Below, piece by piece: positions 1-48,574 of a stretch of DNA of 48,574 bases; the stretch's first letter is position 1; each line of letters opens with the position of its first letter. The position numbers were made by a program, and so were the translations under genes. The notes below the pieces were generated by a model. That model did no database searches and was not told the DNA's origin. It saw only the letters and a list, made by a program, of their open reading frames with translations. Origin of the DNA: Clostridiales bacterium (GTDB lineage: Bacteria; Bacillota; Clostridia; Christensenellales; Pumilibacteraceae); the NCBI GenBank assembly GCA_022508365.1, contig JAFLVH010000005.1:1-48574 (forward strand), given 5' to 3'.

Positions 1-173
1 CCGGCTATCAACCCAATTACATATTCAATAGATGTACTTGTCCAATTATATCCCAGGCCACGAAGATTTTTCCTTCCATATCGTTTGGATAACTCATCCC
101 AGAATACACCAATGTCATTGTACTGTTGGTCTCCAGCAGTGGAAAAAATTTTGCTGATTCCCTTGAACTCCAT
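1..173 (-). CDS. GyrI-like / AraC effector-binding domain protein, C-terminus beyond window edge
   Basis: Partial gene; the first 57 codons are visible and the rest lies before base 1. The protein begins MEFKGISKIFSTAGDQQYND and continues with a stretch ending GYNWTSTSIEYVIGLIAG. That pattern (an opening 'G.s' strand, a helix around VFWDELSKRYG, then a YN...Y.vG strand) resembles the small-molecule-binding GyrI-like fold found alone or fused to AraC/MerR regulators. The ATG at 171-173 was chosen because AAGGAG lies 7 nt upstream and an in-frame TAG lies just before that. An overlapping 77-codon reading frame on the same strand is only a shadow of this one. What it binds cannot be told from the fragment. 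Confidence 0.6.
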   Translation of the reverse strand, partial: MEFKGISKIFSTAGDQQYNDIGVFWDELSKRYGRKNLRGLGYNWTSTSIEYVIGLIA

Positions 174-220
174 ACTTGCTCCTTGTATAAATTTCGATTT
201 CTAAAGTGACTAACAAAAAA

Positions 221-249
221 ATTATAGCACATAAATGTAAGTTTTTCCA
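221..249 (-). promoter_or_regulatory. Extended -10 promoter for the GyrI-like gene
   Basis: On the minus strand TGCTATAAT (TATAAT at 221-226, with an upstream TG dinucleotide) is preceded at 17 bp by a weak -35 (TGGAAA, 244-249). It leads into a leader that carries the AAGGAG ribosome site. Confidence 0.4.
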
Positions 250-302
250 CATATTTAGATGATTTCTGCGTGAAAGCGATTATCTTTCTCTATGCTCTTG
301 TC

Positions 303-419
303 TTACGGAACAATGCGGGACACGGCTTTTAATTCGACGATATTTTCTTTTGCTACTTTACCACCCATAAGCATTTGTTCATCTATGGATGCAGTGTTAA
401 ACAACAATTTATCGTTGAA
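303..419 (-). pseudogene. Possible coding remnant (about 38 codons, no start)
   Basis: Reading the minus strand from 419 to a TAA at 303-305 gives an open stretch containing KLLFNTASIDEQMLMGGKVA and then KENIVELKAVSRIVP. Its composition looks protein-like rather than random, yet it is closed by an in-frame TGA immediately upstream and has no initiation signal. It could be the tail of a decayed gene, or a small ORF starting at the internal ATG. I do not recognise the family. Apart from this, the gene-free stretch 174-522 holds only the promoter, a terminator and an AT-rich element. Confidence 0.25.
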
Positions 420-432
420 TCATGTTAAGTAA

Positions 433-467
433 AAAAATCCGCACAGTTTATAACTGTGTGGATTTTT
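433..467 (-). terminator. Rho-independent terminator of the aldo/keto reductase gene
   Basis: A 16-bp stem (433-448 with 452-467, one G-T pair, 3-nt loop) is flanked by A and T runs. Read on the minus strand it ends in TTTTTTT and follows the reductase stop by about 55 nt. Confidence 0.8.
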
Positions 468-495
468 ATAGAATAGTTATCTTAAATAACCAAAC

Positions 496-522
496 ATTCT
501 GCATTCTTAATTCTTAATTATT
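496..522 (-). repeat. AT-rich post-stop element, copy 1
   Basis: On the sense strand of the reductase the bases straight after its stop codon contain AATTAAGAATTAAGAATG followed by CAGAAT. The same words follow the stop codons of hprK (19160-19181) and the lipid kinase gene (19298-19320). Confidence 0.55.
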
Positions 523-1458
523 TTACGGTATTCTGTGGTTTGCCGATTCGTAAATTTTGTACCATTCGTAGTCGGTAAGCGGAATGTCGCAGCAGTCTTT
601 GTACAAGGACAGGTGCTTATTCAGCGTAGTGCCCACGATTGCCTGCATGCCGGCGGGGTGGTGAAGTATCCAATTGACCGCCACCGCTTCCGGCGTGGTG
701 TTATACTTTTGCGCGAGCCCGTCCAGCATGAAGTTGAGCGCAAAGTATTTCTTTTTGGCGTGGTCGGTAAAAAACGCGCCGTTATAGAAATATCCGTTTT
801 CGTCCGTAAAGCTGCACTGCACCGTGCCGTAGGTCTGAATCGTTATATCGTGTTGTCTGCAGTATTCCAGTATTCCGTAGGAGTTGTCGGTGGGAGTGCC
901 TGTGTTGACCACTATGCCGCTTTCGATAATCGGGCAGTACGCCGCGCTCATCTGAAGCTGATTGATTGCTATGCGCTGATTTAGTGCGCTTTGCAAATAG
1001 TCAATCTGCGCCGCGGAAAAGTTGCTCACGCCAAATACGCGCACCTTGCCGGACTTTTCCAAAACGTCAAAGGCTTTGGCGATGTCATCAGGGCGCATTA
1101 GGGTGTCAGGGCGGTGCAACAGCAATATATCCAAATAGTCGGTGTTGAGCCTTTTTAGCGATCCGTTGACGCTTTCTATTATGTGATCGCAGGATAAATC
1201 GTACCAGCCGCCGCGAATGCCGCACTTGGTCTGAAGCACCATTCTCTCGCGAATGCCGGGATTGGAAGATATGATTTTTCCGTAAATCTCCTCGCACGCG
1301 CCTCCGCCGTAAATATCCGCGTGGTCAAACGTGTTTATGCCACTGTCAAGCGCAAGACGGACAAGTCTTTCGGTGTTTTCGATAGGCTTGTCGGCAATTC
1401 GCATACAGCCTAAGACCAGCCGTCCGCTTTGTATTCCGCCGATATTTTTATAATCCAT
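523..1458 (-). CDS. Aldo/keto reductase (YdhF-like)
   Basis: A 311-residue NAD(P)H-dependent oxidoreductase with the TIM-barrel aldo/keto reductase signature. The catalytic tetrad is visible: Asp45 and Tyr50 in FDHADIYG, Lys78 in QTKCG, and His115 in LLLHRPD. The GVSNFS motif around residue 150 and the C-terminal cofactor segment (IVGTT) are present, so the protein looks complete. The layout is closest to the E. coli YdhF branch; the substrate cannot be inferred. It stands alone, opposite in direction to adhE. There is no Shine-Dalgarno before the ATG; instead a -10 box lies 6 nt upstream, so the mRNA is probably leaderless. A strong terminator follows. Confidence 0.88.
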   Translation of the reverse strand: MDYKNIGGIQSGRLVLGCMRIADKPIENTERLVRLALDSGINTFDHADIYGGGACEEIYGKIISSNPGIRERMVLQTKCGIRGGWYDLSCDHIIESVNGSLKRLNTDYLDILLLHRPDTLMRPDDIAKAFDVLEKSGKVRVFGVSNFSAAQIDYLQSALNQRIAINQLQMSAAYCPIIESGIVVNTGTPTDNSYGILEYCRQHDITIQTYGTVQCSFTDENGYFYNGAFFTDHAKKKYFALNFMLDGLAQKYNTTPEAVAVNWILHHPAGMQAIVGTTLNKHLSLYKDCCDIPLTDYEWYKIYESANHRIP

Positions 1459-1464
1459 GACGGT

Positions 1465-1493
1465 ATTGTATCATAACGTCCGGCAAAAATCAA
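1465..1493 (-). promoter_or_regulatory. Leaderless-type promoter of the aldo/keto reductase gene
   Basis: Minus strand: -35 TTGATT (1488-1493), 17-bp spacer, -10 TACAAT (1465-1470), then 6 nt to the ATG at 1458. Transcription would start at or next to the A of the start codon. Confidence 0.65.
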
Positions 1494-1535
1494 TAATATA
1501 CGGTGTATTACCCTGTAAAATATTTTTGGCCTGCC

Positions 1536-1564
1536 TTGACAAGTATGGGTAAATGTAATATACT
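1536..1564 (+). promoter_or_regulatory. Vegetative promoter of adhE
   Basis: TTGACA (1536-1541), 17-bp spacer, TATACT (1559-1564), followed by a roughly 40-nt leader ending in the GGAGG ribosome site of adhE. A full Rex operator palindrome is not visible. Confidence 0.75.
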
Positions 1565-1612
1565 TATAATACGGAATTTTGTGTTAAAACCAAAAGTAAT
1601 TTCGGAGGAATC

Positions 1613-4213
1613 ATGGACGAACTTGTTGTACAAGACGACGCGTCGCTCAAAGCGCTTATTCAGCGTGTAAGGAACGCGCAGGTCAAGTATTCAACGTACA
1701 CGCAAGAGCAGGTGGACAAGATTTTCTTGGCGGCTGCTACTGCCGCCGACAAAGCAAGGCTTTTTTTAGCCGAAATGGCGGTGGAAGAAACCGGCATGGG
1801 CATAGTGGAAGACAAGGTAATAAAAAACCACTATGCGGCGGAATACATTTACAACGTATACCGAGACATAAAAACCTGTGATTGTGTCAGCCGTGACGAT
1901 AGTTACGGCGTGGAGGTTTTGGCGGAGCCCGTCGGCGTCATTGCGGCGGTGGTGCCCACGACTAACCCCACGTCCACAGCAATATTCAAAGCGCTTCTCG
2001 CGTTAAAGACGAGAAACGGACTTATATTCTCGCCGCACCCGCGCGCAAAAAAATGCACGATAGAGGCGGCAAAAATCGTTTTGCAAGCCGCCGTCAAGGC
2101 AGGCGCGCCCGAGGGGATTATCGGGTGGATAGACGTGCCCAGCGTGGCGCTGTCCGGCGCGGTTATGAGCGCGTGCGACCTGACTCTTGCAACGGGCGGA
2201 CCGGGCATGGTGCGCGCGGCGTACAGTTCCGGCAAGCCTGCGGTGGGCGTAGGCCCCGGCAACACTCCTGCCGTAATAGACAGCTCGGCGGATATCGCGC
2301 TTGCGGCGTCGTCAATCCTTCACAGCAAGACGTTTGACAACGGCATGATCTGCGCGTCAGAGCAGGCTGTGATAGTATTAAAGGACGTGTACGACGCGTT
2401 TAAAAAGGAAATGCTTTACCGCGGCGCGTACTTTCTGAACAAAGAGGAACGCGCAAAGGTTCGCTCGACAATCCTTATCAACGGTTCGGTCAACGCAAAG
2501 ATCGTCGGTCAGTCCGCGCAAACGATTGCAAGGCTTTGCGGATTTGAAGTGCCGAAGGGCGCAAGGGTGCTTGTGGGCGAGGTCACTTCCGTCGAACTAT
2601 CCGAGCCGTTCGCGCACGAAAAGCTTTCACCGGTGCTTGCAATGTACAAGGCGGAGGACTTTGAGGACGCGGTAAAAAAGGCGGAAAGATTGATAGCGGA
2701 CGGCGGCTACGGCCACACGTCGTCGCTCTACGCCAACGAGGCCAAGGCAAAGGAAAGGATAGCGCATTTCAGCGACGTGATGAAGACCTGCCGAATCCTT
2801 TTGAACACTCCGTCCGCGCAGGGCGGCATAGGCGATATTTACAACTTTAAGCTGCTGCCGTCGCTCACGCTCGGCTGTGGGTCGTGGGGCGGCAATTCCG
2901 TATCGGAAAACGTGTCGGTCAAGCATTTATTAAACTACAAAACAGTGGCAAAAAGGAGAGAGAATATGCTGTGGTTCCGCGCGCCGGAAAAAGTGTACTT
3001 TAAAAAAGGCTGCATGCCCGTAGCTCTTGCCGAGCTGAAAGAAATGGGCTTTAAACGGGTGTTTATTGTCACCGACGAGTTTTTGTTTAAGAGCGGATTT
3101 TCCAAGCTTGTTTCCGATAGGCTAAATGAGCTTGGCATACAAAATACCACGTTTAGTGACGTTCAACCCGACCCTACGCTTGCTTCTGCAAAGAAAGGCG
3201 CGGAGGCTATGCGGTCGTTCGAGCCTGACGCAATAGTCGCACTGGGCGGCGGCTCGGCGCTGGACGCGGGCAAGATTATGTGGGTGCTGTACGAGCATCC
3301 CGAGGTCGATTTTGCCGACCTCGCTATGCGTTTTATGGATATACGTAAGCGCGTATACAAGTTTCCCAAAATGGGCGAAAAGGCGTACTTTGCCGCAATC
3401 ACCACCACGGCGGGCACAGGCTCCGAGGTCACGCCATTTGCCGTCATAACGGACGAGGAGAGCGGACTTAAATATCCTATTGCGGACTATGAGCTTTTGC
3501 CCAAGATGGCGATTTGCGATCCCGATCTTATGATGAGCATTCCGAAGGGGCTTACAGCCAATTCCGGCTATGACGCAATGGTACACGCGATAGAGGCTAT
3601 AGCGTCCGTCATGGCAAGCGAGTTTACGGACGGCATGGCAAAAGAGGCGATAAAGATAATATTCGAATACCTGCCTATAGCGTACAAAAACGGGTCAGAC
3701 GAAACGGCCCGGGCAAAAATGGCGTACGCCGCCACCATGGCAGGCATGGCGTTTGCAAATGCATTCCTAGGTGTATGCCACTCCATGGCGCACAAATTAG
3801 GCTCGTATCACCATCTGCCGCACGGCATGGCAAACGCATTGCTGTTGCCCGAGGTCATGCGGTTTAACGCTGCCGAAGCGCCTAACAAGATGGGCACATT
3901 CCCACAGTACGATCATCCGATGTGTTTGAGGCGCTATGCGGAGCTTGCGGAAATGCTTAATCTCAAGGGCAAGACCGACGATGAAAAACTGGAAAAGCTT
4001 ATTATTAAGCTCGAGGCGCTGAGAAAGGAAGTGGGCATTCCCGCGACGATAAAGGAGGCAGGCGTACAAGAGGACGCGTTTATGGCTACGCTTGACGAGA
4101 TGAGCCGTGACGCGTTTGACGATCAGTGCACCGGCGCCAATCCCAGATACCCCATGATAGAAGAAATCAAGCAAATGTATCTGAACGCCTACTACGGCAA
4201 GGAGGGCAAATAA
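1613..4213 (+). CDS. adhE: Bifunctional acetaldehyde-CoA / alcohol dehydrogenase AdhE
   Basis: At 866 residues this is the full family length. The N-terminal half is a CoA-acylating aldehyde dehydrogenase (nucleophile Cys247 in NGMICASEQ; PVGVIAAVVPTTNPTST near residue 105). The C-terminal half, from about residue 455, is an iron-dependent alcohol dehydrogenase, with GGGSALDAGK, TTAGTGSEVTPFAV and the iron-binding stretch AMVHAIEA...CHSMAHKLG...HHLPHG. It reduces acetyl-CoA to acetaldehyde and then ethanol, re-oxidising two NADH, and in the family forms cytoplasmic spirosome filaments. The start is set by TCGGAGGAATC before the ATG. It is followed by an overlapping phosphotransferase gene. 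With PFOR at 38.5-42 kb it gives an ethanol-forming fermentation route. Confidence 0.97.
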   Translation: MDELVVQDDASLKALIQRVRNAQVKYSTYTQEQVDKIFLAAATAADKARLFLAEMAVEETGMGIVEDKVIKNHYAAEYIYNVYRDIKTCDCVSRDDSYGVEVLAEPVGVIAAVVPTTNPTSTAIFKALLALKTRNGLIFSPHPRAKKCTIEAAKIVLQAAVKAGAPEGIIGWIDVPSVALSGAVMSACDLTLATGGPGMVRAAYSSGKPAVGVGPGNTPAVIDSSADIALAASSILHSKTFDNGMICASEQAVIVLKDVYDAFKKEMLYRGAYFLNKEERAKVRSTILINGSVNAKIVGQSAQTIARLCGFEVPKGARVLVGEVTSVELSEPFAHEKLSPVLAMYKAEDFEDAVKKAERLIADGGYGHTSSLYANEAKAKERIAHFSDVMKTCRILLNTPSAQGGIGDIYNFKLLPSLTLGCGSWGGNSVSENVSVKHLLNYKTVAKRRENMLWFRAPEKVYFKKGCMPVALAELKEMGFKRVFIVTDEFLFKSGFSKLVSDRLNELGIQNTTFSDVQPDPTLASAKKGAEAMRSFEPDAIVALGGGSALDAGKIMWVLYEHPEVDFADLAMRFMDIRKRVYKFPKMGEKAYFAAITTTAGTGSEVTPFAVITDEESGLKYPIADYELLPKMAICDPDLMMSIPKGLTANSGYDAMVHAIEAIASVMASEFTDGMAKEAIKIIFEYLPIAYKNGSDETARAKMAYAATMAGMAFANAFLGVCHSMAHKLGSYHHLPHGMANALLLPEVMRFNAAEAPNKMGTFPQYDHPMCLRRYAELAEMLNLKGKTDDEKLEKLIIKLEALRKEVGIPATIKEAGVQEDAFMATLDEMSRDAFDDQCTGANPRYPMIEEIKQMYLNAYYGKEGK

Positions 4214-4962
4214 TGAATTTGACCGAGATCGCAACCCGTCCCAATAAGACGGTTTATGTCGAGGGCGACCTTTGCTACAAGGTTTTTGCCGCCGATTACA
4301 GAAAATCGGATATATTTAACGAGGCGCTCAACCAGACCCGCGTAGAGGAGACCGAGCTTTTCGTGCCCAAGGTGCACGCGATAAAGCGGTTTGACGGCGG
4401 CAGACTGGGCATTGTCATGGACTATGTAGAGGGTAAATCGCTAGCTAAGCTCATAGAGGAAAACCCCGAAAAAAAGGAGGAGTACATCCTCCGGCTTATA
4501 GATATTCAGCTTTCCATGCACAGGCTGACTGCGCCTGAGCTCAACAAACAGCGCGTCAAGTTTGCGCGCAAGATTGAGCTGTCGGGACTTTCGGAGGCCA
4601 CGCAGTACGAACTGCAGATGCGGCTTGACGGCATGCCCAAGCACAAAAAGCTGTGCCACGGCGATTTTAACCCGTCCAACGTGATAATCACGGAAAATGG
4701 CGAGGCGTGCGTAATAGACTGGTCGCACGCGACTATCGGCAATGCGTCCGCCGACACCGCCAGAACGTACCTGCTGTTTAAACTGGCGGGCGAGGACGAA
4801 ATCGCGGAATTCTATCTGAATAACTTCTGCAAAAAGTCCGGCACCGCGCTTAAGTACGTGCAAAACTGGCTGCCCATAGTCGCCGCGTCGCAAATGGTAA
4901 AGGGCAAGCCCGAGGAGCGTGAGATGCTTGCCAAATGGACTGACGTCTGCCAATACAACTAA
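4213..4962 (+). CDS. APH/choline-kinase-fold phosphotransferase in the adhE operon
   Basis: 249 residues. The kinase-like fold of the APH family is clear: an N-terminal lobe with VYVEGDLCYKVF (ATP-binding Lys), the catalytic loop LCHGDFNPSN with Asp151, and the metal-binding Asp169 in VIDWSHA. The ATG at 4213-4215 shares its A with the adhE stop codon (TAATG) and sits 7 nt after AAGGAGG, so it is translationally coupled to adhE; an upstream in-frame ATG inside adhE is not the start. I know of no established substrate. Linkage to adhE suggests a metabolic or regulatory role rather than antibiotic resistance. That is inference. Confidence 0.85.
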   Translation: MNLTEIATRPNKTVYVEGDLCYKVFAADYRKSDIFNEALNQTRVEETELFVPKVHAIKRFDGGRLGIVMDYVEGKSLAKLIEENPEKKEEYILRLIDIQLSMHRLTAPELNKQRVKFARKIELSGLSEATQYELQMRLDGMPKHKKLCHGDFNPSNVIITENGEACVIDWSHATIGNASADTARTYLLFKLAGEDEIAEFYLNNFCKKSGTALKYVQNWLPIVAASQMVKGKPEEREMLAKWTDVCQYN

Positions 4963-5008
4963 GTATCCGAAAGAATAAACCGAATATTTTTGGTCAATAA
5001 TCGACGGC

Positions 5009-5401
5009 ATGAAAGTTTTTTATGCCGTCGTTATTTTATTTGCCGTAGGTTTAGTGGGCGTAGCGGTTTGGTTCAGTCCGCTCGTCTCTTTAGGCGCGCC
5101 TGAGCTTTATGACGACAACGTGCCTGTATCGACTGTCCGCGGCCTATGCTATCCATCTGACGCGCTTTGCCGCGTGGATTTTAAGGGCGACGATGGCGAT
5201 ATGCGGCAGGCGCTTGACGGGCTTTTCGCCGTTACGGTAAAAGAGGTGAACATTGACGGGCTGACTGTTGTGTATGCGTTCAGTCCGCGCGTGGCGGCGC
5301 AGGCGCAGCATCTCGACTCGGGCGAGTGGTACAACGTGATGGCGGCGTATTCGGACGGAAAAATAAGCATAGGAACTCCCATTCTTTCGGGTTGTTACTA
5401 A
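5009..5401 (+). CDS. Small secreted or membrane-anchored protein of unknown function
   Basis: 130 residues. A hydrophobic N-terminus (VFYAVVILFAVGLVGVAVWF) acts as signal or anchor; the rest is a small extracytoplasmic domain with three Cys and the C-terminus KISIGTPILSGCY. It lies directly upstream of spoIIQ. No Shine-Dalgarno precedes the ATG. Just upstream, GAATA (4973-4977), 14 bp, then GGTCAATAAT (4992-5001) is a loose match to a sigma-F promoter and would put transcription start next to the ATG. The C-terminal 'GTP.I...Y' ending reminded me of YwmB, a protein often near spoIID/spoIIQ, but this protein is much shorter, so I leave it unnamed. Confidence 0.6.
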   Translation: MKVFYAVVILFAVGLVGVAVWFSPLVSLGAPELYDDNVPVSTVRGLCYPSDALCRVDFKGDDGDMRQALDGLFAVTVKEVNIDGLTVVYAFSPRVAAQAQHLDSGEWYNVMAAYSDGKISIGTPILSGCY

Positions 5402-5414
5402 ATTAAATTTTTAT

Positions 5415-5443
5415 GTATAGCAAAAAAATTGTTGGCAATAATC
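5415..5443 (+). promoter_or_regulatory. Candidate sigma-F promoter of spoIIQ
   Basis: GTATA (5415-5419), 14-bp spacer, GGCAATAATC (5434-5443). Compared with the published forespore sigma-F consensus (GYATA, then GGNNANAWTR), only the last base of the -10 differs. spoIIQ is a sigma-F gene in Bacillus, which fits. Confidence 0.5.
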
Positions 5444-5464
5444 TTCTGTACGGAGGAACAGAAC

Positions 5465-6082
5465 ATGAAAACTTATCAGTCTGGAACAAAAGAAACAAAG
5501 AAGAACTTTTTTAAGCGGCACAAGTACGCCATTGCGCTGATTGTGTCGGTACTGGTTGTTGCAACGGTCATCGTTTTGTCGGTGGTGTTTACACTGCCGG
5601 AAAAGGTCCCCGTATCCAATGGCGACGTGGTCGTCGATCCGCCTAACTCTGACGTAGTCACAGGTCCCGTCATAACCAATCCCATGAAAAACGCCACCGT
5701 CGGTATGGAATATTACGACGACAAGCTGGTTAAGTGGGAAACCCTAGATCTGTGGCAGTGGCATCCCGCGGTGGACTTTGTCGGCAGCGGCGACGTGTAC
5801 GCCATTATGGACGGCAAAGTGCTGGACGTGGAAAAAACCACGATTGACGGCAACGTCGTTACGATAGAGCACGCGGACGGATATGTGTCCATTTATAAAT
5901 CGCTCGGCAGCGACATTGCCGTAAAAAAGGGCGACACCGTAAAGTCTGGTGACAAGATAGGCACATCTTCCACCAGCATGATGTCCGAGCTTAACACCGG
6001 CGATCATATGCACTTCGAGCTCAAGCAAAACGGCAAGTACGTCAACCCGTCCGCATTGCTGGATATAGACAGCGATAAATAA
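5465..6082 (+). CDS. spoIIQ: Stage II sporulation protein Q (M23/LytM domain)
   Basis: 205 residues: a short basic cytoplasmic N-terminus, one membrane segment (about 21-43), a Pro/Asp-rich linker and a C-terminal LytM domain. The zinc-site residues are present (His100 and Asp104 in HPAVD; His181 and His183 in DHMHFE), unlike B. subtilis SpoIIQ, whose site is degenerate, and like clostridial forms. SpoIIQ in the forespore membrane joins SpoIIIAH of the mother cell to form the engulfment channel; an intact site may also cut peptidoglycan. The start is fixed by CGGAGGAACAGAAC before the ATG; an in-frame start 36 nt earlier has no ribosome site. The gene ends before a terminator at 6143. Confidence 0.85.
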   Translation: MKTYQSGTKETKKNFFKRHKYAIALIVSVLVVATVIVLSVVFTLPEKVPVSNGDVVVDPPNSDVVTGPVITNPMKNATVGMEYYDDKLVKWETLDLWQWHPAVDFVGSGDVYAIMDGKVLDVEKTTIDGNVVTIEHADGYVSIYKSLGSDIAVKKGDTVKSGDKIGTSSTSMMSELNTGDHMHFELKQNGKYVNPSALLDIDSDK

Positions 6083-6142
6083 TTTCGGCTCATTAATTTA
6101 AATCAATACCGGTATAGATCTTAAAAAGTTTTTCCGTCAAAG

Positions 6143-6167
6143 ACCCTCGAAAAATCGGGGGTTTTTG
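6143..6167 (+). terminator. Rho-independent terminator after spoIIQ
   Basis: ACCCTCGA (6143-6150), AAAA loop, TCGGGGGT (6155-6162) with one T-G pair, then a T run. Confidence 0.75.
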
Positions 6168-6204
6168 TGTGAAAACACTTAATTAAGATATAGCGCCCAA
6201 ACAC

Positions 6205-6233
6205 TTGATATTCGCGGCAAAATGTGGTATAAT
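6205..6233 (+). promoter_or_regulatory. Vegetative promoter of the MDR dehydrogenase gene
   Basis: TTGATA (6205-6210), 17-bp spacer, TATAAT (6228-6233). The predicted leader is about 77 nt long and shows no Shine-Dalgarno near the ATG at 6317, only AGGGGA about 50 nt upstream of it. Confidence 0.75.
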
Positions 6234-6316
6234 TAATCATAGCCGCGGTAGCGATAATATTACAGGGGAATGTAAATTAATCGCAAATAAATAAGACGGC
6301 GGCTTCGGTTATTATT

Positions 6317-7333
6317 ATGAAAGCGTACAGAATTCATGGCCCGCATACAATCAAGCTGGACGAGATGAACGCCCAGCCCGTAGGGGAAAACTGCATAAAG
6401 CTTAAAAACCTTATGTGCGGTTTTACGTCTGCGGACATTGCCGTGTATGACGGTAGACTTCCCACAAAGTATCCCATTGTGCCGCTTGGACAGTGCGTGG
6501 GGTTTGTGTCGGAAGTGGGTGCGGGTGTCTCCAGGATTTCGCGCGGACAGCGCGTGGTGACATATCCGCAGGCAAGCTGCCACAGCTGCAAGGCGTGCAA
6601 GGACGCGCACTACACTGAATGCGAAAAACCTCTTCTGTTCGGCGTGGAAGAGGACGGATTTTTAAGCGACTTTTCCGTAGTATCGGCGAGCGACGTGTAC
6701 ACTATTCCGGATAGAATCACGGACTCCGAGGCGGTGTTTATAGAGCATATAGCAACCGCGCTCAACGCGCTAAACAAGCTTAACGTGGAAAAGGGCGACC
6801 AGGTTGTCATAATGGGCGCGACGGTGGACGGCATAATCCTCGCTCAGCTAGTCATGTATTATCAAGCGGTGCCCATTATGGTGGACATGCAGGAGGACAT
6901 GCTAAAGCTTGCTCAGCAGGCAGGCGTATACTTTACCGTAAATGCGGTTGACGACAACGTGTGCAAAAAGATTCTTGCGCTCACCGGCGGACACATGGCG
7001 GACGCGTGCATCTATCTTACAGATTCTCACATGTCGCTGCAGAGTGCGTGGGACTACACCGCGGTGCGCGGCAGAGTGGGCATAATAGGCAAAAACTCCA
7101 TGACCGATCTCAACTGCAACCTAAACGGCATGCTTGAGAAAAACATCAATCTGTATACAATTGTGGACTGCGGAAAGAACTATTCTTCGGCAATTAACAT
7201 GCTTGCCAACCGCACGGTTACGGTGGATTCGCTTTGCGGCAGCGTTGTGGAGTTTAAGGACATTCCGTCCGCTTACGAATCGCTCATGAGCGACAGCCAC
7301 GACAGCAGGTTTAAAACGCTTATAAAAATTTAA
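6317..7333 (+). CDS. MDR-superfamily zinc-binding dehydrogenase lacking catalytic zinc ligands
   Basis: 338 residues with the medium-chain dehydrogenase layout: GroES-like domain, then a Rossmann domain (VIMGATVDGIILAQ, about 165-180). The structural zinc set is complete (Cys88, 91, 94, 102). The catalytic zinc site is not: by alignment with the canonical GICG[ST]D motif the Cys is Thr37 (MCGFTSAD), and the GHE motif reads G58-Q59-C60. The nucleotide loop also deviates (GATVDG for GxGxxG). It may use another chemistry, act without metal, or have a non-enzymatic role. A strong promoter drives it as a single gene; the 5' leader is long and lacks a visible ribosome site. Confidence 0.75.
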   Translation: MKAYRIHGPHTIKLDEMNAQPVGENCIKLKNLMCGFTSADIAVYDGRLPTKYPIVPLGQCVGFVSEVGAGVSRISRGQRVVTYPQASCHSCKACKDAHYTECEKPLLFGVEEDGFLSDFSVVSASDVYTIPDRITDSEAVFIEHIATALNALNKLNVEKGDQVVIMGATVDGIILAQLVMYYQAVPIMVDMQEDMLKLAQQAGVYFTVNAVDDNVCKKILALTGGHMADACIYLTDSHMSLQSAWDYTAVRGRVGIIGKNSMTDLNCNLNGMLEKNINLYTIVDCGKNYSSAINMLANRTVTVDSLCGSVVEFKDIPSAYESLMSDSHDSRFKTLIKI

Positions 7334-7351
7334 ATTGATAAGATTAAACGC

Positions 7352-7380
7352 TTGACAGTGCACGGCTAAAAGTGTATACT
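7352..7380 (+). promoter_or_regulatory. Vegetative promoter of rpmE
   Basis: Near-consensus TTGACA (7352-7357), 17-bp spacer, TATACT (7375-7380). Confidence 0.85.
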
Positions 7381-7394
7381 TATTAAGCTAATAA

Positions 7395-7417
7395 CCATGT
7401 AGGGGAGTCCTGCATGG
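7395..7417 (+). promoter_or_regulatory. Hairpin in the rpmE 5' leader, candidate L31 autoregulatory site
   Basis: In the roughly 50-nt leader a 9-bp stem (7395-7403 with 7409-7417, one T-G pair) closes a GGAGT loop that looks like a second ribosome-site sequence. Ribosomal-protein leaders upstream of rpmE have been described in Firmicutes. Whether this one fits a known L31 model needs a covariance search. Confidence 0.4.
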
Positions 7418-7436
7418 ACAAAGAGAGGTAAAAAAC

Positions 7437-7649
7437 ATGAGAGAGAACATTCATCCCGATTATCACGAGGTTACGGTAGAATGCGCGTGCGGCGCAAAGT
7501 TCGTAACGGGCTCCACGCAAAAAGGCGACGTGGTCAAAGTTGACATTTGCTCCAAATGCCATCCCTTCTACACCGGCAAGCAAAAGCAAGCCGAAACGGG
7601 CGGTCGCATAGCGCGCTTCAACGAGCGTTCGGGCAAATCCGGCAAATAG
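7437..7649 (+). CDS. rpmE: 50S ribosomal protein L31, zinc-binding C+ form
   Basis: 70 residues, the usual length. Four cysteines at 16, 18, 38 and 41 (VECACGAKF and [11 protein letters not shown]) form the zinc site that marks the C+ paralogue, which zinc-starved cells replace with the C- form. The N-terminus [16 protein letters not shown] and the FYTGKQK box are typical. A GAGAGG ribosome site lies 9 nt upstream. In Clostridia rpmE is normally followed by DUF1385, prmC and prfA, as here, but two terminator-like hairpins separate it from the next gene, so most transcripts probably end after rpmE. Confidence 0.97.
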
Positions 7650-7660
7650 CTGTAAACCAA

Positions 7661-7691
7661 ACGGCGGGTCTTTTTAAGCCCGCCGTTTTTC
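7661..7691 (+). terminator. Rho-independent terminator after rpmE (first of two)
   Basis: ACGGCGGG (7661-7668) pairs with CCCGCCGT (7679-7686), followed by TTTTTCTTT. Confidence 0.85.
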
Positions 7692-7694
7692 TTT

Positions 7695-7721
7695 AAATCG
7701 AAACAACGTTTCGATTTTTTT
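7695..7721 (+). terminator. Second terminator-like hairpin, abutting the next start codon
   Basis: AAATCGAAAC (7695-7704), AAC loop, GTTTCGATTT (7708-7717), then a T run that ends exactly at the first ATG of the fusion gene at 7722. Confidence 0.7.
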
Positions 7722-9497
7722 ATGGTAAAAATAATGGCAAACCAAAACGACAATCAATACAATACAAAGGAAAAAACGCGCCGCACCATGATAGGCGGTC
7801 AGGCGCTGTTGGAGGGCGTCATGATGCGCGGAAAAACATCCGTGGCAATGGCGGTGCGCGCCCCAAGCGGCGAAATAGAGCTCCATACGGAAAGGCTGAA
7901 AAAGCAAAGTAAGGCGGCAAAAATCCCGGTTGTGCGCGGCGTTATTTCCTTTGTCAGCTCGCTCGCCGTCGGCATAAACTCGCTGCTTAAGTCCGCCGAG
8001 GTAAGCGTGCCGGAGGACGAGGCGCCGTCCAAAACCTCCACCGTCATTGCGACGATCATAGGCGTTGTGCTTGCCGTAGGTCTGTTTGTCGGCATTCCGC
8101 TGTTTATAAGCTTTGCAATCCGAAAATGGACTTCGTTTGACAATATCGCCGTAATATCGGTTATAGAGGGCGTGTCGCGCCTGTTGATATTCATCATATA
8201 CCTCGCGCTGATAAGGCTTATGAAGGATATAAAGCGCACGTTTATGTATCACGGCGCCGAGCACCGCACCATCAATTGCTACGAAAAGGGCTTGCCCTTG
8301 ACGGTGGAAAACGTGCAGTCGTGCTCCACCAAGCACAACCGCTGCGGCACTACGTTTATATTCTTTGTCGTGGTGTTTGCAATACTAATCTATGCGCTGC
8401 TCAACTGGGTGTTTTCGCTGTTTACCGGCTACGAGTATCTTTTTGAAAACTTCTTTTTTAAGCTTTTGATCAGACTTGCGCTTTTGCCGCTTATAGCCGG
8501 GCTTTCTTACGAGCTGCTCAGAGGCCTTGCGCTGCTTCCCGACAACAAGTTTACCGACGTAATTCGCGCGCCCGGATTGGCGCTTCAAAAGCTGTCTACG
8601 TGCATACCCGACGACGACATGGCGGAGGTGGCTATAGCCGCGTTCAACGCCGTGCTCGAGCTGGATTCTCAGCCTAACAAGGGCACTATGGATTTTTACG
8701 AGCGCGACTTTGCCGTCGAGCGCAAAAAGCTTGCGGATAGGCTGCCCGACAATCCTCAGGACGCCGACTGGATATATTGCGAGATTTTGGGCAAGTCTCG
8801 CGGCGAGCTCGGCGGTGTGGAAAAAATAAAAATCGGTCAGGTCAAACAGGCAAACAAATATGCGGACAGACTGCTTGCGGGCGAGCCGCTCGGCTACGTC
8901 TTAGGCAACGCCGAGTTCTGCGGAATAAAGCTCAAGGTGGACAATCGCGTGCTTATTCCGCGGTTTGAGACGGAGGTGCTTGCCGAGGAAGCGGTTAAGC
9001 TGGTGTCAGGCAGAGACAAGGCGCGCGTACTCGATATGTGCACGGGATCCGGTTGTATCGCCGCCGTAATCGCCAAAAACACCGCGGCGCAAGTGGTTGC
9101 CGCCGACGTGTCTGACGAGGCGTTGGAGGTTGCCAAAGCAAACCTAAGCGGCTTGGGCGCGGAGGTTGTCAAGTCCGACATGTTCGAGGGTATTGATGGC
9201 AAGTTTGACCTAATCGTATGCAATCCGCCGTACATACGCAGTGCGGAAATCGAGGGTCTGGAAAAAGAGGTAACTTGTCAGCCGCATATCGCGCTTGACG
9301 GCGGCGAGGACGGACTCAAGTTTTATCGCGTACTTGCGGACAAAGCAGGTGAATATTTAACCGACGGCGGCGCGATAATGATGGAAGTAGGATATGATCA
9401 GGCGCAAGACGTGATTAACCTATTCAAAAAAATCGGCAAAAGCCGAATAATAAAGGATTTAGACGGAAAGGACAGGATAGTGATATGCGAGAAATGA
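7722..9497 (+). CDS. prmC: Fusion: DUF1385 (YqhQ-like) membrane protein + PrmC release-factor glutamine methyltransferase
   Basis: One 591-residue frame holding two complete proteins. Residues 1-312 are DUF1385/YqhQ: IGGQALLEGVMMRG near the start, several membrane segments, MYHGAEHRTINCYEKG, STKHNRCGTTF, and the usual C-terminus DDDMAEVAIAAFNAVL. Residues about 325-591 are PrmC: the N-terminal helical part, GEPLGYVLGNAEF, the SAM-binding VLDMCTGSGC (from 436) and the catalytic NPPY at 501-504, which methylates the GGQ glutamine of release factors. The join is clean, with no stop or lost domain. ATG codon 323 has AAGGG nearby, so a separate PrmC could also be made. Starts at 7722 or 7734 lack a clear ribosome site. 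prfA, its substrate, overlaps the end. Confidence 0.9.
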   Translation: MVKIMANQNDNQYNTKEKTRRTMIGGQALLEGVMMRGKTSVAMAVRAPSGEIELHTERLKKQSKAAKIPVVRGVISFVSSLAVGINSLLKSAEVSVPEDEAPSKTSTVIATIIGVVLAVGLFVGIPLFISFAIRKWTSFDNIAVISVIEGVSRLLIFIIYLALIRLMKDIKRTFMYHGAEHRTINCYEKGLPLTVENVQSCSTKHNRCGTTFIFFVVVFAILIYALLNWVFSLFTGYEYLFENFFFKLLIRLALLPLIAGLSYELLRGLALLPDNKFTDVIRAPGLALQKLSTCIPDDDMAEVAIAAFNAVLELDSQPNKGTMDFYERDFAVERKKLADRLPDNPQDADWIYCEILGKSRGELGGVEKIKIGQVKQANKYADRLLAGEPLGYVLGNAEFCGIKLKVDNRVLIPRFETEVLAEEAVKLVSGRDKARVLDMCTGSGCIAAVIAKNTAAQVVAADVSDEALEVAKANLSGLGAEVVKSDMFEGIDGKFDLIVCNPPYIRSAEIEGLEKEVTCQPHIALDGGEDGLKFYRVLADKAGEYLTDGGAIMMEVGYDQAQDVINLFKKIGKSRIIKDLDGKDRIVICEK

Positions 9498-10564
9498 AGA
9501 CTGACAAGCTTGACGCTATAGTCGAGCGGTTTAACGCATTAGACCTCAAGATACAAGACCCGAGCATAATCTCCGACAACAAGCTGTGGGCGGAGCTTTG
9601 CCGTGAGCGCAGCGAGTTAGAGCCGATTGTGGAAAAGTACGGCGAGCTTAAAAAGGCAAAGGCGGATTACCGTGACGCACTGGAAATGCAAAAATCGGAC
9701 GATGCGGAAATGGTGCTGCTCGCCAAAGAGGAGTGCGAGACGCTTACGGAGAGCATAGAGCGCATCACCGAGGAGCTCAAGATAATGCTGCTGCCCAAGG
9801 ACCCCAACGACGGAAAGAACGCTGTACTGGAGATAAGACCTGCGGCAGGCGGCGAGGAGGCGGCGCTGTTTGCGGCGGAGCTCAGTAGAATGTACCGCAT
9901 GTTTGCCGAGCGCAGAAGGTGGAGCGTGGAGGACATATCCATCAACCAGACCGAGCTCGGCGGTATAAAGGAAGCGGTGTTCGGCATAAGCGGCAAGGAC
10001 GTCTTTTCTCAGCTCAAGTTTGAAAGCGGCGTGCACCGCGTTCAGCGCGTGCCCGTGACGGAAACGCAAGGGCGCGTTCACACCTCGACTGTGACGGTGG
10101 CGGTGCTTCCCGAGACCGAAACGGTGGACGTGGAAATATTGGAAAAGGACATAAAGATAGATACGTTCAGAGCAAGCGGCGCGGGCGGTCAGCACATTAA
10201 CAAGACTGACTCGGCTATTCGCATTACGCACTTCCCGACGGGGATAGTGGTAACGTGCCAGGACCAGCGCAGCCAGACCAAAAACAAGGAGCGCGCTTTT
10301 CAGGTGCTTGCTACCAAGCTGTACGACTATTATCAAGGACAAAAAGACGAGGAGTACGCGTCATTGCGCAAGGGTCAGGTGGGTACCGGCGACAGAAGCG
10401 AGCGCATACGCACGTACAACTTTCCGCAGGGGCGAGTTACCGACCACCGTATTAGCTACACCATTTATTCCATAGACGAGTTTATGAACGGCGACCTCGA
10501 CAAGATGATAGAAGCATTGCGCATCGCCGACCAAACGCGCAAGCTTGAGGGCGACACGGATTAG
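9485..10564 (+). CDS. prfA: Peptide chain release factor 1
   Basis: 359 residues, full length. It reads UAA and UAG in the ribosomal A site through the anticodon-like P-x-T motif (here PVT, in RVPVTETQGRVHTST) and triggers peptide release with GGQ (SGAGGQHINKTDSA). The N-terminal domain is the usual helical one. The ATG at 9485 overlaps the end of the prmC fusion and has AGGATAGTGAT upstream; an ATG at 9494, overlapping the prmC stop as ATGA, is an alternative. Co-location with its own methyltransferase is the classic order and supports the PrmC call. Confidence 0.97.
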   Translation: MREMKTDKLDAIVERFNALDLKIQDPSIISDNKLWAELCRERSELEPIVEKYGELKKAKADYRDALEMQKSDDAEMVLLAKEECETLTESIERITEELKIMLLPKDPNDGKNAVLEIRPAAGGEEAALFAAELSRMYRMFAERRRWSVEDISINQTELGGIKEAVFGISGKDVFSQLKFESGVHRVQRVPVTETQGRVHTSTVTVAVLPETETVDVEILEKDIKIDTFRASGAGGQHINKTDSAIRITHFPTGIVVTCQDQRSQTKNKERAFQVLATKLYDYYQGQKDEEYASLRKGQVGTGDRSERIRTYNFPQGRVTDHRISYTIYSIDEFMNGDLDKMIEALRIADQTRKLEGDTD

Positions 10565-10605
10565 CGCGGAGTATTTCTTTATATCAATTAAATAAAGGTC
10601 GAAAA

Positions 10606-11832
10606 ATGATAACGATAAAAGGCAAACACAACGAGGCGAAGATATTTACCGACGTGGTGGACGAGGGGTCTATTGCGCAGATTCAGACGATGTGCGATTC
10701 GCCTATATTTGCGCAGTCGAAAATTCGCATAATGCCGGACGTTCACGCAGGGGCGGGCTGCACTATAGGCACCACAATGACCATAACGGACAAGGTGGTA
10801 CCCAACATGGTGGGCGTGGATATCGGTTGCGGAATGGAGCTTATAAGGCTCGAACAAAATGAACTTGACCTTGACGCACTGGATAAGCTTATTTACGCGC
10901 GCATTCCGTCCGGATTTAATTACCGCGATAATCACCACGAATATACCGAGCAAATCGACTTAACCGAGCTGCGCTGCGTCAAAAAGGTGGATATTGACCT
11001 TGCGTACGTAAGCCTCGGCACGCTCGGCGGAGGCAATCACTTTATCGAGGCCGACAAGGACGAGGAAGGCAATATCTATATTGTCGTGCATTCCGGCAGC
11101 AGGCATCTCGGCTTGGAGGTGGCGGAATACTACCAAAAAGAAGGCTATCGGCGTCTTTGCGGCAACTCGCAGTCGCAGCTGCAGGAGCTAATAAAACAGC
11201 TTAAAGCCGAGGGGCGAGCAAAGGAGATAGAAAAGGTTGTTCGCGACGCTAAGCAAAAAACCGCGGAAATCCCGGAGGCTTTGGCGTACGTGGAGGGCAG
11301 CCTGTTTGACGATTATATACACGACATGCGCATAGTGCAGCGGTTTGCAGTGCTCAACAGGCAGGCGATGACAGACGAAATTGTGCGCGGGCTAAAGCTA
11401 TCGGTGGCGGAGCAGTTTACGACAATACACAACTATATCGACACTGACAACATGATTTTGCGAAAGGGTGCGGTGTCGGCAAAAAAGGGCGAGAAGCTTC
11501 TTATCCCCATCAATATGCGCGACGGCTCGCTCATCTGTATCGGCAAGGGCAACGACGACTGGAATGAGAGCGCTCCGCACGGCGCAGGTAGGATACTTAG
11601 CCGCGGCAAAGCGCGCGCCACGCTCACTATGGAGCAGTTCGAGCGCGAGATGTCGGGCATATTCTCGACGTCTATAAACGCCAGCACGCTGGACGAAAGC
11701 CCTATGGCGTACAAAAACATGGACGACATAGTAAACAACATAACGCCCACGGCGGACATAGTAAAACGCATTGTGCCAATATACAACTTTAAGGCAAGCG
11801 AGGAAGTATCCTTCGGCAAAAATCGCAAGTGA
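10606..11832 (+). CDS. rtcB: RtcB-family RNA-splicing ligase
   Basis: 408 residues. RtcB joins 2',3'-cyclic-phosphate or 3'-phosphate RNA ends to 5'-OH ends using GTP and manganese. Motifs: MPDVHAGAGCTIGTTM, GVDIGCGMEL (metal-binding Cys), GTLGGGNHFIE, HSGSRHLG, and the GMP-accepting His325 in SAPHGAGR. This is the shorter bacterial form. It starts 41 nt after prfA with only a weak ribosome site (AAGGTC), and may be co-transcribed with it. No archease or RNA terminal cyclase gene is next to it. A bidirectional terminator separates it from the convergent guaD. Confidence 0.93.
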   Translation: MITIKGKHNEAKIFTDVVDEGSIAQIQTMCDSPIFAQSKIRIMPDVHAGAGCTIGTTMTITDKVVPNMVGVDIGCGMELIRLEQNELDLDALDKLIYARIPSGFNYRDNHHEYTEQIDLTELRCVKKVDIDLAYVSLGTLGGGNHFIEADKDEEGNIYIVVHSGSRHLGLEVAEYYQKEGYRRLCGNSQSQLQELIKQLKAEGRAKEIEKVVRDAKQKTAEIPEALAYVEGSLFDDYIHDMRIVQRFAVLNRQAMTDEIVRGLKLSVAEQFTTIHNYIDTDNMILRKGAVSAKKGEKLLIPINMRDGSLICIGKGNDDWNESAPHGAGRILSRGKARATLTMEQFEREMSGIFSTSINASTLDESPMAYKNMDDIVNNITPTADIVKRIVPIYNFKASEEVSFGKNRK

Positions 11833-11855
11833 ATATTAATTTTGATTAAACAAAA

Positions 11856-11886
11856 ACGTCACGCTACAAGCGTGACGTAATTTTTT
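11856..11886. terminator. Bidirectional terminator between rtcB and guaD
   Basis: Perfect 10-bp stem ACGTCACGCT (11856-11865), ACA loop, AGCGTGACGT (11869-11878), with A-rich left and T-rich right flanks. Confidence 0.85.
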
Positions 11887-11903
11887 GTTATTAAAAACGT
11901 TAA

Positions 11904-12368
11904 TCAGTAATTGACTTTATTTTTTATTTCCATATATTTTTTAAACAATTTTAGGCACTCGTCATGATCGATTTGAATGATTTTATCCTGCATGTTTTTT
12001 GTGGAGATTGAAAGGTGATTATAAAAAATTTCATCACGAAAGCCAATCATTGCGTTTTCCGCTATGGAGCAGCCGTAGTAAATTTTGTTTATGTTTGCCC
12101 AAAGGCACGCGCTTAGACACATAGGGCACGGTTCGCCCGTCGTGTAAATATCCGCGCCCGAAAGGTCAAAGCTTGAAATATTTGCGCAAGCGTTTCTGAT
12201 TGCGTCCATTTCGCCGTGGCAGGTGGCATCGTTGTTTGCGACAACTCTGTTGTGACCTTTGCCGATTACCTTTCCGTCGCGAACTATAACCGCGCCGAAC
12301 GGTCCGCCGTGACCCGAAGAAATTCCTTCTTCCGCTTCGGCTATTGCCATCTGCATAAACTTATTCAT
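11904..12368 (-). CDS. guaD: Guanine deaminase (cytidine-deaminase fold, GuaD type)
   Basis: 154 residues, close to B. subtilis GuaD. The zinc site is His51-x-Glu53 (CHGEMDAIRNA) plus Cys81 and Cys84 (EPCPMC). GGPFGAVIVRDG near residue 22 is a family hallmark. It would turn guanine into xanthine in purine salvage; a close relative acting on another base cannot be excluded. The ATG at 12366-12368 was chosen because GGGAGG lies just upstream; a start five codons earlier would lie inside that ribosome site. TATAAT sits about 60 nt upstream on the minus strand. More AT-rich than rtcB. Confidence 0.85.
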   Translation of the reverse strand: MNKFMQMAIAEAEEGISSGHGGPFGAVIVRDGKVIGKGHNRVVANNDATCHGEMDAIRNACANISSFDLSGADIYTTGEPCPMCLSACLWANINKIYYGCSIAENAMIGFRDEIFYNHLSISTKNMQDKIIQIDHDECLKLFKKYMEIKNKVNY

Positions 12369-12513
12369 AATGCCGCCTCCCATTTCAAAAACCGAATACT
12401 AATTGCCGTAAGAGTATTTATATTCAATATTATAACACAGTGCATGAAAAAAGTCGACAAAAATTACCGATTTTTTCGCGTGGAATTAGGTGGGTGAGTA
12501 TTACTTTTTTTTG

Positions 12514-12542
12514 TTGCTTTTCGGCCTAAAATATGGTAGAAT
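12514..12542 (+). promoter_or_regulatory. Promoter of the TIR-like gene
   Basis: TTGCTT (12514-12519), 17-bp spacer, TAGAAT (12537-12542). The predicted start near 12549 rules out upstream start codons and supports the ATG at 12574. Confidence 0.55.
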
Positions 12543-12573
12543 GTTACAAAATGCTGCTGTTGCGGGGCGGACC

Positions 12574-13857
12574 ATGATAGAAAATGTTTTTATAGCTTGG
12601 AGCGGCAATAAAGAGCTTGCGGATGAATTGGCAAAAATCTTTAATGCCAACGGAGATATGAAGCCCGTCGTAGGCGGCGGATTGCCTGTGGATACTTTTA
12701 TCGGTGCGCAGGTATTGGATCAAATAAATCGCTGCAATTGGGCGATTCTGTTGGTGGAAGACAAGAACGGAGCGGTCAGTCCCAATTTGATGTTTGAATG
12801 GGGATATATTATGGCAAGGCAGTCTGCCAAAAATGTCCACGCTTTTTTAATAAACAAATCCCCACGAGACTTGCCGAGCGACCTATTGGGATCGTGGGCG
12901 ACTAAAATAGATTTTGACAGAAACAAAGATGATTTGACGGACGTTGCCAAAAGTATTTATGACATATTCAAAGAAAATACCAAACACAAGAAAAGCAGAA
13001 TCTATTTCGATTTAATCAGCAATTGGAAAAACGTTTACGTCTATTTAACGGACGATTTGCCCGATACCAATCAAGAAATATGCGAATACATATTATCGGG
13101 CTGTTTGGCGGCATATTACTATCACGACAATCGCGTATTCAGGCATCTTTTAAGCGGTCTTACCGTTTCGGAAGAACTGAACTCAATGCTTCTTTTTGCA
13201 AAAGCTTACGTCGACGTTTTTTTGAATAGCGATAATATGACTAAGCCGCTAACACATGAAGAATTTTTTAAGCTAATGCATATATTTGATTCTACCATCA
13301 ACAGAAAACATAATTTATCCGAAGAATTGGATTTGTTTTTGGATATTTTATGTTACGATGTTTATGGGTTGGCTTGTTCGTTATATCTTAGAAATACCGA
13401 CATTGACAATACAATAAGAAGTCACTGTTCTCAAAAGGCAAAGGATTGTTATGAAAAGGACATACAATTGATAGAAGCTTTTGAAGAAAAGTCGCCTGCG
13501 AATATTTGCCTTGTGGCTTTACTAAAAAGTTATATATATAACGACATGTGCCATTTGTGCAGAGATTCTTTTTCCGATATGGACTCGTTTTTGCGCTATT
13601 TGGCAATTGCCGTGGACGAGAGAAAAAAGCTGTGGCAGACGTTTATGGCACACTATCCAAGCAACACATACCTGGCAACCAAGCTGGAACAAGAGTATAT
13701 GATAGCGTTAAGCGAACAATGTCGGTACATGGAAGATTCCTTTATGAAAACAATGTACAAAACAACTATAATCGCTAAATATCAAGAATGGGAAAAGGAA
13801 CTGTTTTACACCAGCTCGTTAACCAATAGAATCAAAAAGAATATCGATTTATTTTGA
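12574..13857 (+). CDS. TIR-like domain protein with long helical C-terminus (defence candidate)
   Basis: 427 residues. Residues 1-130 look like a TIR / predicted nucleotide-binding fold: VFIAWSGN opening strand, a central QVLDQINRCNWAILLVEDK strand, then SPNLMFEWGYIMAR, whose Glu75 lies where the catalytic Glu of TIR NADases sits, and a closing LPSDLLGSW. Residues 140-427 are helical, AT-rich and unrecognised. Bacterial TIR proteins often destroy NAD+ in anti-phage systems, but no Thoeris, CBASS or Pycsar partner lies beside it. The ATG at 12574 follows GCGGGGCGGACC. The gene is clearly more AT-rich than its neighbours and sits in an accessory patch next to repeats and a tRNA, suggesting horizontal origin. 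Confidence 0.65.
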   Translation: MIENVFIAWSGNKELADELAKIFNANGDMKPVVGGGLPVDTFIGAQVLDQINRCNWAILLVEDKNGAVSPNLMFEWGYIMARQSAKNVHAFLINKSPRDLPSDLLGSWATKIDFDRNKDDLTDVAKSIYDIFKENTKHKKSRIYFDLISNWKNVYVYLTDDLPDTNQEICEYILSGCLAAYYYHDNRVFRHLLSGLTVSEELNSMLLFAKAYVDVFLNSDNMTKPLTHEEFFKLMHIFDSTINRKHNLSEELDLFLDILCYDVYGLACSLYLRNTDIDNTIRSHCSQKAKDCYEKDIQLIEAFEEKSPANICLVALLKSYIYNDMCHLCRDSFSDMDSFLRYLAIAVDERKKLWQTFMAHYPSNTYLATKLEQEYMIALSEQCRYMEDSFMKTMYKTTIIAKYQEWEKELFYTSSLTNRIKKNIDLF

Positions 13858-13897
13858 TATTGCTAATTGATAGATTTTTTTATGTAGATTGCCTATT

Positions 13898-13932
13898 GAC
13901 ACAAAGACCGCATTAATGGCGGTCTTTGTGTC
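13898..13932. terminator. Long perfect hairpin after the TIR-like gene
   Basis: A 14-bp perfect stem (13898-13911 with 13919-13932) with a 7-nt loop. It lacks a T run on either strand, so it is terminator-like in shape only; it could be a processing or 3'-protecting structure. Confidence 0.5.
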
Positions 13933-13995
13933 GTGGTAGAGGTAGTAATCTAAAACGAATATTTTTCGATAAATTTTAATTTATTGTAAAGCTTG

Positions 13996-14104
13996 TTTGT
14001 CATTCCGAGCGCAAGCGAGGAATCTCAACCTTAATGCAGCTTGCGACCAATAAAGCGGTTGAGATTCTTCACTGCACGCTGACGCGCTTGTTCAGAATGA
14101 CAAA
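13996..14104. repeat. Imperfect inverted-repeat element (REP/MITE-like)
   Basis: The left arm (13996-14030) starts TTTGTCATTCCGAGC and ends GAATCTCAACC. The right arm (14057-14104) is its complement with an insertion, starting GGTTGAGATTCTTCAC and ending CAGAATGACAAA. The 26-bp centre is unpaired. This resembles the GTCATTC...GAATCTC palindromic repeats scattered in intergenic regions of many bacteria. No coding capacity is seen. Confidence 0.7.
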
Positions 14105-14123
14105 ACCGACTCTCCGTTAAATT

Positions 14124-14216
14124 ATTGTTCATCGAACAATCATTAGCGAGTTTTCGAGCGACTTCATTAACGAAGTGACTTCATTTTTCATGCCGCTTTA
14201 GCGGCGCTTCATTTGT
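14124..14216. repeat. Array of small hairpins separated by CTTCATT words
   Basis: Three short palindromes (ATTGTTC-ATC-GAACAAT at 14124-14140; CTTC...GAAG at 14162-14175; GCCGC-TTTA-GCGGC at 14192-14205) and three copies of CTTCATT (14162, 14179, 14207) in under 100 bp. Together with the inverted repeat at 13996-14104 and the hairpin at 13898 it fills the gene-free stretch between the TIR-like gene and the tRNA. Confidence 0.45.
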
Positions 14217-14247
14217 AAAAACCCGAAACGGTTTGTTTCGGGTTTTT
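14217..14247 (-). terminator. Terminator of tRNA-Val
   Basis: Perfect 13-bp stem AAAAACCCGAAAC / GTTTCGGGTTTTT (14217-14229 with 14235-14247). On the minus strand it ends in a T run, 2 nt after the tRNA 3' end. Confidence 0.9.
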
Positions 14248-14249
14248 CA

Positions 14250-14325
14250 TGGTGGGCAATACAGGGCTCGAACCTGTGACTTTCACCACGTCAAGATGAC
14301 ACTCTCCCAGCTGAGTTAATTGCCC
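14250..14325 (-). tRNA. tRNA-Val (anticodon GAC)
   Basis: 76 nt including an encoded CCA. The cloverleaf closes fully: acceptor GGGCAAT/ATTGCCC, D stem ACTC/GAGT, anticodon stem TCATC/GGTGA around loop TTGACGT (anticodon GAC, reading GUC/GUU), and T stem ACAGG/CCTGT with TTCGAGC. It has its own promoter and terminator and is the only RNA gene I can place with confidence. Confidence 0.95.
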
Positions 14326-14345
14326 AAAAGTATTTGATTAGTTTA

Positions 14346-14374
14346 AGTCTAATATATTTTGGGTTTTTTGTCAA
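14346..14374 (-). promoter_or_regulatory. Promoter of tRNA-Val
   Basis: Minus strand TTGACA (14369-14374), 17-bp spacer, TAGACT (14346-14351), about 20 nt before the mature tRNA 5' end. Confidence 0.6.
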
Positions 14375-14382
14375 GCGTTTAC

Positions 14383-14411
14383 TTGTATTTGTTTATTAAA
14401 TATGTTAAAAT
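14383..14411 (+). promoter_or_regulatory. Leaderless-type promoter of dtd
   Basis: TTGTAT (14383-14388), 17-bp spacer, TAAAAT (14406-14411), then 6 nt to the ATG at 14418. It is divergent from the tRNA promoter. Confidence 0.6.
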
Positions 14412-14417
14412 GGCGGT

Positions 14418-14873
14418 ATGAAAGCTGTTATTCAAAGGGTGAGTAGCGCCGTTCTGTCTGTGGACGGGGCAGAAGTCGCCGCAATCGGGCAAGGACTTGT
14501 AGTGTACGTCGGGATCGAACAGACGGACGCAGAATCCGACGTTATCGCCATGTGCAAGAAGATCGCCGCCATGCGCATATTCTCGGACGAAAACGGCAAG
14601 ATGAATCTTTCGGTTTCGGATATTCGCGGTGAAATCCTTATGGTGTCAAACTTTACCCTTTGCGCCGATATTTCGCACGGCAACCGCCCGAGTTTTTCCT
14701 TTGCCATGCGGCCCGCCGTGCAGGCAAGCGCTATGTTCGACTACTGTGTGGATGTGATGGCCGATCTTTTGCAAAGCGTCGGGCTTTCCGATAGCGTCAA
14801 GAGCGGTATATTCGGCGCGGATATGAGCATCGATCAAGTCAACGACGGACCTGTTACAATAATTTATCCCTGA
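14418..14873 (+). CDS. dtd: D-aminoacyl-tRNA deacylase
   Basis: 151 residues, normal length. Dtd strips D-amino acids (and glycine from tRNA-Ala) from mischarged tRNAs. The start MKAVIQRVSSAVLSVDG and the cis-proline motif NDGPVTIIYP at the end are typical. The active-site motif, normally SQFTL, reads S77-N78-F-T-L, a Gln to Asn change. There is no Shine-Dalgarno; the -10 box lies 6 nt before the ATG, so translation is probably leaderless. It heads a likely operon with queH, uvrC-HAD and hprK. Confidence 0.93.
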   Translation: MKAVIQRVSSAVLSVDGAEVAAIGQGLVVYVGIEQTDAESDVIAMCKKIAAMRIFSDENGKMNLSVSDIRGEILMVSNFTLCADISHGNRPSFSFAMRPAVQASAMFDYCVDVMADLLQSVGLSDSVKSGIFGADMSIDQVNDGPVTIIYP

Positions 14874-14891
14874 TTATTTTTGCGGTTTATT

Positions 14892-15458
14892 ATGAACGAG
14901 CTGAAGGACAAAAAAATATTGTTGCACGCCTGTTGCGGACCGTGCAGCCTGGGCGCGATAGAGCCGCTGCTTGATGACGGCGCGGATATAACGTTGTTCT
15001 TTTATAATCCCTGCATAATAGACGGGGAGTTCGAGCGCCGCCTTGAAGCGCTTACGACGGTTGCCGAGCACTATAATCTTCCGCTTGTCGTTCCGCCGCA
15101 TGACTATTCTTTTTTTACTTCCTACGCGCAGGATTATGCAACTGCGCAAGAGGGCGGAGCGCGGTGTTCACTTTGCATGGACGATCGCCTGAAAGCTTCC
15201 GCCAAATATGCTGGCGAAAACGGATTCGACTTTTACACTACCACGTTGACTGTAAGTCCGCACAAAAACAGCAAGCTTATTTTTTCGCTTGCGGAATGCA
15301 TAAAATCCGACGCGCCGTTTTTGCCGCGCGACTTTAAAAAGCGCGACGGATTTTTGCTGTCCACTCGGCGCGCAAAAGAGCTTGGCATATACAGGCAGAA
15401 CTTTTGCGGATGCGAGTATTCTTTTAACAATGCAGCTCGGCGCGATGGAGGAGTGTAA
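14892..15458 (+). CDS. queH: Epoxyqueuosine reductase QueH
   Basis: 188 residues from the ATG at 14892; a TTG four codons earlier is less likely. QueH (formerly DUF208) reduces epoxyqueuosine to queuosine in tRNA using an iron-sulfur cluster and replaces QueG in many anaerobes. Cysteine motifs: ACCGPCS (14, 15, 18), RCSLCMDDRL and NFCGCEYS. It begins 18 nt after dtd and ends 2 nt before uvrC-HAD, so it is part of the same transcript. No other queuosine genes are in the window. Confidence 0.9.
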   Translation: MNELKDKKILLHACCGPCSLGAIEPLLDDGADITLFFYNPCIIDGEFERRLEALTTVAEHYNLPLVVPPHDYSFFTSYAQDYATAQEGGARCSLCMDDRLKASAKYAGENGFDFYTTTLTVSPHKNSKLIFSLAECIKSDAPFLPRDFKKRDGFLLSTRRAKELGIYRQNFCGCEYSFNNAARRDGGV

Positions 15459-15460
15459 AT

Positions 15461-18130
15461 ATGGGCTTAGCAGATAAGCTTAAAGATCTTCCCGACACCC
15501 CGGGCGTATACATCATGCGAGATATAACCGGACAGGTGATTTACGTGGGCAAGGCGGTGGTGCTTAAAAACCGCGTGCGCCAGTACTTTCAGCATACCGA
15601 AAAACCTGTCAAGGTGCAGGCGATGGTGGATAACATCGCCGATTTCGATTACATCATTACGCGCACGGAAAAGGACGCGCTCGCGCTCGAGAACAACCTC
15701 ATAAAAAAGTACAAGCCGCACTACAACATTCTTTTAAAGGATGATAAGACCAGTCCCTACATTCGCATCGATCCGCGCGCCGAATATCCGACAGTCGAGA
15801 TAACTAGGCGAGTCAAGCGTGACGGCGCAAGATATTTCGGTCCGTTTATAGGCGTGTCGGTCCGAGACGTCATAAGCATTTTGCAATCGGTATACAAGCT
15901 TCGCACGTGCAAGACCCTCAATAAGCGCGCGCGGCCGTGTCTGAACTACGACATAGATTTGTGCCTTGCGCCGTGCTGTGAGCGCTGTGACGAGGGCGAA
16001 TACCGCCGAGCGATAAACGGCGCCATGTCATTCCTTTCGGGCGGTGGAGAGGATATTTCGGGCATTATAATGCAAAAGATGACGGACGCCGCCGAAAAGG
16101 AGAACTTTGAGCGTGCAATTTCCTACCGAAATCAGCTGCACGTGTTGGAGAACTTAAAGAGCAAGGTTGTAGGCGAGCTTGGCAGCGTGCTGAACATTGA
16201 CGCGTTCTACTACACTGACAATGGCATATACGGCGCGGTCAGTGTTTGCATAGTGCGCGGCGGAAAAATGATGGGCGTAAAAAATTATATCATAAACGAG
16301 CCGGTTTTGTTCGGCGGAGATATGACCACATTCCTGCCGCAGTACTATTCCATGACAAACGAATTGCCTGACGAGATATGCCTGCAGGGCGAGTGCGACA
16401 CCGCCGCGCTAACCGAGTACTTCGATTCGGTGTTCGGCAAGCGTCCTGTTATTTCGTTTCCGCAAAAGGCAATGCGCAAAAAGCTGTTGGACACGGCTAA
16501 GCGCAACTGTGAGGACTTTTTGCTTAAAAGCGCGGACAGGGTAAAGCGCGACGAGGACATGACGGTGGGCGCGTGCGAGCGGCTTAAATCTGTGTTTGGA
16601 TTAAAGAGCGCGCGGCGCATAGAGTGCTACGACATATCCAATATTTCTGGCACGGACAACGTCGCGTCCGGCGTGGTGTTTATAGACGGCAAGGCGGACA
16701 AAGCCCAGTATCGCCGCTATCGCATACGCACGGTAGACGGAGCGGACGATTTTAGGTCAATGTACGAAACGCTGTCGCGACGGCTGTTGCGCTATAAAAA
16801 CGGCGACACTGGCTTTGACGAGCTTCCCGACCTAATCGTCATAGACGGCGGACTCGAGCAGGTGGAGTTTGCCTCGCGCGCGGCGGACGACATGGGGATA
16901 TCTGTGCCCATGGTCGGGCTTGCCAAAAAGGACGAGGAGCTTTATCTCCGCGGCAATCCAGTGCCGATTAAATTAAAGCGCGACGACTACGGATTAAGGC
17001 TGTTGCAGCGCGTCCGTGACGAGGCGCACAGATTTGCCGTTTTGTACCACCGCACCGTCAGATCCAAGCGTTACGAGAGCGAGCTAAACGGCATAAGCGG
17101 CGTTGGATCCGCGACCGTAAAAAAAGTGCTTGCCGCATTTAACACTCGCACAATAGCCACCGCTACGGCGGAGGAAATCGCACAAAAGGCAGGCATAACA
17201 AAAAACGCCGCGCAAAACATTTTCGATTATTATCACCCGAAAGAGGTGGGGGTTACTGCTTTGAAATACAGACTTATTGCCGCCGATATGGACGGAACGC
17301 TATTAAACGACGAGCTGACCGTATCAAAGGCGAACATCGAGGCTATAAACAAATTCCGCGCGGCGGGCGGCATTTTTACGCTGGCTACCGGCAGAGCTCC
17401 GTGCGGCGCAAAAAATTATGTTAAGATGCTCGGGCTTGACGACACGCACGTAAATATATTGTGCAATATCGGCGGCACGATTGCGGACAGCGTAACGTTT
17501 AAGCCGGTCAAGGTGTTTGCCATGCAAAAGAATGTGGTGTCCGACCTTGTGAGCTTTCTTTCCGAAAACACGCGGCTTGTCATGGCGTATGATGACGACG
17601 GACTTAAGATCAACAAAAGATCGGACCTTTCGGATATGTACTGCAATACCGTGGGAATAGACTTCGAGGAAAAAAGCGAGCTTAGTAAGTACGTAATGGG
17701 TGAGAACGTCAACATCGCCAAAGTTATGGCGATACTTGACGAAAGAAATTTGGATTCCGTAATGCAGTCGCTGTCGGAAAAATTTCCGTCGCTTCAATGT
17801 ATGCAGTCCACCGCTCCGTTTTTGCTGACGTTAAAGCACGAGGGCGAGGACTTTATGCCGGCAATGGTGGAGTGCGTGCCTTGCGGTGTAGACAAGGGCG
17901 AGGGGCTAAAGTTCATTGCCGATTGCTACGGCATACCGATGTCGGAGGTTATGGCGTTTGGCGACAGCTACAACGACATAGCTATGATAAAGGCAGCCGG
18001 ACTGGGCGTCGCGATGGGCAATGCCAAGGACAAGGTGAAGGAAGCCTCCGATTACGTGACTGACACCAACAACAATGACGGCGTTGCAAAAGCCATATAT
18101 AAATTTTGTTTTGATCGAGGGGAGGAATAA
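15461..18130 (+). CDS. uvrC: Fusion: excinuclease UvrC + Cof-type HAD phosphatase
   Basis: 889 residues in one frame. Residues 1-597 are a complete UvrC: GIY-YIG nuclease (GVYIMRD...VIYVGKA), four cysteines (150, 160, 168, 172) matching the UvrC iron-sulfur motif, a UVR motif (about 205-240), the RNase H-like second nuclease (ECYDISNISGTD) and tandem helix-hairpin-helix ending IFDYYHPKE, the normal UvrC terminus. Residues 601-889 are a complete Cof-like HAD phosphatase: DMDGTLL, ATGRAP, GDSYNDIAMI. No stop separates them. Codon 601 is TTG preceded by GAGGTGGGGG, so a free HAD protein could also start there. hprK follows at 3 nt. Confidence 0.9.
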   Translation: MGLADKLKDLPDTPGVYIMRDITGQVIYVGKAVVLKNRVRQYFQHTEKPVKVQAMVDNIADFDYIITRTEKDALALENNLIKKYKPHYNILLKDDKTSPYIRIDPRAEYPTVEITRRVKRDGARYFGPFIGVSVRDVISILQSVYKLRTCKTLNKRARPCLNYDIDLCLAPCCERCDEGEYRRAINGAMSFLSGGGEDISGIIMQKMTDAAEKENFERAISYRNQLHVLENLKSKVVGELGSVLNIDAFYYTDNGIYGAVSVCIVRGGKMMGVKNYIINEPVLFGGDMTTFLPQYYSMTNELPDEICLQGECDTAALTEYFDSVFGKRPVISFPQKAMRKKLLDTAKRNCEDFLLKSADRVKRDEDMTVGACERLKSVFGLKSARRIECYDISNISGTDNVASGVVFIDGKADKAQYRRYRIRTVDGADDFRSMYETLSRRLLRYKNGDTGFDELPDLIVIDGGLEQVEFASRAADDMGISVPMVGLAKKDEELYLRGNPVPIKLKRDDYGLRLLQRVRDEAHRFAVLYHRTVRSKRYESELNGISGVGSATVKKVLAAFNTRTIATATAEEIAQKAGITKNAAQNIFDYYHPKEVGVTALKYRLIAADMDGTLLNDELTVSKANIEAINKFRAAGGIFTLATGRAPCGAKNYVKMLGLDDTHVNILCNIGGTIADSVTFKPVKVFAMQKNVVSDLVSFLSENTRLVMAYDDDGLKINKRSDLSDMYCNTVGIDFEEKSELSKYVMGENVNIAKVMAILDERNLDSVMQSLSEKFPSLQCMQSTAPFLLTLKHEGEDFMPAMVECVPCGVDKGEGLKFIADCYGIPMSEVMAFGDSYNDIAMIKAAGLGVAMGNAKDKVKEASDYVTDTNNNDGVAKAIYKFCFDRGEE
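17242..17263 (+). promoter_or_regulatory. Internal ribosome site and TTG codon at the UvrC-HAD junction
   Basis: GAGGTG (17243-17248, within GAGGTGGGGG) lies 12 nt before an in-frame TTG (17261-17263) that would start the HAD part with KYRLIAADMDGT, where free-standing family members normally begin. Confidence 0.4.
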
Positions 18131-18133
18131 ACT

Positions 18134-19159
18134 ATGCCTAAAAAACGCACGGGAGCGCCGAATAAGCAGGAAACCACGCATGTGGCGGAAGAACCGCAGG
18201 CGACCGATAAGGTAGAATTGCCGCCCGAAGAGGAGCAGCAAACCGAACGGGACGTGGACATAAACGAGTTTGCCGCGCGCATGGAACTTGATATAATCCA
18301 CCGCGGCGATAATGAAGTTTTGCATTTTTGTACGTACAACATAAGCCGACCGGGTTTACAGCTTGCCGGATACTATAAGCACTTTGCGGCGGAGCGCGTG
18401 CAGATTATGGGCGAAATGGAAATGACGTACCTGCAGCAGATGACGCACGACGCAAGAAAGACGGCGTGCGAAACGCTGATGAAACAGCCCATTCCCTGTC
18501 TTATTGTAACATCCACGCTGCCGCCGTGCGACGAGCTTATCACCGCAGGACAAAAGTATAATCGCGTCCTCTTAAGCTCTAAGCTGCGCACTACGCCTTT
18601 TGTAAACAAGCTGTCGCTGTATCTCAGCGAGCTATTGGCGCCGTCAAAGACAATTCACGGCGTGCTAATGGACTTGTACGGCGTGGGTGTGCTATTGATA
18701 GGCGAGTCGGGCATTGGAAAAAGCGAAACGGCGCTGTCGCTTATCGAGCGCGGACACAGGCTTGTCGCGGACGACGCGGTTACTATTTCGCGGATAGGCG
18801 AGCGGCTGGACGGAACGTGCCCGGACATAATCAGATACTTTATGGAAGTGCGCGGCATAGGCATAATCGACATAAAGGCCATGTACGGCGCGAGTGCGGT
18901 CCAGCTTGTTAAGACCATTGACATGGTTGTTAAGCTAGAGGCGTGGGACGACAAAGCAAGATATACAAGGCTGGGCGAGCCGGATGAGACCTATACCATA
19001 CTCGGCGTCAAAAAGCCGTTGCATGTGGTGCCTGTAAAGCCCGGGCGTAACCTTGCCGTAATACTGGAGGCCGCGGCGCGCACTCACCGTCTTAACGACC
19101 TCGGCTTCAGCGCGATGGACGAGCTAAACGAGCGTCTCAGAGGAAACAAGAAAAATTAA
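18134..19159 (+). CDS. hprK: HPr kinase/phosphorylase with acidic N-terminal extension
   Basis: 341 residues. HprK phosphorylates Ser46 of HPr (and reverses this) to set carbon catabolite repression in Gram-positive bacteria. The kinase P-loop is GESGIGKS (190-197), followed by LVADDAV and the C-terminal signature GRNLAVILEAAARTHR. The usual protein begins near DINEFAARMELDII, so about 42 extra residues, rich in Glu, Pro and Thr, precede the family start here. GGGAGGAATAAACT before the ATG makes this start firm. It is last in the dtd-queH-uvrC-hprK run and ends at a shared terminator. No HPr gene is nearby. Confidence 0.95.
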   Translation: MPKKRTGAPNKQETTHVAEEPQATDKVELPPEEEQQTERDVDINEFAARMELDIIHRGDNEVLHFCTYNISRPGLQLAGYYKHFAAERVQIMGEMEMTYLQQMTHDARKTACETLMKQPIPCLIVTSTLPPCDELITAGQKYNRVLLSSKLRTTPFVNKLSLYLSELLAPSKTIHGVLMDLYGVGVLLIGESGIGKSETALSLIERGHRLVADDAVTISRIGERLDGTCPDIIRYFMEVRGIGIIDIKAMYGASAVQLVKTIDMVVKLEAWDDKARYTRLGEPDETYTILGVKKPLHVVPVKPGRNLAVILEAAARTHRLNDLGFSAMDELNERLRGNKKN

Positions 19160-19181
19160 AAATGCAGAATTAAGAATTATA
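19160..19181 (+). repeat. AT-rich post-stop element, copy 2 (after hprK)
   Basis: AAATGCAGAATTAAGAATTA begins immediately after the hprK stop codon. The following 80 bp are AT-rich with repeated AGATAATAGATAA words. Confidence 0.55.
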
Positions 19182-19269
19182 AATAAGAATGAGATTTTTA
19201 ACGACGCGCTTCGCCATTTACATTTAATGAATTTAGATAATAGATAAGAAATAAGAGATAATAGATAAT

Positions 19270-19297
19270 AAAAGGTGGTTCAACCGAACCACCTTTT
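19270..19297. terminator. Bidirectional terminator between hprK and the lipid-kinase gene
   Basis: Perfect 12-bp stem AAAAGGTGGTTC (19270-19281), AACC loop, GAACCACCTTTT (19286-19297). Confidence 0.85.
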
Positions 19298-19320
19298 ATT
19301 CTGCATTTTTAATTCTGCAT
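19298..19320 (-). repeat. AT-rich post-stop element, copy 3 (after the lipid-kinase gene)
   Basis: On the sense strand ATGCAGAATTAAAAATGCAG begins directly after the stop codon at 19321-19323, running into the terminator. Confidence 0.55.
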
Positions 19321-20181
19321 TTAACTTTCGCTGTTTGCGAAGGTCTTAAGTCCGCCTTTCACGATATGCGCGTCGAAGTCGAGGTCGTAGTAGATTTCGC
19401 CGTCTAGCTCTATCGGGGCGGAGGTTTTTACCTTTATGCTTTCGCACACGATATGGTGGGTGTACGGCTTGCCCATATGCTTGCCCTTGACAAACTTGGG
19501 CATGATGAGAAGCGTGGGGGTGCGCTTGGGCTTGGTCATTATAATAACGTCCATTTTTCCGTCGTCCGCGCGGCTTACGGGGGAGAGCTTGATGCCGCCG
19601 CCAAACTGCGTGCCGTTGCACACGCCCAGCATAATGCAGTCGTATTCCTTTGTTTCGCCGTTTATTTCCGCCTCCACATGATAAGGCTTAAAGTGCAAAA
19701 GACAGCGCAGCAACGACGCGGTGTAAGTAAGCTTGTTGTGGCTTTTTGCGGTCTTTAGCAGCACGTCTACGTCCATGCCCGTGCCGCCTACGTTAATACA
19801 ACGTTTGTCGCCGACCTGAATATAGTCTAAGTCTCTCTCTTCGCCGCGCACAATGTTTTCTATCGCTTTTACGGGGTCAAGGCTTGTCACGCCCGTGCCG
19901 GTTGCAAAGTCGTTGCCGCGCCCCGCCGGAATAAAGCCCAACCGCGATTTTTCAAAGTCTATGCCGTTTAGCACCTCGTGAAACGTGCCGTCGCCGCCGA
20001 GCGCCACTATCACGGGCGAGCCGGCGGCGGAAAGCTCCTCTGCCAGTTGTTTGCCGTGCCCGGTGCGTTCGGTTATATGCACGTTGTAAGGTATACCGTG
20101 TTCGTCAAGATATTTTGTTGCGGCATTAAGGCACCTTTCGCCGTTGCCCTTGCCGCTTAGCTTGTTTGCTATAATATCCAC
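19321..20181 (-). CDS. Diacylglycerol kinase-like lipid kinase (DAGK catalytic domain)
   Basis: 286 residues. It has the DAGK/YegS fold: VDIIANKLSGKGNG at the N-terminus, VIVALGGDGTFHEVLNG (the GGDGT nucleotide motif), FIPAGRGNDFA and a C-terminal sandwich domain ending SAPIELDGE. In Gram-positives such enzymes (DgkB) recycle diacylglycerol from lipoteichoic acid synthesis; YegS-like members phosphorylate other lipids, so the substrate is open. The start is taken as GTG at 20181, where AAAGGAG lies just upstream and the family N-terminus begins; 42 further upstream codons in frame have no ribosome site and overlap the Fic-like gene. Operon with that gene (10-nt gap). Confidence 0.88.
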   Translation of the reverse strand: MDIIANKLSGKGNGERCLNAATKYLDEHGIPYNVHITERTGHGKQLAEELSAAGSPVIVALGGDGTFHEVLNGIDFEKSRLGFIPAGRGNDFATGTGVTSLDPVKAIENIVRGEERDLDYIQVGDKRCINVGGTGMDVDVLLKTAKSHNKLTYTASLLRCLLHFKPYHVEAEINGETKEYDCIMLGVCNGTQFGGGIKLSPVSRADDGKMDVIIMTKPKRTPTLLIMPKFVKGKHMGKPYTHHIVCESIKVKTSAPIELDGEIYYDLDFDAHIVKGGLKTFANSES

Positions 20182-20191
20182 GTCTTCTCCT

Positions 20192-21112
20192 TTAGTCTTC
20201 GCCGTCGTCGAGCGGTTTGATGAGCTCGGCGAGCTGTTCGTTAAGCTTGGAAATTTTTTGTTGAAGTCTGACGGCTCGGCGTATTCTGTCGCTATCGGTC
20301 GCGTCACTTTGCCGCTTTGTTTCCTTTGCGGCAGGTCTTGAAGAACGCACAGGGCGATACAAGTCCTTTGCCGCCTCGCGCCTTGTTCTCGGTGCGGCGG
20401 TCTCCCCGTCTTTTACCGTCTTGTGATCGTACGACAAACAGTCCACAAACATGGTAAACAGCGGCGTCACGTCATCTGTGGTAAAAGCCTTTTGTTCGGC
20501 AGACTTTATGACTGACGGTGCGGTGCGGTGATAGCCGAGAGAGAACCCCTTCATCTTGCAAAACATTAAAATAAATATGCGGACGGTAAACTCCGAGCAA
20601 TATTCAAAGGGGTGCAGGATGATTAGCTCGCGCATATAATGTGAAAGATACCCGGCAAAATCGTCCTTGGCGGTGATAGGCGAGGGCTCGATGCCGTTCA
20701 TTTTGGTTATTATCGATTTGACAGATCCGGGTATGTATTTGGGGTCGGTGTGCGCGTTTCCGTCCGTTTCCGCGTCGACGGTGCGCAGCCTCCCTGCGTC
20801 GTCGTGAATATCGCCTGCAATGCTCCTGTGCAACATATTCATTGAGACGGCGGTCGCAGGGTCGGGCAGACCCTTTTCCACGGCCTTTAGCGCGCGGAAA
20901 AAGTATATTAGCTTACACAATCTGTCGTAGGACGCACCCTTGTCCTGGGCGCGGGCGTGCTTGATCTTGGGCGCGAGGTACTTTTCCATATCCAGCTTTC
21001 CGAGCAGCATAAGTAGTCCGTCCGTTTCGGCGGAGGACGGCAGCTTGTAGCCGTCTGCCGAAATGGCAACCTTAACCGCGCGAAGTATTCTGTTCGCCTC
21101 GTACAATTCCAT
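20192..21112 (-). CDS. Fic-fold protein with degenerate catalytic motif
   Basis: 306 residues from the ATG at 21112. The middle follows the Fic layout: an LHRSIAGDIHDDAGRLR segment (compare 'LH..l......aG.yR'), helices, then ELIILHPFEYCSEFTVRIFI at about 161-180. Canonical Fic enzymes carry HPFxxGNGRxxR; here His167, Pro, Phe and the last Arg remain but G-N-G-R reads C-S-E-F, so ATP-phosphate binding for AMP transfer should be lost. The C-terminus (from about 235) is basic and ends in a coiled-coil stretch (LQQKISKLNEQLAELIKPL). It may be a pseudo-Fic or use another substrate. Probably leaderless; the lipid kinase gene follows in the operon. Confidence 0.6.
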   Translation of the reverse strand: MELYEANRILRAVKVAISADGYKLPSSAETDGLLMLLGKLDMEKYLAPKIKHARAQDKGASYDRLCKLIYFFRALKAVEKGLPDPATAVSMNMLHRSIAGDIHDDAGRLRTVDAETDGNAHTDPKYIPGSVKSIITKMNGIEPSPITAKDDFAGYLSHYMRELIILHPFEYCSEFTVRIFILMFCKMKGFSLGYHRTAPSVIKSAEQKAFTTDDVTPLFTMFVDCLSYDHKTVKDGETAAPRTRREAAKDLYRPVRSSRPAAKETKRQSDATDSDRIRRAVRLQQKISKLNEQLAELIKPLDDGED

Positions 21113-21119
21113 ACCTAAT

Positions 21120-21148
21120 ATTATAACATGCCGTAGCAAATTTTGCAA
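21120..21148 (-). promoter_or_regulatory. Near-leaderless promoter of the Fic-like gene
   Basis: Minus strand TTGCAA (21143-21148), 17-bp spacer, TATAAT (21120-21125), then 7 nt to the ATG at 21112. Confidence 0.6.
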
Positions 21149-21246
21149 TGTTTTGTAAAAAAAATGTAGTTTATGTAAAATTTTAAATTTGTCCCGTATT
21201 TGTCTCACCAAACTATTGAAAAATCTTTTAAAACGGAGTAAAATAT

Positions 21247-22062
21247 ATGCGTAACACTTTAAAAAGCTTTACAACGTTCGGCATAGGCGGTCCGGCAAAG
21301 CGCATAGAAACTGCCGCGTCGCGCTCCGCCCTAATAGACTTGTCCGCCGAAGGTACGGTGCTTGGAAGAGGATCCAACATTCTGGCGTCCGACAGCGGCG
21401 TGGACGGCGTGATAGTAATCAACCGTTTTGAAAGGGTGTTGCGCTCGGGCAACTACGTTTACGCGGGGTCGGGCACAAGGCTAAGCGTCCTTTGCGGCGC
21501 GCTTTGTGAGCTCGGTCTATCCGGCATGGAGTGGGCGATAGGCATTCCGGGAACGGTGGGCGGCGCAGTCAGGATGAACGCAGGCGCGTTTCTCGGTTGC
21601 ATGTCGGACGTGGTGGAGCATGTCGAGATCGTGCGCGAGCATCGGGTAATGACGCTAAATAAATCGGAGATCGGGTTTGGATACAGGACTAGCGGCTTAC
21701 TCCCCGGCGACACGGTGATAGGCGCAACGTTTAAGCTAACTCCGGACAGCCCGATTGCCGTCAGGCGGCGGTGCGATAGATACAACGTTTTGCGCAAAAA
21801 CAGTCAGCCTGTCGGTAGGAGCGCAGGCTCTGTCTTTAAGAATCCGCCGCACGTATCCGTTGGCAAAATTCTGGACGAGGCAGGGCTCAAGGGTCTTAGG
21901 CGCGGCGGTGCGGTCATATCCGACAAGCACGCCAATATAATTGTCAACACTGGCGGAGCGACTGCGAAGGACGTATGCGCGCTGATAGAAGTGATGCGCG
22001 GCGTGCTTGAAGACAACGGCGTAGCGGCGCAAGAGGAAATCATTTATTTGGGAGATTTTTAA
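21247..22062 (+). CDS. murB: UDP-N-acetylenolpyruvoylglucosamine reductase
   Basis: 271 residues. MurB reduces UDP-GlcNAc-enolpyruvate to UDP-MurNAc with NADPH and FAD in cytoplasmic peptidoglycan synthesis. FAD-binding GRGSNIL and GIPGTVGGAVRMNAGAF are present, as are the catalytic Arg (FGYRTSG), Ser195 (GSVFKNP) and Glu (QEEIIYLG). It is compact even for the shorter type II form: the N-terminus starts at the family's SFTTFGIGGPA. An ACGGAG ribosome site precedes the ATG. It opens a forward operon with PHP, whiA and dnaE. Confidence 0.96.
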   Translation: MRNTLKSFTTFGIGGPAKRIETAASRSALIDLSAEGTVLGRGSNILASDSGVDGVIVINRFERVLRSGNYVYAGSGTRLSVLCGALCELGLSGMEWAIGIPGTVGGAVRMNAGAFLGCMSDVVEHVEIVREHRVMTLNKSEIGFGYRTSGLLPGDTVIGATFKLTPDSPIAVRRRCDRYNVLRKNSQPVGRSAGSVFKNPPHVSVGKILDEAGLKGLRRGGAVISDKHANIIVNTGGATAKDVCALIEVMRGVLEDNGVAAQEEIIYLGDF

Positions 22063-22896
22063 ATGGCGTTTTTGGGCGATTATCACACCCATACACATTA
22101 CAGCAGGCGTGGAGCTAAGCTTCACGCCGTGGGCAGTGTGCTGGAAAACGCGCTTGCGGCACAAAAGGCGGGGCTTAAGGAATTGGCGATAACCGACCAC
22201 GGATACTGTCATTATTACGGCATTGACGGCGCCGCCGCTATGGACAAGCTTAAAACCGACTGCAAAAGCGCCGAGCAGATCACCGGCGTCAAGATTTACA
22301 TGGGGCTTGAAAACAACCTCGATCCGCGCAGCGGAAAGGACGAAACGCTCCCGGCGCTTATGGAGTGCACGAGAGAAACGCTTGAAAAAATCGAAATTGT
22401 GCAGGGCGGATACCACGCGATGGTGGGTTTGCCCACAATGCTCAAGAATCTGATGTTTTGGACGCGGAACGTAATTTTTAAATTTTTGCCCGGGCGAAAA
22501 AAGCTTATCTGCCGCAACACGGCGGCGTACAAGCGCGCCATAGACGAGTATCCGATAGACTTTATCGGACACCTAAACCGCGGCATAATGGCTGATGCGG
22601 TGGAGGTGGCTAAGTATGCGCACAGTAAAGGCGTATATATAGAGCTCAACGGCAGGCATAAAAGTCTGTCCAAAAAGCAGATTAAGCAAATGGTGGAAGC
22701 CGGCGTGGAATTCATCTGCAATTCGGACGCGCACAATCCGGATTCCGTGGGAACTTTTCCGCTTGCCGAAAAGATGATTAAAAAGTATCATATTCCGTAC
22801 GGCCTCATTGCCAACTGGGATAGGCTCCCGGATTTCCGTTCGCAAAACTTTGTTAATGCTCGCGAAAACAATAACGGGGGAAAGACAAATGGCTAA
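22063..22896 (+). CDS. PHP-domain phosphoesterase
   Basis: 277 residues. The PHP metal motifs are clear: DYHTHTHYS at residue 6, ITDHGYCHYYG near 44, GLENNL, GHLNRG, and NSDAHNPDSVG near the end. Such proteins are metal-dependent phosphoesterases, some acting as histidinol phosphatases or nucleotide/oligonucleotide phosphatases; the substrate is unknown here. The ATG directly follows the murB stop with GGGAG just upstream, and its end overlaps the whiA start by 8 nt, so all three are translationally coupled. In many Clostridia rapZ and yvcK lie in this interval; they are absent here. Confidence 0.88.
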   Translation: MAFLGDYHTHTHYSRRGAKLHAVGSVLENALAAQKAGLKELAITDHGYCHYYGIDGAAAMDKLKTDCKSAEQITGVKIYMGLENNLDPRSGKDETLPALMECTRETLEKIEIVQGGYHAMVGLPTMLKNLMFWTRNVIFKFLPGRKKLICRNTAAYKRAIDEYPIDFIGHLNRGIMADAVEVAKYAHSKGVYIELNGRHKSLSKKQIKQMVEAGVEFICNSDAHNPDSVGTFPLAEKMIKKYHIPYGLIANWDRLPDFRSQNFVNARENNNGGKTNG

Positions 22897-23800
22897 CATG
22901 AGCGGATTGGAGATAAAGCGCGAAATAACCAAGGCCAACCCTCGCGGCGCGGAGTGCCGTGCGATGCTGTCCGGCTTTGTGCGCTCGTGCATGTCGCTGT
23001 CTGTTACCAAGAAGGACGGCGTGCAGCTAATACTCGATTGTCAGACCGATTTTGTGCGTGATTACATAGCCGTTGCTATGAAAAATATGCTTGACGTCTC
23101 ATCGGCGGATAGCTCCGAGCTTGTGTATGCCAATCCCGAAAGCTTGCTTGCGGGACTTGACATAACGGTAAAGGGCGGAGGCTACGAAATCGCCGGTATA
23201 CCCAATATGACAGAGGAAAACGAGTCGGCATACATTCGCGGCGTGTTTTTGGGCTGCGGCAGCTTTTCCGCGCATTACTCGGACGGCACGGACGGGCATA
23301 GGGGCGGCTATCATCTGGAATTTTCTGTGCTTAGCGAGAGCTTTGCGGACGAGCTAATAGACCTACTTAAAAGCCGCGAGGTGGTTATGCACAAGATGGA
23401 GCGTGCGGACAAGTATGTCGTGTACGCCAAGGATATAGAAAACATAAGCAACTGCTTGGCGCTTATGCGGCTGGGACGGCAGGTGGTCAAGCTAAATGAC
23501 ACTGCAGCGGCGCTTTCCATGCGGCGCGACGCAAACCGCAGAGCCAACTGCGACGACGCCAACACGACCAGGACGGCAAATGCCGCGGTGGACGTAATCA
23601 ACGCGATACAGCTAATACAAAGCACTGTAGGGCTTGACACTCTTCCGCCCAAGCTGGTCGAGGCGGCGGACGCGCGACTGAACTCGCCCGAGGCGACGCT
23701 TTCGGATTTGGCTTTTGAGCTGGGCATATCCAAGTCCGGGCTCAAGCACAGGTTTGACAAAATAATAGAGATATCGGGACAATTGGCAAAAAACAATTAA
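22889..23800 (+). CDS. whiA: WhiA, DNA-binding division/sporulation regulator
   Basis: 303 residues. The N-terminal half is the LAGLIDADG-homing-endonuclease-like fold without nuclease function (ESAYIRGVFLGCGSFS, KMERADKYVVYAKD); the C-terminal helix-turn-helix has LSDLAFELGISKSGLKHRF. WhiA controls sporulation genes in Streptomyces and affects division and chromosome segregation in Bacillus. The ATG at 22889 overlaps the PHP gene and follows GGGGGAAAGACAA; an earlier in-frame start inside PHP is not supported. dnaE starts 15 nt after its end. Confidence 0.95.
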   Translation: MANMSGLEIKREITKANPRGAECRAMLSGFVRSCMSLSVTKKDGVQLILDCQTDFVRDYIAVAMKNMLDVSSADSSELVYANPESLLAGLDITVKGGGYEIAGIPNMTEENESAYIRGVFLGCGSFSAHYSDGTDGHRGGYHLEFSVLSESFADELIDLLKSREVVMHKMERADKYVVYAKDIENISNCLALMRLGRQVVKLNDTAAALSMRRDANRRANCDDANTTRTANAAVDVINAIQLIQSTVGLDTLPPKLVEAADARLNSPEATLSDLAFELGISKSGLKHRFDKIIEISGQLAKNN

Positions 23801-23815
23801 GGATAGGTTAATAAA

Positions 23816-26800
23816 GTGGAAGAGAAAAGCTTAAAAGAATTTGCGCATTTACACGTTCATACGGAGTTTTCTTTGCTTGACGGAGCGGTCCGCACCGACA
23901 AGGTTTTTGCGTTGTGCGAGGAGAATAATATACCGGCAATTGCCATGACAGACCACGGCAATATGTACGGGGCGATAGAGTTTTTGAAGGCGGCGGTCAA
24001 GTACACAGACAAGGACGCGGATTTTTTAAAGTTTATGAAGGAGCGTCGTCCGTTTAAGGTGAAACCCATTATCGGCTGCGAGGTGTATATGACGGAGAAT
24101 ATGCACGTGCGCGAAAAGGGTTTAAACGGCGCGCCGCCCAAGCTCAACCATTTGGTGTTGCTGGCAAAAAACGAGGTCGGATATCACAACCTTGTAAAAA
24201 TCGTGTCGGCAGGCTACACCGATGGCATGTACTACAAGCCGCGCGTGGACTTTGACCTCATAAAGGCGCACAGCGAGGGGCTTATAGTGTTGTCGGCGTG
24301 TCTTGCGGGCGTCATTCCGCAGGCTATACTCAACAATAATTTTGCGCTTGCCGACGAGTGGATAAAAAAGTTCAAGGCGGTGTTCGGCGAGGATTTTTAT
24401 GTGGAAATACAAAACCACAATATTGCCGACCAAAAGAAGGTGCTTCCGCATTTATTGCGGCTTGCGCGTGAAAACGACGTCAAGGTTGTCGCCACCAACG
24501 ACGCGCACTATCTGACCAAAGAAGACTCCAAGATGCAAAAGGTGCTTATGGCAATTTCCTTCCACAACGTGTTGGAGGACGACGACGTCAGCGGTGATAT
24601 GTCGGGCACTATCTCTGACGATAAGTACTTTCCCACCGAGGAGTTTTACATCAAAAATTACGACGAGATGTACGAGGCGCTGCCGTACGAGGACGCTTTG
24701 TCCGTCACTCTAGAAATAGCCGACAAGTGCGACCCGTACTTTATCCGCAAGGAGCCGCTTTTGCCCGGCTACACGCCGCCTGACGGGCTATCAGGCGAGC
24801 AGTATCTTCGTAAGCTCACTTTCGACGGACTGAAGGTTCGTTACGGCGAGATCACAGACGAGATAAAAACACGCGCCGAATACGAGCTTGGCATAATAGA
24901 AAAGCTCAAGTTTGTCGACTACTTTCTTATAGTATGGGACTTTATCCACTATGCGGAGAGCAACGGTATTCCCGTAGGGCTCGGGCGTGGTAGCGGCGCA
25001 GGCAGTATCGTGGCGTATGCGACCGGCATAACCAAGATTGATCCGCTCAAATACAACCTCATTTTCGAGCGCTTCCTCAATCCCGAGCGCGTCAGCAATC
25101 CCGACTTTGATATAGACTTTTGCGTGGACCGACGCGGCGAGGTTATAGACTATGTAACGCGAAAGTACGGTGAAAACAACGTGTCGCAGATAGCCACGTT
25201 TGGCACAATGGCGACTAAGGCGGCTATAAAGGACGTGGGGCGCGTGTTTGACCTGCCGTTTTCCGAGGTCAACAACATAACCAAAATGATTCCGCGCGGC
25301 ATGGAAAAGCTGCACATTAAGGACCTATTGGGCAGGGGCAAGGACAAAGAGGGCAATCCCATTCCCGGCGTTCCCGAGCTTATGGAGCTGTACGAAAACG
25401 ATCCGCAGGCAAAAAAGGTGCTTGACATGGCGGAAAAAATAGAGGGCATGCCGCGCCAGATAGGCATGCACGCCGCCGGCGTCATAATATGCCGCGACCC
25501 GATTGCAGACCACGTTCCGCTTGCCAGGACCAACGAGGACGTGATTGTCACGCAGTACGATATGATCGTGGACGAGGAGCTGGGGCTTTTAAAAATGGAC
25601 TTTTTGGGGCTTACCACGCTTACCGATATAAAAAAGGCCAGTGATTATATACGGCAGCAGCACGGCGTGGAAGTGGACTTTGTCAAGCTCGGTTACGACG
25701 ATCCCAAGGTGTACGAGCTTATAGGCAGCGGCAACACCGAGGCGGTGTTCCAGCTGGAATCGGGCGGCATGAAAAACTTTATGCGAGAGCTGCAGCCGTC
25801 CAATCTTGAGGACGTAATAGCAGGTATTTCGCTTTATCGTCCCGGTCCCATGGACGCCATTCCCGACTTTATCAAAAACAAAAAGAACCCCGATAAAATC
25901 GTGTATATGCATCCGTCATTGCAGCCGATACTCAGCGTCACGTACGGCATAATCGTGTACCAGGAACAGGTTATGGACATTGTGCGCACGCTTGCAGGTT
26001 ATTCCATGGGCGGCGCTGACGGCATCCGCAAAATGATGAGCAAAAAGAAGTTCAAGGAGATGGAAGCCGAACGCAAGGTGTTTATACACGGCGGCACCGA
26101 TAAAAAGACGGGCTATAAAATTTGCGGTGCGGTGGCAAACGGAGTGCCTGCGGAATTGGCAAACGAGATTTACGACATGCTAATCAAGTTTGCAAGCTAT
26201 GGCTTTAACAAATCTCACGCGGCGGCATACGCGCACGTTACGTACCAGACCGCGTATCTTAAACGTTATTATCCCGTCGAATATTTTACGGCGGTGCTGA
26301 ACAACCGCATAACCAAGCTGGACGAGCTTACGCACTATCTTTCTTATATGAAGGAAGCTAAAATAGCCGTTCTGCCGCCCAATATAAATAAGTCGGGCGC
26401 TGAGTACAGCGTGGAGAACGGAAGCGTGCGCATAGGCATGGGCGCCATAAAGGGCGTGGGTGTGCCTGTGATAAACAAGATTGTAGAGGAGCGCGTTAAA
26501 AACGGCGAGTTCACCGACTTTGTGGAGTTTGTCAGACGCATGGCGGACGCCGACAGCGGCAAGACTCTACTAAACCGCAGAATGGTGGAATCGCTCATCT
26601 ATGCCGGCGCGTTTGACTGCTTCGGAAAAAAGCGTTCGGTGCTTATTGCGGCATTCCCGGCGGTTATGGAGCAGGTGAATAAGGAGCGCGAGGCCAAGCT
26701 TAGCGGACAGATGTCGTTTTTTGACGTCGCGCCCGAAATCCGCACCGAGTTCAGGTATCCCGATGTGGACGAGTATTCGCCGTCCGAAAAGTATAAGCGC

Positions 26801-27412
26801 GAAAAAGAGGTTGCAGGCGTGTACCTGTCAGGACATCCCTTATCGGCGTATATAGATAAGCTAAAAGGCTTTGGCATAAACACGTCCATGCTCAATCCCG
26901 ATTTGGAGGAATGTCCGCCGGACGGCACCAAGATCACCATAGGCGGTATGCTCACTTCCACCGTTAACAAAATGACCAAAAAGGGCAATCCCATGGGCAC
27001 GGCGGTATTGGAGGATTTATACGGCACGGTGGAGGTGGTTGCGTTTAACAAGACGTACGAGCGCATTAAGCCGCTGTGGATAAAGGACACCGTTGTGGCA
27101 ATCACCGGCACAATCAAGTCGGGCGACAGCGACGTGTCTATCTTTGTGGACGACATAAAACCGTTTGACGAGGCGGACGCCATGCCTGGCAAGATCTGCT
27201 GTTACTTCTCGCTGAAGGACGCTCAAGTGCTTGCCGAAATCCGCGAGATTGTGGAGGCGTACAAGGGCAGGGACATAATATACATTAAAAATACGGACGA
27301 CGATAAGCTGTATAAGCTTAGCGACAGCTTCGATATAAATTCGCTGTCAAAAAGCGAGCTTTGCGCCGTCTTGGGCGGAGAAAACGTAAAAGAGCAGCGT
27401 CCGCAGCAGTAA
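23816..27412 (+). CDS. dnaE: DNA polymerase III alpha subunit DnaE
   Basis: 1198 residues, started by GTG with AAGGAT about 11 nt upstream. Domains: N-terminal PHP (HLHVHTEFSLLDG, MTDHGNMYG, GCEVYM, LSACLAG, ATNDAHYL), the C-family polymerase core with the catalytic Asp pair in NPDFDIDFC, a helix-hairpin-helix region near 880 and an OB fold near 1040. All metal-binding His/Asp/Glu/Cys of the PHP site appear kept, unlike E. coli, so a proofreading or pyrophosphatase activity is possible. In low-GC Gram-positives PolC is usually the main replicase and DnaE helps with primer extension; PolC is not in the window. Last of the murB-PHP-whiA-dnaE run. Confidence 0.97.
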   Translation: MEEKSLKEFAHLHVHTEFSLLDGAVRTDKVFALCEENNIPAIAMTDHGNMYGAIEFLKAAVKYTDKDADFLKFMKERRPFKVKPIIGCEVYMTENMHVREKGLNGAPPKLNHLVLLAKNEVGYHNLVKIVSAGYTDGMYYKPRVDFDLIKAHSEGLIVLSACLAGVIPQAILNNNFALADEWIKKFKAVFGEDFYVEIQNHNIADQKKVLPHLLRLARENDVKVVATNDAHYLTKEDSKMQKVLMAISFHNVLEDDDVSGDMSGTISDDKYFPTEEFYIKNYDEMYEALPYEDALSVTLEIADKCDPYFIRKEPLLPGYTPPDGLSGEQYLRKLTFDGLKVRYGEITDEIKTRAEYELGIIEKLKFVDYFLIVWDFIHYAESNGIPVGLGRGSGAGSIVAYATGITKIDPLKYNLIFERFLNPERVSNPDFDIDFCVDRRGEVIDYVTRKYGENNVSQIATFGTMATKAAIKDVGRVFDLPFSEVNNITKMIPRGMEKLHIKDLLGRGKDKEGNPIPGVPELMELYENDPQAKKVLDMAEKIEGMPRQIGMHAAGVIICRDPIADHVPLARTNEDVIVTQYDMIVDEELGLLKMDFLGLTTLTDIKKASDYIRQQHGVEVDFVKLGYDDPKVYELIGSGNTEAVFQLESGGMKNFMRELQPSNLEDVIAGISLYRPGPMDAIPDFIKNKKNPDKIVYMHPSLQPILSVTYGIIVYQEQVMDIVRTLAGYSMGGADGIRKMMSKKKFKEMEAERKVFIHGGTDKKTGYKICGAVANGVPAELANEIYDMLIKFASYGFNKSHAAAYAHVTYQTAYLKRYYPVEYFTAVLNNRITKLDELTHYLSYMKEAKIAVLPPNINKSGAEYSVENGSVRIGMGAIKGVGVPVINKIVEERVKNGEFTDFVEFVRRMADADSGKTLLNRRMVESLIYAGAFDCFGKKRSVLIAAFPAVMEQVNKEREAKLSGQMSFFDVAPEIRTEFRYPDVDEYSPSEKYKREKEVAGVYLSGHPLSAYIDKLKGFGINTSMLNPDLEECPPDGTKITIGGMLTSTVNKMTKKGNPMGTAVLEDLYGTVEVVAFNKTYERIKPLWIKDTVVAITGTIKSGDSDVSIFVDDIKPFDEADAMPGKICCYFSLKDAQVLAEIREIVEAYKGRDIIYIKNTDDDKLYKLSDSFDINSLSKSELCAVLGGENVKEQRPQQ

Positions 27413-27453
27413 AAAATCAAATAAAATTTTTATTATAAGATATTAAAAAAGTC

Positions 27454-27482
27454 TTTATTTTTGATTGTGGTTGTGGTATAAT
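27454..27482 (+). promoter_or_regulatory. Probable promoter of pfkA
   Basis: A good TATAAT (27477-27482) with a weak TTTATT 17 bp upstream (27454-27459). The leader is about 45 nt and ends in AAAGGAGAGATT. Confidence 0.5.
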
Positions 27483-27532
27483 ATACTGTAATATTTATTA
27501 GCAACATTTATAGCAACGTAAAAGGAGAGATT

Positions 27533-28492
27533 ATGAAAAAAATAGCGGTTTTGACAAGCGGCGGCGACGCGCCCGGCATGAATGCGGCAATCCGCGCTGT
27601 GGTCAGGTACGGCATCGGCATGGGTATGGAGGTCATGGGCGTAGAGCGCGGTCTTCAGGGGCTTATTGACAATCTGTTCAAGCCGATGGGCATGCGCGAC
27701 GTTTCGGACATTATTCACCGCGGCGGCACGGTGCTTAAAACCGCGCGCAGCCTGGAGTTCAAGACTGAAGAGGGACAGCAAAAGGCGATTAAAAATCTGC
27801 GCGCAAACGGCGTGGAAGGCATTATTGTCATAGGCGGCGACGGTTCGTTTATGGGCGCAAAGGCGCTTACCGACCGCGGTTTTCCGTCAATCGGCATTCC
27901 CGGCACGATAGACAACGACTTGGCGTACACCGATTACACGCTCGGCTTCGACACCGCGTGCAACACAATACTAGATGCCATCAACAAGATTCGCGACACA
28001 ATGAGTTCGCACGAGCGCGTATCTATAATAGAGGTCATGGGAAGGAACTGCGGCGACCTCGCGCTTTACACCGGGCTTTGCGGCGGCGCGGAGGTGATTA
28101 TCGTGCCCGAGCATCCGCTTAACATAGATCAGATTATAGACATACTGGGCGGCGGAATGAAGCACGGAAAGACCAGCGGAATAATAGTACTGGCAGAGGG
28201 CGCGGGGCATGCGGACGATCTTAAGGTTCAGCTTGCCGAGCGCACCGATATGGTGGTCAAGTCCACTCGGCTCGGTCACGTTCAGCGTGGCGGCAGCCCG
28301 TCCTGCCGCGACAGATACCTCGGCACATGCTTTGGCGTGCGCGCGGTTGAGCTACTTAAACAGGGCATAGGCAACCGTATCGTCGGCATCAAAAACCACG
28401 AGTTCTACGACATGGATATCGTTGAGGGCGTCGCCATGAAAAAGGAATTCGACATAGACCTTTACCAAAAGGCAATGATTGTCGGAAGGTAG
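27533..28492 (+). CDS. pfkA: ATP-dependent 6-phosphofructokinase
   Basis: 319 residues, the standard bacterial length. It commits fructose-6-phosphate to glycolysis. ATP-site motif TSGGDAPGMNAAIR at the N-terminus; GGDGSFMGA with Gly-Asp-Gly-Ser indicating ATP rather than pyrophosphate use; catalytic PGTIDNDLAYTDYT; EVMGRNCGDLA; and RLGHVQRGGSPSC. A strong ribosome site (AAAGGAGAG) precedes the ATG. It has its own promoter region and a strong terminator. In many relatives a pyruvate kinase gene follows pfkA; none is seen here. Confidence 0.97.
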   Translation: MKKIAVLTSGGDAPGMNAAIRAVVRYGIGMGMEVMGVERGLQGLIDNLFKPMGMRDVSDIIHRGGTVLKTARSLEFKTEEGQQKAIKNLRANGVEGIIVIGGDGSFMGAKALTDRGFPSIGIPGTIDNDLAYTDYTLGFDTACNTILDAINKIRDTMSSHERVSIIEVMGRNCGDLALYTGLCGGAEVIIVPEHPLNIDQIIDILGGGMKHGKTSGIIVLAEGAGHADDLKVQLAERTDMVVKSTRLGHVQRGGSPSCRDRYLGTCFGVRAVELLKQGIGNRIVGIKNHEFYDMDIVEGVAMKKEFDIDLYQKAMIVGR

Positions 28493-28530
28493 AAGCAATC
28501 AAATTACAGGTTTTTTATTCGCATAAAAAA

Positions 28531-28563
28531 ATATGCTTTGAAACGGTTCAAAGCATATTTTTG
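28531..28563. terminator. Bidirectional terminator between pfkA and the small membrane protein gene
   Basis: Perfect 12-bp stem ATATGCTTTGAA / TTCAAAGCATAT (28531-28542 with 28547-28558), ACGG loop, A and T flanks. Confidence 0.85.
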
Positions 28564-28582
28564 TTTTAATTGATAGGTTGTT

Positions 28583-28813
28583 TTACTCTTTTATGTAGCC
28601 GATATTTCTTTCATTGTTGGGATTGAACATTAAATTGCAAATCGCAGCAACAAAAGGGTAAATTCCGGAAGTGATTATTCCCCAGCCGAAATATCCGAGC
28701 GTCCTGGATGTATATCCGGCAGGCTTCAATGACGTATGATTGATGATGAAGCTTCCGATAAAGCCCAGGAAAAACGTGAGTAAAAATCTCACAAGATTGT
28801 TGTTATCGTCCAT
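28583..28813 (-). CDS. Small integral membrane protein, function unknown
   Basis: 76 residues from the ATG at 28811-28813, chosen for AAAGGAG upstream; a longer in-frame ORF would start upstream of the promoter. Two hydrophobic segments (about 7-22 and 40-58) surround a loop HTSLKPAGYTSRTLGY, and the tail NPNNERNIGYIKE is polar. I recognise the pattern as a small conserved membrane family of gut Firmicutes but know no function for it. It has a consensus promoter and shares the pfkA terminator, so it is a real, independently expressed gene. Confidence 0.75.
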   Translation of the reverse strand: MDDNNNLVRFLLTFFLGFIGSFIINHTSLKPAGYTSRTLGYFGWGIITSGIYPFVAAICNLMFNPNNERNIGYIKE

Positions 28814-28844
28814 AGTTTTCTCCTTTGTGTTTGTTGTTAAAAAA

Positions 28845-28873
28845 AGTATATCACACAAGCCCGACTTTGTCAA
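28845..28873 (-). promoter_or_regulatory. Consensus promoter of the small membrane protein gene
   Basis: Minus strand TTGACA (28868-28873), 17-bp spacer, TATACT (28845-28850). Confidence 0.8.
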
Positions 28874-28943
28874 ATAAAATAATATAGTTGAAGCACGGAA
28901 CTATGGCGCGAAAGAGTACGTGCGATTAAATTAGTCAAATATA

Positions 28944-28980
28944 AACGGGCGCTCGATACTTTGAACACCCGTTGTTTTAT
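28944..28980 (-). terminator. Weak terminator-like hairpin after fba
   Basis: AACGGG (28944-28949) pairs with CCCGTT (28968-28973) plus one inner pair across a mismatch, with a long loop. On the minus strand the following T tract is broken, so the call is tentative. Confidence 0.4.
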
Positions 28981-29045
28981 GTATAGTTTTTTCAGAAAGT
29001 AGCGGATTGTTTACCTATCACTCTACACTCTGAAATCTTAACTCG

Positions 29046-29975
29046 TTATGCTTTGCCTGCGCAGCCAAGCACATGAACAAGCTTATGACGTACGCATTCG
29101 GTAACGAGCGCTCTGCCGTCGCCAAGGTACTGACGAGGGTCGAAGTGGGCGGGGTTTTCGGCAAAGTGTTTGCGCACCGCCGCGGTAAAGGCAAGGCGAA
29201 GGTCGGAATCTACGTTTATCTTGCATACCGCCATGGACGAGGCTTTTCTAAGCATTTCCTCGGGAATGCCCTTTGCGCCGGGCATGGTGCCGCCGAAGTC
29301 GTTGACCATTTTTACATAGTCGGGGAGTACCGAGCTTGCGCCGTGAAGAACGATGGGGAATTTGGGAAGGAGTTTGGAAACCTTTTCCAAAATGTCGAAG
29401 CGAAGCTTGGCGTCGCCTTTGAACTTGAATGCACCGTGGCTTGTGCCTATCGCGATAGCGAGCGAGTCAACGCCGGTCTTTGCGACAAACTCCGCGGCCT
29501 CATCGGGATCGGTGTACAGCGCGTCGGATTCGGAAACCTTTACATTGTCCTCTACGCCTGCAAGACGACCGAGCTCGGCCTCTACAGTCACGCCGTGATC
29601 GTGAGCGTACTGCACCACTTGCGACGTGATTTTTATGTTTTCCGCAAGTGGGTGAGAGGACGCGTCTATCATGACGGAAGTAAATCCGTACTTAATGACT
29701 TCCACACAGAGATCGTAGGAATTGCCGTGATCGAGGTGCAAGCAGATGGGCAATCCCGAATCCTCCACGGCGGCCTGAACCATCTTTGTCAAGTATTTGG
29801 GGTTGGCATACTTGATGGCGCTTGAGGACACCTGAAGGATGAGGGGGGCATTTTCGGCTTTGCCTGCCTCGACTATACCCTGGATAGTCTCCATGTTGTT
29901 GATGTTGAATGCGCCAATGGCGTATCCGCCTTCATAAGCCTTTGCGAACATGTCTTTAGTGTTAACTAACGGCAT
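29046..29975 (-). CDS. fba: Class II fructose-bisphosphate aldolase
   Basis: 309 residues. This zinc enzyme cleaves fructose-1,6-bisphosphate to dihydroxyacetone phosphate and glyceraldehyde-3-phosphate. Zinc and catalytic motifs: LHLDHG, EAELGRLAGVED, AIGTSHGAFKF and IVLHGASS. The start MPLVNTKDMFAKAYEGGYA is typical and follows GGAGGT at 11 nt; a longer in-frame ORF (to 30116) would start upstream of the promoter and run into the divergent gene. The promoter has TGCTATAAT with a poor -35. With pfkA upstream and gap downstream, three glycolytic genes lie within 6 kb, though not in one operon. Confidence 0.97.
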   Translation of the reverse strand: MPLVNTKDMFAKAYEGGYAIGAFNINNMETIQGIVEAGKAENAPLILQVSSSAIKYANPKYLTKMVQAAVEDSGLPICLHLDHGNSYDLCVEVIKYGFTSVMIDASSHPLAENIKITSQVVQYAHDHGVTVEAELGRLAGVEDNVKVSESDALYTDPDEAAEFVAKTGVDSLAIAIGTSHGAFKFKGDAKLRFDILEKVSKLLPKFPIVLHGASSVLPDYVKMVNDFGGTMPGAKGIPEEMLRKASSMAVCKINVDSDLRLAFTAAVRKHFAENPAHFDPRQYLGDGRALVTECVRHKLVHVLGCAGKA

Positions 29976-30045
29976 AATGTGTTGATACCTCCAACATTCA
30001 TTTTTACCATTATAGCACACTTCATAAGATTTGACTACTGTTTTA

Positions 30046-30074
30046 TTGACTTTTTTTTCAAAAAGAATTACAAT
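30046..30074 (+). promoter_or_regulatory. Promoter of the M29 aminopeptidase gene
   Basis: TTGACT (30046-30051), 17-bp spacer, TACAAT (30069-30074), then a short leader with GGGAGG at 30080-30085. Confidence 0.7.
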
Positions 30075-30094
30075 ATTATGGGAGGATAAATTCA

Positions 30095-31210
30095 ATGAAA
30101 GACGAAAGAATGACAAGGCTTGCTAACAACCTGGTAAATTATTCCATTGCGGCAAAAAAGGGCGACAAGGTGCTTATAGAGGCGTTTGACGTGCCGTACC
30201 CGCTTGTAAACGAGATTATCTCCGCGGTTTACGCCGCAGGCGCGCAGGCGTTTGTCACCAACATCGATACGCGCGTTCGGGCTAAACTGCTTAGCGGAGC
30301 GAGCGACGAACAGTTGAAACTGTGGAGCAAGCTGGACGCCGAAGTGATGAAAAATATGGACTGCTATATAGGTCTCCGCGGCGGAAACAACAGTTACGAA
30401 AATTCTATCGTGCCTGCCGATCGCATGGATAAATACATGAGCATTTATTCGCACCCGGTCCACCATGAAATTCGCGTAAAAAAGACGCGCTGGGTGGTGC
30501 TTAGATACCCGTCGCCGTCAATGGCGCAGCTTGCCGGCATGTCTACCGAGGCATTCGAGGACCATTACTTCAACGTATGCAACCTCGATTACGGCAAAAT
30601 GGACAGAGCGATGGACGCGCTAAAAAACCTCATGGAAAAGACGGACAAAGTGCGCCTTGTCGCCAAGGACACCGATCTGACTTTTTCCATTAAAGGTATT
30701 CCGGCTGTTAAATGCTCGGGACACTGCAATATTCCGGACGGCGAGGTGTATACCGCGCCCGTAAAAAATTCCGTCAACGGCGTAATAACATACAATACTC
30801 CCACGGTTTATAACGGCTGCAAGTTCGATTATGTCAGGCTGACGTTTAAGGACGGAAAGATCGTAAAGGCGGAAAGCTCTAACACCGAAAAATCGGACGC
30901 GATTTTCAACACCGATGACGGCGCGCGTTATGTGGGCGAGTTTGCTATCGGCGTCAATCCGTATATTACGGATGCGATATGCGACATATTGTTTGACGAA
31001 AAGATTTCCGGCTCCATTCACTTTACGCCCGGCAGCTGCTACGATGACGCCTACAACGGAAATATCTCCGCAGTGCACTGGGATCTTGTTTTGCGTCAGA
31101 CGCCCGACGTCGGCGGCGGAAAGATTTACTTTGACGACGTGCTCATCCGCGATGACGGCAGGTTTGTAATAAAAGAGCTGTTGGGGCTTAATCCCGAAAA
31201 TTTAAAATAA
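30095..31210 (+). CDS. M29-family aminopeptidase
   Basis: 371 residues. The family (AmpS, aminopeptidase T/II) uses two metal ions to release N-terminal residues from peptides in the cytoplasm. Metal ligands in order: Glu in CNIPDGEVYTAPV, Glu in VGEFAIGVNP, His in GSIHFTPG, His in AVHWDLV and Asp in the C-terminal segment DVLIRDDG. Length is slightly under that of typical members. The start is fixed by GGGAGGATAAATTCA. It is followed 13 nt later by a YcxB-like membrane protein, probably on the same transcript. Confidence 0.9.
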   Translation: MKDERMTRLANNLVNYSIAAKKGDKVLIEAFDVPYPLVNEIISAVYAAGAQAFVTNIDTRVRAKLLSGASDEQLKLWSKLDAEVMKNMDCYIGLRGGNNSYENSIVPADRMDKYMSIYSHPVHHEIRVKKTRWVVLRYPSPSMAQLAGMSTEAFEDHYFNVCNLDYGKMDRAMDALKNLMEKTDKVRLVAKDTDLTFSIKGIPAVKCSGHCNIPDGEVYTAPVKNSVNGVITYNTPTVYNGCKFDYVRLTFKDGKIVKAESSNTEKSDAIFNTDDGARYVGEFAIGVNPYITDAICDILFDEKISGSIHFTPGSCYDDAYNGNISAVHWDLVLRQTPDVGGGKIYFDDVLIRDDGRFVIKELLGLNPENLK

Positions 31211-31223
31211 ACGGAGTATAGTA

Positions 31224-31736
31224 ATGTTTGAACTTAAATACCAAATTACCGACGGCGATATACTTGCGGAAAACAAAAAGATAGCCATGTTCTACTTTTG
31301 TCTGTTCTTTATTGTAGCCGCGGTGGGGCTTGCCGTCGGCATTGTCGCCGTAGTGTTAGATCCGCAAAAGACGATATTCGTTTTGGGCATAATTATTTGT
31401 GTTTTTTCGGGGCTGTTGATGGCGATAGCGCTCTTTATGCTTGTCGCGCCCAAAAACCTTGTAGGTAGCGCCGTGGAAACGGGCGAAAGCGAGCGTAACG
31501 TTGTTATAGACAAAAACGGCATTACGGTGGACAGTAGCAATGTTTCCTCGTTTGCCGATATAACAAAGATTAAAAACAGAAAAACCTATCTTGCGGCGTA
31601 TGTCGGCAAGGACAAGGTGTTTATAGTAAAAAACAGTATCACTTCCGGGCAAAGTTTTTCCGAGCTTTTATCGTACATGATGGAGCGGCAGGGGAAGCTT
31701 TTGTTGACTCCGCAGGATAGCGCGGATGTACAGTAA
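31224..31736 (+). CDS. YcxB-like two-pass membrane protein
   Basis: 170 residues. Two membrane segments (about 22-45 and 50-75) followed by a cytoplasmic beta-rich domain with VVIDKNGITVDSS...FADITKIKNRKTYLAAYVGKDKVFIVKN, the layout of the YcxB-like family (PF14317). No biochemical function is known to me. A CGGAG ribosome site lies upstream. It is likely co-transcribed with the aminopeptidase gene; the gap promoter lies just after it. Confidence 0.65.
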   Translation: MFELKYQITDGDILAENKKIAMFYFCLFFIVAAVGLAVGIVAVVLDPQKTIFVLGIIICVFSGLLMAIALFMLVAPKNLVGSAVETGESERNVVIDKNGITVDSSNVSSFADITKIKNRKTYLAAYVGKDKVFIVKNSITSGQSFSELLSYMMERQGKLLLTPQDSADVQ

Positions 31737-31765
31737 ATTAATATCAAAATAATTGCGATTTTAGC

Positions 31766-31794
31766 TTGACGAAAGAAAATTAAAGGGATATAAT
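31766..31794 (+). promoter_or_regulatory. Promoter of gap
   Basis: TTGACG (31766-31771), 17-bp spacer, TATAAT (31789-31794). The leader has a 6-bp hairpin (AAGCAA...TTGCTT) and ends in TCGGAGG. Confidence 0.8.
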
Positions 31795-31857
31795 ACAAAG
31801 GTAAGCAAAAGCATATTGCTTAAATAATTATCAAGAAAAATTTTTTCGGAGGATTTT

Positions 31858-32937
31858 ATGGCTAACGTAAAAAACGTTAAAGTTGCAATCAACGGCTTCG
31901 GACGTATCGGACGTCTTGCGTTCCGTCAGATGTTCGGCGCCAAAGGCTACGATGTTGTAGCAATCAACGACTTGACCAGCCCGGCGATGCTCGCTAACCT
32001 GCTCAAGTACGACACCGCGCAAAAGGGCTACTGCGGCACGATAGGCGAAAACCTTCACACCGTCACGTCCAAAGAGCCGATCTACGAAGAAGACGGCAAG
32101 ACCGTTAAGGTTCCCGGTTCCATCACGGTGGACGGCAAGGAGATCACCATCTACGCCATGCCCAAAGCGCAGGATCTGCCTTGGGGCAAGCTCGGCGTTG
32201 ACGTTGTGCTCGAGTGCACGGGCTTCTACTGCTCCAAGGAAAAGTCCATGGCGCACGTGACCGCCGGAGCCAAAAAGGTTGTTATTTCCGCGCCTGCGGG
32301 CAACGACCTTAAAACAATCGTTTACAGCGTAAACGAGAAGACGCTCACCAAGGAAGATCAAATCATTTCCGCGGCAAGCTGCACCACCAACTGCCTTGCG
32401 CCCATGGCAAAAGCGCTCAACGATTACGCGCCCATTCAGTCGGGTATCATGAGCACCATTCACGCCTACACCGGCGACCAAATGATTCTTGACGGTCCGC
32501 ACCGCAAGGGCGATATGCGTCGTGCTCGTGCCGGCGCCGCCAACATCGTTCCCAACTCCACAGGCGCCGCCAAGGCAATCGGCTTGGTAATTCCCGAGCT
32601 TAACGGCAAGCTCATCGGTTCCGCTCAGCGCGTGCCCGTGACTACCGGCTCCACCACCATCCTTACCGCAGTTGTCAAGGGCAAGGACGTGACCAAGGAA
32701 GGCATCAACGCCGCCATGAAGGCCGCCGCTTCCGAGTCCTACGGCTACAACGAGGACCCCATCGTTTCGTCCGACGTAATCGGCATGCGCTACGGCTCGC
32801 TGTTTGACGCTACGCAGACCATGGTCAGCAAGGTGGGCGACGACCTTTACCAAGTGCAGGTTGTTGCATGGTACGACAACGAAAATTCCTACACCAGCCA
32901 GATGGTGCGCACAATCAAATACTTTGCAGAGCTTTAA
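31858..32937 (+). CDS. gap: Glyceraldehyde-3-phosphate dehydrogenase
   Basis: 359 residues, about 20 longer than usual. NAD-binding [14 protein letters not shown] at the N-terminus; active-site Cys175 in SCTTNCLAP; downstream His in [10 protein letters not shown]; and [15 protein letters not shown] near the end. Extra length falls in a segment around 50-100 ([20 protein letters not shown]). It oxidises glyceraldehyde-3-phosphate with NAD+ and phosphate. Codon use is visibly more biased (many C-ending codons such as AAC, ATC, ACC) than in neighbours, as expected for high expression. It is a single gene with consensus promoter, strong ribosome site and strong terminator. Confidence 0.97.
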
Positions 32938-32956
32938 TCTTTACACAAAAACAAAA

Positions 32957-32985
32957 AACTCTCCGAAATTTCGGGGAGTTTTTTT
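32957..32985 (+). terminator. Terminator of gap
   Basis: AACTCTCCGA (32957-32966), AATT loop, TCGGGGAGTT (32971-32980), one T-G pair, then a T run. Confidence 0.85.
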
Positions 32986-33068
32986 GTTATCAAGTACTGT
33001 AATTATGACGCGAATATAGGCTTAAAGTCGAAATTTTGTTAAAATAATTCAAATTTTCTTTCTTTGAG

Positions 33069-33097
33069 TTGCTTTATAAAATTCGGTGTGATATAAT
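33069..33097 (+). promoter_or_regulatory. Leaderless-type promoter of the CotH lipoprotein gene
   Basis: TTGCTT (33069-33074), 17-bp spacer, TATAAT (33092-33097), then 6 nt to the ATG at 33104. Confidence 0.65.
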
Positions 33098-33103
33098 ATA
33101 ACT

Positions 33104-34966
33104 ATGAAAAAACTTCTTTCTTTTTTTGCAATAGCATTTACATGCATGTCACTTACCGCTTGCTCTCTTTTTGATTCGCAAGGCGGAGGCTCCGGCGGAA
33201 ACAATAGCGGCACAGGTGGAGGTATCGGCGATACAGGTACCGGCGACACAGGCACCGGCAATACCGGCACAGGCGGTCAGGATGAAGGTGCTAAACCCGG
33301 CCCCGGAATAACCGATGAGCCGGAGATTCCGAGCGATCCGGTAGAGCCGGGGGAAGTGGCAATAACGTTTGACACCGGCAGCGGTGCATTCGGCAGCGGA
33401 CAGACTTCTGTCACGCTCAAGCCTGGCAGTGACGGCAAGGTTACGTTTAGCGAGCTTCCTTGGCGTGACGGCTATGCGTTTACCGGATGGTACAACGGCA
33501 CGGTCAAATTCGACCCGAACACGGCGTATACCACGGCACAGACCTTTACCGCCAAATACAATTACGGCGGCGACGACGTGGTGTACACCAATCTGTTCAA
33601 TGAAAATTCCACCGTGTCCATAAGCATAAACATGTCTGACAGCGAGTGGAAAAAGCTGGACGCGGATAAAGACAGATATACAAAGTCGCCCATATACCGT
33701 TATGCCGACAACGTGGTTATAAGCATTAACAGCGGCAGCGGCACGCTTAACTATTACTACGAGGGCGTGGGCGTGCGCATGAAGGGCAACACCTCGCGGC
33801 ATCATTTTTACAACAACGACGGATTTTACGCTGCTATTCACATGAAGCTGTCGTTTAAGCAAACGTTTGACGACACCGCAGACGGATACACTCAAAGCGA
33901 GCTTGTCGACTGGACTAACAAAAAGACGGAAAGAAAATTCCGCAAAAACCGCACCTTGGGCGGCATGGATAAAATTGATATCAAGTACAATTCCACACAG
34001 GACGAAACGTATATACGCGAATTGTACGCGATGAAGCTTTTCCGCGACAACGGCGTGTATGCGCCCAATGTTACGCTGGGCAACGTATCCGCACTCAACA
34101 AAAACAACAATATGATAAACATCGGCGTGTACCGCATTCACGAGTCTGTCGACGAGCAGTTTATTTTGCGTCGCGGCATCGATGAAGAAGTAGGCGACCT
34201 GTACAAATGCACTTGGGGCGACGGCAGCAGCGGCGCATATTTGACCGATTGGAATTTGGACAATATTGTGGGCGTAAACGATGAGCTTAACAATAGGCTT
34301 TATACTTACGATAAAAAGACAAACAAAAAGAACAATGATTTTTCGTCGATTAAGAACTTTATACGCTCGATAGGCAGCAGCGATGCAAGCGCGCTGGGTA
34401 ATTATATAGACACAGACCTCTTTGCCAAATTCGAGGCGATAAATTACATACTCGGCAATCCCGACTGCATTCGCAATCACGCAAATAACTATTATATTTA
34501 CTTCCGCAAGTCCGACAACAAGGCAATAATAATCCCTTACGATTACGACAGATGCCTGGGCTCGAGAGAGTGGGACAATTATTACGGAATGGCGGGAGAC
34601 GAGATAACGCCGTATACTCGCAGAACAACGCTTGACAACGGTCTTAACAATCCGTTGTACCTCAAGCTTATTGTAAAGGGCGCGCCCACAGGCAGCGGTT
34701 CGGTGCTTATGAAGTACCGCACAAATCTTCTTTCCATGGCGGATTCGGATATGCTAAAGGCAAGCACGTTCAACGCATTAAAGGACAAGTACAAGTCGCG
34801 TTACGGAAAATACACAAGCGGCGCGATAGGCGGCAATGCCGGCAACAATCTTGAATGGGAAAACAGAGTGTATTTTAACAACGGGCAGCAGAACATGAGT
34901 TTCAGCGACTATGTAAGTGCAAAAATCAGAGTGCTCAAAGCCAATATCGACAATTACCGTGAATAA
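33104..34966 (+). CDS. Lipoprotein with InlB-type repeat and CotH kinase domain
   Basis: 620 residues. Signal peptide with lipobox SLTAC (Cys20), then a Gly/Thr linker with a GDTGTG-like repeat (about 40-55), a Listeria-Bacteroides (InlB B) repeat at about 87-157 (ITFDTGSG...GYAFTGWYNG), then a CotH domain from about 165: GVGVRMKGNTSR, NYILGNPDCIRNHANNYYIY and IIPYDYDRCLG, whose Asp pair matches the CotH active site. CotH proteins are atypical protein kinases; B. subtilis CotH phosphorylates coat proteins. A membrane-anchored extracellular form suggests cell-surface targets instead. No Shine-Dalgarno; the -10 lies 6 nt before the ATG. Confidence 0.85.
   Translation: MKKLLSFFAIAFTCMSLTACSLFDSQGGGSGGNNSGTGGGIGDTGTGDTGTGNTGTGGQDEGAKPGPGITDEPEIPSDPVEPGEVAITFDTGSGAFGSGQTSVTLKPGSDGKVTFSELPWRDGYAFTGWYNGTVKFDPNTAYTTAQTFTAKYNYGGDDVVYTNLFNENSTVSISINMSDSEWKKLDADKDRYTKSPIYRYADNVVISINSGSGTLNYYYEGVGVRMKGNTSRHHFYNNDGFYAAIHMKLSFKQTFDDTADGYTQSELVDWTNKKTERKFRKNRTLGGMDKIDIKYNSTQDETYIRELYAMKLFRDNGVYAPNVTLGNVSALNKNNNMINIGVYRIHESVDEQFILRRGIDEEVGDLYKCTWGDGSSGAYLTDWNLDNIVGVNDELNNRLYTYDKKTNKKNNDFSSIKNFIRSIGSSDASALGNYIDTDLFAKFEAINYILGNPDCIRNHANNYYIYFRKSDNKAIIIPYDYDRCLGSREWDNYYGMAGDEITPYTRRTTLDNGLNNPLYLKLIVKGAPTGSGSVLMKYRTNLLSMADSDMLKASTFNALKDKYKSRYGKYTSGAIGGNAGNNLEWENRVYFNNGQQNMSFSDYVSAKIRVLKANIDNYRE
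33226..33272 (+). repeat. Short in-gene repeat coding the Gly/Thr linker
   Basis: Near-identical 18-bp units (GGCGACACAGGCACCGGC type) repeat about 2.5 times, encoding GDTGTG-like hexapeptides. Such tracts can change length by slippage. Confidence 0.6.
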
Positions 34967-34982
34967 TAAAGAGAACAAACAG

Positions 34983-35012
34983 GCGACAGGCATGGAAGCT
35001 TGTCGCTTTTTT
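34983..35012 (+). terminator. Terminator after the CotH lipoprotein gene
   Basis: GCGACA (34983-34988) pairs with TGTCGC (35001-35006), with a GC/GC inner pair, then TTTTTT. Confidence 0.75.
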
Positions 35013-35026
35013 GTCTTAAAAAAAAG

Positions 35027-35055
35027 TTGACAATCGCGCATGTTGAGCGTATAAT
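35027..35055 (+). promoter_or_regulatory. Consensus promoter of the 35094 zinc-ribbon gene
   Basis: TTGACA (35027-35032), 17-bp spacer, TATAAT (35050-35055). Confidence 0.85.
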
Positions 35056-35093
35056 TATTTTGCAAGTACTAAAGGGTTTTAAGAGGCTTTATC

Positions 35094-35606
35094 ATGATTT
35101 GTCCGCAGTGCGGCTATGACATGGGAAATAAAAATAAATGCCTTAGGTGCGGCTACGAGGTAAAAACGCTTACTGTCGTGACGGAAAGCGAAAAGCAAAA
35201 GCGCGAGGAAAAGCAAAAGGAAGAGGACGATACAATAGTTATCGACCCTATGAATGTATTTTTGACTCATCCGTACGGCTACGAGGACGACTTCGGCACA
35301 GGCTACGGCGCGCCGATTGACGATCCGTTTGTTTCCATAATTGACAGCCTGTTCGGCGGAGATCCGTTTGCGGATCTACTCGGTGGGTTGTTCGGCTTTG
35401 GCTCGCCACGCCGCCACGTGGTTCATGAAGAGCCTCCGCCGCGCAAAAAGAAAAAACAAGGTCCTATAATCGTTGTGGACGATATAGAGATTATAGATCC
35501 CAACAAGGAAGAAGAGCCCGAGGAAGAGGAGCCGCAGGACGACAATCCAACCGACAATACGGATACAAAAAAGAATTTCTTCAACCGTAACAAAAACAAA
35601 AAGTAA
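35094..35606 (+). CDS. Zinc-ribbon protein with acidic tail
   Basis: 170 residues. An N-terminal zinc ribbon (MICPQCGYDMGNKNKCLRCGY: CPQC and CLRC) is followed by a charged helix, a Gly/Phe/Asp-rich middle (FGGDPFADLLGGLFGFG), a lysine patch (PPPRKKKKQG) and a Glu-rich tail ending in Asn/Lys. No transmembrane segment. Low complexity prevents assigning a family; it could bind a protein or RNA partner through the ribbon. A perfect promoter and an AAGAGG ribosome site support expression. It lies beside a sigma-factor gene and two more zinc-ribbon proteins. Confidence 0.7.
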   Translation: MICPQCGYDMGNKNKCLRCGYEVKTLTVVTESEKQKREEKQKEEDDTIVIDPMNVFLTHPYGYEDDFGTGYGAPIDDPFVSIIDSLFGGDPFADLLGGLFGFGSPRRHVVHEEPPPRKKKKQGPIIVVDDIEIIDPNKEEEPEEEEPQDDNPTDNTDTKKNFFNRNKNKK

Positions 35607-35617
35607 TATTACTAAAG

Positions 35618-35650
35618 AATTCGAGCGCACTATTTTGCGCTCGAATTTTT
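35618..35650 (+). terminator. Terminator after the zinc-ribbon gene
   Basis: 12-bp stem AATTCGAGCGCA / TGCGCTCGAATT (35618-35629 with 35636-35647), 6-nt loop, then TTT. Confidence 0.8.
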
Positions 35651-35690
35651 AAAATCAGATTAGAATTGTATAAAAATTTTCTTAAATACC

Positions 35691-35719
35691 TTGACAAAGC
35701 AATAATCACGTAGTATAAA
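35691..35719 (+). promoter_or_regulatory. Promoter of the sigma-factor gene
   Basis: TTGACA (35691-35696), 17-bp spacer, TATAAA (35714-35719). The gene is therefore read by the vegetative polymerase. Confidence 0.8.
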
Positions 35720-35768
35720 TACAAAGCCTTAGCAATAATATATAGTTTTTAGTAAGGAGGAGAAGAAT

Positions 35769-36611
35769 ATGCAAAGTAATAATGCCGAACAAATGAAAAT
35801 TGTAATGCCCGTTCCGCAGGAGAGTTCGCTTTTATCCGAGGAGGAGGAGCTGGAGCTTTGTAAGCGTGCCGCAGGTGGTGACGAAAGCGCCAAGGAAAAA
35901 CTTATTTATTGTAATCAGCGGCTTGTTGCAATGATCGCGTTTAAGTACGTAGGCGTGTGCCACGGACTTGACTTTGACGATCTTAAGCAGGCGGGCAATA
36001 TAGGACTAATGCAGGCGGTTAAGCTGTTTGACTATACCAAAGGTTTTAGGTTTTCAACTTATGCGGTATGGTGGATTCGGCAGGCGATAACGCGCGAAAT
36101 TTCCGACAAGGACAGGACGATAAGGATCCCCGTGCATGTCAACGAGCAGATCATAAAAATACGCAAGGCCGCCGCAAAAATAGAACAGGAAACAGGAAAT
36201 ACGGCGTCCGCCGCCGAGATTGCCGCGGCGGTGGATATTCCGTTGGAAAAGGTGGAGGACTTGTGGGATTTGGCATGGGGCACTCCCGTAGTTTCGCTTG
36301 ACAAACCTGTTGGCGACGACGGCGATATCACTATAGAAAGCTTTTTGGCTGACGAGGAAAACACGCCGCAAAAGGATTCGGACGCCGAGCAAATAAAAAG
36401 CCAGGTGGCAGCGGCGGTTGCGCTTTTGCCGCCGCGCGAGCAAGCTGTAATAAAAATGCGGTTTGGACTTACGGACGGCATTCCGCACACGCTGGAGGAG
36501 ATAGGCGAACGGTACGGCGTCACTCGCGAGCGCGTTAGGCAGATACTTTGTAAGGCCATCCGCAAGCTCAGCAGTCCAAAGATAAAAGCGCTTCTTAAAG
36601 AGCTTAGATAA
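35769..36611 (+). CDS. RpoD-like sigma-70 factor (group 1/2, short form)
   Basis: 280 residues. It directs RNA polymerase to promoters. Region 2 is highly RpoD-like: DDLKQAGNIGLMQAVKLFDY, FRFSTYAVWWIRQAITREI, RTIRIPVHVNE; region 3 follows, and region 4 has FGLTDGIPHTLEEIGERYGVTRERVRQI. Region 1.1 is missing and the region 4 helix reads RQILCKAIRKL instead of the usual RQIEAKALRKL. No dnaG neighbour is present, unlike the main rpoD locus of most Clostridia, so this is more likely an alternative (group 2) sigma factor than the housekeeping one. AAGGAGGAGAAGAAT before the ATG is an unusually strong ribosome site. Confidence 0.85.
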   Translation: MQSNNAEQMKIVMPVPQESSLLSEEEELELCKRAAGGDESAKEKLIYCNQRLVAMIAFKYVGVCHGLDFDDLKQAGNIGLMQAVKLFDYTKGFRFSTYAVWWIRQAITREISDKDRTIRIPVHVNEQIIKIRKAAAKIEQETGNTASAAEIAAAVDIPLEKVEDLWDLAWGTPVVSLDKPVGDDGDITIESFLADEENTPQKDSDAEQIKSQVAAAVALLPPREQAVIKMRFGLTDGIPHTLEEIGERYGVTRERVRQILCKAIRKLSSPKIKALLKELR

Positions 36612-36659
36612 TTCGGAATTACTGTTTATAATGTATTTATATTTTTGTTTGTTGAGCTG

Positions 36660-36688
36660 TTGACGGTCAACGCCGATTATGATATAAT
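36660..36688 (+). promoter_or_regulatory. Promoter of the paired zinc-ribbon membrane genes
   Basis: TTGACG (36660-36665), 17-bp spacer, TATAAT (36683-36688). Confidence 0.8.
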
Positions 36689-36727
36689 GGCACTGTAAAC
36701 ATTATTGATTGCAATACAGGAGATGAA

Positions 36728-37555
36728 ATGGCAATAATAAGTTGTCCGGAATGCGGACAAAAAATTTCGGACAAAGCGGAAAAATGCGTGCATTGCGGAG
36801 CCGAAGTTAATGTAAAGTTTTCTGTTGCAGATTTATCGAGGCTTAACACTGCCAACGAGGAAGAGTCCGAGCCTGTTGCGCCTAAATCCGACATAGATTA
36901 TTCCCAAAGGTTTTTGGACGAAACGCCGCAGATAAAGAAATTTTTAGGCAAGATGTCCAAAGCAGAGACTATCTATAAAAAGATTAGATACATAATATGG
37001 CTGATATGGGAAATACCGTTTGCCATAATGATTATTAAGTTCAATAAGGACGGAGATTCCTTTATGGGTTTTGCTCTGCCGTTTATGTTTGCGCTGATGG
37101 CATTGGCAGCGGTGCTGATACTTAATGCCTGGTTTGAATATTATCCGGAGCGAAAATACATAAATGCATGTATTAGGTGGCTGCAAGAGGGCGGTTATGA
37201 CGTTGCGGATTATATAAATAACGAATATAATGCGTATATGAAGCTTGGCGATATGGACGCGCTTACATCGTTGTTGAATTTTACATCCGGCTGGTATTAT
37301 CTGCATCATCCTGAGGACAGAAAAAGATCGCGCAATCACATAATTATCAGGTCTGCAATAGGTGGATTGGCGATGCTGTTTATGGTTTTTGTGATCCCTT
37401 TTGTTGCAGCGGGCGCAATTATGGATATGGTAGCTGTGTCGACGATGGTGACTTGCATAGTGATTTTGGCGGCGTTGATGGTGGTGTACTTTGTTACATA
37501 TATAGTTTTGATTGGCGCTGACTACAAGCGTGTTCGTTCAGTCTATAAAGATTAG
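36728..37555 (+). CDS. Zinc-ribbon membrane protein 1
   Basis: 275 residues. An N-terminal zinc ribbon (ISCPECGQKISDKAEKCVHCGA) is followed by an acidic linker and four hydrophobic segments (about 90-110, 118-137, 212-235, 240-262), with a soluble loop between the second and third (YPERKYINACIRWLQEGGYD...). The ribbon faces the cytoplasm by the positive-inside pattern. Function unknown. Ribosome site CAGGAGATGAA. The next gene has the same domain order and starts 28 nt later with its own AGGAG, so the two form an operon and may be an ancient, very diverged duplicate pair. Confidence 0.75.
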   Translation: MAIISCPECGQKISDKAEKCVHCGAEVNVKFSVADLSRLNTANEEESEPVAPKSDIDYSQRFLDETPQIKKFLGKMSKAETIYKKIRYIIWLIWEIPFAIMIIKFNKDGDSFMGFALPFMFALMALAAVLILNAWFEYYPERKYINACIRWLQEGGYDVADYINNEYNAYMKLGDMDALTSLLNFTSGWYYLHHPEDRKRSRNHIIIRSAIGGLAMLFMVFVIPFVAAGAIMDMVAVSTMVTCIVILAALMVVYFVTYIVLIGADYKRVRSVYKD

Positions 37556-37582
37556 TAAAAATTTAAAAATACAGGAGATAAA

Positions 37583-38389
37583 ATGAACAATGTTAATTGT
37601 CCCGAATGCGGTTTCGGTCTGACAGAAGCGCGCGACGTGTGCCCGGAATGCGGCTGTCCGTTAAGCAAAGAGCTTTTTTCAAGCAAAGATAAAGCGGATT
37701 CCGGCGAGGGATTGCAAGCTGAAGTCAATAACAACGGTTGCATAGCGACCTGGCGTAAACACTGTAAAGATAAAGCTGCGCCTGTCGTGTACTTTAACAG
37801 ATTGGATTCGGGGTTCGGCTGGGTAGCAATCGCCTTCACCGTGTTTGTTATCATTTATCTTATCGCAAACGGCATCGCGCTCAATTCCAACGAAAAGCTT
37901 TACAGCCTGTTTCAGCAATTGGGATTGACGTTTGCAATAATCATAATAGTCTTTTTCTGTCTGGAAAGCATTTGCGCGACAATAGCGCATTGCTTGGAGG
38001 TTAAGCGCGCCACGCACTGGCTGGTATCCAATGATTTGTCTACGTCGGACTGTTTGGAGCTAAAGTCCTACGGAAAGACAAAAAAGGAGTCTGCTTCCTT
38101 TTCAGTTCATAATATAGATGTTGCGTATTGCGGTGCGCATCCGACGGAAGTTGGAAAATCGATTGCCCGTTCAGTAGGGAAGTGCGTGCTGTATGTTGTT
38201 TGCACAGTGGTGTTTGGGTTATTTGCGCTACCTGTCGTAGGACAATTTATTCTCGACGAAAAAAATATATACATATTTGCAGGTTTCTTTGCCGGAGCAC
38301 TGGCAGTCGAGTTTTTACACTGGGCGATTAAGCGCATTATAGATAAAAGCCTCTATAAAAAAGTCGACGAATGGAAAGCAAAAAAATAG
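37583..38389 (+). CDS. Zinc-ribbon membrane protein 2
   Basis: 268 residues. Same layout as its upstream neighbour: a zinc ribbon (VNCPECGFGLTEARDVCPECGC), a linker, two membrane segments (about 80-100 and 110-132), a middle soluble region (CLEVKRATHWLVSNDLSTSDC...) and two more (about 205-225 and 232-250). Sequence identity with the upstream protein is low outside the ribbon. Function unknown; the pair may act together in the membrane. A strong bidirectional terminator follows. Confidence 0.75.
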   Translation: MNNVNCPECGFGLTEARDVCPECGCPLSKELFSSKDKADSGEGLQAEVNNNGCIATWRKHCKDKAAPVVYFNRLDSGFGWVAIAFTVFVIIYLIANGIALNSNEKLYSLFQQLGLTFAIIIIVFFCLESICATIAHCLEVKRATHWLVSNDLSTSDCLELKSYGKTKKESASFSVHNIDVAYCGAHPTEVGKSIARSVGKCVLYVVCTVVFGLFALPVVGQFILDEKNIYIFAGFFAGALAVEFLHWAIKRIIDKSLYKKVDEWKAKK

Positions 38390-38424
38390 TAGAGTAACAT
38401 AAATATTAATATATTAATCCAACA

Positions 38425-38457
38425 CAAAATCCCCATTCATGCTGAATGGGGATTTTG
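38425..38457. terminator. Bidirectional terminator between the zinc-ribbon pair and PFOR
   Basis: Perfect 15-bp stem (38425-38439 with 38443-38457), TGC loop, core AATCCCCATTCA. Confidence 0.9.
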
Positions 38458-38481
38458 TTGTTTGCTTATATTAATTTGGAA

Positions 38482-42039
<3,558 letters not shown>

Positions 42040-42157
42040 TTATAACAAAATTATGTAGTATCGGGGCGGCAAAATTACGCCGCCGCTTTCAACCTTATTA
42101 ATTATATAACTTGGTGGAATTAAAGTCAAGATAAAAGCACTACTTTTAGCAAATCGA

Positions 42158-42186
42158 TTGACACAAAACACAACTTGTTGTAAAAT
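42158..42186 (+). promoter_or_regulatory. Promoter of gatCA
   Basis: TTGACA (42158-42163), 17-bp spacer, TAAAAT (42181-42186). Confidence 0.8.
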
Positions 42187-42210
42187 TACTTTCGGAAGAT
42201 TCGGAGCGCT

Positions 42211-42423
42211 ATGAACAAACAAATGACTGAAAACGAAATATTTCGGCTCGGCAAGAGGATAGGGTTTGACTATTCTGCTGCGGAGTTAACCGATCTATCG
42301 GCGCATATTAATAAACAGCTATTATCCTTTGACGCGCTTAACGACGTGGACACGGACGGCGTTGATCCCACGTTCGATCTTGACGGCAAGGGCAGATTTA
42401 AGGTGGAAAGGAGGGGCGAATGA
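42211..42423 (+). CDS. gatC: GatC-like amidotransferase subunit (short)
   Basis: 70 residues, against roughly 95 usually. GatC wraps GatA and GatB in the complex that turns Glu-tRNA(Gln) or Asp-tRNA(Asn) into the amide form. Recognisable parts are the N-terminal helix pair (IGFDYSAAELTDLSAHINKQLLSFDAL) and the DVDTDGVDPTF turn; the C-terminal segment after it is cut short (GKGRFKVERRGE). The ATG follows CGGAGCGCT, and its stop overlaps the gatA start as ATGA. Identity rests partly on this coupling to gatA. Confidence 0.75.
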   Translation: MNKQMTENEIFRLGKRIGFDYSAAELTDLSAHINKQLLSFDALNDVDTDGVDPTFDLDGKGRFKVERRGE

Positions 42424-43745
42424 ACGAAATCGATTTGTCATCCGCTCTTTCTCTTGCGGAAAAAATAAACAATAGGGAGCTTTCTGCCGTTGCCGCTGTC
42501 GAAGCGTGTCTGGAAAGCATACGTAAAACCGAAGATTTAAACAACTTTATCACGGTGTGCGAGCATGAAGCGCTTGAGGCGGCTAAGCGCGTTGACAGCG
42601 ACATTAAAAACGGCAAGCGCTTTTTGCTTGCCGGTGTTCCTATAGCCGTTAAGGACAATATTCGTACCAAGGGAATAAAAACCACCTGCGCGTCTGAATT
42701 ACTGTCCGATTTTGTGCCGGACTATGATGCGGAAGTGATTTTGCGGCTTAAAGCTGCGGGCGCGGTAATCATTGGCAAAACCAACATGGACGAGTTTGCG
42801 TTCGGCAGCGCCAACGAGTATTCGGCTTACGGCGTCGTCAAAAACGCTTATGACAGAACAAGAGTTGCAGGCGGCAGCTCGGGCGGCTCTGCAAACGCGG
42901 TGTCGGCTGTGCTTCCGCTTTCTATCGGCACGGATACCGGCGGTTCGGTGCGTCAGCCTGCGGCTTTTTGCGGCGTGGTGGGACTAAAGCCGACGTTCGG
43001 CGCGATAGACGGCAGGGGCGTTATCGGCTTATGTCCGTCCATGGAGCAGGTGGGCACGTTCTCTAATAGCTGCGACGACGCGGCGATATTGTTCTCTGTA
43101 TTGTCGGGAAGAACGCCGCACAACCTTGACGGAAAAATAAATGGAAAGACAATAGGCATAGCCAAAGAGTTTTTGCAAGCGGAAATGACCGAAGCCGTAA
43201 GAAACGCGCTTTCTCTTGCGGCGGAAAGACTGGAAGAAAAAGGCGCAAAGGTGGTGGAGGTGTCCGTGCCGTCATTTGCTTTTGGGCTTGCGACATATCA
43301 CGTGCTGTCGTCTGCGGAGGCTGTAAATTCCTTCCAAGGCATAATAAAGGAGCGTCCGCAAACAGAGCTGTTGGGCGGCGAAGTAAAGCGGAGAATGCTA
43401 TCCGGTGCGGTTGTGCTAAGCGGCGACAACTACGACAATCTTTACATAAAGGCGGCTAAGGTGCGCACTGTGATTACGCGCGATTACGAGTGTGCGCTTA
43501 GTAGCTGCGACGCGCTGCTATGCCCGACTACCGCGAGCGCGGCGACAAAAATCGGCGAAGTAACCGATCCGCAAAAGGGGCATAGATCGGACAGCTTTCT
43601 CGCGCCGGTAAGCCTTGCAGGACTGCCTGCGGTAAGCGTTCCGTTCGGTGCGGATAATTCTCTTCCGCTTGGCGTCCAGATAATCGGAAAGCGCAATGCC
43701 GAGTATGAAATATTGAATATAGGAAAAGCGCTGTCCGCCATGTAA
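42420..43745 (+). CDS. gatA: Aspartyl/glutamyl-tRNA amidotransferase subunit A
   Basis: 441 residues, about 40 shorter than typical. The amidase-signature triad is complete: Lys78 (IAVKDNI), cis-Ser154 (GGSSGGSANAV) and nucleophile Ser176 (DTGGSVRQP). GTNMDEF-like KTNMDEFAFGS and FCGVVGLKPTFG are GatA-like, and the end FLAPVSLAGLPAVSVPFG...LPLGVQIIG fits. It hydrolyses glutamine and feeds ammonia to GatB. gatB, usually next, is absent: the germination operon follows. Either gatB is elsewhere or this pair has another acceptor partner. The shortening lies mainly in the region after residue 230. Confidence 0.85.
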   Translation: MNEIDLSSALSLAEKINNRELSAVAAVEACLESIRKTEDLNNFITVCEHEALEAAKRVDSDIKNGKRFLLAGVPIAVKDNIRTKGIKTTCASELLSDFVPDYDAEVILRLKAAGAVIIGKTNMDEFAFGSANEYSAYGVVKNAYDRTRVAGGSSGGSANAVSAVLPLSIGTDTGGSVRQPAAFCGVVGLKPTFGAIDGRGVIGLCPSMEQVGTFSNSCDDAAILFSVLSGRTPHNLDGKINGKTIGIAKEFLQAEMTEAVRNALSLAAERLEEKGAKVVEVSVPSFAFGLATYHVLSSAEAVNSFQGIIKERPQTELLGGEVKRRMLSGAVVLSGDNYDNLYIKAAKVRTVITRDYECALSSCDALLCPTTASAATKIGEVTDPQKGHRSDSFLAPVSLAGLPAVSVPFGADNSLPLGVQIIGKRNAEYEILNIGKALSAM

Positions 43746-43763
43746 ATCCGGCGGATTTTTCTT
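43744..43763 (+). terminator. Short terminator at the gatA stop codon
   Basis: AAATCC, GGC loop, GGATTT, then TTCTTTT; the left arm begins inside the stop codon. Small stem, so moderate confidence. Confidence 0.4.
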
Positions 43764-43776
43764 TTGCGCTTTGCTC

Positions 43777-43806
43777 GCATAATATCTTGCCTTTTTCAGC
43801 ACAATA
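43777..43806 (+). promoter_or_regulatory. Candidate sigma-G promoter of the ger operon
   Basis: GCATA (43777-43781), 18-bp spacer, CACAATA (43800-43806). This matches the published late-forespore sigma-G pattern (GHATR, CATnHTA) except for one base, and germinant receptor operons are sigma-G genes in Bacillus. Only 5 nt separate it from the ATG. Confidence 0.45.
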
Positions 43807-43811
43807 AAGTT

Positions 43812-45224
43812 ATGGAAGCGGCACAAAAAATTCTTGATAAGTTTTCTACGCCCGACATTGTGTTTGTGCACGAACTAAAGTGCGGAAAGACGTCGGGCGC
43901 GCTCATTGTTCATCACGATTTATCCAATGCGACCGCTGCAAGAGCGGTCATTTACGCATTGGAGCATTGTGCCGAAAAGCTGGAAAAGTTGGAGGACTTT
44001 TGCAGGTATGCTCTCCTCGAATACGACGTAATAGTCACCACAGACATAGCCGACTGCACAAACAAGCTGCTTAGCGGCGATATGCTGCTGTGCATTGAGG
44101 GCGAGGATCGTTACGTCATTATCGATGCGCGCATGTACACGACGCGCGGCATAACCGAGCCGCCCACCGAAACGGTTATGCGCGGACCGCGCGAAGGCTT
44201 TATAGAGGACCTAAAGACAAATCTGTCGTTATTGGAGCGGCGGCTTAAAACGCCGGACTTTGCCGTGGAGCACATGGAGATAGGCAGGCGAAGCAATACG
44301 TCCGTTGCGCTGTGCTATATAAGCTCTATCGCCGATCAAAAGGTGATAAAAAACGTCAAAAAGCGGCTTAGCAAAATTGATATAGACGGCATTACGGACA
44401 GCCACTATCTGGTGCATTATATTGAGGAAAAACCGCTGTCGCTGTTCAATCAGGTCGGCATAAGCGAAAAGCCTGACATAGTGGCGGCAAAGCTACTCGA
44501 GGGGCGTGTGGCGATAATTGTGGACGGCACGCCAATGGTGGTGACGGTGCCGTTTGTTCTGGTGGAAGAATTCCAGTCGGGCGAGGATTATTACCAGCGC
44601 TCCGCTTACGGCACGTTTATAAGGCTTTTAAGATACGCTGGGCTTATCCTTGCGCTGCTTCTGCCCGGACTGTACGTTGCGCTGCAAAACTTCCACTACG
44701 CGCTGATCCCGGTGCGGTTTATGGTTACGCTTATGACGGCGATTAAGGGTCTGCCGCTCTCGCCGCTTGCCGAAATGGTGTTTGTTATACTGCTGTTTGA
44801 AATTATAAGGGAGGCGAGCGTGCGCATGCCGCGCGCGGTCGGTATGGCAATGAGCATTGTGGGGGCATTGGTGCTGGGCGAGACGGCTGTAAACGCCGGG
44901 ATAATAAGCTCGCCGGCGGTTATGGTGACGGCGTTAAGCTCGATTGCGCTTTTTACCGTGCCGTCCATGATAGGCCCGATGAGCGTGTTAAGAATAGCTT
45001 TCACCGTTATCGGCGGGCTTTGCGGACTGTTCGGGCTTATTCTTGCAGTGCTGTTTACTCTGCATTATGTCTGTTCGCTCAACGCGTACGATGCGCCGTA
45101 CCTTGCGCCGTTTGCGCCGCTTGTGTATTCCGACTTTAAGGACGCGATAGAAAGAGGCCCTATTTCCGCAATGAAAAAACGGCCGAGGAGCATACCTAAC
45201 AGCAACCCGACTAGGCAGGCTTAA
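43812..45224 (+). CDS. gerAA: Spore germination receptor subunit A (GerA family)
   Basis: 470 residues. GerA-family proteins sit in the spore inner membrane and with the B and C subunits sense germinants. N-terminal soluble domain (about 1-270) with the family stretch ...MRGPREGFIEDLKTNLSLLERRLK...; then membrane segments from about 285, including PVRFMVTLMTAIKGLPLSPLAEM and EIIREASVRMPRAVGMAMSIVGALVLGETAVNAGIISSP in pieces typical of the family. The ATG at 43812 has no Shine-Dalgarno and lies 5 nt after a sigma-G-like -10, so it may be leaderless; an earlier in-frame start would lie upstream of that promoter. The next gene starts 2 nt after its stop. Confidence 0.93.
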   Translation: MEAAQKILDKFSTPDIVFVHELKCGKTSGALIVHHDLSNATAARAVIYALEHCAEKLEKLEDFCRYALLEYDVIVTTDIADCTNKLLSGDMLLCIEGEDRYVIIDARMYTTRGITEPPTETVMRGPREGFIEDLKTNLSLLERRLKTPDFAVEHMEIGRRSNTSVALCYISSIADQKVIKNVKKRLSKIDIDGITDSHYLVHYIEEKPLSLFNQVGISEKPDIVAAKLLEGRVAIIVDGTPMVVTVPFVLVEEFQSGEDYYQRSAYGTFIRLLRYAGLILALLLPGLYVALQNFHYALIPVRFMVTLMTAIKGLPLSPLAEMVFVILLFEIIREASVRMPRAVGMAMSIVGALVLGETAVNAGIISSPAVMVTALSSIALFTVPSMIGPMSVLRIAFTVIGGLCGLFGLILAVLFTLHYVCSLNAYDAPYLAPFAPLVYSDFKDAIERGPISAMKKRPRSIPNSNPTRQA

Positions 45225-45226
45225 GG

Positions 45227-46456
45227 GTGCGGCGCAAAACTAAGCGCTTACATATGAATTCCGCAACACAACAACAGAGCAATACCCAATTCGATAGTGA
45301 AGCCACACAAAACGCAGGCGCCACAAATACTCGCGAAACCAAACAGACTACAGGCAAGCAGCTTGTCGCCATAATATTTATCCTTGCCATGGCGACAAAG
45401 ATGTTTTTGCTGCCGATATTTCTCATACAAGCGACGGGACGGGATGGATATATCATACTTTCGGTGTACGGCGCGTTCGATCTTATTACGCTCATTCCCA
45501 TGCTGATAGCGATACGTATATGCGACGTGGATATATTTGAACTGCTATCGTCCGTGTTGGGCAGGGTGGGCGCAAAAATCGCTGTGGTTTTTATTTGGCT
45601 GTTTTTGCTGTTTAAATTGAATACTGCCGTTTCCGAAATACTCACGTTTTACGGCACAAATGTTTTAAGCGATTTTAATACGTCCATGATGCTGATTGTT
45701 CTGCTTGCGTTTTTGGCGGCGACGGGCGCGCACACTCTTAGGGCATTAAGCAGGCTTAACGAAATTTTGGTGCCGGTGATTGTGCTGTGCCTTGCCGTGC
45801 TTGTCGCTATAGTCATAATGACGGGGTTTGACCTGTGCAACATTTTTCCTGCGGTTGCGGACAAAAAAGGCTTTTCGGACGCGCTGGTAAAACACCCTGC
45901 CTGGGTGGGGGATTTTACACCGCTTTTGCTGTTTATCGGCAGGACAAAAACAAAAAAGCATACCTGGTGCTTTGCCGCCGGGTCGGGCGTTATCGGGACG
46001 ACGGTAGCCGTGTTCTTTGCGATTGCGCTGTCGGCGGCGTTCGGCAATGTGCCAACGTATGTGGACGCTTCCACCAACATTTCCAATATACTCCAGTTTT
46101 CGGTGGGAAACGTGTACGGAAGACTGGACATGTTTTCGTCCATCTTATGGAGTGTGTCGGTGTTTATAGAGGCGGCGCTGTTCTTTTACGCAACATGTAG
46201 GTGCGCGTCGTTTGTAGTCGGCAAACCCGCACATCTTGTTATCTCGCTGTGTACGTGCGTCATAGTGTACGTGGTGCAGGTTTTTGCGCTGACAGACCCG
46301 ATGATTTTTTCTGTAGCTGTCACGTCCAAGCTTTGCGCGATTGCAACGCCTATTCTTGCGGCGGTGTTGCCGCTGTTAGCGCTTGTTTGCGCAGTAGTAT
46401 ATAATACAAAGCACAAAAAACCGAGCGCGGAGGAGGAGCAAAATGCAGGCGAGTAA
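45227..46456 (+). CDS. gerAB: Spore germination receptor subunit B (permease)
   Basis: 409 residues from a GTG at 45227, just after the subunit A stop, with GGCAGG about 8 nt upstream; an ATG nine codons later is the alternative. After a polar, Gln/Thr-rich N-terminus of about 45 residues there are about ten membrane segments of the endospore germination permease family (APC superfamily fold): QLVAIIFILAMATKMFLLPI, DGYIILSVYGAFDLITLIP, and so on. This subunit binds the germinant amino acid or nucleoside in B. subtilis. Its end overlaps the start of subunit C by 14 nt, showing tight coupling. Confidence 0.9.
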   Translation: MRRKTKRLHMNSATQQQSNTQFDSEATQNAGATNTRETKQTTGKQLVAIIFILAMATKMFLLPIFLIQATGRDGYIILSVYGAFDLITLIPMLIAIRICDVDIFELLSSVLGRVGAKIAVVFIWLFLLFKLNTAVSEILTFYGTNVLSDFNTSMMLIVLLAFLAATGAHTLRALSRLNEILVPVIVLCLAVLVAIVIMTGFDLCNIFPAVADKKGFSDALVKHPAWVGDFTPLLLFIGRTKTKKHTWCFAAGSGVIGTTVAVFFAIALSAAFGNVPTYVDASTNISNILQFSVGNVYGRLDMFSSILWSVSVFIEAALFFYATCRCASFVVGKPAHLVISLCTCVIVYVVQVFALTDPMIFSVAVTSKLCAIATPILAAVLPLLALVCAVVYNTKHKKPSAEEEQNAGE

Positions 46457-47636
46457 AAAGCTTTTGATATACAAGGTGCTGCTGTTTGTGTTTGCCTTTT
46501 TTATAGCGTTTTTGCCGTCCACTACGCTCAGAAACAAGGAGGTTAACAGCCGCGTGATTGTGGGCATTTTGGGACTGGACGGCGGCGATAAAATAAGCAT
46601 AACCGCCCAGTACGTAATGCCAACGGAGGCGCAGGGCACAACCGGCAAGGATACCGTGACGGTGGAAGGCGAAACATTGGATGCGGCGGCGGAGGCGCTT
46701 AACACCGCGCTCGGACGGCGCGTGGAGCTTGGGCACTGCTCCATGGTGATAGTGGGCAGCGAAACTAAACCCGAGCAGCTGGGCTCGCTATTAAGTGCAA
46801 CCGACGTTACCGCCGACGTGTGGATGGCGGCGGCGGAAGGCAAAGCCAAGGACTTGATCGGCGATCTTACCGACTTTATGAAAAAGACCGGGGCTACCGA
46901 CGCAGACTTTATCGCGTACAGCGCGCGAAAAGCGCACATAGCCACAAACACGCTTTTAGGCTTTTTATCCGACATCAACAGCGCGTCCAAAACCGCGTAT
47001 ATTCCGCTTGTGGAAATGCAGACCGAGCCTAAAGAGGAAGGCGGAGGCGGCGGCTCGGGAGATAGTTCGGGCGGCGGCTCGGGCGGAAGTCAACAAGGCG
47101 GTGGCGGACAAAGCGGCGGAGAGAAAAAGGAAGAGCAAAAGGGCATGAAGGTGGAAAAGCTTGCCGTGTACGGAGAAAAGGGGCGAGTTTGCGTATTGGA
47201 CTCCACTTCCGCGCGCGGCGTGGCGTGGGTGAGTGCGCCGGTGGAAAAGGGTACGGTGTGTTCGGACGTTGAGTTTGAGGGCGAAACGATAAAGGGCGTA
47301 TGCGGCAGGCTTCTTAAAAAGCGGACGTCGGTAAAAGTTGACGCAAAAAACAACGTTGCCACAATCAAGGTCAAGGCGTATATCGAACCGCACGGCGACA
47401 AGTTTAACAGGCTGTACGCGACAAACAGCAAAAAGGCGGACGAGGCGCTTGTAAAAGGTTATACCGAAAAGATAAGGCGCGAGGTGGAAAGCGCATACCG
47501 CGACTGCCTGGCGGCAAACGTCGATCCGATGTTCATAGGCAGGGAGGCGTTCCGCTATCATCCAGATTTCTATAAAAACGAGTATAATTACCAAAGCATC
47601 GAAGTAAAGTATGACATAGAAATTGCGTTAAAGTAA
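46443..47636 (+). CDS. gerAC: Spore germination receptor subunit C (Ger(x)C family), no lipobox
   Basis: 397 residues. The layout is that of GerAC: an N-terminal membrane segment (KVLLFVFAFFIAFLPS), domain 1 (VNSRVIVGILGLDGGD...), and a C-terminal domain ending KNEYNYQSIEVKYDIEIALK with GYTEKIRREVESAYRDC just before. Known GerAC proteins are lipoproteins with a Cys at the end of the signal; here that region has no Cys, so the protein is probably held by an uncleaved anchor. A 30-residue Gly/Ser-rich linker (about 200-230) between the domains is also unusual. The start overlaps subunit B; the GGAGGAGC ribosome site lies inside it. Confidence 0.88.
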   Translation: MQASKKLLIYKVLLFVFAFFIAFLPSTTLRNKEVNSRVIVGILGLDGGDKISITAQYVMPTEAQGTTGKDTVTVEGETLDAAAEALNTALGRRVELGHCSMVIVGSETKPEQLGSLLSATDVTADVWMAAAEGKAKDLIGDLTDFMKKTGATDADFIAYSARKAHIATNTLLGFLSDINSASKTAYIPLVEMQTEPKEEGGGGGSGDSSGGGSGGSQQGGGGQSGGEKKEEQKGMKVEKLAVYGEKGRVCVLDSTSARGVAWVSAPVEKGTVCSDVEFEGETIKGVCGRLLKKRTSVKVDAKNNVATIKVKAYIEPHGDKFNRLYATNSKKADEALVKGYTEKIRREVESAYRDCLAANVDPMFIGREAFRYHPDFYKNEYNYQSIEVKYDIEIALK

Positions 47637-47664
47637 AGAATAATTTTTGATTTGCAGCTTGATA

Positions 47665-47693
47665 TTGACATAGTGTTCACGTTATGATATACT
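47665..47693 (+). promoter_or_regulatory. Consensus promoter of the 47722 lipoprotein gene
   Basis: TTGACA (47665-47670), 17-bp spacer, TATACT (47688-47693). Confidence 0.85.
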
Positions 47694-47721
47694 TCCATTA
47701 ACCATTTGGGAGCGTGTTAAC

Positions 47722-48411
47722 ATGGCGGAAAATATCATGAAAAAAGCAAAATCCAAATTGCCTTTAATCATATTGGTTATTACGGCAATATGTGTCTGTT
47801 TTGCTTTGATAGGCTGCAACAATGATAATACGCTTGACGACGTGACAAACGTCGCGCGGGATAAGTTCGGTTGCACTAAAATTCTGTGGTTGAATCTCGC
47901 TTCGTATGATAATAACGTCGGCGGCTGTGATGTACCTATGGAAGGCGGGTACTATGCTATAGGTTTGGACAAGGACGGAAACGAGGTGTACATTGTCGTG
48001 CCTAAGTGTAAGTCCGATAAAATTAAAGCTGCGACGTTTGCTTGGCCGTTTGACTACACATTTTCCCAAATAGCAAAGGTGTATTCTCAATACGGCTATA
48101 AATATTCCGATGGGATAGAGGGGCATGAGGAAGATTATTGCTATTCACATAGCGGAATAGACATCCGCATGCTTGACACCGAATATAGGGTTAAAACTCA
48201 GCTAAAATCTTTCGGCGATGCGGATGAATTGTACGAAAAGCTCGATATCAAGCTTATGTTTGAATTTTCGTTTAAATCCCGAGAATTGGGTATAGGTTAT
48301 TACTATCTTGTGCAAGAGGACGGGCTGTTTAAAATGTACGAAGTTTTAAATAAAGACTACCGAAATTTTACCGTTACGACATTTGATAAAGACGGAAATA
48401 CTTTAGAGTAA
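47722..48411 (+). CDS. Putative lipoprotein, function unknown
   Basis: 229 residues. A basic start, a hydrophobic stretch (LPLIILVITAICVCFALIGC) and a lipobox LIGC (Cys32) mark a membrane-anchored lipoprotein. The exported part is rich in aromatic residues and contains FKSRELGIGYYYLVQEDGLFKMYE; I do not recognise a family. The ATG at 47722 has TTGGGAGCG upstream; an ATG five codons later is possible. Base composition is more AT-rich than the ger operon. It has its own consensus promoter, so it is not part of that operon. rpsU follows with a separate promoter. Confidence 0.7.
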   Translation: MAENIMKKAKSKLPLIILVITAICVCFALIGCNNDNTLDDVTNVARDKFGCTKILWLNLASYDNNVGGCDVPMEGGYYAIGLDKDGNEVYIVVPKCKSDKIKAATFAWPFDYTFSQIAKVYSQYGYKYSDGIEGHEEDYCYSHSGIDIRMLDTEYRVKTQLKSFGDADELYEKLDIKLMFEFSFKSRELGIGYYYLVQEDGLFKMYEVLNKDYRNFTVTTFDKDGNTLE

Positions 48412-48424
48412 TACAAAAAAACAG

Positions 48425-48453
48425 TTGACAAAGGCAAAATGATAGGATATAAT
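48425..48453 (+). promoter_or_regulatory. Consensus promoter of rpsU
   Basis: TTGACA (48425-48430), 17-bp spacer, TATAAT (48448-48453). Confidence 0.85.
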
Positions 48454-48504
48454 AATTAGGCTGATAAGCAAATCGGAGTTCTCGGAACGAAGGAGGTGTG
48501 AATA

Positions 48505-48574
48505 ATGGCAGTAATCCGCGTAGGCGAAAACGAATCGCTCGACAGCGCACTCAAGCGTTTTAAGCGCAAGTGCC
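48505..48574 (+). CDS. rpsU: 30S ribosomal protein S21, N-terminal part (cut by window end)
   Basis: The visible 23 codons read MAVIRVGENESLDSALKRFK followed by RKC, a textbook S21 N-terminus. S21 is a small basic protein of the 30S platform needed for initiation on mRNAs with a Shine-Dalgarno. AAGGAGGTGTG before the ATG is an extended ribosome site. The remaining 30-40 residues lie beyond the window; in Clostridia a GatB/YqeY-domain gene often follows. Confidence 0.95.
   Translation, partial: MAVIRVGENESLDSALKRFKRKC

Follow-up and report, generated by a model that had tools for sequence, protein, structure and literature searches.

The analyzed window, a stretch of 48,574 nucleotides from a Clostridiales bacterium, contains one open frame of 889 codons in which, as a preliminary description of this DNA had claimed, a UvrC is fused in frame to a Cof-type HAD phosphatase. 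The open frame and the full-length family matches bear this out, and they equally confirm that both families are complete and that nothing is lost at the join, which falls on residues 593–601 (Pfam, NCBIfam). The coordinates of the fused gene, its domains, and its immediate neighbors are compiled in Table 1.

Table 1. Features of the fused uvrC-HAD gene and of the adjoining genes, in positions of the window.
Feature	Position	Strand	Remarks
queH	14880..15458	+	Pfam; directly upstream, 2 nt from the uvrC start
uvrC-HAD fused gene, 889 codons	15461..18130	+	ATG start, single open frame; fused in 20/20 genus members
GIY-YIG nuclease domain, residues 15–89	15503..15727	+	Pfam PF01541
UVR (UvrB-binding) motif, residues 205–231	16073..16153	+	Pfam PF02151
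UvrC RNase H-type endonuclease domain, residues 378–527	16592..17041	+	Pfam PF08459
UvrC C-terminal HhH DNA-binding region, residues 540–587	17078..17221	+	Pfam PF14520 (HHH_5)
Linker, residues 593–601 (~9 residues)	17237..17263	+	Variable in genus; disordered in model
GAGGTG, Shine-Dalgarno-like	17243..17248	+	Probably left over from the ribosome site of the formerly free gene
TTG codon 601, candidate internal start	17261..17263	+	ATG in 10 congeners, TTA in sister species
Cof-type HAD-IIB phosphatase domain, residues 605–879	17273..18097	+	TIGR00099, PF08282
hprK, HPr kinase/phosphorylase, next operon gene	18134..19159	+	Pfam; same order in relatives

According to Pfam and NCBIfam, residues 1–592 of the window protein constitute a complete UvrC, the NCBIfam model TIGR00194 matching residues 4–572 over model positions 2–574 of 574 with 507.7 bits (cut-off 285). 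The HhH region is recognized by PF14520 with 27.8 bits at a cut-off of 27.0. In the genus alignment the GIY-YIG residues Y17, Y28, G30, R38, E77, and N89 are kept in conserved columns, and the triad D391, D462, H523, whose register matches 3c65, 2nrt, and 8b0q, is likewise conserved within the genus. The second half is covered by the Cof model TIGR00099 (residues 605–879, model positions 1–256 of 256, 170.9 bits at a cut-off of 137) as well as by the entire Hydrolase_3 profile PF08282 (residues 606–879, positions 1–255 of 255). All four HAD motifs are present (DMDGT at 609–613 with D609/D611, T643, K812, and GDSYND at 834–839 with D835/D839), the catalytic motifs being intact in all genus species covered by the alignment. 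Structural comparison by Foldseek gave target-normalised TM values of 0.85–0.90 against Cof/YidA-type phosphatases, and of 0.87–0.90 against 1nf2, 3niw, and 4dwo; the closest solved HADs are sugar-phosphate or general phosphatases (YidA, BT4131, PfHAD1). The assignment of catalytic residues in both halves follows established knowledge of these families. Based on family membership and conservation, UvrC and HAD phosphatase activities are the ones expected of the two halves.

Compared with known systems, the protein shares all domains, the catalytic residues, the UVR motif, and the C-terminal HhH with an orthodox UvrC (TIGR00194) at normal length, but carries directly after the HhH a C-terminal HAD of 290 residues that orthodox UvrC lacks. 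With the Cof-type HAD-IIB phosphatases (TIGR00099; YidA 1rkq, TM0651 1nf2, BT4131 1ymq) it has the full-length match, the four motifs, and TM values up to 0.90 in common, differing in the attachment to UvrC. A GIY-YIG repair nuclease within a multidomain protein is also found in Cho and mycobacterial exonuclease-Cho-type proteins (NF005906 DEDD exonuclease); there, however, the partner is an N-terminal DNA exonuclease, whereas here a complete UvrC bears a small-molecule phosphatase C-terminally. In the part of a 2006 survey of the GIY-YIG superfamily considered here, a HAD partner is not mentioned (PMC1564403). The open-licence papers searched yielded no UvrC-HAD fusion; in the same literature, the genus Anaerocaecibacter is named in a review of new taxa. 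The fusion mechanism is ordinary; the domain architecture is apparently undescribed.

The window holds a second pair of families in one frame, DUF1385 (residues 68–313) joined to the PrmC release-factor methyltransferase at 7722–9497, beside prfA (9485–10564). This fusion is apparently much older, since many families of the order have it, the two genes staying apart in others. A protein of 455 aa (12490–13857), encoded between rtcB and the tRNA-Val/dtd genes, combines a CAP12/Pycsar-type TIR domain (PF10137, residues 32–140) with a C-terminal part lacking a family assignment and represents a possible defence effector; PADLOC returned no match for it. The region 18134–23800 comprises hprK, a diacylglycerol-kinase-type gene on the opposite strand, murB, a PHP-domain gene, and whiA. 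In Firmicutes, rapZ and yvcK usually lie between hprK and whiA; neither was seen among the identified frames of this region.

Homologues of the join were searched in related genomes, a check already proposed in the preliminary description, which had named separate genes in all close relatives as the outcome speaking against it. Instead, the in-frame fusion without stop recurs in 20 of 20 species analyzed from the Anaerocaecibacter muris genus of gut Clostridia, and separate genes occur only in other genera. The fused members come from 20 separate assemblies and share 68–86% identity with the window protein. Among them is the cultured isolate A. muris CLA-AA-M11 (locus L046, the same gene as L012), whose contig record gives 456x coverage; in two further loci (L020, L021) the UvrC half is cut by contig ends with the join still being spanned. 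All indels in the linker are whole codons and in frame. Although the window genome is a draft of 81 contigs, which might raise the suspicion of an assembly artefact or a missed stop or frameshift at the join, recurrence in 20 assemblies at this divergence, one of them the deeply covered isolate contig, together with the frame-keeping indels leaves this explanation a negligible probability. Since the frame is stop-free in all 20 genus members, chance or assembly error is excluded.

Both halves are maintained. Nei-Gojobori (NG86) dN/dS ratios from nine pairs ranged from 0.006 to 0.09 for UvrC and from 0.03 to 0.21 for the HAD, reaching up to about 1.2 in the linker, which indicates purifying selection on both halves and not on the linker. 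The HAD half evolves faster than the UvrC half, with a mean pairwise identity in the genus of 56% compared with 78–90% for the UvrC regions, and 32% for the linker. In the structure model both halves are confident, residues 593–599 have a pLDDT below 50, and the pTM is 0.39; owing to this pTM value and the disordered linker, a fixed docking of the halves is not predicted.

The family was covered with 74 genomes from 18 genera, 54 of these genomes belonging to the 17 genera outside the fused one. A stop-free match spanning both halves was found in none of these 54 genomes, each locus inspected among them having separate genes, and direct inspection of about 50 uvrC loci elsewhere revealed no in-frame fusion. 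When the 20 fused and seven unfused family members were placed in one tree, a branch supported at 100/100 set the fused proteins apart; the fused species being one clade, we conclude on a single origin of the fusion. Outside the genus, uvrC is followed by a Cof HAD gene and often then by hprK as separate genes, an arrangement common among the matches listed for samples of the order, class, and phylum (248, 291, and 398 genomes). At these loci uvrC and the HAD frequently share a reading frame that is interrupted by at least one stop, a frequency that is not a population estimate because the loci were partly selected by an in-frame HAD match. In the sister genus g10 (L022: HKTID*TCKRCYTCDMRYKL; L156), one in-frame stop alone separates the uvrC and HAD frames, and the intergenic stretch is about equal in length to the present linker. 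At 46 of 46 loci the neighboring HAD resembles the fused HAD more than it does either of the two other full-length Cof HADs of the window genome, which makes it most likely that fused domain and operon neighbor are orthologues.

Several candidates for fusions in other taxa were rejected upon inspection of their loci. Those from elsewhere in the order (G043, G079, G161, G186, G195, G249, G256, G041, G147), all suggested by reported open frames of 920–956 aa, have stops between the genes; those from the phylum (G670, G796, G625, G868, and others) and from the family (G949, G021, G963, G941, G957) are separate genes. Frame lengths of 900–1058 aa given by the genome search for unfused genes appear to run through stops and are unfit for calling fusions. 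At one locus of another family genus (L154; G021, contig 117, ~1–723, reversed strand), UvrC runs into a lysine-rich tail and stops shortly past the RNase H domain, with the HhH region apparently absent and the HAD directly next; loss of the HhH or a faulty contig may be the cause.

The preliminary description had further proposed that the TTG at codon 601, with GAGGTG upstream, may give a free phosphatase. Both elements are present and the Shine-Dalgarno (SD) sequence is strong, the anti-SD duplex at the window join amounting to −10.8 kcal/mol and exceeding those at the gene's 28 other in-frame ATGs. The free product itself is doubtful, as GAGGTG and TTG are 13–14 nt apart compared with 3–10 nt (median 5) at 33 native uvrC and hprK starts of the same genomes, and as the sister species (L003) has TTA at this codon. 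At the join, ATG is found in 10 of 20 species and a few codons upstream in four, the window having TTG; the five species without ATG are L003, L010, L012 (A. muris), L018, and L019, with L003 and L019 showing in-frame TTG or GTG codons and a weak SD. A nested in-frame gene, yielding the fusion plus a free phosphatase of ~32 kDa from a start at the join, would account for the ATG located at most six codons upstream of the HAD core in 14 of 20 species, for the anti-SD duplex ranking among the top 0–5% of the gene's in-frame ATGs in most of them, and for the native-like spacing of 6–8 nt in L014, L015, and L016. Retention of the ATG can, however, be a relic, the no-start state requires at least three changes on the tree, and the encoded amino acids together with codon usage suffice to explain how strong the SD is: shuffling of synonymous codons produced an equally strong SD in 57% of cases for the window (p about 0.57), with p between 0.08 and 0.57 across the species having a start at the join. 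Selection on synonymous codons for the SD is not supported by this result. ATGs in the linker, considered as possibly compensatory, occur outside position −1 at a frequency close to the Met background and were not counted as evidence. Taking a conserved start together with a ribosome site at native spacing as the mark of a nested gene, the window does not show this combination, whereas L014–L016 show the spacing. Overall, we regard the nested gene as rather unlikely, though some species, plausibly L014–L016, may produce a free phosphatase in addition. In the simplest reading, the signal at the join would be what is left of the start that the HAD gene once had to itself, eroding in several lineages and perhaps still in use in some. 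In at least three lineages the HAD motifs persist although the join offers no ATG, an indication that these lineages manage with the fusion by itself.

The explanation that we consider likely is a bifunctional polypeptide that arose by loss of a single stop codon between operon neighbors and is kept as a tolerated tether. The UvrC half would perform both incisions of nucleotide excision repair, while the tethered HAD half would hydrolyse small phosphorylated metabolites. At the base of the genus, uvrC would have lost the stop codon that kept it apart from the HAD gene following it in the conserved uvrC-HAD-hprK operon, so that the UvrC tail and the former intergenic sequence became a flexible linker. 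A possible stop-codon loss had been put forward in the preliminary description, and it is presumably the simplest route to the fusion; in an arrangement such as that of g10, losing one stop would be enough. Considering their conservation, both domains are probably active within the fused protein; the fusion may serve as tolerated tether or as co-expression device, and the tether would be retained since reversal brings no benefit. The preliminary description had also suggested that the fusion could couple repair to nucleotide or sugar-phosphate housekeeping. Such a functional coupling, in which the phosphatase would help excision repair, e.g., by removing nucleotides that are damaged or mis-phosphorylated close to where repair takes place, or in which the levels of repair enzyme and phosphatase must match, could draw on guilt by association, the operon neighborhood being conserved across the order and beyond and the fusion being retained in every species of the genus. 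Yet the operon also carries hprK and other unrelated housekeeping genes, the solved structures nearest to the HAD are phosphatases of general or sugar-phosphate type, and the flexible linker with its low pTM does not indicate docking; coupling therefore appears improbable, and the shared operon with hprK and the adjoining queH is no evidence for it. Still more improbable is the extended version in which the HAD would be a working part of excision repair at the HhH end of UvrC, acting on phosphorylated products or nucleotide pools, with a free phosphatase in some species in addition. The tolerated tether is preferred because nothing was found that links the repair and phosphatase reactions.

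The UvrC-HAD fusion is a real, if probably modest, evolutionary curiosity, cooperation of the two activities not yet being indicated; a functional link, if true, would connect nucleotide excision repair with metabolite phosphatases. For the genus, it means that the end of UvrC beside the DNA-binding HhH tolerates a large folded enzyme in all its species. A fusion of operon neighbors is caught here while sister genera keep the genes apart, in one genus by no more than a single stop codon, and the erosion of the internal start in several lineages makes it a natural case for how separate genes become one.
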